Of a DNA stretch of 64,000 nucleotides, positions 1-64,000 are shown one piece after another (position 1 is the stretch's first letter; the number at the start of each line of letters is the position of its first letter). The translations under genes were made by a program, and so were the position numbers. Source of the DNA: Branchiostoma floridae (lineage: Eukaryota; Chordata; Leptocardii; Amphioxiformes; Branchiostomatidae); assembly GCF_000003815.2 (NCBI RefSeq), contig NC_049986.1, positions 10,278,369-10,342,368 on the forward strand, written 5' to 3'. Under the pieces are notes generated by a model, which was given only the letters and a program-made list of their open reading frames with translations, was not told where the DNA came from and did no database searches.

Positions 1-1250
1 ATATTTAGACTATATCATGTGAACAAATGATACAGGAAACTGTGCTCAAACGTAAAATCAATAGATATCAAATGGAGGAATTGTGCCAATTTCATGATTT
101 ATCAAAGGATAACAATCTAGGGTATCACCCCCCTCCCCCCAAAAAAACTTCAAAACATGTTAAAAAAAACTACACTGGAATATCATTTCACTGTAGATTT
201 GCCATTCCTGAGCCAAACGTTGTCCCTGGGAAATAATTATAAAGAATAACATTTGGGAGAACAAATTATGCTTGCTGCTAATGGCTCCTCTTTGACACCA
301 AATACTTTTTATGGTACTATATATATAAAAAATATATACAGAACAACATAAATTATCATAATAAAACACATCCGTCTGACACCCGGTAAACTCAAATCGT
401 AAACACGACAAACGAGGATGATTCTGGAATGCAAGTTGACATTTGGATGTGCGATTTTTTTGTTTACGAAGTATCCCGCCATAAATAATTCTTTCGGCGG
501 GAAGTTATAGTATCTCGGATATTTCTTCCATGAAATTATTCTGAATTTTAAAAAAAAGCTACAAACTGAACTCATTGATGCGTTTTTCATGATTTCTAGA
601 CATAAGAAGATATTTCTGTGAGAGAATCATGTGAAGTAATACGATATTTTCAAAACACAAAATGGCGCGAAAAAAATTACGATGTCCTTTCTTTTTTTAC
701 GACTGACGTCAAAACCAAACGACAGATATTTCTGAGGGAAACTCTGCTCAAAACCTATATAAAATACACAACTGACCAAATAACACAAGCCAAAACGACA
801 ATTTTAGTCACATATATAACAACTCAGGTAAAATTTTCCGGAAACACGGTATAAATGCTGATATTTTTGGCGCGCTGACAGAAATGCTGAACAAAACCAC
901 CAAAAACAGCGAAGCCTGACAAAAAACAAGCGCAACAGAACTCAGTTTAAGTGGTGTTAATAATTCAGCTAACATTTGTCAATGGCACAGACTGTTTTTG
1001 ACTCCAAAGTTCACCCGCAAGCGAACAGAAGAGCGCCGACGTGCCAAGCGGGAAAACAAAACAAAAGCCCGCCACAACCATGCCTTCCCACACACAGCCT
1101 TCCTCCCCTCACAACCACAGACGCAACAGCGTGCTCGGCAGAAAAATTCGTCTAGCACTAAAATTATACGGCTTTGCTCGCTGTAACTTCCTACAAGACT
1201 GGTTGGAAGACTAATCTTATAGAAGACAACAACACAACGTGTAACACTCA
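1..1250. other. AT-rich flank, no gene recognised
   Basis: No reading frame in this stretch resembles a known protein and no exon with good splice sites is visible. A palindromic CRE (TGACGTCA) sits at 704-711. If the candidate minus-strand first exon at 1252-1330 is real, this stretch would be the start of its first intron, which continues leftward out of the window. Confidence 0.4.
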
Positions 1251-1251
1251 C

Positions 1252-1330
1252 CTGAGGTCGTCTGAGAACTGAGGAAAAAGGCGCGCATTTCGGGCTTTTC
1301 CTCAGTCGTCTCGCATTACGTGCCAACCAG
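1252..1330 (-). other. Candidate 5' non-coding exon of a leftward gene
   Basis: On the minus strand a consensus splice donor (CCTCAG followed by gtgagt) ends at 1252, directly downstream of a promoter-like segment at 1340-1510. This fits a non-coding first exon of a gene whose body lies to the left of the window. The upstream limit (about 1330) is only an estimate. No coding sequence is recognised, so the identity of the gene is unknown. Confidence 0.3.
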
Positions 1331-1339
1331 CATGCCGCC

Positions 1340-1510
1340 CAAAACACGGTGACGTCAAGAAAAATATTGACCAATCAGATCACGTCTACTATTCTTGCCG
1401 CATAGAAATTGGACTTTGACGTAAGAGACGAGTGATGCTATTGGTTGAATTCCCCGGGGGCTATTTCCATCGAACCAGACCACGTGCACGATTGACCACG
1501 TGAGGCCATA
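1340..1510. promoter_or_regulatory. Promoter-like cluster: CRE, CCAAT boxes, two E-boxes
   Basis: A full CRE palindrome (TGACGTCA) lies at 1350-1357, a CCAAT box at 1371-1375 and an inverted CCAAT (ATTGG) at 1440-1444. Two CACGTG E-boxes, 1481-1486 and 1497-1502, are spaced about 16 bp apart and resemble sites bound by bHLH-ZIP factors such as USF, MYC or TFE. The clustering in a locally GC-richer stretch suggests a promoter. The minus-strand splice donor at 1252 suggests leftward transcription. Confidence 0.4.
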
Positions 1511-2025
1511 AGGGTAACGTCCTTGCCGGTGAGAAGTTCCCTTGATGTTTTAGTAGTCTAGAATCAAATCTAAATGCTTCATTTACTCAGGACTGAGCAA
1601 AACATGAATGACAACGTTCTGTTTGCGGGTACTGCAATGTGTTGTGCACAAAACTATATGATAAATCCAGTACCCAGACTGATGTTTATACTACCCTCTG
1701 GCTCTGGTGGGTGTGTCTCTTAGACTGGGGGTGTGTCTTCGCGGTAAGCTCTTGTTAGCTGACATGTCGGATAGATTGTTCAGGCCACATCAAGTAAATC
1801 TTATGGATAACATTTATACGAACCGCAAAAATAATGAGATAATATATATAAACTGAGATATGCAAAAAAAGATGGGTAAAAAACAAACAAGATAGCTAAA
1901 TTAAAAAAAATAGTCGGACGGCATTATAAGATCTTACAAACGTTATGACAAGGATATTGAAGTGCGAAACTTGGTAGCACAACCATTCATTCATGTAGTC
2001 AAGATCTAGTGCACTAGCGTAATAA

Positions 2026-2170
2026 AAGTGACACTAGTAGTGGTAGACTAGTACCACCTACCAAGTTGGAAACTTTTGGCTTTCCTATTGGTGGTCACCA
2101 TTACAACTATCCAACCAGTTTCACTTCTATAACGTTAACTACTGTCAAAGGTACCTCGCAAGTGTCACCA
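2026..2170. repeat. Short TIR element, AGTGACACTAGT family, copy 1
   Basis: The segment opens with AAGTGACACTAGT and a GGTAG block and closes with the inverted counterpart (ACCTCGCAAGTGTCACC). Related elements of nearly the same length lie at 17799-17942 and 34788-34935, sharing both ends and parts of the interior. This is the structure of a non-autonomous inverted-repeat element. No clear target-site duplication could be read. Confidence 0.5.
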
Positions 2171-3886
2171 GTGACCTCTACATGAACAATCATTATACTA
2201 CAACTCATTTCCCATGTTGGTACTTTCTTATCATCTTGACCGTCTTTTTTCTAAAGCAAAAATTGCGCGTTGATGTCATCCATACAATTTACCTGCTGTG
2301 GCCTTTTCAAAACACAAGTGTTTGCCCCGCGCGGTCAATGACCTATTGCCTCATCAGAGCCAGTAACTGGTTCTCTTCAGTTGTGTGCCGCACAGAATTA
2401 GCATAAGAAGTTCATAAGATAGTTAGGAACAGCCTGTTAACTTTGTTTTTAATCATGTTGGCAGCATGTTGGAAGAATAAAACAACACACGCCGTCTATG
2501 TTTATCAAAGTTTGGCGGATCTACAGACAAAAATATTTGCATGAAATTTATCAGTGCCCGAGGGCTTGGTAAATATGCACAAACGCTGCCGAGTATAAAC
2601 ACTCAAATTCCGTCTCCTCCGATTTGTCTTGCATGCATATGGGAGTTGACTCGATTTCTTGGCTTGGCGAATTGTAACGTTATAGCGTGTTGACTAGCCA
2701 AAAAGGCTGTGTTTTCCATGTTTTTTTTCGTGACTTTTGCTGGGTGGGATAAGTATACACTAACTGTCCCAGGCAAGTGAGAGTGCCGATTGGCCCGGCA
2801 AGTGTCCTATAGTTACCCTCACTTGCCTGATCGGGCAAGTAAGATCTTCATAAACTTTTAACTTTTCTCTGCCATGGCACAATGCATTGGTCAGCACAGA
2901 AAAAATAGAGCCAATGATAAAGGAGCCGTTTGCGATGGAAGTGAAAATACATAGAAAAGTGTCATCTAAATTTCGGGAAAGTGTAAAGTTGTTTCGGGCA
3001 AGTTTTATGTAGTACTTGTCCAACCGTGCTTAAATGGTATGTTTTCAACTACAAATGCTCTTGTGAGTCTGCCTTCTAGTGCTGCATGTGCCCAAGACAC
3101 AGTGGATAGGTAGCAACCAACTGCAGATATGGCCTCAAAATTCGAAAAAAGCGTTGTATCTCTCCAAGCACAGGTTGATGGGAAAATCGTGACTGCACCC
3201 TTTTCTTCTATGCCATCCTTTTTCTGGCTAGCTAACAGAAAAGTAGTAGTAGTAGAGTCATACTGTGTATTACAGCACCGTTGGGGTTATACCACCCCTC
3301 ACGGGGTGACATACCCTTTATTTTGACAGAAAAGACGGCATATAAGGAAAAGGTCACGATTTTCCCAGTCAACCTTTGCTTGGGACTACCATTCTAAGAC
3401 GACAATTTATCATCGCAAGTGAACCTGTGATGCCTAATTTGCAGCGAAGTCCTGGCTTGTGACAAGCTTTAATGGTATTTTGTGCGCATGCCTGTTTGGA
3501 AACATTTCTATCCATCAATCCATCCTCCAAAGGCCAGTGTATGTCGTCCAGTCTCAGATGAAAGAATGGAAATGCCTTTAAATGTCAGTCATTAATTTTA
3601 GCATTTCAATGTCACCTTGTCTTACAGTCAATACTCTCCTAAGGCTACACTCACTTAATTTTATGGATGCCATATTCTGGTGATCACAAATAAAGCTAAT
3701 GCAGAAGGGCAAAAAACGAAAAAAAAAACACCAACAGCAAAAGATGTTCCTTATAATCCACAGGACTAAAAATCCACACCATTCTTTTCCAGGCTTGGTT
3801 TGTCTTGCGTTCACCTCCAGTAAGACTGTGAGATAATAAGAGACAACGCCTGTTCAATAATGTTTTTATTGTTATTTAGTTTGAAT
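2171..3886. other. Intergenic sequence, no gene seen
   Basis: Only short, unsupported reading frames occur here. Around 3065-3125 there is a fragment (cccaagacacagtggatag) that recurs near 63120, so it is a remnant of a dispersed SINE-like repeat. Nothing else is supported. Confidence 0.4.
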
Positions 3887-3946
3887 GGCCTGGAGCCACA
3901 GTGCCCTTGTTTAAAGAGGGGAACAAGGGCGCTGTGGCTCCAGGCC
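3887..3946. repeat. Near-perfect 25-bp inverted repeat (hairpin)
   Basis: Arms 3887-3911 (GGCCTGGAGCCACAGTG...) and 3922-3946 are complementary over 25 bp with a single mismatch and a 10-nt loop. Transcribed, this would give a very stable hairpin of about 60 nt. A dispersed repeat begins directly after it (3947-4150), so the hairpin may be the end of a mobile element rather than a microRNA precursor. Confidence 0.7.
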
Positions 3947-4150
3947 CTGACCATGGGCCCCCTAACCAAGGAGAGCAGATACTCTGGCAAGCATAAAATT
4001 CTGATTGACTTAAGGGATGCTCTTGGGTCACATGTGGCCAGTCTTTTTATTCAAGAGCATGCAAAAATCAATGGAGATATAGATGTTATCCTTCAGTGTG
4101 TCCTTAGTTTAGAAATGATCCTGTGGGGTCCAACAAGTGTCATTGGCCTA
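3947..4150 (+). repeat. Dispersed repeat, copy also near 53.57 kb
   Basis: The segment with ctgaccatg, gagagcagat, ctctggcaagcataaa and attgac blocks recurs, diverged, at about 53566-53670 in the same order. No coding capacity or termini are evident, so it is classed only as an old interspersed repeat. Confidence 0.5.
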
Positions 4151-5349
4151 ACCTCTACCTACAAATTTATGATCTATATGTCAGTGAAAAATTATTCATT
4201 CTGGCATCAAAGTGAAAGCACTTAATAGTACTAAATACGGCCATAAGTTTTTGCCTCATAAGAACAATGAATTAATAGCCTATCATGCCTAATAAGCTGT
4301 CTCTGATATGCAAATTATGTGGGAATCTCTATATGTATGTTGTGGTACACTTTTGAGGCTAGACTTTTCCAAGTGATATAACTGATTCCTATTTTATTCC
4401 ATACAGAAACACAGACAACTTAAGTCTCATTCTGCATAACTTGCAATTTTTATTAATATGTTCCAATGTTATCAAAGGTGTTGAAATGCGAAATACATTC
4501 CCTTCATTTTCCAATCCTCCTATAGCTTGTATATCAGAGAACTGAGAAGTCTGTCCAAGAACATAACTCTATTTCTCTCTTATGTCCTTGCTATTTCCAA
4601 GTGACTTAATTCCTTTAAAACAGAAACTGTTTGTCTTTTTGTAAAACAAACAGCAACTATTTGTTTTCAACATTGACAAAACTTGTGTAACGTGAAAGTT
4701 CATCTGTATTGGTAAAAGTCATTCTGGCTGAAAGTTTAACTGTAATTTCAGACAATAAAAGTTGGACTTACCCAAATCTAATTTTAAGATCAAGGCATCA
4801 ACCATCCCTCAACAGAGACGGGGGTGCCATAGACTTTCTGCAACTTATGATCCACTGCTCACCAAGTCACATGTGCTATCTACATGATGTGATGTCACAG
4901 AAGCAGTATATTGCTTCTTCCTTGACAGAGTTGGTAAGGAAAAAATTTGGCTCCGATTTTTGTGTTCAAAATTAATGTTAAACTTTGATAACACTTTGTC
5001 TGGTTAATGGTGTACTTAAAAGTCTATAACAACAACTTCTAATAAGCTGGAATACAAATTCACTGTACTCATAAGTCGTTAACATTTATGTATGACAGTT
5101 AATACATTTTCAACAATGGTTGCTGATTTGGGAAAGTTTAACTCGATTCATTTTCAAAATTTCCAGGCCTTATTCTTAAACTACTAGTACTACTGAATAG
5201 TATGAAATTTCACATTAAATTTTATACAATATCATGTACTTTCCCATTTAGATAATACTGTTACAATTTCTGTCATAATCATCAGCTTGTAATATATTTT
5301 ACAAATCAACTTTACGGACTCTATTTTTTATCCAATCACACTGTTCGTA
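4151..5349. other. Intergenic / DENND10 3' flank
   Basis: AT-rich sequence immediately downstream of the DENND10 stop codon (minus strand). It probably includes the DENND10 3' UTR, but I did not find a clear AATAAA signal on the minus strand and cannot place its end. Confidence 0.35.
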
Positions 5350-8300
5350 TCAGAGCTCTGCTAGTCCCTCTGCTGCTGCCAGGCTGAACAGGAAGTTCTC
5401 ATTGGCCGGCGCCATCTTTCTTTCTCTCAAGGCATCCAGGGTGATGAGGGGTTTCCCCCCTTCCTCTGCAGGGGTGGCCAACGACTTGACTTTGTTGAGC
5501 AGCTCTTTTGTTTTCACTGCAATTTCCTATGGAAGATGGAAAAATGTTATTTGGTGGGCTGACTACTCTCTCTTTGCAGCCAGGGGCAAGCAGCTCACAA
5601 TATGCGACGCAAAATCGCAAGGGTCTGGAGCAGCTGCCATTTGGCAGGTGACCTCAATACAACAGTTATTTCCCCAGGAGCGGCCATGGGACTAAAGGTT
5701 TTGACTTTTGAATTACTCACACTGGGAAGGACTCAACTACTCGTGCTTGAGGTACGGTTCTCTTCAAACACGGGACTGGTATAATGTATTGGACAATTTC
5801 CATATGAGGGACCAACACAACGAAAGCTTTGGTACTCATTTTCACCTGAGAAGAAAGCCATGAAAAGTGCCTTTCCCAAGTGCACATCACTCATCAGTGG
5901 CAAGTATTAACAAATTCGAACCCATGACTTCTGGTTTGTGAGCCAAATGCCCTGCCATTACAACACACAACCCAACCAAAAATTATGTTTGACCTAACAT
6001 TACAAACAGTATCAAACATTTTGCAGCCAGCAAAACACAGAGAGGACAACAACAAGGACACAGTCATCTTTTATGTAGGTCACAAACCCGCAGGCATACT
6101 TTATCACTGTCAAAGATAAAATACCTACCTTGTTGCTTTCACCAAATTAGCAAAGCCTGACCTTAAGGCTAGGGAAAGAATAGAAGTAGACAGACCCAAG
6201 AGGACACTGGCTGAAGGAGAGCACGGCACCTTATTTGGGAGAAGCATTTCATCTTCTGGCAGGGCTAATGACAATGAGGGGATCTTAAGACGTAAGCTCG
6301 GGGTATTAAAGGTCACCTCCTTACGGGTATTTGGGGACAAGATGGGGGTCAATGACCTTATCATCCATGAGGTCAGAGGAAAAGGCAGTTGACAACCTCA
6401 CCATAAAGGATTGCAGATGTTCAGACAGTTGATTTTCTGAGGGAAGGAGGGACGTTATACCAAAAATAAAGCAGAAAAAAGGCTAGTTCAAGGTTTTAAA
6501 GGCACATGCATAAGGTCAAAGGTGATGGCACCTAATATGTGTCTTGTTTCAATGTGTCAGGTACTGCATGGTACAGAAAACTGAGAATGGCCCATTTCGC
6601 TACAAAGGAAACTGTATGGTTAAGTACTAGTATCTGACTCCAACGTATGTCTTGAAATCCTATGTTCATGTAAACAATGCTAACAGTGCCTTAGTCTGTA
6701 ACTTTGACTGTAGAACTTGATGACCTGTATATCATCCTCTGTAGTGACCATGCACTGGCTCAATACTTTTGCTTACTAAACTGAGGATAGTGGTGAGTGT
6801 GAGTGAGTGAGTGAGTGAGTGAGTGAGTGAGCGAGTGAGCGAGTGAGTGAGTGAGTGAGGAGTGAGTGAATGAGTGAATAAGTGAGTGAATGAGTGAGGA
6901 GTGAGTGAGTGAGTGAGGAGTGAGTGAGTGAGTGAGTGACTGTGAATTCATTAATTTTTCTTGGAGTTTAATTCCACTTTAGGTGTGAATAGGAGATTTT
7001 GTCCATGATTTAAGTTTGCATATCTATAGTAAAAAAAAAAAGTACTGTAGCACAGAAACAATTTAGCTGCCAGTGGGAAGGCACCATGAAAGTTGCAAAT
7101 ATTTCAAGATTAATAGTTTTTGCTTTTTCTTGATCATGTTGATTGTATGTTTATGACAAAAAATCGAGATAGGTAGACAACACAAACATCTACTACATGT
7201 AATACTAAAGTGTAATATGTAACAATCTAAACCCTCTCTCTATATTGTCTATTTACTTTTGCATAATTTTGTGATATTGCAGAGTGATTATAAGACACAT
7301 TCTGTCTGAATCATTACCTCATTCCATGATGGTCAGACTCACCTTGATGACCTGTTGGTTCTCCATCCCATCATCCTCTGCACACTGTACCATCGCCATG
7401 GCGATATCTTTGTGGATCTTGCCCATTGCCATGGACTCTGGGAGGGGAAATGAGAGAAAAGAAGTATATCAAATGGCCTAACATCATGAAAATAAGAACT
7501 GATATAGATGTTGTTGCAAAAAGGTCAATAACAGTGGCTTTCCCAATGGTATTGTGACAGTCATACCATAGGGAACCATCCAAAATTGATTTACATTTGA
7601 GTGATATTTACCTCCATGAAATGTCATGGAGGTTATATTTAATTTTTACCCTGCGTTTGTCTGTGTGTGTGTGTGTGAGTGTGTGTGTAAACAAGATAAC
7701 TCAAGAACGGCATGATGGATTGGTTTCATACTTGGTGTGTTGGTAGGGTGTGATGAAAGCTGGAAATGATTAGATTTTGGGCCCCCTAGCGGCTTCCCTT
7801 GGTACTGCAGCGCAACCTCCGGTTTTTGCTATCTCGTGTTCTGAACATGCTATGGTCACGATTTTTGAGTGTTAGATAGCTCTCGTGCTCAGGAATAAGT
7901 GACATAAGTTTGGGCCCCCTAGCGACTGGGTTTGGGATAGCAGGGGCATTTTTGTCAAAAACTTCTGAAGAGGATAACTCAAGAAGGGAACAACGGATTT
8001 TCATGATTTTTAGTATGTAGGTACCTTAGACAATGTTGTACAAGATAAGATACTAATTATGCAAAATACAAAAGTACATTTGCATGATTTATGAGATAAT
8101 TCTTTCATAGCAGTTTTTTCAATGTATCTCTTGTCCCGGACATGATATGGTCTTGAGATTCGTGTGTTAGATAGCATGCAGTGTCATGCTAAAGTGGGGC
8201 AAGTTTCAGCCCCCTAACATTTGATTTCGGAACTGCAGGGGCGATTTTGTCAAGACATTCCAAAGAGGATAACTGCAGAAAGGATTGACGAATTGACATC

Positions 8301-11300
8301 ATTTTAGGCAGGTAGCTTAGGCAAAGACGTTTATAATGATATACATATTGTGCTAATGAGTACTTAATTTGCATAATTAATGAGGAAATTGTATAATTTC
8401 ATTGTTTTCAATAACTGGACTTCAATAAATGTAACACATGTTAATTATGATAGGTGCAATTTAATCAGATATCAAATATGGTAATGGGGAACTTATTTGC
8501 ATAATTTGTGTAAGAATTGCCAAACCTCTTTTAAATATGATCAATGATCGGAATTGTATTACTTATTGTGACATGTGTACGTTACTCTGATGAACAACAC
8601 CATGCATAAATTATGTTAATGTTAGTTAATCGCATAAAATTTACAAAAGCTCTAGATATTCATGGAGGTATGAGGTCACCGAACTCTATATAACCAGTTT
8701 CCTAGTTAGCTGTACTTGTATTGAATTGTTCTGCCAGTTACTGTATCTGCATTGCAATGCCCAGATACATTAGGAAGTGTTCACACCACACCTTTAGCGT
8801 GAGGTGCTACCGATATCTCGCCGTCCGAAAGGTTCACGAAGACGTCATACAAGTCCGCTCTACTCTCTACCATGGGGTCAGTGAACCCTGCGATGTAGTG
8901 TCCACACGACTTTAGATCCTCCAACTCCTCTTCTACAAGCTCAACATTTGTGTAGAGGATGTTCCAGTTCTGTCTGTGCCACACAAAGGCTGGGAATGCT
9001 CTGAAAATAAGATGCAAGACATTTGAAAGAAATAATTGTAGGGTGTTTTGCTCAGAACCCAGGGGTCCTGAGTTTGAATCCTGTCATGTTACCAATCTTG
9101 TACCATTGGGAAAGGTAAATTACACAACTTTCCTCACTCCACCCAGATGTAAAAATGGGTACTTGACAGTGGTTGGGGAGGTGAAAGGCAGTGGAAGGAG
9201 AGGGACAGGGCTTCTTTATCAGCTTTGACAAAAGCTCCTTGCTCTAAGGTAGAAACAGTTTAACCTGTGATGCTTGTTTTCCTGGAAACTGCATTTCTTT
9301 AACGAGTCAGTAGGTGGGACTAGATTACACTTTCAAAACATAAAAAAAATTACTACTGAAAGGCAGAAAGTTTACTTTCAACCTGCGTATACAATAGTCC
9401 ACACACCAAACTAGATCAAAATGCTTGCCTTTTTGGAAACTGCAATTCTGTAACCTATCAGTAGGTGTAGCTTAAGGTTACACTTTCAAAACACACAATG
9501 TTTTCCTAATCAAAAGTGGAAACAGTTTACATAGAACTTGATGTGCAAAAGACCAAACATAGATCAAAATGCTTGGCTTTTAGAAGCTGCACTTCTTTAA
9601 AGGGGCATTCCACTCCAGAAGGGAGTCTTGTTTTCCAATAAATAATGTGTCAATGAATACACAATCAGCCGAATTTTGTGGAATTCACCTTGGGATGAAT
9701 TACGTGATGTGTGTTTTATAAAACAATAATGACACTCACTAAACCCATGCAGACCCTACCCATGCATTCCCTATAGGCATAGACACTTTGTTTATCGTAC
9801 ATATTTTCGGAATAAATGAGGTACGCTGAGCACACCGAGAAGGCAAATTTCTCTTAAGATAGCAAAGAATACAAGAACAATACGAAATTTCTTAGCGAAC
9901 CTGAAATTAGTTTGGTAACAGGTAACCTTAACTAAAAGTTCTGCATTTTATTCAGCCATAGGATTTATTCAATTAGATGGTACTTGGGGAGTTTAGTAGA
10001 AGACTGAATGCTTTTGAGGCATGCGGAGCAAGTGGGTACTTTATCGTATAATGTGAAGTAGTATGCAGTTATCACTTCCTAAAATGAATATCTATCGGAA
10101 AATAACACTCCCGTGTGGAGTGGAATGCCCCTTTAACCACTCAGTAGGTGGGGCTTTCCAAACGGCTTACTTTACTGCATACATTGACTCAATTAGGCTA
10201 TGTTGATTACTACATGCAGTATATTTAACCCAGGACCTCAATGATTGAGGTCCTGGGTTGAATATACTAGTAATCAACATAGCCTAATTATTGCCTCTCA
10301 CAGGCCTGCACTTGACCTTTGACCTACCTGACTGTCTCTAGAAGACCGTCCAGGTGCGGATGGTAGACAACAAGTTTCTTCTTCAGGAGTATGGCTGTGT
10401 AGATGAGTATACTCTCCACTCCAAACCTGTTCACTATATCTGCAGTAGACAGTACATACCACACAGACAGAAATTTTACCACCGTCACAGATAAAAGTTG
10501 TGCAAAAGGTTTTGTGAAAGTGATCTTGAACAAGTTTTGCTTAGTAACGAACACAAAGAACAGATGAGCTATCATTCCACTGGTTATGAGAGAGACGACA
10601 CAATCCACATAATCAAATCAATGTGGCCTGATTGTCAGATTATATAAGGTCCTTACAATGTTTGTGGTCCTACCTTTGACTGACCCCGCAGCGTACGCTT
10701 TCCTTGGGTCAAACTCCTTTACCAGGAAGGTACCGTTTTCTTCGCTCTGACACGACCCCCTGGTGACGACAGCGAGATAGAACTGTAGCATGGCGGCGGG
10801 GCTGCCCGTTCTACTGTACGCCTTGCACAGGATACGGGAGAAAGTCTCGTACTTCTCAGGGTTGAAGTCCTTGGAGATGATGACTAAGGAAAAGTGCGTC
10901 ACCTAGAAAAACAGGATTACTAACTTATTAGGATTATATGCAACGTCACTCTTATGTAAATCATGTTTAGACAGTTCCTTTGGTAAGACAACACCAATAT
11001 TATATGCTTTGCATCCTTCCTAGAAGTGTGATTTATTTAGGCTCTTTATCCAATGTATCCATGCAATAACCTAAAACCATTATGCACTCCAACTTTGGCA
11101 ACAACTTGTAGCACCTTTTCAGTTTTCAATTTTGAAAAGTTCAAAAGTGCGTACTTTATTTGAGAAAATACAGTAGGTGCGCCAGAGAATAGGGTGCACC
11201 AAAAAAAAATTTTGGTTGCAAAACATGAAATAAAGTACAATGTCAGAAAAATAAACCTACAAAAATATTTGGGTAAACCGTTGCACCCACTGAAAAGGTG

Positions 11301-13156
11301 CTTAAACCCCACTGTTACACTACTCCCCCTTTTCTTTTCTAGATTTGTACTCGAATCTCCGAGTTTGATATCCCTGTATGGCACATCTCTACTAGTAGCC
11401 TGTTACTCACAGGGCCGTCATGCAAATCAGTGACACACTAGGAGAGTAGAAACAGAAAGAAACAACATGCCGACACCCGGGATCAAACCCGGGCCGGCAG
11501 ATCACAAATCCATCGTGTAAACCACAAAGCTCAGAGCTGTTGGCGTGGTCAGTTTGGCAGCGCTTGAACATCACTGTTACAGGTGCACCCAATGTGCACA
11601 TGCATCCAGCATTTCGAGCTCAGAACTATAGTATTGTACCTTAGGTAGTGGGTCTCCATCCTGAACCTGTGATGATTTGATGTAGTACCACTGTCGGTGC
11701 CACTGACCGTACACAAACGACGGGATGTTCGCCGGGTCGGCCGCCAGCTGGGACTTCCTGGTCAGCACATCTCTCTGCTGCTGACTGACCGATGGGTACG
11801 ACCACGTCCATAACACATCACCACTCGTGTCTCTCTCTGGATGTATACAAACATAAAACATAAGGTAAAAGTAGAGGTAAACATCATAGTCCTGTAGCAT
11901 TTTTATGGCTGTAAGGTCAGTGGGTTGCTATCCACTGTGTGTAAGGCACAGTGTTGGAGGGCGAAGCAATACGGGGCAATAGCGCAGTATCGCCTAAAGT
12001 ACGGCCTGACCAGCAGGAGGGCTGGGACCAAGGGCAATACGAAATAACCCGTGTTGTCTTTTATCCTTATGTCATTTTTTTTTATGGTTCTCCTGTCGGT
12101 TCGACAGATGAGCAGGCAGACAGGCATTACCTGTTTTGCCTGACCTGCACATGACTTTTTATGGTGAAGGAGGGGTGTGCAATTCCTTCTCCACCCTCTC
12201 GTCTACTGGAGCACTAAGTCTCACAGGGACAGAACTGTATGACACCGTACGGCTTCAGCAGATGCAGCTTTGTTTTTCGGAGTATCCGTCTCCTAGGAGG
12301 ACTGCCAACCAAGGATGTAAGGGGTTCCTCCTACCCCTTGTGCCATGGCGCAGCTAGATACTCATTTACACCTGAGTTAAGTGAGGAAAGTCGTGTTAAG
12401 TGCCTTTCCCAAGGGCACAAGATCGGTGACACTGCAGTAGGATTCGAACCCGCAACCTCTCGGTCTCCAGCCGAATATGCTGCCACTGCGCCACGCGGCC
12501 CCACTGGGCGGCAATAACGTTCGATACAGGTGTTCCGGACTGGGTGATAAAAAGCCATATCATACAGGATTTGAAGTTTTATCACACAGGCTTCCATCGA
12601 ATAATTCGAGCATACCAAGTGCAGCACGGTCGAAAATTCGAATACCTGATTCGGACGTTAGAACATTGCTGTTGTAAACAGTTTTGTTCATGGGCACCAT
12701 ATTTTCTCAACTTCATATAATGAAATAGTACAACACTGTGTATTCCACATCACCCTCTGTCCCAGCCCTCCCGCGGATCGGATCGCCATTCCGGTGATCC
12801 CTACCCGCAGTCGGGCTGGTACCTCGGGTGATACGGAATACACCGTGTTGTATTTTACACACAATTTCAGTTTTACAAATATCTTTCTACATCCTTGACA
12901 AAATTAAGGTTATCATGAACAAAAACTCACAAGGAGGAACTTTGGCCCCTCCCCATTTTATTTGTTTATCTGGACTTTGCCAGCAAAAATACAACTTTTT
13001 AACGAAAGAAAACAATTTTAAAGTCAGAGAAGACAATTATTATCACTAGAAGTATATCTTGTCAGAAATGATGAATCTAAAAGTGTTGTTTAACGTAAGA
13101 ACTTGACAAATCTTACCTATGAGAGATGCTGCAACTAAGTCAGCAAGCGCCGCCAT
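5350..13156 (-). CDS. DENND10: DENN domain-containing protein 10 (FAM45A-like)
   Basis: Seven coding exons on the minus strand, all with GT-AG junctions and consistent phase: 13156-13117, 11836-11640, 10902-10674, 10439-10328, 9000-8792, 7437-7343, 5526-5350 (stop TGA 5352-5350). They join to 352 aa, against 357 in human DENND10. Recognisable blocks are GDVLWTWSYPS near residue 20, HFSLVIISKDFNPEKY, CQSEENGTFLVKEFDPRKAY, LLKKKLVVYHP, FPAFVWHRQNWNILY, ADLYDVFVNLSDGEISVAP and the C-terminal NENFLFSLAAAE. The start is chosen because MAALADLVAASLIERDT aligns with the vertebrate amino end and sits on the shared promoter. In vertebrates this small single-DENN protein acts on late endosomes and is linked to Rab27; by homology the same is inferred. 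The gene is head-to-head with SURF2. Introns contain a TTAA-flanked MITE, SINEs and a degenerate repeat block. Nothing appears broken. Confidence 0.94.
5826..5965 (-). repeat. tRNA-derived SINE, degenerate, minus strand
   Basis: Read on the minus strand, a degenerate tRNA-like head with a B-box relative (GGGTTCGAATTTG) is followed by a body with CACTTGGGAAAGGCAC and a TCAGGTGAAAATGAGTACC block. The same order occurs in the better copy at 12355-12502. It lies in the last intron of DENND10. Confidence 0.55.
6793..6940. repeat. (GAGT)n microsatellite
   Basis: About 150 bp of tandem GAGT/GTGA tetranucleotide with scattered interruptions (gagtgagg, gagtgaat), inside the last DENND10 intron. The antisense frame reads as an apparent Ser-Leu-Thr-His repeat peptide, which is an artefact of the 4-bp period. 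Confidence 0.95.
7609..8670. repeat. Repeat block with short terminal inverted repeat, DENND10 intron
   Basis: The block opens with TTACCTCCATGAA at 7608-7620 and closes with its inverse, TTCATGGAGGTA, at 8659-8670. Inside, a unit of roughly 300 bp recurs in diverged form near 7690, 7970 and 8270, marked by gataactcaagaa, by ggattg/ggattt and by gggccccctag. A palindrome around the left end (cctccatgaaatgtcatggagg) fits a foldback start. No transposase is seen. It fills most of the DENND10 intron between 7437 and 8792. Confidence 0.55.
9035..9245 (+). repeat. SINE-like repeat with tRNA-like head
   Basis: A tRNA-like head (tagggtgttttgctcag, then GAGTTTGAATCCTG as B box) is followed by CATTGGGAAAGGTAAAT, tttcctcact and a body ending in aaaagctccttgctctaag. 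The layout matches SINEs at 12355-12502 and 35436-35575. It lies in DENND10 intron sequence. Confidence 0.6.
9601..10132. mobile_element. piggyBac-like MITE, 532 bp, TTAA target duplication
   Basis: The ends AGGGGCATTCCACTCCA (9601-9617) and its exact inverse (10116-10132) form a 17-bp perfect terminal inverted repeat, with weaker similarity continuing for about 15 bp (GGGAGT block). Each end is directly flanked by TTAA (9597-9600 and 10133-10136), the target duplication of piggyBac-family elements. No transposase frame is present, so this is a non-autonomous copy. It lies in the DENND10 intron between exons at 10328 and 9000. Confidence 0.8.
10191..10289. repeat. 99-bp palindrome
   Basis: The arms AATTAGGCTATGTTGATTAC... 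and ...GTAATCAACATAGCCTAATT are complementary along almost the whole length, with a one-base centre in CCTCAATGATTGAGG and a few bulges near the middle of each arm. It would fold into a hairpin of about 45 bp. It lies 38 bp from a DENND10 exon end and immediately follows the TTAA element. Confidence 0.8.
11464..11575 (-). repeat. tRNA-like SINE head, minus strand
   Basis: On the minus strand a GCCCGGGTTTGATCCCGGG arm (B-box stem) is preceded by a degenerate anticodon-arm region. It does not complete an acceptor stem, so it is taken as a SINE head and not a tRNA gene. Confidence 0.45.
12132..12252. repeat. Dispersed hairpin-containing repeat, copy 1
   Basis: The segment gcctgacctgcac..gactt, a GGTGAAGGA..TCCTTCTCCACC hairpin, ctcgtctactggagcactaag and cagggacagaactgt recur at 15958-16085 with the same order and about 90 percent identity by eye. 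Copy 1 lies in DENND10 intron 1, copy 2 in a SURF2 intron. Confidence 0.7.
12355..12502 (-). repeat. tRNA-derived SINE, best-preserved copy
   Basis: Read on the minus strand: GGGCCGCGTGGCGCAGTGG (A box), then GGTTGCGGGTTCGAATCC (B box), then a body with CTTGGGAAAGGCACTTAAC, tttcctcacttaa and caggtgtaaatgagtat. The two-part pol III promoter plus a body shared with other copies in the window identifies a tRNA-derived SINE in DENND10 intron 1. Confidence 0.8.
12727..12856. repeat. Foldback element with about 28-bp inverted ends
   Basis: The left end TACAACACTGTGTATTCC..ATCACCC and the right end (inverse TACAACACGGTGTATTCC..ATCACCC) form terminal inverted repeats around a short GC-rich centre (gatcggatcgcc...). 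The same end sequence occurs alone at 13793-13825 and, weaker, at 32190-32215. This fits a small MITE family. Confidence 0.6.
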
Positions 13157-13390
13157 CTTAAAGGGTCTGTATGGAGTTTGTGGGGGAACTGTAAAGGTAA
13201 ACTTCGTCACTTTTATGAAACTTCAACTCCACATTTGGGGCATTTATACCGATTTAAAGTCAAAAATATCAATTGACAAAGTTGTTTTATGTGAAAGTAA
13301 AGTTGAGGGTGGGTCAAGAAAGATAAGTGGATAACTGGGTAACAGAAATACGTCATCTAGACCCTCCTGTTGACCTGAGATGACCCCAAC

Positions 13391-13398
<8 letters not shown>
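13149..13398. promoter_or_regulatory. Bidirectional DENND10/SURF2 promoter with YY1-type motifs
   Basis: The start codons of the two head-to-head genes (13156 minus, 13391 plus) are separated by 234 bp. Each ATG is embedded in a YY1-type motif: AAGATGGCGGC on the minus strand (13159-13149) and AACATGGCGGC on the plus strand (13388-13398). Such motifs are typical of TATA-less promoters with transcription starting just upstream of the ATG. In mouse and human, SURF1/SURF2 likewise share a bidirectional promoter with a functional YY1 site; here DENND10 takes the SURF1 place. Confidence 0.75.
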
Positions 13399-24623
<11,225 letters not shown>

Positions 24624-24800
24624 AGTGACCTGGATTTAAATTTGTACCAGTAACAACACTGCCTAAACAGAGCATTGTTCGTTTGGGTTCGTAAGGGTAG
24701 AATCATCAGATTGAACTTTTTCAAGAGGACGATCTTGTGATGGACAAGTCATAATCTCTTCCAAACATGTTGGAATTATGTCACTAACAAGGATGCAGCA

Positions 24801-24806
24801 AATAAA
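24801..24806 (+). terminator. SURF2 polyadenylation signal
   Basis: AATAAA occurs 178 bp after the SURF2 stop codon, followed by a T-rich stretch (ttcttctctttctcc). This is the likely 3' end of the SURF2 transcript. Confidence 0.6.
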
Positions 24807-25365
24807 AGAATAAAAAAAGCATGATTGACAATATCCTTCTTCTCTTTCTCCCCAGTTTGCCTAAATTCAAGTGTTTTCACTCTTGATCCTTTGGCTATAC
24901 AAATGTAATGACTTAAATTGTACATGTAGGACATTCACTTCTCTGCCATCCCATCTGGGAACTGAGACATCTCTTACTCCTGGAATATTTAAGTCTCGTC
25001 CAAATTTTGGAGGAGGGTGCTGGTTGGTCCTTACATGAGTACTTCTGAAACACCCATTCGAACAGATGTTGGAACACTTGTTCGAACAGGTGATCTAGAA
25101 CCCATTCCCTAATTTGTTTATTAACTAAATGTTACCACCAAATGATTTGAATATCCAGTTCCCAAGACGGGTTGCAGAAGCAAGCATAGGAGGGAACTAC
25201 TATGGTTAAAAAAAACCCCATGGTTACAGGTCCTTAGCACCCAGATTGCTATCTCTATCATCATCATCCTCGCTGCATATCAATGTTTCCTGAGGAAGGC
25301 CGTCATGGTTCTCCCCTCTTTTCTATTTACTGCTACCGGTATCCATTGCACCGGCCCCCTCTCAG

Positions 25366-25596
25366 GTGTATCCGATCTCAGCAAGGTCTCGCTCCCAGGT
25401 GTATCCGATCTCAGCAAGGTCTCGCTCCCAGGTGTATTCGATCTCAGCAAGGTCTCGCTCCCAGGTGGATCCGATCTCAGCAAGGTCTCGCTCCCAGGTG
25501 GATCCGATCTCAGCAAGGTCTCGCTCCCAGGTGGATCCGATCTCAGCAAGGTCTCGCTCCCAGGTGGATCCGATCTCAGCAAGGTCTCGCTCCACA
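25366..25596. repeat. 33-bp minisatellite, seven units
   Basis: Seven units of 33 bp (gtgtatccgatctcagcaag, gtctcgctcccag), the first three with GTGTAT and the last four with GTGGAT. The period is a multiple of three, so five frames stay open on both strands; none resembles a protein. It is intergenic, downstream of SURF2. Confidence 0.97.
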
Positions 25597-25928
25597 GTTC
25601 TCCTCTATGTCAAAGCTTGTCCCCCCCAGCCTTTTTTTGTTCCTGCTGGGTACCAGTTTTGTACCAACCTAGGGACTTTCAGCCAATGATGTCTATAATA
25701 CTGGTTTAGTGCATAATACAAGTCAAGAAATGGCAGCCGCGGCTGAATTGATTCCGGACTTTACAACCATTTTAAAAGTATAACATTTCAAGGGCACTCC
25801 ATCGTAGTAAGTTTACATAACAATTATTGCGGTTAAAAATCATTAAAATTAGCAAGGAATCTTTAAAATCTATCATATAATATAAAATATCAACATTAAA
25901 ATCAACAACGAGATATTCGTGTTAACGG

Positions 25929-26386
25929 TCACAATTCCTTATTCAATACAGTGGTAATGTAGGGTATCGGACTGTTGCGGTAGCGCTCAGTTCGTGAGTA
26001 AATCGTGTTCAGTTTGTGGCTAGTCCGCGTTAGCCGTCCACTCGCTTCACCCCGGGATTGGGGAAGCCAGTCTCTGAAAGCCGATTTCAGAAGTTTCAGT
26101 CCGAACTTCTTGCATAGTTGTTCCCTCCTGGATTCAAGGGTGGGTAGTCCGAGTTGAGTGAGGGCTTCTGAGTAGTGAGTGTAGTTCTTGCCCAGGATGA
26201 TGCGGCAAGCACGGCGTTGAATGGTCTCTAGACGGGATGATTGGTTTTTAGTAAGTCCAGGATTCCAAACTGGGACAGCATACTCACAGATGGGGCGCAC
26301 GTAGCAAGTGTAGATGGTAACTAGGTCAAGTTCGGGAACTCTGAACATTTTCAACCGTCTTAGGTGTAGATAGTTTGGGTTGGCTG
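25929..26386 (-). pseudogene. Non-LTR retrotransposon reverse transcriptase, 3' fragment
   Basis: Minus-strand frame with the carboxy-terminal signature of CR1/jockey-like reverse transcriptases: NYLHLRRLKMFRVPELDLV, YVRPICEYAVPVWNPGLTKN, LETIQRRACRIILG and LGLPTLESRREQLCKKF, ending at a stop at 25929. The frame can be followed upstream to about 26386 and then stops at the foldback around the assembly gap. Only about 150 residues remain of a protein that would normally exceed 900, so this is a 5'-truncated copy, typical of LINE insertion. The clade assignment is by motif memory only. Confidence 0.8.
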
Positions 26387-26388
26387 GT

Positions 26389-26705
26389 AGCTATAGTTTC
26401 TACCAGACTCCATAGGTTGCTGGAAAAACCGTAGAAATGGAACAAGTTAGAGGAGTAAGCCGGCCAGAGAAGTATATACAGCTGGTTAGGGAACAGCGCG
26501 CGACNNNNNNNNNNNNNNNNNNNNNNNNNNNNNNNNNNNNNNNNNNNNNNNNNNNNNNNNNNNNNNNNNNNNNNNNNNNNNNNNNNNNNNNNNNNNNNNN
26601 NNNNCCCGCGCTGTTCCCTAGCCAGCTGTACTTCTCTGGCTGGCTTACTCCTCTATTTCTACGTTTTTTCCAGTGACCTATTGAGTCTGGTAGAGACTAG
26701 TTGGC
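26389..26705. repeat. Large inverted repeat around an assembly gap
   Basis: Positions 26505-26604 are 100 N. The left arm (26389-26504) and right arm (26605-26705) are inverted copies: TTTCTACCAGACTC, CTGGAAAAAC, GTAGAAAT, GAGGAGTAAGCC, CCAGAGAAGTA, CAGCTGG and AGGGAACAGCGCG occur in the left arm and as reverse complements in the right arm. The left arm carries a few short insertions. A palindrome of at least 100 bp per arm explains why the centre was not assembled; 100 N is usually a placeholder, so the true size is unknown. Confidence 0.85.
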
Positions 26706-26874
26706 TGGTGCAGTATCTGACCTTACTTATAATGTGTTGTTGCCATCAGCAGACACACTAATCATGATCTGTACCAGATGAATTAGTTCTGCCATTGTAC
26801 ATTGCAATCCTAATACACATTTTTGAAAAATGCTGAGACTACAGCAGAAAAACATCAAGAACATAAATATACAC

Positions 26875-28830
26875 AAGGTGCAGTTTGATTGTGCTTTATT
26901 CAACAATTTTGTTGTACATTTGTAACCTGGGGCAATTCCATGCCACTTAAATACATTGATCATACACAGAAAAACACTGGTCCTACTTTTTAAGTACTGA
27001 CAAAGCTCTAGCCCTGCAGTTTCACTTAAACCCAGGCAGTCAGGAGCTACTCAATAGCCACAGACCGCGCACCACCGTCACAATAATAGTACTTGGGATT
27101 CGAATACGATTTTGGCAAACCATCCCTTTACTTGTGTCAATAATATCGTAATAAAAGATGAAAAACTGTACACAAAGTCACAAAATGAAGGGAGGATGAA
27201 TTAATTCACATACATTACTTTCTGTACAATTGAAAATGTGTTAAATGATCAGCTAGTTTTGTGTAGAGTTAAGGGGGTGTCAAAGTGACATCGTCTAATA
27301 CAGAACCTTACCATGGAATGTTCTTTCTCTGGACAACACATTTTTTTCTTAGGAAGAATACTATAATATTTTTTTTTTTCCTTACAACATCTTAATATTT
27401 AACATGAATAGCATGCAACTGTTTGGTAGGGTGTTTAAAAAAATGCTGTAACACAAGCGAACATCCCCGTCAAAAAATATCATCAAACAAAAACGTGTAA
27501 AAAAAAAAAAGAACGGAACAAAATTATTCCACCCATTCTCTTAATATTTTTCTTGGCTTTTAAGTTGAACAGCCACCTTTATACAAGAGAAAATATGGCA
27601 CTACAATTTTTTCTATCAGCCACGTTTGCTTTGCACATAGCAGTTGCACCTTGCCTCTAACTCGAAGAAAGCACTTTTCAAAATGCCACTCTTAGGACTT
27701 AGCAAGGGGAACTCTACAGATAGACAAAACCCATTCAAACTGTACAAGGATTGCTCATTCTCCCTTGCAGAGCCTCAGCCATGGTCTGTACAATATACCT
27801 TGGGGAGGCTGTTTAACCGGGCAGAGGTTTCCACTTTTGTAGCTGTGGCCTCTAACCTGCTATTAACCAATCAGAATCACCTAAATGTTCTGTATGGGTA
27901 AAGCTAGTTCTCTGATTGGCTAACAACTTGTTAAAGGCCATGCCAATAAAAATTTAAGCCCAGGTAAGCAGAGCGGCCCTCAAGTTTATTGTACGTGCCG
28001 TAGACAAGGTTATGTGTAGGAGAATGGAATAGCTGGCTATGTTAGGAACTTACAAGAACTTCCCAATCCTGGCTCAAGACTGTACATTTGGATCCGTCCC
28101 CCAACTTTCTCTAATGTTGGACGTCTCACACCACTTGTCTTTGCACCTTACAAACATGCAACATGCCAGTGGATATCATAACAATATATTCTTGCATATC
28201 TCTTTAAGAACGAGCGAGAAAAATGAGGTATTTACAGTGTTGGGCTGTTCCCGTCTTGACTGGAAAAGGTAATTGCTCTCCCACAGGGGGGGGGGGGGGG
28301 TCTATGTAAGGGGAGGGGGGGTCATACTAACACTACAAGCAACATTATACAGCAGCAGTATGTACACGCCGTGTTGAGAAGTTAGAAAATAGAACACTAC
28401 GTCTCTGAGACAGAGTATACGCAGTGTGTGGGAATATATACTACGACTTATCAACATCATGGCTGTGAAAGCCAGGCACGTGCCTGGATATTTAGGGCAG
28501 ATACCGAATGGTCCGACCCATTCTGACTTAACACCATAAACACTGTGGCCACGTTTTACAAGACTTAACACCAGGTTTAATGGTTTCTTCAACATTTGAT
28601 CACAACGCCGAGGTATATTCATACCCGATAAAGGTGTGTGCAATCTACAGCTGTGGTCAAAACTTTACAAGAGGAACGAACAACCACGGTTTATCGTAAG
28701 AATTCTGCCCGTAGTTGTCAAATCCGAGACCTGCACCATACTGTTATCGTCTGTTACAGACAACGATGCCCTGTAGCAGAGAAATCCTTGTGGCGAGAGA
28801 GAGGACTGTAGCGGATGTGACTTTCGTACT
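26875..28830 (-). other. Probable BET gene 3' UTR
   Basis: On the minus strand the BET stop codon (28833-28831) is followed by about 1.9 kb with no coding potential. A minus-strand AATAAA (plus-strand TTTATT at 26895-26900) lies 1.9 kb downstream and is a plausible polyadenylation signal. A G-homopolymer tract lies at about 28287-28320. The 3' limit is an estimate. Confidence 0.45.
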
Positions 28831-31800
28831 CTACATCATCTCTTCAAAGGAGGCCATGATGTCATGTTGTTGGTTCATGTCGATGCCACCAGCCATCTGT
28901 GGAATAAAAAGAGAATTACTGTAAATTCAGTTATTTTTGCTGGAACTTCACATTTCATGGCAGATGAGGAAATGAGGGTTTTTGCTGTGTTTCATGTTTT
29001 GTAAGTTATCTATTACATAAGTACAGTCACTGTGGTAACACATCGGAGATGCATATGTAAGTGTCATCAAGATTTTACAGCAATTGATGGCATACAATAG
29101 TGCCACCTTTCAGAAGTGCTTCTTACTGCAGCACCAAAGCACTTTGTTACTGTATCTAAGGCCATGTCAATTTGATTCTGTGGATGATATCGGCTCCGGC
29201 ATCAATTGTATCAGTTAAAATAAATGTTGACGACCTTACTGTAAATTGTACAAAGCAGCTGTAAAAGGAACACATAGTTATACATGTATGCCATTTGAAT
29301 AAAAGATATATTGGAAAATAGATACCTATGTCATGAAAAGCCAAAGTAAATCAAAGATTATGTGAAAGAACAACTTTTGAAAAATCTATTGTTCTGTACA
29401 CCATACTCTGTGTGTTTACTCATACACTTAACATTCCTAACCACTTAGATTTTATAATGAAGACAATTTTTGGGGGCCAACTTTTTTTTGTTCCTATGCT
29501 CACATTAGTTTTCGGGTGCCCAGAGGACGTCATCCATATACATTAGGAGCCGTTTAGGTGCACACTCCATTTGCCAGCGTACTTCATGCAATTATCCGGG
29601 TGGTTCAATAATGTAGAGTTATTCAGCTGGATCGCACCAGTTTGGGATTCCATGCAATCAACAGAAGTGTGCAGTTATATCTTGTGCAGTTAACTGGCTC
29701 CTACTGTATTAATCAAATCAACATGGCCCTGCAGTGTGGTGTAGAGACTATTCCTAACACTTACCGCCTCCCTGCGCCTTCTCTCCTGCTCCTTGCGTCT
29801 CTCCCGCTCTCGCTGGGCCGCCATCTTCTGGCGCTCGTTCTCCAGCCGCTCCTGGTCGTCCTCCTTCTGTCGCTGTTCCTCGTCCTGCTGGCGCCGCTCC
29901 TCGCTCTGCTGTCTCCGCGCCGCCTCCTGCGACCGTCGGGCACGCTCCAGTCTGGCGCGCTCCAGCATCTCTTCCTCCTCCCGTTCCCTGGGAAAATAAA
30001 CAACAACAACATAAACATCAACAAATCTACTCTCAAAGTCTGGTGCGCTCCAGCATCTCTTCCTCCTCCCGTTCCCTGGGAAAATAAACAACAACAACAT
30101 AAACATCAACAAATCTACTCTCAAAGTCTGGTGCGCTCCAGCATCTCTTCCTCCTCCCGTTCCCTGGGAAAATAAACAACAACAACATAAACATCAACAA
30201 ATCTACTCTCAAAGTCTGGTGCGCTCCAGCATCTCTTCCTCCTCCCGTTCCCTGGGAAAATAAACAACAACAACATAAACATCAACAAATCTAACGCCAT
30301 TTCAACAGACATCTAGTGGTGCGTACCGGAGCTCACATTCCGGTTCAGGTCCGGACTCGAGTCCAGAGATTCCGGTTCAGGTCCGGACTTATAAGTCCGG
30401 TTTTTGACGGCCGCTAAATTTTTCCGCATCAACACAGGCATTAAGCGACTTGCCCTATTCGAGGTCCCCTAGCTAGCGTATCCGGCGACCGCTACCACCC
30501 CTTGACCGGGCCGCATGCGATAAAAAAATATTGCCGAAGACGACTACGTCATTTTCAAAGGTGTAGCAACATCGATTTTCAATGATAATTGTTGGGAAAT
30601 CACGGTAGAATATGGCCTTTTCGGCTTGTGTTTTGACGGCCCGAAATTTCAGCATGGCGCTTGCGAGGTCAATACGGGTCATTGGGATAGCCTACTGTAA
30701 TGCGGGTAGAAGCGATGCGTGCGGTTTCATTATTCTCTACATTTAACCTTACAAATGAATTGTAACTTTATTCGTTACAGATTTAAAGGAAAGAAATATA
30801 AAATAAGTTTATGACTTCATAATATTTATTTAAATAAAGGTGTTTGTGTTTCTTTTTAACAAACTGCTCACCCATGCTTTTAGTGAAGTAGCCCGACAAG
30901 CGACAAACGTGACAACAAGCGCGGGTGATTTGTTATAACTTGTTTTTCTCGGGAAATTTCTCATTTATCAGAAGGTATGGGACTTCTAAAACCCACACCA
31001 GGAGATAAACAAAATCACAGACGTTATTTTCATGGGTGAACTTACTAAAATGAACCAGTCATTTTTGCCGCGTTGCCGGATTTTGAAAGAAGGTTTCCGT
31101 GCGGATCGTGGCGCGACCATGTGCTAATGGCCCGCTCATGGTGGTACTGGTAGGACAATCTATTTTCACAAACATAGTTATTTTCGGGCCCTTTGGCTGC
31201 AGTTAATAAAGTAACATAGGTATCTACCGTTGTTTTAGATGATACTAGTATACAACAAGGAAGAGATTTCCGGTTTTCCAAAAAAACAGTTTTCTACGTT
31301 CCGGTTTTAACCGGACTTGAACCGAAAGTTATACCAAGTCCAAGTCCGGTTCGGCGAACCGGTACGCACCACTACAGACATCATTATCATTCCTAACACC
31401 CTAAGGATGCTTGTCTCTTAGGTCTTCTCACTTTTATAGAGATTTTAATCTAAACACAACAATTATTAATCATTATGCAGTAATAGAAAGAGGGAGATCT
31501 GAAACTACCTTCTAATGGGGTCATGAGGTAAAATGTACACCACCCCTTTTTTGTTTTTTCTTTCAAATGCCAAAAACTTGTGTGCCATCAAACATACAAA
31601 AACAGGGATATCAACACCAGTGCCAAGGAAAGCTGCTTGAGGGCCCCAAAGCAACCTTAACCAGTCTTTCAAAGACCCGATATATAAAAAAGTATGGTAA
31701 AGTCAATTAAACACAGAGATCTTGGTTTCCAACTTTCCATATATGCAACCCTTGCCATTCCTCTATGCAACCCTTGCTATTCTATTGCCTCTATGGTACT

Positions 31801-34800
31801 GTACGATCCTTGAACAATGCAAGCATTTTAGCCACCATCTCTTGACTAGTACTGAAAGTACCTCAGTGTAATGTACCGTCGCATTTTGAATAAATAAAGT
31901 ACCTCAGTCTCTCCCTCTCCTGCCGTTGTCTCTCCCGTTCAGCCTGCTCCCTCTGCTGTTGTCTGTGCTCCTCCTGTTGTCTCAGCATCTTGGCCTGAAA
32001 TACACCATACGTACATCACTCATCTTCTTCAATGAACAGAGCAAACTGCGCATGTGCAGCAAGATATATTAAATACATGGGTAATACGTCAAAGTTATAC
32101 CATCGAGATACTAAACCAAATTAAGAGGGCAATCCGCGGCGGGCCTGGGGGGGGGGGGGGGGGTTTTGGAAGCTTGGACCCGGGTTTATAGGGAATACAC
32201 CATGGCGGATTTTGTTCATGTCATACCCACCCAAGAAAACACAAATTCCAATGTGAAATACACCAGAAGTTGCAACAGCCATAATTCCAATGTCCAAATC
32301 CGTTATTTGTATTTTCGACAGCAGTGCATGCTAAGAGCATTCAAATAATTCTATAATGGATGCCAGTGTGATAACAGCAGAACTCCATGTGATAACCCAA
32401 GTTATCACTTGGTCCAGAACTCCTAACGAATGTTACCATGGCCCAGGTATGACATAAACACACTAATCATGTTCCAAGAAGGACAGTTTTCTTGAATTTG
32501 AAAGTATTTTCATATGAGAAACAAAACTCACCCTTTCTTCCTTTTCCCGTGCCTGCTTTCGGAACATTTCAAAACTGTTGGCAGCAGTGGACTTGTTGAC
32601 ACTTGGTCGAGCGCTCTGGCTCGCCAACTTTGCCCACGGGTTCACATTCCGGGCCTTGAAATCCTAAAACAAAGTTGTCAGAAAAAGAAAATAAGTCAAG
32701 ACATAAAATAAAAACATGACAATTAGGATGTCATGATTGTAGTAGACCTACAATCCAAACTCTTATCAATAATTTTTCCCTTGGCAGTGATGTCTTAAAG
32801 TCAGCAAAGACGAAATGACATACAATGTAACCCTGACAATACTTCTTTATATTATAAAAGGAACCATTACACAATCATGAATACAACTACTAGTAGTCCC
32901 ACAACTTCATGACGTGGAGTAAATAAAGTCAGCTCAATTGTTATTGCATTGCTAATTGCACTTTTGAGAAGCAAGAAAAGCTTTTCGTGAACCTCCGTGC
33001 TAGTTTCTGAACTGGTTGCCATGTTTACTGTTGAAAGTTATACAGTCAAACCTGTATTAGGGGCCACCTCTACAGAGGGGCCACCTGTCCATAGTGGCCA
33101 CTTTTTGTCGGTCCCTTGGGTATTTTATCTACAAGTTACCACCTCTATACAGAGGCCACCTGTCTATAGTGGCCAAATGTGTCCGGTCCCTTGAGTGGCC
33201 GCTATAGACAGGTTTGACTGTACATGTATTTGGACTACCTTTCCAAAAACTTTGAGTCTGAAGAATGGTTCTTGATGGTGCAATGTTCAATGACAGAAGT
33301 TCAACAATATTTTGCACATATGCCAATGGCTACCTTCTTCTGCTGGGGTGTAGACTGAGCGGCAGATGTAGGGGGAGGGGTGGCCGGGTTACCGACAGGG
33401 TCAGGCTTACTGGCACCGTCAGGCTGGGACTTTGGGTGGGACACACCGTTTGTGCTCCCTGGGGAAAAACAACACACCATTAAGACACTGATATATCTAC
33501 TCAACAACACTGCAAACAAGCTTTTAGTTTTAGACGAGTACACATATATCTTTAAAGAAAGTTTGTGAGGTTTTTAGCTAATGTAAAAATGTACATTTTG
33601 TATCCCTCGCACTAGGTCCCATAAGATAACAAAATAATTAATATATAGCTCAAGGCATTAATTAAAGACAAGAAATGAGATAACCTACTTTTGGACCTTT
33701 GACCTAACTTCCTGTCAGTCAGTGTACTTGGCATTTCCACAATGCAGAAATTTGCCACTTTTCTTCCTTCAAATTCCAAACTATGGACACACAAAGGAAC
33801 AGATGCACCAGAAACAAAGCCTCTATACATGGAGGTAATGCTAGTTCACCTTTATCCGTGAGGAAACCTACATCCATGGTTTTTAGAAATGGGATATCAA
33901 GTCCAATTTCAGTGGTTTCAAGTTGCAATATTTTCAACATATGAAGAATATTGAAGTTTGAAACCACCGTTCGTTGCCTTGATTTCCCTGAAGACCCAGT
34001 TTTAAAAACAACGGATATAGGTTACCCTTAACCGTTCACTCATACTACATTATAACACAAAAATGTGGAGATCTTACCAGTTGGTGCAGAAGGTGGTCTT
34101 GACACCGGAGCAGAAGGTACCGATGACGGAGGGGAGGGGGAGAGTCCAGACATGTCCAGTCTGTGCCCCTGGGGCGGCACCTGGGGCTGGGGGGCCTCCA
34201 CTCTGCTCTCCTGTTTCTTCTCCACCACTGGGGGCAGCAGGGGTGCCGGTGGGGGGGACGGGAGCTTCACCTCTGGGGGAGGGGGTTTCACAACAGGGGG
34301 GGACACCAGAGGAGGCGGTCTGGTCGTCGGAGGGGGGTGCCTGGGAGCAGCCAGGAGTTGCTCAATCTGGGAGGGGACGGGAGGGGGAGCTTGGGTTGCC
34401 AGGGGAGGGGGTTGAGTAAGGGGAACAGAGACTGGAGGTGGGGGGTTGGGTAAAGGCATTGGGGGGAAACTTCTGTTGTCTATTAATGGGGGTGGGCTGG
34501 CCAGTGGTGGTGGTGAGGACACTGGAAAATAAGAACAAAATATTTCTTAATCTAGAAAATAGAAACTAGCATCTTTCTTATGGATGGGTACTTAGCTTCT
34601 AAATATGACAGACATCCGTTTTAAAATTTCAGTTTTCTGACATGAGGATACAGCAAGTACATGTTATGGATGACATTAGCTCAATCATCAACTTCCGCCT
34701 GATTTTGAAGAGAAAAATTTCTTTCCTCAGGAGATGCTAGTATGGCAAAATACCAATATGGGAAAATACATCATCAAGGAAACCTTGAAGTGACACCAGT

Positions 34801-37800
34801 GAGGTAGCCATGACTGTAGTTTTACAAGTGAAACTAGTTCGGTAGTTGAAGAAGTGTCACCTGTGTGGTAGCCTTGAATGTAGTTTCAAACTTGGCAAGC
34901 TACATGTATACCAGTCTACCACACTAGTGTCACTTTGTGTACTTCTTGAATACAGGCATAAAAGACTTGTACATGCTGTGTTACGTACCTGGAGGCCTGA
35001 GTTGTTGTTGGAGCTGTGTAGTGGGAGGTCTGATGGTAACAGGTTTGGGAGGGGCTGGGGCGGCCTTGGCACTCGGTCTGCTTGGCTGGGGGGGCAAGCT
35101 GGCATGGTGTGCTGAACACAACACAACACAACAAACAACATCTCATCATCATTCAATATGAAATTGTCCAGTTTCTTTTTAAAAAATTTAACTGTTGAGG
35201 AATACTCTAATTGTGTTAGCTTTCAAAATCTGTTAGTGTGTGTGTTACTGATCGAAATAAATTTGAACCCCAATCTTACAAATGAATCTTCTGACTTCAA
35301 ACTTTAAGTGCCAGTAGGTCTTTGGCATTACTTTTTGAAAGAAAAGTATGCTTGAAGCAAATGAAGTTTTACAGTTAACAGTCTTGCTAGCTATGTTTAG
35401 ATGTACATACATACGTTGCACCAAATACTGTGACATAGCGTAAAGGTAGGGTGTTTAGCTCAAAGCCCAAAGGTCCTGGGTTTAAGTCCTCTGATTTCCT
35501 CCAAAATTCTGCCCTTAGGAAAGACACAAGAATTTCCTTACTTCACTCAGGCCAAATGTGTACCTACATGTAGCTTTGGCGTTACACGGAGGCCCCATGT
35601 TTAAGGACAGTCACACCCCAAGCATGCTAAAAAAAAACATCACGCTTAATGAAAAGAGACAGGGCCATGCCCGATGAGGGTCGATCAAATAAATCTGTTC
35701 GGATATGCAGCTTGTACTCTTCCGTACAAACCTGGTATGTTGAGCCAAAAGACAGTTTACCGGTTATGCAACACAAACTAACAAAGAAACAAACCTACCA
35801 GGTGCGACAGGTTGTTGTACAGGTACAGGTTGGTGCTTATGTTGCTGAGGGGCAGGATGCTGTTGGACAGGAAGCGGAGGAGGAGGAGGCTGGACTTGTG
35901 GCAGGACTATTGGTGGGACCGGGGCTGACACCTGGGGCACAGGGGGGAGGGGGGCCACCACAGGACCGGGGGCACCCTGAGATTTCTCCTTGGAAGAGCT
36001 GGATTTCTGTAGAAACATAAATAAATAGACATTATTTAAGACATCCTTATGTCAAGAAATTAAAGATATGAGCCATGAAGTATCTGACTTCCGTGAGTTG
36101 TTCATTATTGTTAGTTTGTTTGTTTATACTTGTCCATTTCTTGTGTTTTCATTTTTGTTCATTTCTTGTGTTGTTCATTCTTGCCCATTTCCCGTGTTGT
36201 TTTGTCTTAAATTCCATTAGGAAGAGAATGTTTTGTCCATTTCTTGTTTTGTTCTTTCTTGAATTCTATTAGGAAGAAAATGTTTTGTCCAGTTCTTATG
36301 TTGTGCATTTTAGCAAACTTAATGATTTTGTCTACTTTCCCACTGACTCCCAGAAGGCAACAGACATGTAGTAGGAAACTGAACACAGGAGATCAGATAA
36401 CCTTTGACAACCTATTCTTGAAGCTTTGACCTAACTTCCTGTAAATCTACCCAATGTGGCTAGCACGTGGAAATATGAGAGAAAACATACATGTACACAG
36501 ACAAACCAAAAACAATACCTCTTGTTTTACATTAGGTAAACAAAGGTGTATACACTAAGGGAATGGTCCTGTTTCGTACATTCGTCATAAAAAGTCAATA
36601 AAGAAACGATCATATTTACCTTAGACTTGTTCTCTTTTCCGGAATTTGTGCGTTGCTTCTTTGGTGTTGGCCCTGAGGTTAAAACATTACAGGTCAGCTA
36701 TGACACCAAAAAATCATAAGGTTTACACAAATGAAAAACATGTACTTAGTTATCATAAATTTGCTAAATAGAAACTTAAAATATCAATGAATGGCTTGAT
36801 TAAAACAGATATGTTTGGAATATGGCAAAAAAGACAATACATACTGTAATTGCCTTAATTTTCACAGTGGTTTACTTTAAAGTGGGGGGGGGGCAACAGG
36901 TTTTTGTGGTGTTTGAAGTCTACAGAGTTTAAATAATTCTGTAGTAACATAGAATGATAAAATTTTATTTAGGGTGTTATGATTCTGCGCAAGTCTCACA
37001 GCAAAACTAAAACCACTGTGAACATTTCTGATGATATCTTTAACTCAAATCAAATATTATATTCCTAATAAGTATGATGATGGGTATGCAGAAAGTTTGC
37101 AATTAGTAGCTAACTTTATCAAAGCAAGAATAGAAACAGTTTATACTTCTTTCTGGGTTTCAAACTCTACACAAACATGACAAACACCAAACTATGACAC
37201 TGACACACAAGAAAGGATCTTGACTGATACCCACCCTGTTATTTCCCTGTCAAACTATTTCCTGGTAACTTAAAATTCATCCATGTTGCTTCTCTTCTCT
37301 CCTTCTCCCTCTACATTCATGAAATATCACTTTACAGACAGAAAGGACGGCGTGTCAAGAACATAATTATCCGGATGGAGGGTTTATGTGACACTTTCTA
37401 CCTTGATGTGATTGTGGGTATGATTCTGTTTAAAAGTGCAAATTCCCACCATTCTCATATATACTTTTCCAACTTTATGCTAAGGTAGCAATTTGACACC
37501 AAGTTGATATTGGGCATGGATAGGGGTAGGTATTGGACTACCGGTAAAGAATATTCAGGTCCATTTCAGGTTCAGGTCTGAGTTTGACACTTAGAAATAA
37601 GTTTGACTGTAGAAACTTGGCAGACACAAGTATAAACCCTACACAACTTTGCTCGTCATTTTCTTGGACTGGTAGGCACCAAAACGTGTAAACACCTCCT
37701 GATATAACCTGTTCATTGCTATCAGTCCTACATCCGGTCCACCGATTTTTCTCAGGTCCAGTTTTTCTGATCAGTCCAACAAGAAAACTGGGTTTGTATT

Positions 37801-40800
37801 TGTACCCACCTCTAGTCATGTAGTTTGGCAGCATGCGGAAAGTTTATGTAATGGCCCTGTTTGTATCAAGAGGGAGTACCTGAAGCAACTGGATATGATT
37901 TAGGAAACTCCACTAAAAACAACTGCTATTTGGCAAAATTAACTAGTTGCCTAACCTTTATCAACCTTATCATTTAATGCTTGCTATTTGATCATCATTT
38001 ATAACATTTTACTTAATGGTTTAAACAAGGGTGATGAAAAACCTTTAGCCCCCCCCCCCAAGTTCACCAGAATTCTGACAATTATATTGAAACTGACCTG
38101 AATTGACTCAACTTTCTATCTACTGAACTAATACCATATCATCTTTTCTATGTATTCTAAAGTTGACTAACTTCTCATTTCCAAAAGCTTATTTCACTTT
38201 TTACTGTTTTGCTTCCATCTTTATTTTCAGATGGCTACATTTGTACACAACCACTGCCAGAGCATAGTGGAACAGAATGTTTGGTCTCACTGTTAACTCT
38301 GCATGATTATTCCCTAAAAACAATTCATTTGTTTCAGTTTTTTTAATGATAAAACCGGAAACCTACTACATGTAGGTGTTGACATAGAAAGGATCTAGGT
38401 TTGGTGTGTGTGTTCATATCACTTTCTCTTATGTAACAGAAATGAGATGCCTCAACAGGAAGTATCATATTTTACATGTGGACTGATCTATTATGTATTC
38501 ATCTTTGACCTAACAACAGGTACTTAGTAAGTGGTTACTGAGTTTGGTATTTGTACTAACCAGCTGCTCTAAGTTTATTCAAGGGAGTTAAGATACACAA
38601 ATGTGGGATACTCAACAAATGCCCATACCAATGTGTAACTGTTATGTTGTCAGTTCATGTCTTGTTATCTGTTCTCTTAGTCTTAGACCAGTGTTTAAGC
38701 TATTACATGTAGTGCAAAACACAACTTGGAGCAAGCTTTACTTGTATTCCCCAAACATTCTAAAAATTTCATTCGAGCCAGCTAGAGATCTTGAGGAACA
38801 CCACTTGAGTAGGAAGACCCTTTCCTACAATTCCTTCCTCACAGGTAGTTATGAACACATTTGTCATATTCAATTCAAAAAGACAATTCTAAAGGATTCG
38901 CTCCATCTTGCATCACCTATAAAAGTCCATTGAATGCCAATGATTTGAAAGTCATCCAGTTTTTAAGGCATACATTTATCAACCTAGCCGTTTTTTTTTA
39001 AATTTGGAGGTCAAAGGGCAAGATGTGTTTCATCATCTCTAGGATGTCTTCAAATTAGACACATTATCGATAATGCATCTCTGCACATGCAGTTAAAACA
39101 ATAAATCAGCTTATTAGCTTGCTGCTTATGCAATTAACTCATCAAATTGTGAATTTAGTAACTTTGCAACAAGATACACAGAACATGTACAAGCTTTAAA
39201 TTCCCTTTCTTTTTCCTACTCCTAAATAAAATAATTGAACTTTGAGACTGGTAATGAGACCTTCTTGGATGGTGATGGTGTACAGCTCGGAGTACTGCTT
39301 CTACTTTGATCAGTATAATCTACTTACTAACGAGAGTCAGATACTGCATTTGGGGATATGAATGGAATAGCTTGTGAACCACGTGTCCACAACAGCCTTG
39401 GTTATGTTCTGGATCACAGCATGGTACACTGGTTGATCCATTTCACTGGGTATCCCTGCTATATCGATATTTTCTTTGGTTGTATCTATTTCTACTCTTT
39501 ATTGTTTAGAATTCAGGTACCAGTACGAGTAAGGCATTAGGGCAGGCAACAGACACCTGTTTGCTGGAATTGTTATGTAGCCGTAATTGATTGTCAAGAC
39601 CATTTTTCTAGCCATTTATTCCAGGGAACGGTATTAGACCCCCTTTTCTTGAACCACCAAATGAGTGCAGAGCTATTTGCCATACGGGTTGGTGAACACC
39701 TCCCTATAGAAAACACACACTTAAACAAACACTCAAGTAAACAACTCTAGAATTGGTATACAAGAGGGAAAGGTTTATTTGTTACACATTCAGGAATGAT
39801 TTCGAGTCATTACAGATACAGAATAAAGAGTATGTACAGGTTCTGGCCCATGGTTCTTGTCATTCCATAATTCCTTTTTTAACTTGTTCACCAAGTTCTA
39901 TAATACCTTTCCATGATGGGCTCCGACATACGATAACTACACTAGTCTGGATATAATTAACATGTGTAGATTTTTTCTACCCTTTCACCGTTTGATTCCA
40001 CACAACGCTACACTGCTTTTAATGGTTTCTACACATCTCTGTGCTGGTACAAAAAATACAAATAGGTCCTACTATGATTAACAGGTAATGTGCTGGAAGT
40101 ACACAAAATGCTGTAATAAAATTCTGCTTTTCATTCAAAAAAATATGCTTACTTTTATTCATGAGATTACATCTAAAGAATGCCAAAATATCACACAATT
40201 TCAAAAAGAGAAGTCTGCTCAGCATAACATATGGAGTAATAGATAGAACAGCAGTTTGACCTGTATACAAAAAGAGTGCAAGAGTGTTCAGTGCGTGGGG
40301 CCAGCATCCAGGGCAGAAGTGCGACTGTCTGCAAACATTTTTTCTTCTGACTTTCATCTATCTCACACAGGTATATCTTTCCTTTTACTTCCAAGATAAA
40401 AAAATTGCACTTGTTCTGCCAATTTTCAACTGGACAGTCAACAATTGCCACTAGTCACCTCTAGCAAAGACTCCGAAAACCCTACATCTAATGTGATAAA
40501 AACTTGTCTTTGCTAGAGATAGGAGATGCATCCATTTGGTTGTCAGTAGCCGAATTGGTCAGCAGTGGTCTAGCCTTGTCCTTCGAAAGGCCTACCCCAC
40601 AAACGCTGGCATCTGAGCACCGAAACTTCTTGGTGGGAAGAATTCACAGAGACTCACTTTGGCCACCACCAGCTGCACTGCGTCAGTGGTCCCAGCGGGC
40701 AGCCAGCCGACACCAGGCACAACGGAAAAACTTCAAACTCCTACACTTGCATGCTACACATCCATGTAACAACCAAGGTAGCTCCGCAAAGCAACCACCC

Positions 40801-43800
40801 AGTCATGTCAATGCATGTTGTTGTTGTTTCGTTTACACCACATAGGGTATAAGTACTTGAAGAGTTGTTAAAGGAGGTGTCACACATTAAACCCTGCCCT
40901 GGCCAGGCCTGGCACACCACTCTGCACTCATTGGTCAAAATTGTTAACACCATTAACTCCAGTCCACACAGGTGCCATACTACCCTTAATCATTGAAACA
41001 GTGGCTCGGGTATGGATGCGTGCAAATTTTTGGCATGTGCTGAGCTATGCCTGATAAATAAGGAAAAAACGCTGACAGAACTTAGGCCATTACTATTTGA
41101 CAAAATCACAGTCTTCATTGGTCTCGACGCTCACATATACAAAAAAACACTATTGCGGAAAAGGGTGTCTTTTTCCTAGATTTAAAAGTTTGACAGTTAT
41201 CCACCACAGATAGTACCAAACATAGGGACATGATTACAAATTTGGGCAAGCATTATACAGGCATTTCTTTAATAATATCTACAAACGACGACGACATTCA
41301 CAATTACACAGTGAAGCAAAGCTTTGATGCAAGTCTCGCCCGTGGGAGTGGAATTATCAGAAGGAGGAAGAGGGACTGAAGGTCTAACTACCTGACTCTG
41401 AGTCGCTACTATCGGAGGAGCTTGAACCGCTGCTGGTACTGCTGCTATCGCTGTCCGACGAGCTGCTACTGCTCGCGCTCAGTCGCGAGGGACCGCCCGC
41501 TTCAGCGTTGGCAGCAGCCTCTTTCTCTGTGAGGACAAAACACCACTGCAACTTCAGAAACAAACTTCCACAGGAAAGTCAGGCCAACAAACTGGCTACA
41601 CCCCAGTGGTGTTGCCAAAAACTATACACCAAAACACAATGTGTTGTTGAATTACTTGTCAAGTTCAAAGAGATCATATTTCAAAAATAAATTTCTAACA
41701 GGCTCCAGCCTAATAGTGTTGCCAAAAACTGTACATCAAGGCAAAATATACACTGTTGCATTACTTGTCAAGTCAAAAGACTGCAAATTTCACCTTACAT
41801 TTCAAATTCATTTCCCTCAGTTCTCAAGAATTCTTTTTCCCTTAAAACTATTTTGCTTCGCTTCAAGTTCAAGACAAGGGTATAAAGACAACAAAATGAC
41901 CACTTGTACAATACCTTTCTTGGCCACCTTGGACTTTGCCGACGACAGTTGACCACTGACATCCTGTAGCCTCCTCTCGAGCTCCTCCTTCTTTTGTTTG
42001 GTCACCTCTTCCTTTGTCTTGCCCTGGGGACGTTTCGCTGCAACAGAAGGGGACCCTTTATCTAAAAGAGGCACTAAGTTACTATCTTATGTAGAACAAT
42101 CATGCTTAATGTTCAAATACAATGCAATCTTTACAGCTGGATTAAAAAACGGAGATTTACTTCCGGATCTTTAATGCTTGATGGTTTACATCTGGTGTTA
42201 TCTTGTTATCTCAATGAAATTACAGTAAAAACTGCCCAAGACAACTAAGGGTACCAATGAAATCTTGTCTACATGGACAATAGATACAGGAATTTTAATG
42301 CTTGCGACATGGGGAAAAACTAATAAGAGACTAAACAAATTGACTGCATTAACCAGGTGGTGCTTATAAAGAGGTGGTCACTTGTACAGGTTTGACCATA
42401 TTACTGTATAATGAACAAAATAATATATGACAAATATAAGTTGAGGGAAGAAAAGGAAAAAAGAAGGCAACTCACCATAAGGTTTTCTGGGCTTTTTCCT
42501 GAGACAGCTCATGACGTATCTCTCTAGTTCTCGAAGGGTGGAAGGTTTGAGGGTTTCGAAGTCTATTTCTATCTCATCGGGGTTGGAGTCTCGTAACGAC
42601 GGCTCTCTGGATTGGATGATGTGTACTACTCTCCCCAGCTTGTCACCTAGAAGATAATCCAGCATGTTAGGTTAAGAGGAAATTGAACACAGGAAATGAG
42701 ATAACCTAGTACAGATCATTTTTCGGACCTTGGACCTAATTTCCTGTCTGTCAGTCCACAGAAGTAGATACCTGTACCCATGGCATGAAACAATCCAACT
42801 CTACAAGACAGAGTGACTGTGATTAACATGGGTTGTTTTCACTCTTACCTCTCAAGATATTAGCACAACATCACTGCCTGTATGGCTAGTGCCCATGCCC
42901 AGATTGAGAGGTGACTAGTCTAATTCACAAACATGTCCTTTTGCTCCCAAACATGTACTTTTTCAGTGGGGAAACATAATTTCTTCCATTTCAAAAAGCT
43001 TAATCAAGGACTACTTGAGAAAAACACTGACCAATACATACAGACTAACAGGAAAATGACATAACCTACTTCTGGGACCTTTTACCTAATTTCCAGCCAG
43101 TGTCCAATAAAACTTAAATATGAGCAAAGTTCACCACTGAAAAAAAAAGCAATTTTGTGATTGGACAGCATCACATATTGTTTGGACACTGCCAACAAAC
43201 ATTGTCCTTGTAAGAAAGCGGTCGTACCTGGTAATTTGTTGATGTCCAAGCTGAGCTGCCTCTTCTCGTCATACGTCATTGGCTTACACAGATCCTCATC
43301 CTCGCTCTCGTACGCTGGAGCTGTCGTGGTCTGAGCTTTACTTTTCTTCGATGATTGTCTACTAAAATTACAGGAACAAAGGATTAGTTAGTACCTACCG
43401 CAATTTCTATCATACAACACAAACTAAGCCTAGCTTTGCCTTGTATTAGTCGAATCCAAGCACATAACTTCTGCTTTTCCTCTTTTAGTTACAGTTCTGA
43501 ATGTCTATGTTGTCCTATGATGGTGACGGCAATTCTGGATTGTCTAAAAACCTAGTCAGCGGAATCTGCAATTACAAGTAAAACATTAACCAAAGTAGCA
43601 ACTATTTGCGCATGGTGTCCAGAGCTAATACAGTCTCCAATATACAAAGGAATTTGTTTGCCTTGTGATTTTGTAAGGACCAAGGAATAATCGTGAAGGA
43701 AATAAATTGGTTATCTGGCATCAACATGCAATACAACCGGGTATCACTAGGGGACGCCACTGTAAAGGGAGGATCATCGCCTTTAAAACATGTTTAGAGG

Positions 43801-46800
43801 ACATGCAAGGTTTGTTGGTGTGAGAGGTGCAAAGAAGCAGAGTCTAGTAGAGCTCTACAATGATGAAAGGAGTCACCTTGGTTGTTTCCTGGCCTGCCCA
43901 ACTCTGAAACAGGAAACAAGGAACCTTTTACTTCTCACAGGGCCAGGCTCCACTAGTACATATACCTCTCCAACATTCTCTCAAGTCATAGAAATCTGAA
44001 GAAAGCAGGAAGGCGAGATTTTGTCCCTTCGCATCTGAGTGACGATGTCCAACGTGCTTACTTAGGTTCGGACAGTTTAACCGTTAACTTACCTGCTGTT
44101 GGTTTTCTTGGGCTGCGTTTTTCTGGGTTGTTTTGGAGGTGGCTGTGGTGGGGGTACAGGAGTGGGCGCTGGGACATCCTTCTTAACAGGGACAACTTCA
44201 CCCTCCTTTTTGTCTTTCTCCTTTTTCTTCTTCTTCTTGTGTTTGTCCTCCTTATCCTTGTCTTTGTCCTTTTCTTTGTCTTTGTCCTTCTCTTTGTCCT
44301 TGTCTTTTTCTTTCTTCTTTTTATGGGGTTTGTGTTGTTGGGATGCTTCTGATAATGCGCTAAGCTGCTCGTGTACCGCTCTCAACTGGAACAAGAAAGT
44401 GGTAGATGGCTTTACACATCTACTTTCACATCTTATACTTTATTACATGGCATCAGACCAAGACAATGATATGCCCTTACAACTAACCATAACTACCTTT
44501 ATATTTTTTAAGTAAGTACCCAAATATAAAGCAACAGAAGGGCACTATAGATGGAAATAAAAAAAACCATGGTCTACCTTAGTTCAAGCACACCACAGAG
44601 AAGCTACGCTTTCCAGAATGCCACAGACTATCAGAAATACTTGTTATAAGGGAGCTCCCAGATGTGCAAACCCAAAAGCCCTGGCATTTGTATTGCTTCC
44701 ACATGTTTGGTTTTAATGATTAAGAGATGTCAACAGACCTGGTGCCAGGGCCTGGTGTGCAGCATGTTCTACAGCAAGCGACAAAGACGGGACAATATAT
44801 GAAAGAGTCATTTCCACAGTTTCACAAGTGGAGATATGGAACGAGCCAGTAGAATGGTTGATTATTGTTCTGTGCTACAGATATAGCTGCCATCAGGCCC
44901 CTGCTAAGAAAGCTGGATTTAACGTTCTAAAATTTATTGACAAGCAGCTACAATGCCAAAGACGTAGTGACAAACCACCACACCATTCAATATTCTGTAT
45001 ACGCAAGACATTTGCCATACATTAATATCAAGGTTCTCGCCAGCATAGTTTAGCATAAGGGCCCTTACGGCCATGTATTGTATCTGCTATGCTGTAATTC
45101 GTACCTCCTACGCTTTTCAGGTGTTTTGCAACAAAGGCAAAAAATGTCGGCTTTAATTCACTCACTCCTGCGCAGCTTGCCTTATGGCTTCACCACACTA
45201 AGATGCCCCTTTGCTGCCAAAAAGTCCTGGTGAGAACCCTGAATATCTTATGCATTACAGAATGCCGTCAAATCCACCCTTCATGTTAGTAACTTCTGCT
45301 AGCTTTTATGTTAGAGCGGAGTTCTAACACTTAAACATATCCTTAGTTTGTGACTTAGTGAAGCCACCATGTCATAATTAAAAGCAGGTTAACACTATAA
45401 AGCACAGAATTTCATTAAAAATGTGAGAGAAAGGAAACCGACCAGATCACAGACACTCACTTGATCTTGGAGTTCCCGTAACCTCGCCTCTCTCTCCTCT
45501 TCGCTGTCGGTGCTGTCGGAGTCGGAAGAAGAGTCGCTGCTGCTACTGCTGGTGCTCGTGTTGGGTTCAGGTTCCGCCGCGGGGGGTGGGACAGGGAGGG
45601 GCTGGGGCTCAGGGTCGGGGGGTTCGTCAGGCATTTTGGCATACTTCATTTCAAACACATCCTGTAAAAGAAGGTAACATATTATTCCATAAATTATTCT
45701 ATTCGCAGCACAACAGGAAAGGAAGTTTTCACAATACAGTAACACATTCACATTGTCATGATTTTGCAGTGGAAAGGCACAGTAAAAATAAACCATGAAA
45801 ATTTTCCAATGTACCGTAACAAACAAAAAAATATTCAGCTCCATCCAAAGTTACAAGTTACAACAAAATTTATTTTTTTCGTTTTATCTGGATGATTGGT
45901 TCACTACTATAGTGGTGGAAAATGGAGGCTTTGCCAAAAAGGGCAACTTATTCCAATGCATCAGTTTCATCAACAGTTTATACATACACCACATCCACCG
46001 ACGTTGAGCAACAATCTCCCGTACCACAATCCAGTGTCAAAGAAGAGAATTGGACTTAAAAGGAGTTTTCACCACTTACTTGTAATTTTCTGGCCATTTG
46101 TACTACGTCGTGCTCGGGAGGGTTATATCTGTAGCAGTTGCTGAAGATCATTCTCATGTCCGACGCAAACTCCTGGGCAGACTTGTACTCCCGAGTATCC
46201 ATCTTTTTCTGTCAGGAAAAAAACAAACAAATTCCAATATTCTACCACTTCAAAGGTACAAAGATAACATTCATAGCCAGAATTCTATTTGAAGAATTCC
46301 ACCCTCCAAAGACATTATTGAAATGCATGTGAATAAATAAGGAGAACAATTTTTATAGGCAGGATGGCTTAGATATGCAATTATCTAAAAGTGACAACAC
46401 TAAACCTTCCCATTGCGTATGAATGTACTGTTTTCGTTGGCTGTTGTTGTCTTAAAATGACTCAACCTTGTAATCATCTGTACCCATGGCATGAAACAAT
46501 CCAACTCTACAAAAGAGTGACTGTGATTAACATGGGTTGTTTTTACTCTTACCTCTCAAGATATTAGCACAACATCACTGCCTGTATGGCTAGTGCCCAT
46601 GCCCAGATTGAGAGGTGAAAGAAGTCAACGAACCACGATAAACAGCGTACGAAATTACCTTTACTGTTCCCAGATCCATGGGGTGTTTGATGATTTCGTG
46701 GTAGTCGTGTAGGCCTAGCAAGTCAGCGTCCACTGGTTCATAGAATGGCCAAGCATACGCCTGTTAAAGAGAAAAAACACATCGAGTTTAGACACAATGG

Positions 46801-49800
46801 TTTCCAATATAATTAAAGGTAACTGTAGTATTGTGTGAAAATTTGCTGTTACTACTAAGCTTATTCTATCACTAACATAAATTCATTTTCGTGTGGAGAG
46901 AGTTTAAAGTTCACAATCCAAAGAATTCTGTAGTAGTGATACCAAGAAAACACAGGCATATTCGTCATGTTTTCACTATGAAGGGGTCATTCCAGCAAAA
47001 AAACACTGCTAACTTTTGCAAATTTATAGCAATGTCAGGAATGCTTGTTAAATGAGACAACGTGTACTTCAAAGATTTCATAACTTCCAGTTTTGATATC
47101 TCACAGTTCTGAACACAATATAGATCATGTGATGTTTGATTGGTAGATAGGTCTTGGGGCAGAGAGAAAGTGGTGTAGCTTTGGGCCCCTTCAGTACCTT
47201 TTTCGAGCTCGTTTAGTTTCAGACTTTGTTCTCTCTAAAATGAGAGAAGAGAAAATAATATATTCCAACTTACCGCATGTTTCTTGGCAAACATCTCCTT
47301 GATGATGCCCTGACAGTACTTGAGCTGTGCGGACAGCTTGCCCTTCTTCTTGGAACTGTGCTGCTCCGTCTCGGGGAGTTCCCTCCTGGGCGGCTTGATC
47401 TGTCGACCACTTTCTCTCCTGGCAAACAAGGAGCAGAGTAGTCAGGTATACCGCTTCATTTACATGTACAACAAACAGGCTACAGTAATGGCATGTCTCT
47501 ACTTAAAACCTTCATTAAAGAACTACGAGCAACAAAAAGATAGCATTTCTAACTTAGCACCTACTATTTCAACTATGAAGCATGCATTTACTCTTGAACA
47601 ATACAGCATACACGTCTATTTCGTCTTTGAAAGCATTTACTTTTACTGCTATATTCAAACAAGCAATGTAAAACATACAGACACCTAAACATACAAACAT
47701 GCTTTAGAACGCTCACATTCTACTTTGCTAACCCATGCAGTGTGTTTCTGAACAAATGGGATTGAACCCCTAAGCCCACAATGCCAAATTTGCGGAAAAA
47801 AATACCAGTATTCTACCATTCCATCACTAGTAGAATCTTACACTATAACTGTATTCTACATACTGCAATACATATTCTGCAATAGATAACTATACATACT
47901 TAAAAGCCTTTTTTGTGGGATTCAATTGCTGTTGTCGACAGATTTTTGGAGTTGACTTTTGAGCATCATACTAAGTGCCACTTGACTTGTTCTTTGGAAG
48001 GACTATGTTTTTGGAGGACTATGTTTTTGGAAGGACTATGTTTTTGGAAGGACTATGTTTTTGTCTTTTTTCAAATCACTTGTTTGGGCAGATGTAGCAG
48101 TTAAAATGTGGAGAGACAGACGCATGTTATTGTATGATTAGAGAAAAGGTAGATCCTGCAGGTGGTGTTCATTACCAAGCTTTGGGATGATCTGGTTCCC
48201 ACCTGACGGGAGGGATTTTCGCTGGTCTCGGCTCGGTGGTGGAGGGCGACGATTCGCTGCCCGTCGTCGTGGAGATGGTGGTGGGCGTGGTCGTGTCCGC
48301 TTTTCTCTTCACACCTTTCTTGACCTGGCGCGGGAAAATGTTTCTCATTTTAGTAGGAGCTATCAGCTATTCACATACTATCATTACGGCCTATGAAAGA
48401 AAACCATCTCCCGTTAAAAACAAGAATGTGTAGAATGATTTTTTATACTCTAGAAGAAGTTTTGGGTCTCGATACAAGGCTTTTTGTTGCTTCTGCCTTG
48501 TACAGGTTTCTCTTTTAAGAATGGTGTTCTACTCTTTTACCATACAAGAATTAAACTTCTGTATCAAGCTAAGCTATTGTGAGTAAAGCCCAGCATTCCC
48601 TAGTAATGGACAAAATATCATTCATGTTTCATGCATACAAGAAAGCTGTAATACAATTCATCATGGAAAGACTAAGGCTATCAAAAATACCTACGAGTGA
48701 AAGAAAGGCTTTGGTAGACAGGCAGTTTAAAGGGGATTTTCAAAGCAGGCATGTAGGAGAAATGTTTGGTTGGAAGTTTTACTACCTTCTGACTGGGACG
48801 TAGCCCAGTGGCCCTGCCCATGAGTGGTAGAGGCCAGGAAGGAGGCTGCCCAAGCTCCTTGGTGGGAAACAACACTATTGTTTAACCCAAAATTATCACT
48901 GACACATTGATGTGACACTTTTGTTTCAGTGTAGTCAGTTTTTCTGTGTGACAGAAGCAGGGCTGCTTGTTCAGAATAGCTCTGCATACCTTAAGTCATG
49001 TTTAGGTCTAGAGTTTTAGGTTCAGGTCAGAAGTCCAGACCCAAACCCATGGTATATGTGTGCAAGAAATATTTCGTTGTGACAATCTAAAAACTATACT
49101 TGACAAATCATATACTGTTATTAGTAAACACAAATGTTCAACAATAAACAAAAACAAACAAATGTTTTTGTCTTTTTCTAGTGTAAACTTTACAATCTAT
49201 GGAAAGTTTCAGATGGTCTGGAACAAAAAGGAAAATACAAACAAGAGAACAGTTTTTTCAAAGTGTAGAACTGGTTACCATCCTTTGTTTTTGTACTTCA
49301 GTCTAACTGAACCTGAAAGTTTTTACAAGTTCAGTTCCAGCCGAGTAAACAGGTATGCTGCACTAGTTTATAATGAAATACTTGATGGCTACTTTGCTGC
49401 TAGTGCTAACTGCATAATGTGGGACACATTACACCCTCTACCTGCTGCCCAACCCCATGCAAAACATTAAGGAGAATCCAATAAATCGTTGCCCACTGCT
49501 AAGTTTCTGTGTCTGCATTTGGTCGTGCATAATGGGAATGGAAGCTACCAAAGACATAATAAAGGAGATACTAACCTTGGTGGGGACTGCCTGCCCAGGC
49601 TGGGAGATGATTGGTGCAGGAGCTGTGGATGGACCCTGTGGTAACGTCTGCGGAGGCATCTGTAACTGTGGCGGGGGTGGCTGCTCTATGGGCGGGGGCC
49701 GGGGCTGCTGCGTTCTGGCGGGGGGCGCTCTCGTAGGGGGAGGTTGTACTACTGGCGGAGGGGGCTGATGTGGGATGGGTTGTGGCGGTAGACTCAGGTC

Positions 49801-52003
49801 TGTCGGGACGTGCGTTGTTGGCGCCACCGTGGTCGGAACGATGGGCGGAGGAGTCACTACCGGTGCCGGTGGGGGCGGCTGGGATACCGGAGGCTGTGCA
49901 TTTAGCACGGGAACTGCTGTCGATTGGGCAGCTGAAAATATAACAAATGTTACCACTAAACAAACTGGAGAATATTGTACATAGCACACACTGTACATAG
50001 CAACTGTATTTTGAATTTAGATCAAGAAGATAGATATTCTCCACATACTAAATAACAGTTGTTTTGTCTGAATCTTTAGAAGAATCCTGTGTACTGTACG
50101 AATATTTCAGATCTTACCTTGTACTCTGGGTCCCTTTCGTGGCCCTTTCTTGCCCTTGGGTTGTACCGCGGGTTTCTGCTGAGACGCTACCTCAACCTCC
50201 TCTGGAGGCATCTGGGCTACTTTTTGCAGGAAGAGCTTCTCTAGTGTTTGGGCCATGAGATACACATCCTATGGAAGAGTTAATGTACCAAATTAATAAA
50301 AACTGAAGGAACATGGAATAACTTAACAAAAAAGTATTCAGTGTACATCCCTGTCTAAGCTAACTGTACACTGAGTATCATGTATCATGGATATCTGTTG
50401 TGCCATTTTTGAGATATCCTACTTTAAAACCTTTTAACTAAACCAACCCTACAGCTCCAAAGCAAGCTGCTAGGTGGACTAAACCTACACAATTTTTTCC
50501 TTACATGAAAGGCTATCTGTCACAAAAGACTGAAGCATGTCCAGGGAAAAAGATATAAAAATGTGCTGACCACAAATATCTGGAAACACAAACTCATACT
50601 AACACAAACATACACCAAAAACAAAACCTCTATTTTCATGGTGGTAAAAATGTGGAAATTCTGGACACACTCACCTCTCCTGGCTTGTTGTAGACATAAC
50701 AATTGGTAAACATTAAGTTGAAGTCTTGAATACACTCCTTGGCACTGTAGTAGTAGTTGGTTTCCAATCGCTTTTTGATGGTTCCCAGGTCCATAGGAGT
50801 TTTGATTATCTTTGGGTAATCCTTTTTGACAAAAAAAGGAGAACAAAATTACTATTGAAAATAGACGCTTACGCAAAGTTTACATTAAGACTCTAGTTGC
50901 AATCTCAGGTGGAACCCTTTTCAGCTTGGAATCAAATTGGGTGCAGATCTATGTTAAGAATCATCATGGATTGCAAAACTCATCTGTATGCCTGTATGAG
51001 ATCATCTGTATGCCTGTTAGTGTATGAGGTCAAAATCACCAATGGATGCCAACAAAAACAAAACAGGTTTTACCATCCACAAAACTCTGGGTAACCGGCG
51101 TTTCACAGATATCAACCAATCAGACTTACTGGTATGTTTAGCTTCACCCAATCCACTGGCTCGTGGAAGGGCCAGGCAAAGTTGTGCTTCCATACTGCTT
51201 TCATCACCACTTTTAACAAATACTGCAACTGGTTTGTCATGCGGCCTGGTTTCTTAGGAGCCTGCTTCTGAAACAAAACAAAACTTTATAAGTTTACCTG
51301 TCAAAAAGAATAATTCTAGCTGGCTGATGAAACAAAACACTGCATTCTCCAGAGTAATAGTCCATCCTGTAGCCTTCCCAGGTACCCATTTATAACTGAG
51401 TTAATTGAAGAAAGCCATGTGAAGTGCATTTCCCAAGGACACAATGTTCAGCTAGGAATCAAACCCGTGAACCCTTGGTCCTATGTTAGCTAGGCTGACC
51501 AATTGGCTAACACCGCCACGCCAAAGTTACGGCCGTTTTCAACAACAATTAAGTTACGGCTGTTTTCAACAACAATTAAGTTACGACAGGGAAAAAAATG
51601 TTGATTCTTTGGGGCAAACAAATTCCTAATGGGGTGGGAAACAAGTTTTCCCGAGTGCTTTAAGTTAGAAAGAACATTTGTAGCACAAAAACACATTATT
51701 TGCCATCAAAGCTGTCTCTATCTTCAACTTTTTTTTATCCCACTCATCGTTTGGGAGCCTATGTTATTAACTTTCATTGTCAAATCCATCTCTTAAGCTT
51801 GGGAGCATACATTTTCATTAGTGATTTTGACAAAGTGTCATCACATCTTCCCAACTCGCAAATTCTATCTTGGGACAGAGGGACGGGCCTTCACACCAGA
51901 TTTCCAATAGTGCCACACTCACTGATTCGCTTGTTTCGTATCCCTCAGCATACATGATGGACGGCCTGCGTACTCGTTTTCCAGCGCCAGTCGGACTGTT
52001 CAT
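28831..52003 (-). CDS. BRD4: BET double-bromodomain protein, BRD4-type long form
   Basis: Twenty-four coding exons, phases all consistent, about 1305 aa: 52003-51923, 51267-51130, 50821-50675, 50268-50118, 49931-49576, 48324-48203, 47418-47274, 46760-46659, 46208-46080, 45661-45461, 44385-44093, 43361-43228, 42646-42476, 42061-41915, 41526-41392, 36672-36620, 36006-35799, 35111-34989, 34521-34078, 33458-33334, 32663-32532, 31994-31903, 29987-29765, 28896-28831. Bromodomain 1 has W59-P-F and acetyl-lysine-binding N118 (YNKP); bromodomain 2 has W384-P-F and N443 (YNPP). The 59-residue spacing in both equals human BRD4. Then come a Ser/Asp acidic segment (about 490-516), a Lys-rich stretch, the NET domain (about 647-725), a second Ser cluster (773-817), a Pro-rich region (836-1094) and a charged coil (1180-1284). 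The carboxy end [17 protein letters not shown] matches the P-TEFb-interacting motif of BRD4/BRDT. It reads acetylated histones and supports pol II elongation. The ATG is the first in the exon and aligns with BRD4; the exon opens at 52067. It is probably the single BET gene, ancestral to BRD2/3/4/T. Confidence 0.95.
29952..30292 (-). repeat. 88-bp tandem array duplicating a BET splice acceptor
   Basis: Four units of 88 bp, almost identical. Each holds the acceptor (tttattttcccag) plus the first 40-odd bases of the coding exon that ends at 29765. First exonic bases would be 29987 (the productive one), 30075, 30163 and 30251. Units two to four read [14 protein letters not shown] and then a TGA in the reading frame entering from the upstream exon. 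Use of an upstream acceptor without further splicing would therefore truncate the protein before its carboxy motif. A weak donor (GAGA/gtagat) in each unit could also make it a small cassette exon. Confidence 0.9.
30314..31374. mobile_element. hAT-like non-autonomous transposon, 1061 bp
   Basis: The ends TAGTGGTGCGTACCGG (30314-30329) and its exact inverse (31359-31374) form a 16-bp perfect inverted repeat. It is flanked by a perfect 8-bp direct duplication CAGACATC at 30306-30313 and 31375-31382, the hallmark of hAT insertion. Subterminal motifs ttccggttcaggtccggact recur near the left end and, related, at the right end, as expected for transposase binding. There is no transposase frame. It sits in the BET intron between exons at 31903 and 29987. 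The intact duplication suggests fairly recent insertion. Confidence 0.88.
33043..33220. mobile_element. Tc1/mariner-like MITE, 178 bp, TA duplication
   Basis: The ends CAGTCAAACCTGT and the exact inverse ACAGGTTTGACTG are each flanked by TA (33041-33042, 33221-33222). The interior has repeated ggccacct and tatagtggcca blocks. A decayed relative is recognisable at about 42223-42404 (cagtaaaaactg at one end, acaggtttgacc at the other). Both are in BET introns. Confidence 0.7.
33667..33719. repeat. Short palindromic repeat with DR1-like site, copy 1
   Basis: An imperfect palindrome: acaagaaatgagataaccta on the left, gacctttgacctaacttcctgt on the right. The minus strand of the right arm reads AGGTCAAAGGTC, a perfect direct repeat of nuclear-receptor half-sites spaced by one base. 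Related copies lie at 36384-36443, 42676-42755 and 43045-43100, all in BET introns. Confidence 0.6.
34788..34935. repeat. Short TIR element, AGTGACACTAGT family, copy 3
   Basis: It begins AAGTGACACCAGTGAGGTAG and ends with the inverse (CTACCACACTAGTGTCACTT). It lies in the BET intron between exons at 34989 and 34521. Upstream sequence (atggatgacattagctc) also matches that before copy 2, so the element may be part of a longer repeat. Confidence 0.65.
35436..35575 (+). repeat. SINE-like repeat with tRNA-like head
   Basis: Head taaaggtagggtgtttagctc and B-box-like GGGTTTAAGTCC, then ccttaggaaagacac and ttccttacttcactcaggcc as in the other SINEs of the window. It lies in the BET intron between 35799 and 35111, opposite to the gene's direction. 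Confidence 0.55.
36384..36443. repeat. Short palindromic repeat with DR1-like site, copy 2
   Basis: acacaggagatcagataacc on the left and ctttgacctaacttcctgt on the right; the minus strand reads AGGTCAAAGCTT. The sequence before it (taggaaactgaacacagga) is shared with copy 3, so these two copies are longer than the others. Confidence 0.55.
36673..41391. other. Large BET intron (4.7 kb)
   Basis: This intron separates the second Ser-rich exon (41526-41392) from a 53-bp exon (36672-36620). It contains a hAT-like MITE at 37521-37814 and simple runs such as the C-tract near 38050, but no further exon with coding similarity to BET proteins was found. Confidence 0.5.
37521..37814. mobile_element. 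hAT-like MITE, TAGGGGTGGG family, diverged copy
   Basis: The left end TAGGGGTAGGTA and right end TACCCACCTCTA are imperfect inverses and match the ends of the clearer copy at 55321-55697. The interior shares caggtcca..ttcaggttcaggtc, ggtccaccgattttt and aagaaaactgggtttgta. Flanks ggcatgga and gtcatgta match at 6 of 8 positions, consistent with a decayed 8-bp duplication. Confidence 0.65.
42676..42755. repeat. Short palindromic repeat with DR1-like site, copy 3
   Basis: The left arm acacaggaaatgagataacc and right arm ggacctaatttcctgtc are imperfect inverses. The minus strand of the right arm reads AGGTCCAAGGTCC. It lies 15 bp from the 3' end of snoRNA copy A. Confidence 0.6.
42770..42914 (-). 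ncRNA. Box H/ACA snoRNA, copy A (BET intron)
   Basis: The minus strand, the host gene's sense strand, folds as a canonical H/ACA RNA of about 145 nt. The 5' hairpin is closed by ACCTCTCAA/TTGAGAGGT with an apical stem CACTAGCC-ATACA-GGCAGTG and an internal loop between, where a pseudouridylation guide pocket belongs. The hinge has an H box AAAACA (ANANNA). The 3' hairpin is closed by ACCCATG/CATGGGT with apical stem ACTCT/AGAGT, followed at once by ACA and three terminal nucleotides. The whole lies in the intron between the two NET exons. A second copy is at 46476-46618. The target uridine and any named orthologue are not known to me. Confidence 0.8.
43045..43100. repeat. Short palindromic repeat with DR1-like site, copy 4
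   Basis: aacaggaaaatgacataacc on the left and ggaccttttacctaatttcc on the right; the minus strand reads AGGTAAAAGGTCC. It lies in the same BET intron as copy 3. Confidence 0.55.
46476..46618 (-). ncRNA. Box H/ACA snoRNA, copy B (BET intron)
   Basis: Near-identical to copy A, in the BET intron between the two exons of bromodomain 2. Both closing stems, the apical 5' stem, the AAAACA hinge motif and the terminal ACA plus three nucleotides are kept. The visible differences are one substitution in the unpaired hinge (GTGAAAA to GTAAAAA) and a small change with two fewer bases in the terminal loop of the 3' hairpin (gtcttgt to tttgt). Differences confined to unpaired positions argue that both copies are functional RNAs. 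Confidence 0.8.
51383..51525 (-). repeat. tRNA-derived SINE, minus strand
   Basis: Read on the minus strand: a degenerate tRNA-like head with GGGTTTGATTCC, then CCTTGGGAAATGCACTTCAC and taactcagttataaatgggt. It is the same body as in the other SINE copies and lies in the BET intron between 51923 and 51267. Confidence 0.6.
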
Positions 52004-53565
52004 ACCATTCACAGAACCGTCCCCTATGTTGTCTGTTTCCCCGGCAGAATGGCTTAGGTGGTCCAATCTGGGAACAAAAAAGATCATTTACTACACATCC
52101 AAATATTACACATAACAATGCCAATCAGGTTGTTAACTAGGATTTTCTTATAGGGGGTCCAAATTTCTTGTAGAGCCATGGCAAGCAATACAGGCGCAAG
52201 CATTGTAGGGAGTCCGAGAGCATCCAACTTCCTTGTTGCACCCTCCTACTCGGGGTTTCTTCGTATGCTCAGTAGATATTCGGTGGTGCCGTGGTTGCAC
52301 TCTACCCACAGAACTGACAAATCTTAAATTTCGTAACTGACCGAAACAAGCCTGGACGCTGAAAGAACTGTGAAACGTTATGCCGGTACTGTCATCTTGC
52401 TCTTGAATGTTAATGAGGCACCTTATATGGTGGGCCTTTCGACAACACGAAGGGAACCGTTTTCTGATACAGAGATATCAGGGGTGATATCATAAGGCTT
52501 TGCCGTGATAGTCAAACCCGAGTGGGAAGGTACAATGTTGCAGAGTTTTAAGAATTGCAAATTTAAATGGTGCATTTTGAGGTATCACTAGGGGCCAAAT
52601 TTCTGTCAGAGAGGTCACAGTCTTCAACACAAGTGACCTGCAGCATCCCTGGTCAATCAGAATTTCATGCTTGTCAGAGGATCTGCTCCCTAGTGTGAGG
52701 GCATCTTCAGGGTGTCTGGCTTGTCACTCATTTGCCTTGACACATGCCTGGCTAAAGTCTGATGTCAAGCAAGATAATGATAGATCATCACCAGAGATAC
52801 TCGATACAACACATGATAGGCAAGTCTTCTTTTTTTTCATAACAGTCTGTACTTAGTGCAATTCTTTTAACGATTCATGTGAATTAAGCCAGTATGCCAG
52901 GTTAACTCTATGGGGAGTATGGGACTTTTTGTCCTTTCAAATTAGTTGTTCCACAATGTTGTTGCTTATGATTTGACTTATATCAATGTCAACTTTAACT
53001 TTAAGCTGAGTCGAAACATTTTAAGACGTTTATGACCTCATTCGAGCCATAATCAAAGCACAATTGTGCTTCTGTTACAGCATAACAGGCTATAATACTC
53101 TGTGTAAGGCAAATTGTCAATGTCTGTGCCAGACACATCCAAGATCCAGCTGAAACCAGCTGCCTGATGACATCATTTACATCAATATCAGTATCTGGCA
53201 AATTACAACTGTCCTATGGGGCACTTTTAAAACCTTGATAAAAACATGCTCATGTACTTCATGTTGAAAGTGTTTAATTGAGAAAAACTTTTCCATAGGC
53301 CTCTGACAACATATTGGCCAACATGTCAAATTGGCAAGCATAAAGATACATGTGACTCAAAATATTCATTTAGCCTTAGTGGAGAACAGTTGTGTGTTGC
53401 CCACAATGAAGAAATATTACCTATATCATATAGCGATTTCTGAGAGGCCAACAATGCTGCCCTAAGATGGATCCAGTGGTAAAGTGACAAGATATGACGA
53501 TGACCTATATGATATACTGAATCTTGACTACTTGAATTACAGAGGAACTATGTCCCCATGTCCTG

Positions 53566-53670
53566 ACCATGCACGCCCCTACCCTGGAGAGCAGATCCTC
53601 TGACAAGCATAAATTCATGATTGACAGGGATGCTACTAGGTCAGATGTAGCCATCCATTATCTTCAACTG
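53566..53670 (+). repeat. Dispersed repeat, second copy of the 3947-4150 element
   Basis: ctgaccatg, gagagcagat, ctctgacaagcataaattc and attgacagggatgct appear in the same order as in the copy at 3947-4150, with scattered substitutions and indels. Confidence 0.5.
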
Positions 53671-55320
53671 TGACCTACCCTTCAAGAAGCCTTAGAATGC
53701 CCTGTTTTAACATGAAAACATCTAAAATACCAAGGGCCATCTAATATCATTAAATACAGTAGTGGCCATGGCCATTTATCACAAAGGCATTTAACTGGGG
53801 CACAGTCATTTTTTGACGGCCTTTACTTTCAAGAGAATGATTTTCTTGCAAACCTGAAAAAAAAAAGCTTGGTACAAACTTAGAGGGACATCTTTAATAG
53901 AACTCTGCACACATCTAATAGATCTATCATTTTTTTACTTGCTCAAATTCATGACTTTTTTTCCACTGTGGACTCTAACAGCAAAGACCACTAAGATAAC
54001 TGATACAAGAGACATTTGTGTTTATGCTGCCATCTACTCCATGACTTCATAGCTGAGAACATACGTGTACCAAAAGTTGTATTGATCAAAATTGTCCATG
54101 TGACCATATTGCAAATGTTGCAACAAACCAGACAAGACTTTAACATACCTGTCCTGCATGGTATACGTGTACATGTACTCTAAATCAAATACCGATGGGA
54201 CAAAATCGTCTGACAAAAGGGTGTGGTATCTTTGCAGGATGGGTTTAAAAACAGGTTGCGGCAAAAAAAACGTTGCCAAGACTGGAAACCAGCTATTTGA
54301 ATGACAATGCAAATTTATGAGGATTTCCTACCTAGCTCATCCGGTGATTATATTGCCTGGGTGACAATAACAGAAAATTGTTTGAGAGCAGTCTGTTTTG
54401 ACAGTTGTTTTGACAATTAAGTGCAAGTTATTAATTGCATTCATATTGTAATAATACACTATCAGATCATCAGTCTTTTTGTTATCACCTTTGGATTCAA
54501 TAATCATTTGATCTGGTTCCCAATAGGGAAATCTTACTGACAAATCCTTCCATGAGTTTTTGACCAATCGGTTATTTCAAAGTCACCAACTTTAAATACA
54601 TGCATGGATAAGTTGATAAAGGAGCCAAGAAAAATCAAATGTTGACCTGACAAGTTGTATAGTTTAAAAAAGCTAAAGCCATTTGAATGATTTTAGAAAA
54701 GAATTGCTGACCTGCCTGACCATAAATATTTGTAATTGTTAAACTGGATGTACTTGAAAGCATGTATGCATTTGACCTACATTAGCAAATACAATGAATG
54801 TTGAAGTTACAATGGTTTATCTTGTTCTTGTTTTCTCTAAGTTTTGTAAGAATTGCCAGTATGCACTCTACTATAATGTACTCGACATTATTTCTTTCAG
54901 GCCAACAAAATCATAAAATTCCAATGGCATTGTGGTATGAAATAATTACAATGTACATATATAGCAGCTAGGTGACTAAGCACCCATACAGTTTATGATG
55001 TGTATGCATGGAAAGTAAGTAGCAATAATTTGACCTGTCAGTCATAAAACCTTCCATTGAGTCAAACATTTGATTATCCTGATTTTGTGGATAGAATATT
55101 TGATCAAGAACAAATCACTTCAAAATCGTTGGTGTTCTCTTAACAAGCAGTTAAAAGGTCGATATTATCTCTTTTTTTAACATTGCTGCAACTATAATTA
55201 TAAAACGTTGTCAAACTTTCCATAGTAGTTGTGACAATTATACACTTATAATTAGTGCTTATAATGGGTACTGTTTGGTTGGTGCTGGTAGACTCCACTG
55301 CTTTTGTTTATTAGCCTGGT

Positions 55321-55697
55321 TAGGGGTGGGCACCAGTACAGAAAATTCAGGTCCAGGTCCAGACCTGATTCAGTATGTGAGAGAATGTGACTGGACAATA
55401 CTCAAAACAATGGTACATTTTGCTACAAATAATATGTTTTGTGGAGTATTTGACTCCCACTAGTGTTCTTAAATCCTAAGACTAACTGCCTCTGTACGAT
55501 TGACTGGAAAACTTTGTAGAAATAACTATAAACTCTTGTTATTTTCGTCTACCAGTAAGCCCCAAAACGCGTGAATTTCTGATTATATAATTCGTTTATT
55601 TTGCATTAGATCCAACATCCGGTGCACTGATTTTTTTCAGGTCCATTTTTTCCGGACCGGCACAATAAGAAAACCCAGTTTTGTATACCCACCCCTA
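55321..55697. mobile_element. hAT-like MITE, TAGGGGTGGG family, 377 bp
   Basis: It opens TAGGGGTGGG and closes with the inverse CCCACCCCTA, flanked by a perfect 8-bp duplication AGCCTGGT at 55313-55320 and 55698-55705. The subterminal caggtccaggtccagacctg resembles the subterminal motif of the larger hAT-like element at 30314-31374. There is no transposase, so it is a non-autonomous copy. A diverged relative is at 37521-37814. Confidence 0.85.
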
Positions 55698-58600
55698 AGC
55701 CTGGTATACCCAGCAAACTGCCTCGTGGTGTTACACACCAGGTTTGTACTGGACAGTACAACCTTCGTCTCCGGATTGATCTGATCCACCCACACCCAGG
55801 ACATTTTTTCGGTAAGTGTGGTGGGCTCTTTCTCATGTTAGAGGTGTGGCTCTCCTCAAACACAGGAACAATGCCCTATCAGAAAGACATCCCTACCGGA
55901 AGTTAGGGTCTCAATTTCAACTGAGTCAAGTGAGGAAAGCTGTGTAAAGTGCCTTTCCCAAGGGCACAACGCATATCAGGGACAACTTTTTCTCCAGTGT
56001 TTGCTTGTCCATACACGAATAACATTAATTATGGCAAAGGTTGACTGATACTATCACAGTAACAATTGAGGGATTGAATCATAGTTAGAAAAATACTTTT
56101 GCAGAAAACCTTACATGTCAAGCAACCATATTGTGGGCCGTTTGACCCTAAGACAAATGACTTCATCTTCTTGATTAGCCGAGTACAGCGTACAGTTTGG
56201 TATTTGCTTACTGTTAGCAATGATAACGAAATGTCAACAACAGACCATGCACCTGACTCTCTTGAGGATGTGCCCATACTAGCCTGATGTTAGGAACGAC
56301 AGGTCGTTTAGTTGTAATGTAATGCTGCTGCACCATTGGCCTGGAAAGATGGCGTGTTACCCTGAAGGACAATTACAGGGACCAAGGATGGCTATAGGAA
56401 TCATACTTCTAGCAACTGTCCGAGGCCCAACAAGGCTAATACTCATGCCATCACAGAATAGGACATGAAAGACATCTTCCTCAATGGTGAATCCTTGTAC
56501 TTGTTTCTAGAAAAAGACCACTCATTACATATGAGGACATGGAGGTCAGCTCACAAAAGCTTTTTGGGGTCAAGAATTGTATTCTACACAACCTTTAGAC
56601 CACTTGACATTCAAAATAAATCACACAGAATCACATTAAATGAATCATGATTTCCTGTGGCGAGAGAGAATAAAAATGCCTCCACAAGTATTTCAAAATT
56701 CAGTAGGTACATGTAGCTTGTGTGCAAAAGACAAAACTAACCCAATAAGTGTATCAGACACTGGCACAACTTTTTGTTATCAATTTGCACCTGTGTGTCA
56801 CTTAAGATTGTAGAAGTTCCTCTTATTTGATCCCCTTGAGAAAGATCCGTCTAATTGAGTTGGCCTTAAAACCTCTAGTTCTGGGGAACCAGCCGCACAC
56901 CCTTAGGACAGTTACTGTAGCCAGTCTACATCCTACATGGATCAATACCACCAGGGACTCAACTAATGAGATGGGTAACCAAAGAACCTCTGCTGTAGGT
57001 CCACAACACAGGTGAAAAATGCAATATTATCCTTGGGCAAAATTGGCAGCAAGCAATATTGGAATCATATGACCATGCAATATTTTGCCTAAGGGTGAAG
57101 CTTTCTGAGAGAAATGAAAAGCTTGTCAGTGTCTTGAAAGTACAAGCATGTTTCAGTCTTAGGACACCAGGGTTGGACAAGTTTTATAATTCACTTGCCA
57201 TCTAAAAATCTACTGGCCCAAGTCAACTTTACACTAAATCGAAATTTGAATGAAATATTTCTGTGCCATTTTACTTGCAGAATGGTTCATTGTCCAGCAA
57301 AAAAAAAGCATTCAAAAGCATGTAACACGACCATACCCCCAAAAAATTGAACCCAGGCAATTGGGCAAATGGACTTTTTAGAGAGACCAATTAGAAAAAA
57401 ATCATAGAACTTGCAAACCAGGGGTCATCACAACAACTACCTTAAAAGAGGACAAATTTACAAGATGATCAACAATATTTTCTCCCAGTACCGATTCTAT
57501 TCAAGATGGGTAAAACCTGTAACAGTACATGGCTTGAAAAAAGCGACTACGTAGGTAATTCCGAGAAAGACATCTACCTGGCTGCACTGGCCCATGGCAA
57601 AAGCAACTTGCAGTGCTAGTAAGATGACATACAACTATTACAAGCATTGGTGGCTTCAAATTTAAACAGTAGCAATCCTTCAAAGCAGAAGCTATTGTGA
57701 TATTCCTCATGTAGAACCTTTGGAACATACATAATGTTTTGGGGTATAGTGAGATTCTGCAATTGAAAACGTTACCAGCATCAGTCCATATAGAAGAAAG
57801 GATCCAAATCCCTGTACTATTTTTCCGGAAAATAAGGCTTCAATCTTGAACCACCTGCTAGCAATCCAGACATGCCCATTTTCTACCCAATAGCATCCCT
57901 AGATCAAGTGTAAGGCTGAATGGCTATAGATCAAAAAGCCATTACAGGAGATCTAACAGGAAACGAAGCATATGATAGAAATAAATGACATGCCATTCCT
58001 CCATACTCATGCTGACTAACAAGAGGCTATATTGGAAACAATGCTGTGCCTGAAGTATATTTCTAAACCCAAAACTGACCAGATTTTCTAACAGGTCTTC
58101 TTGATCTAATTTTCCAGTCTTAGAATATACGCTATAACTTAGACAAAAAACAACAAAGTTTAATCTTCAGTACATCTTATTATTTGGTTGACACCAATCT
58201 TTATTAAGCATGACATTTGGATAAGATAACTAGGGTGACATCCTAATTATGTCATTGTACATGCATCACATTAACTGTGCAAACCCTAAGGGATTTGTTT
58301 TGTCATTGGATAGTGATTCTTTCAACACTGTAGTATCTTCACAATTCTTTACAATGATAACACTGCTGCTTGTTTAATCCAAGCCATGTGACCATGCGTC
58401 ATCAGACCTATTTGAGTATGATTGTCTATCATACGTCAAATGTTTTCTTCCATACAAATATCTTTGTGATCTTTCTCCAACATATTCCAAGGAGACAACA
58501 TATTCACAAAAATTGTCACATGGGCATACACGTACCATACACATCAATTGACAGTCACATGATGATGAAGAGATATCTAGTAGGGAAAGATAATTACCTT

Positions 58601-59949
58601 TATAGTCCAACCCTGAATCTGCTGGGGTCTTCTTTGTGACAGCTTCTCACAACGTTTCGATGTTCATCTGAACACTACAAAAGGGGGGAGGGAATTACAC
58701 TGGCTCAATTTCAGGTGGCGTGATATATCGCGTCCAGGTGTGTGGTTGTTGAGCATGCATACATGCACCTGTCTTCTAATCTTATCACCTATCTGGTCAC
58801 TTGTTTCATTTTCGGTCATCTTTTGGCCAGGAAATGTCAAATTAGAGCCTGGACTAGTTAGTTCCAATCTTGCTCTGATGATAATTGAAGGTTTTGTAAA
58901 CAACAACAATTACTAAGTACCATGCACACTTTGAAAGCCTTGACTCATATACAGGGTCATCACATGACCTCGACTCAAGAATTACAGGAAAAGAACTTGT
59001 GTTGCAACTTCCTCTATTTGTACTAATTGTAGACACAGAAATAAAGAACAAAACAAAACAGACCATCATCCAATTGATTCTTCACTTATTTCCATTTTTA
59101 ATTCAGTGTTGAAAGAGTCTAAGAATCGCTACACTCATGATATGGTATGTCATTCCTAACCGGTTCCCATTTACAGATTTCTCAAAATAAGTGTAAAAAT
59201 TTTATTTTTATTATATATGTTTGGTGGCTTCTGACATTTTGCTTCCATGAAATTCTTTGAAACTTGACACCACGTAAATAATCAAAATGCATGAACACTA
59301 CTAGTTCTCTCGCATACATGTACAGGGTAAGATGGGGGGGGGGGGGGTGAATGGGGGAACCATAACACATGCACATGTTCTTGAATGAGCACGCTAACAA
59401 GAATCACGAAGGTCATACGTTAGCATATATTATAGGTTGGAAGATCATAAACAAAGAAAATACAACATACACAGGTACAACGAAGGTAAAACCATATTTT
59501 CATTTTCTGCGATACAACGAGCGAGATTTTCGCCACACGTTTTCAACAAAGGGAAAACCCCGCCTAAGGCCTCACCAACAGTTAATCGTTCGACACACAT
59601 AAAAAATCATTGCAATCATTCGACAATAATACTGCAGTGGTTGAAGCTAAGAGACCACAAATGTACATGCAACATAATACGGAATCAAAATAGATCGTTA
59701 CACTTTGCTAAAATCAAAGCAGACGACGCATACACCCTAAAATGCCATTCAAATGATGTAACTTCCAGCAAGGGCTGAAACCAGTCTGCTTGTCAATACA
59801 CCTCGTCTGAAAACCGTTCTTTTTCCGGACTTCTAGGGGTCAAATGCGGTCAATTCTACCACCTGTAAAGTCCTGAAATTGACCTTCACACTCTACTCGC
59901 AAATTTGGGTGCAAAACTGACTCAATTAACGACGAATTTCACGTTTTTA

Positions 59950-60850
59950 CAGGTTGCAATTTTAATGAACCCACAAAGCCTTACAGCGAAAAATGGCGCC
60001 TCTAGATCCCCAACCTCGCAAGGTCGTTGCCCCATTTCTACACTGTTACACGTCTTAAACTAGATGGAACGTGGAAAATTTAGAGTCTGTACCCTGACTG
60101 GATGTTGTGTGCTGGCTGCTGAAAGTTCTGCCAAGCCGGATGGCTCTTGCCGTCCATTCCGCAGGCTGGATTGCAAAGAGACACGGCAGGCAGCTCCACA
60201 GTCCGTAATGGCGACCCAGCACAACAACACCCTATTTATACTACACAGACCACAGGGCTACCTCCTATTGGTCAAAAGCGATCACATGATCGTCTGGCGA
60301 CAAATTTTTCCACAAAAATCTTCTAATTCTGTCAAATTTCTCCTCTTAGATAGTCTAGATGGTGTCTTTTTACACGCTGTAACAATCTTGCGGTATCCTC
60401 ATGAACGGAACACAACTGAAAGTCGACTTTCCGGCGACGCCGCCGACCTGAAAAATGAAACAACGCCACAACATCACACGTAGTCTGCCCACGACGGCGT
60501 CACAACCCCGCCATCCCATTGGTCGATCCGCGGTCACGTGAGAATCCCGTCCGGGAATTTTCGGGAAATTTCAACTTCTTTTCTAACCGTTGCTGTTAAA
60601 TCGTTCCGAATTTGTCCGGTTTGAATCCGGATTGAGTCGATCTGCGGGGTAGACTTCCAGGAAAGCTGGTAGAAGAGCGGGAATGGAGGTGTAAACAGCC
60701 CACACCCTTCCCGGAACACACACGGGGGTTCTAACCGTCGCCATCCGCGCATGTCAATCATCTTATCACACATGCGCACTAGCGCACACTTCCCGCCATT
60801 ACCCGGCATGTTTACGTTGCTTTGTGGTGTGCCAACCCAGGAATCGAACT
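59950..60850. promoter_or_regulatory. Putative divergent BET / WDR5 promoter region
   Basis: This locally GC- and CpG-richer stretch lies between the minus-strand BET gene and the plus-strand WDR5. It has ATTGG (inverted CCAAT) at 60267-60271 and 60518-60522, a CACGTG at 60535-60540 and a YY1-like AAAATGGCGCC near 59990-60000. A plus-strand donor (GGCAG/gtattg at 60944) may end a WDR5 non-coding exon. A minus-strand donor (CGCT/gtaagg near 59980) may end the BET one. Transcription starts are not resolved. Confidence 0.45.
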
Positions 60851-61956
60851 CGTGGCTTTCTCGCGGATTTTCCACGGATTTCTAGAAGCCAGAGACCTCC
60901 GTCCTAAACAGTTTGCACACCCTGGGGCACTGCTGACTCGGCAGGTATTGTCTATCTTTATCAAATGTTCTATAGTTGCGATCATAGAGCACGTGGCACT
61001 TGACATCCCTACAAGAGAGCACATGCCATCGTTTGATACCTTGATACCTTGATACTGTGTCCAGGAAAGTATGATTATCAAGATAAAGACATGATCGAAA
61101 AAGCCACAACTTGCAAGGATTTAGATAATTATTCTCAGTACTCAATTTTATGACGAAGAAAGATGTTGATTTCGTAGGCATCATGTTTATTCGGTTGTAG
61201 GTCATAATTCGTACAAAGCTTTGTGATATATATTTATATGGTTGGTTGCCCCCCTCCCCCTTGGGAAAAATGTCTATGGAGAATCACTATCATACATAGT
61301 TTGATATGTATACACAGCTTTACATGTAAGTTACATATATTTGCATATGAAATTACTGACAAGGTGTTCTGTTGTATTGCTAGGTGTACAAAGCAAAAAT
61401 ATTTGAACATTAAGTAAGTTTAAAGTTATATTACACTTTACATGATAAACTTGAATGTTGTCATGAGGCCATCAAAGTGTAGTGATTATATTTGTATGAT
61501 ATTGGTGAAATTAGATTTGGTTCAAATTAGTTTTCACTGTTTGAATGATAAATTTCAGCCTAATCCATGTATTATGTCTTATCACTATCAGAGTTATGAC
61601 CACACCCACTAGTTATGGTCACTGTAATGTATATTAACATCATCATACTAACTAAGGACAGAGCTTGACACTTTTTCATTTTCTTATAGTAGTGCAATAA
61701 GGCCTCGCCTTGTATACTACCCAAGAGCAACAGCTTTTCTGTTAACAGGGCTCAAAATACTTTTTTCTGCATAACGTTACCTGCACTGGTGCAGGTAACA
61801 TTGAAAATCACTTGCACTAGACAAATTTTACCTGCACCACTATGAATTTAGGAAGTATGGACCATACTAAAATTGTTCAGGAACCATTGCTATTTTTTCT
61901 TTTATAGTTTATAGGTGGTAACAGTCAATGCAGCTGATAGCAATTTCCATATACCA

Positions 61957-61990
61957 AGGAGGTTATATCACATGTGATATAACCTCTTTG
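61957..61990. repeat. Palindrome GAGGTTATATCACATGTG
   Basis: AAGGAGGTTATATCACATG and its inverse meet at ACATGT, giving about 16 paired bases. It lies in the WDR5 upstream or intron sequence. The core GAGGTTATAT resembles the left end of the repeat at 7609-8670. Confidence 0.75.
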
Positions 61991-62236
61991 CATATACCGT
62001 TATACACATACATCTTATGACATTTTTGTATAAAAACCGCTACTTGGCCCAGTACAGGTTAGGTGAAGGTAGACATACCTGCACAGCTCCAATTTTACCT
62101 GCACTAACCTGCATATGCAGGTGGTAAATTGAGCCCAGCTGTTAAGAAATACCGATTATGGTATCAACGATAAGTGTGTTTGATTATGCTTATTGATAAT
62201 CTAAGTATTTCTACACCTTAAAGAACTGAAATAAGG

Positions 62237-64000
<1,764 letters not shown>

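Follow-up and report, generated by a model that had tools for sequence, protein, structure and literature searches.

Box H/ACA snoRNAs are recognized by their expression and by their binding to dyskerin, NHP2, NOP10 and GAR1. In these RNAs an H box with the consensus ANANNA follows the 5' hairpin, and a pocket located about 14-16 nt before the box pairs with rRNA or snRNA around a uridine. Position 2314 of yeast 25S rRNA is a pseudouridine (Psi) guided by snR86. Position 3797 of human 28S rRNA is Psim at 100%, and its guide is SNORA48, hosted by EIF4A1 (SENP3-EIF4A1). Cis-duplicated snoRNA paralogs located in different introns of one gene are described in chicken (PMC2653536).

The window analyzed here, i.e., the whole stretch of 64,000 nt, contains two nearly identical minus-strand segments of 143-145 nt, copy A and copy B, which a direct sequence check located where they had been predicted (Table 1). 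Both RNA segments lie in the sense orientation of the host, inside separate GT..AG introns, with copy A 313 nt from the 5' splice site and 123 nt from the 3' splice site of intron A, and copy B 40 nt and 267 nt, respectively, from those of intron B. The assignment of the host to the BET genes was confirmed by Pfam searches with joined exon translations (PF00439, E 4.7e-22; PF17035, E 2.1e-29; one residue of the bromodomain query, the Q of KKHAQAYAW, is contributed by splice-acceptor sequence, which should be harmless). Among solved chains, the ET part is closest to BRD2, BRD4, and BRD3.

Table 1. Coordinates in the window of the candidate guide RNA copies, their 3' hairpins and the introns that contain them.
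Feature	Position	Strand	Remarks
Intron A, BET gene	42647..43227	-	hosts copy A; splits the ET domain; GT..AG
Copy A, candidate box H/ACA RNA	42770..42914	-	from sequence and fold; 5' hairpin 42912-42847; ACA 42775-42773
Copy A, 3' hairpin and ACA	42773..42833	-	pocket with the arms UUAAUC/UUCAUGC, which complement the LSU rRNA flanking yeast Psi2314
Intron B, BET gene	46209..46658	-	hosts copy B; splits bromodomain 2; GT..AG
Copy B, candidate box H/ACA RNA	46476..46618	-	from sequence and fold; ACA 46481-46479
Copy B, 3' hairpin and ACA	46479..46537	-	pocket arms identical to those of copy A

Unconstrained folding of each copy yielded the expected hairpin-hinge-hairpin-ACA shape with an internal pocket in each hairpin, and the closing stems were those originally described, one of 9 bp (ACCUCUCAA/UUGAGAGGU) and one of 7 bp (ACCCAUG/CAUGGGU). 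In both copies ACA comes right after the closing stem, three bases from the 3' end of the segment, the mature end being a predicted one. The minimum free energy is -47.0 kcal/mol for copy A (z -2.19) and -46.8 kcal/mol for copy B (z -3.02), and the opposite strands gave z values of -2.16 and -3.12, respectively. The motif AAAACA assigned to the hinge is indeed present, but it sits at the far end of a 13-nt hinge (A-AGAGUR-AAAACA), and the H-box position, which begins one base past the 5' hairpin, is occupied by AGAGUR. The box of copy B (AGAGUA) fits ANANNA, while that of copy A (AGAGUG) is off consensus at its last base. A scan of the window for this anatomy with 7-bp closing stems retrieved a single locus, copy B (60 shuffles: mean 0.6, maximum 3), copy A being missed because of its off-consensus H box; with 6-bp stems, 10 loci were retrieved (shuffles: mean 5.5, maximum 10). 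The hairpin-H-hairpin-ACA anatomy is thus by itself within chance, a level exceeded by the near-exact duplication taken together with the complementarity of the 3' pocket to rRNA.

Both pockets had been proposed for comparison with rRNA, and a convincing target was obtained for the 3' pocket. The rRNAs compared are those of other eukaryotes and not of B. floridae, on contigs chosen by a pattern that already fixes 12 of the 15 target letters; in this set, the 3' pocket (UUAAUC/UUCAUGC, 14 nt ahead of ACA) forms 13/13 Watson-Crick pairs with GCAUGAA-UG-GAUUAA of the eukaryotic LSU rRNA L002. The pairing has the U-N geometry and scores 30 versus 20 for the next different site, or 34 versus 22 when scored mismatch-free. 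When 20,000 arm pairs were shuffled, not one reached 13 Watson-Crick pairs (104 with G-U allowed), nor did any of 20,082 arm pairs from the window (150 with G-U allowed), the latter being random arm pairs 3741 nt apart, taken at every third position of the minus strand, and not real hairpins. On both strands of the window, the only ACA hairpins that join a closing stem of 6-9 bp to fully matched arms (right 7/7, left 6/6) are those of copies A and B. A hairpin at 55242 on the plus strand fits the pocket scan with one mismatch.

The rRNAs L005 and L009 fit the pocket at 12 of 13 positions, and the left arm forms no stable duplex with their GAUCAA (0.4 kcal/mol, versus -2.1 for GAUUAA of L002). 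The same holds for GAUGAA, which we take to be the human counterpart of GAUUAA (0.0 kcal/mol versus -2.1). The predicted target would be the U within GCAUGAAUGGAUUAA if amphioxus 28S rRNA carries that sequence. Pattern scans of viral contigs found no eukaryotic LSU rRNA, and a literature search found no papers containing the target letters plus the word pseudouridine.

The unpaired target U corresponds to yeast 25S position 2314. This numbering was checked at 18 positions, and the base was the expected one at each (15 listed in a published table, together with 2254, 2258, and 2260). A constant offset of 1483 links 12 of the 14 yeast sites to human ones, including 2314 to 3797, while the next best offset links 6. 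Judged by both complementarity and numbering, the predicted target site is that of yeast 25S Psi2314 and human 28S 3797.

By this numbering, SNORA48 shares the target position of the amphioxus copies, and it is also an H/ACA RNA with a protein-coding host; that host is SENP3-EIF4A1, in contrast to the BET gene with two copies found here. SNORA48 was compared by target and by Rfam model, and its model is absent among the Rfam matches with E up to 10 (four for copy A, six for copy B). Yeast snR86, likened by target position alone, is absent from the Rfam matches as well. The Rfam check suggested with the original prediction returned no family at its gathering score for either copy, each weak match having an E value of at least 0.11. 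DdR18 of Dictyostelium (RF01568) matched with 21.4 bits versus a threshold of 80, and the 3' hairpin alone gave no match; its consensus nevertheless contains UUAAUC and UUCAUGC, the latter 14 nt ahead of the ACA with which the closing stem of the model ends. A second ACA in the DdR18 consensus lies at 11. The consensus of ceN84 of Caenorhabditis (RF01655; 22.5 bits versus 80) contains UAAUC and UUCAUG, 14 nt before ACA, with 6 of 7 letters of the right arm, but its closing stem is unlike that of the amphioxus copies and its model has one extra unpaired base on each side of the pocket. Other candidates were discarded: SNORA21 as the family (18.8 bits versus 80, mostly from the hinge), S. pombe snR5, which aligned over its full length but whose consensus is devoid of the pocket motifs, and a single 30-nt BLAST match of copy A to plasmids (E 5, i.e., chance).

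These comparisons bear on whether the segments could be intronic hairpins that arose by chance, were doubled by duplication and have no function. Such hairpins would behave as shuffled sequence does in the loose anatomy scans, which match both similarly, but they are extremely improbable in view of the 13/13 pairing to a known modified site at a 14-nt spacing and of a pocket common to DdR18 and ceN84. H/ACA identity, as judged from sequence, is strongly supported. Another explanation, a variant of our preferred one and compatible with it, could be that function is confined to one copy while the other is a decaying duplicate, copy A being the likelier pseudogene. We regard it as somewhat unlikely: copy B alone matches ANANNA, and H/ACA families are more frequent among its weak Rfam matches with E up to 10 (5 of 6, all full-length and on the RNA strand, from 221 bases, versus 2 of 4 for copy A from a longer stretch of 301 bases), but the stems, pockets, and ACA of copy A are intact. 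Moreover, this off-consensus box is known in an H/ACA family, since the hinge of copy A, AGAGUGAAAACA, equals that of the Rfam SNORA21 consensus.

For the 5' pocket, no convincing target was found in L002 (partial LSU), L005, or L009 rRNA, in human 18S rRNA, or in U1, U2, U4, U5, U6, and U12. The search used 8 arm pairs and then 20 registers; its best sites lay scattered and contained mismatches or G-U pairs. Two sites recurred, each in two rRNAs, but only with three upper-stem pairs opened: GUAGC[UG]GUUCC (L002 and L005, score 19) and GUCGGC[UC]UUCCUA (L005 and L009, score 18). Both were rejected as too weak. This pocket probably either lacks a target or has one outside the RNAs compared. A simple scan of the window for C/D snoRNAs, using 10-nt antisense matches to L002 and L009 rRNA, retrieved none.

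The differences between the copies had been described as confined to the hinge and terminal loop. Both were observed (a G/A hinge base; in the 3' terminal loop, one substitution plus an indel of 2 nt), but a base of the 3' tail differs too (ACAGGT/ACAGAT). Stems and every pocket base are retained in both copies. All changes thus fall outside the stems, as proposed for selection on structure, but this is weak as proof: with 42% of positions unpaired, the probability that 3 or 4 changes all fall outside stems is 0.07 or 0.03. The second copy is best read as having arisen through duplication, an arrangement resembling that of the chicken paralogs, which likewise occupy separate introns of one gene but have a different type of host. 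The flanks of the copies, judged by eye, have no clear similarity. Near identity over almost the exact extent of the RNA between unlike flanks is what precise RNA copying would produce, and a dispersed repeat or snoRNA-derived retroposon inserted twice by chance, both copies being dead, would also agree with the off-consensus H box of copy A. However, neither copy shows an A-tail, and no convincing target-site duplication was detected (none at copy A; 5 nt at copy B, yet at least 5 nt occurred in 332 of 1000 random placements). The 64 kb hold no further similar segment (best ungapped 61/145), the stems and all pocket bases are intact, and both copies are in the sense orientation. This origin is therefore very unlikely.

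Taken together, these results make it very likely that a single intron-encoded box H/ACA guide RNA is present here in two gene copies, of which one or both are functional. From general knowledge of such RNAs, the RNA would be trimmed from the debranched intron after splicing of the BET pre-mRNA and would then be bound by the usual H/ACA proteins. Its 3' pocket would pair with GCAUGAA-U-G-GAUUAA of LSU rRNA and present the U for pseudouridylation. Our limited full-text literature search found no earlier BET-hosted snoRNA; the words 'BRD' and 'bromodomain' are absent from the available text of one human snoRNA/host paper, and no title on amphioxus snoRNAs was among the matches listed. The BET gene appears to be an unusual host for an ordinary kind of guide, since the putative RNA fits an rRNA site modified in yeast and human. 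The suggestion that BET transcription and pseudouridylation are coupled is speculative, and the fuller scenario, in which a conserved-site guide moved into the BET gene and doubled there, with BET transcription setting the modification level, seems decidedly unlikely.

With this reading, an RNA gene read from an intron receives a named rRNA target. If the RNA is expressed, a chromatin-regulator gene would join the hosts of rRNA-modification guides, and the locus may show how the guide of one conserved site varies in host and sequence across lineages while its pocket stays constant.

The original prediction of two near-identical minus-strand segments (copies A and B, see table) was borne out by the repeat search, the alignment and free folding. 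In the repeat search of the window, the two copies come up as a pair of families, of 105 nt (99%) and 40 nt (95%), with spacings of 3704 and 3706 nt, respectively. When aligned with their flanks, which are unlike, they differ only by one hinge base, one tail base and the 3' terminal loop (a 2-nt indel and one substitution). Unconstrained folding yields the same two-hairpin RNA shape for both, with, from 5' to 3', a 9-bp closing stem, a pocket UCUG/AAUAUC, a 13-nt hinge, a 7-bp closing stem, a pocket UUAAUC/UUCAUGC and then ACA. Copy A folds at -47.0 kcal/mol (z -2.19; 7 of 200 shuffles fold equally well) and copy B at -46.8 kcal/mol (z -3.02; 0 of 200). Since the opposite strands give similar z-scores (-2.16 and -3.12), the strand is not chosen by folding energy; it is set by the ACA, the H box and the target. 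We also scanned the window and 60 first-order Markov shuffles for closing stems, a canonical H box and ACA. With 7-bp stems, a single locus was found (copy B; shuffle mean 0.6), copy A being missed because its H box is not canonical, and with 6-bp stems 10 loci were found (shuffle mean 5.5, maximum 10). Anatomy alone would not carry the H/ACA assignment.

For the target, stray eukaryotic rRNA was sought in prokaryote assemblies with a large-subunit (LSU) pattern. The nine loci obtained (L001 to L009) are chosen for the target sequence, because the pattern already fixed 12 of its 15 letters. Rfam confirmed LSU_rRNA_eukarya in four of the eight loci scanned (L002, L003, L005 and L009; L004 was left out), L001, L006, L007 and L008 being without a match at threshold. 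The pocket search set comprised seven rRNA sequences, all taken from L002, L005 and L009. The eukaryotic LSU rRNA gene of L005, found in a Chloroflexota assembly, is eukaryotic contamination. The contigs L001, L006 and L008 come from an assembly whose label is endosymbiont of the tubeworm Escarpia laminata, and L007 belongs to a Planctomycetaceae assembly; in L006 and at the ends of the other three, foreign sequence is joined to eukaryotic LSU rRNA at TAG/CCAAATGCC. L006 holds stop-free frames of 889 aa with reverse-transcriptase-like motifs and of 506 aa with zinc-finger-like motifs. By insertion site, and in L006 also by motifs, these are most likely eukaryotic R2-type retrotransposons within bacterial assemblies.

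The 3' pocket pairs at 13 of 13 positions with GCATGAA[TG]GATTAA in L002, and the corresponding site of L005 and L009 pairs at 12 of them. Among the seven rRNA sequences, the score of this site is 30 and that of the next one 20. GCATGAATGGATTAA is also read in six other loci, all preselected by the pattern fixing 12 of the 15 target letters. In a chance test on the 1340 U sites of the L002 LSU and L009 SSU, 13 Watson-Crick pairs were reached by none of the 20,000 shuffled arms and by none of the 20,082 window arm pairs; with G-U allowed, the counts were 104 and 150. Across the whole window, on both strands, no ACA hairpin other than those of copies A and B has a perfect 7+6 pocket match. The duplex energy with the target is -7.5 kcal/mol for the right arm and -2.1 kcal/mol for the left arm, the latter giving 0.4 kcal/mol with GAUCAA (L005, L009) and 0.0 kcal/mol with GAUGAA, which we take to be the human sequence. 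The 5' pocket had no convincing target among the rRNAs of L002, L005 and L009, human 18S and snRNAs. GUAGC[UG]GUUCC is a weak match (L002 LSU ~1276, L005 LSU ~936) that appears when three upper-stem pairs are opened, and weak recurring 5' pocket sites number two in total in the rRNAs of the three loci.

The H69 frame of L002 has the expected base at all 18 yeast positions tried, 15 of them taken from a published table (PMC8307265). The frame test covers 13 sites, and among offsets within 150 nt this is the only one at which all of them fit, the runner-up fitting 10. By this numbering the target U is yeast 25S 2314, listed as a Psi guided by snR86 (PMC8307265). Human 28S 3797 is listed as Psim at 100% (PMC6182160), SNORA48 is named as its guide (PMC5597630, PMC6466398) and SENP3-EIF4A1 is the SNORA48 host (PMC6466398). 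Shifting the yeast numbers by 1483 brings 12 of 14 yeast sites onto human ones (18 sites from a published table), 2314-3797 included; the next best offset does so for six.

The proposed box H/ACA identity is backed by the fold, the ACA and the specific 3' target, but not by Rfam at gathering thresholds, where neither copy matches and the window otherwise gives one tRNA. With the cut-off relaxed to E 10, copy A has four matches, of which SNORA21 (18.8 bits, E 0.11) and S. pombe snR5 are H/ACA families, while the remaining two, outside this class, lie on the opposite strand. Copy B has six, namely ceN84, DdR18, snR5, SNORA51 and SNORA21, each over the full length and on the same strand, and a lncRNA family. 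Run on its own, the 3' hairpin still matches snR5 and ceN84 but not DdR18. The DdR18 (Dictyostelium) alignment carries UUAAUC and UUCAUGC as both copies do, and that of ceN84 (Caenorhabditis) UAAUC and UUCAUG, and in each the right arm stands 14 nt ahead of the ACA; unlike the copies, snR5 lacks the pocket motifs. Because of these motifs and this spacing, DdR18 and ceN84 may address the same rRNA site. Since SNORA48 is not among the matches of either copy at E up to 10 and the family matches are weak, the copies are best described, from their sequence, as a predicted functional counterpart of SNORA48 and snR86, homology not being claimed.

Paralogous snoRNAs in introns of one host gene are well known (PMC2653536). 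Neither a target-site duplication around copies A and B nor an A-tail was seen. That the copies are nearly identical and their flanks are not is compatible with recent copying of just the RNA, with gene conversion or with an old duplication held under strong constraint; for the identical 5' hairpins, recent copying or an unknown target would be an explanation. The differences, three or four, had been read as selection on structure; all do lie outside the stems, but this is weak evidence (P 0.07 or 0.03).

The BET bromodomain host is confirmed, as the joined exon translations match Pfam Bromodomain (E 4.7e-22) and BET (E 2.1e-29) and both RNAs lie on the same strand as their GT..AG introns; the nearest solved chains to the ET part are BRD2, BRD4 and BRD3. 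A BET gene is an unusual host for an H/ACA guide RNA. A limited literature search found no BET-hosted snoRNA, and 'BRD' and 'bromodomain' are absent from the available text of PMC8176728; that none is in print is unproven.

Positions of the features in the window and in two rRNA-bearing loci
Feature	Position	Strand	Remarks
Copy A	42770-42914	minus	candidate box H/ACA RNA
Copy B	46476-46618	minus	candidate box H/ACA RNA
Intron with copy A	43227-42647	minus	GT..AG; interrupts ET domain
Intron with copy B	46658-46209	minus	GT..AG; interrupts second bromodomain
Direct repeats	41590-41792		repeat search; two pairs, 107 and 109 nt apart, identity 78% and 82%; probable old tandem duplication lying between BET exons
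Minisatellite	47984-48065		repeat search; ~16-17 bp units; probably inside a BET intron
tRNA-Ser (GGA)	12428-12500	minus	ARAGORN; Rfam tRNA 30 bits vs threshold 29; several acceptor-stem mispairs, possibly pseudogene
Group I intron	L005:5392-5807		Rfam; within eukaryotic LSU rRNA gene, assembly labelled Chloroflexota
Contig with foreign sequence	L006:1-6654		joined to eukaryotic LSU rRNA

Regulation of pseudouridylation by BET transcription, the coupling originally suggested, is unsupported; H/ACA identity with a specific, conserved target is supported. The guide RNA would most likely be released from the spliced BET introns and bound by H/ACA proteins, and the resulting RNP would, as its family suggests, guide one pseudouridine in the large subunit.
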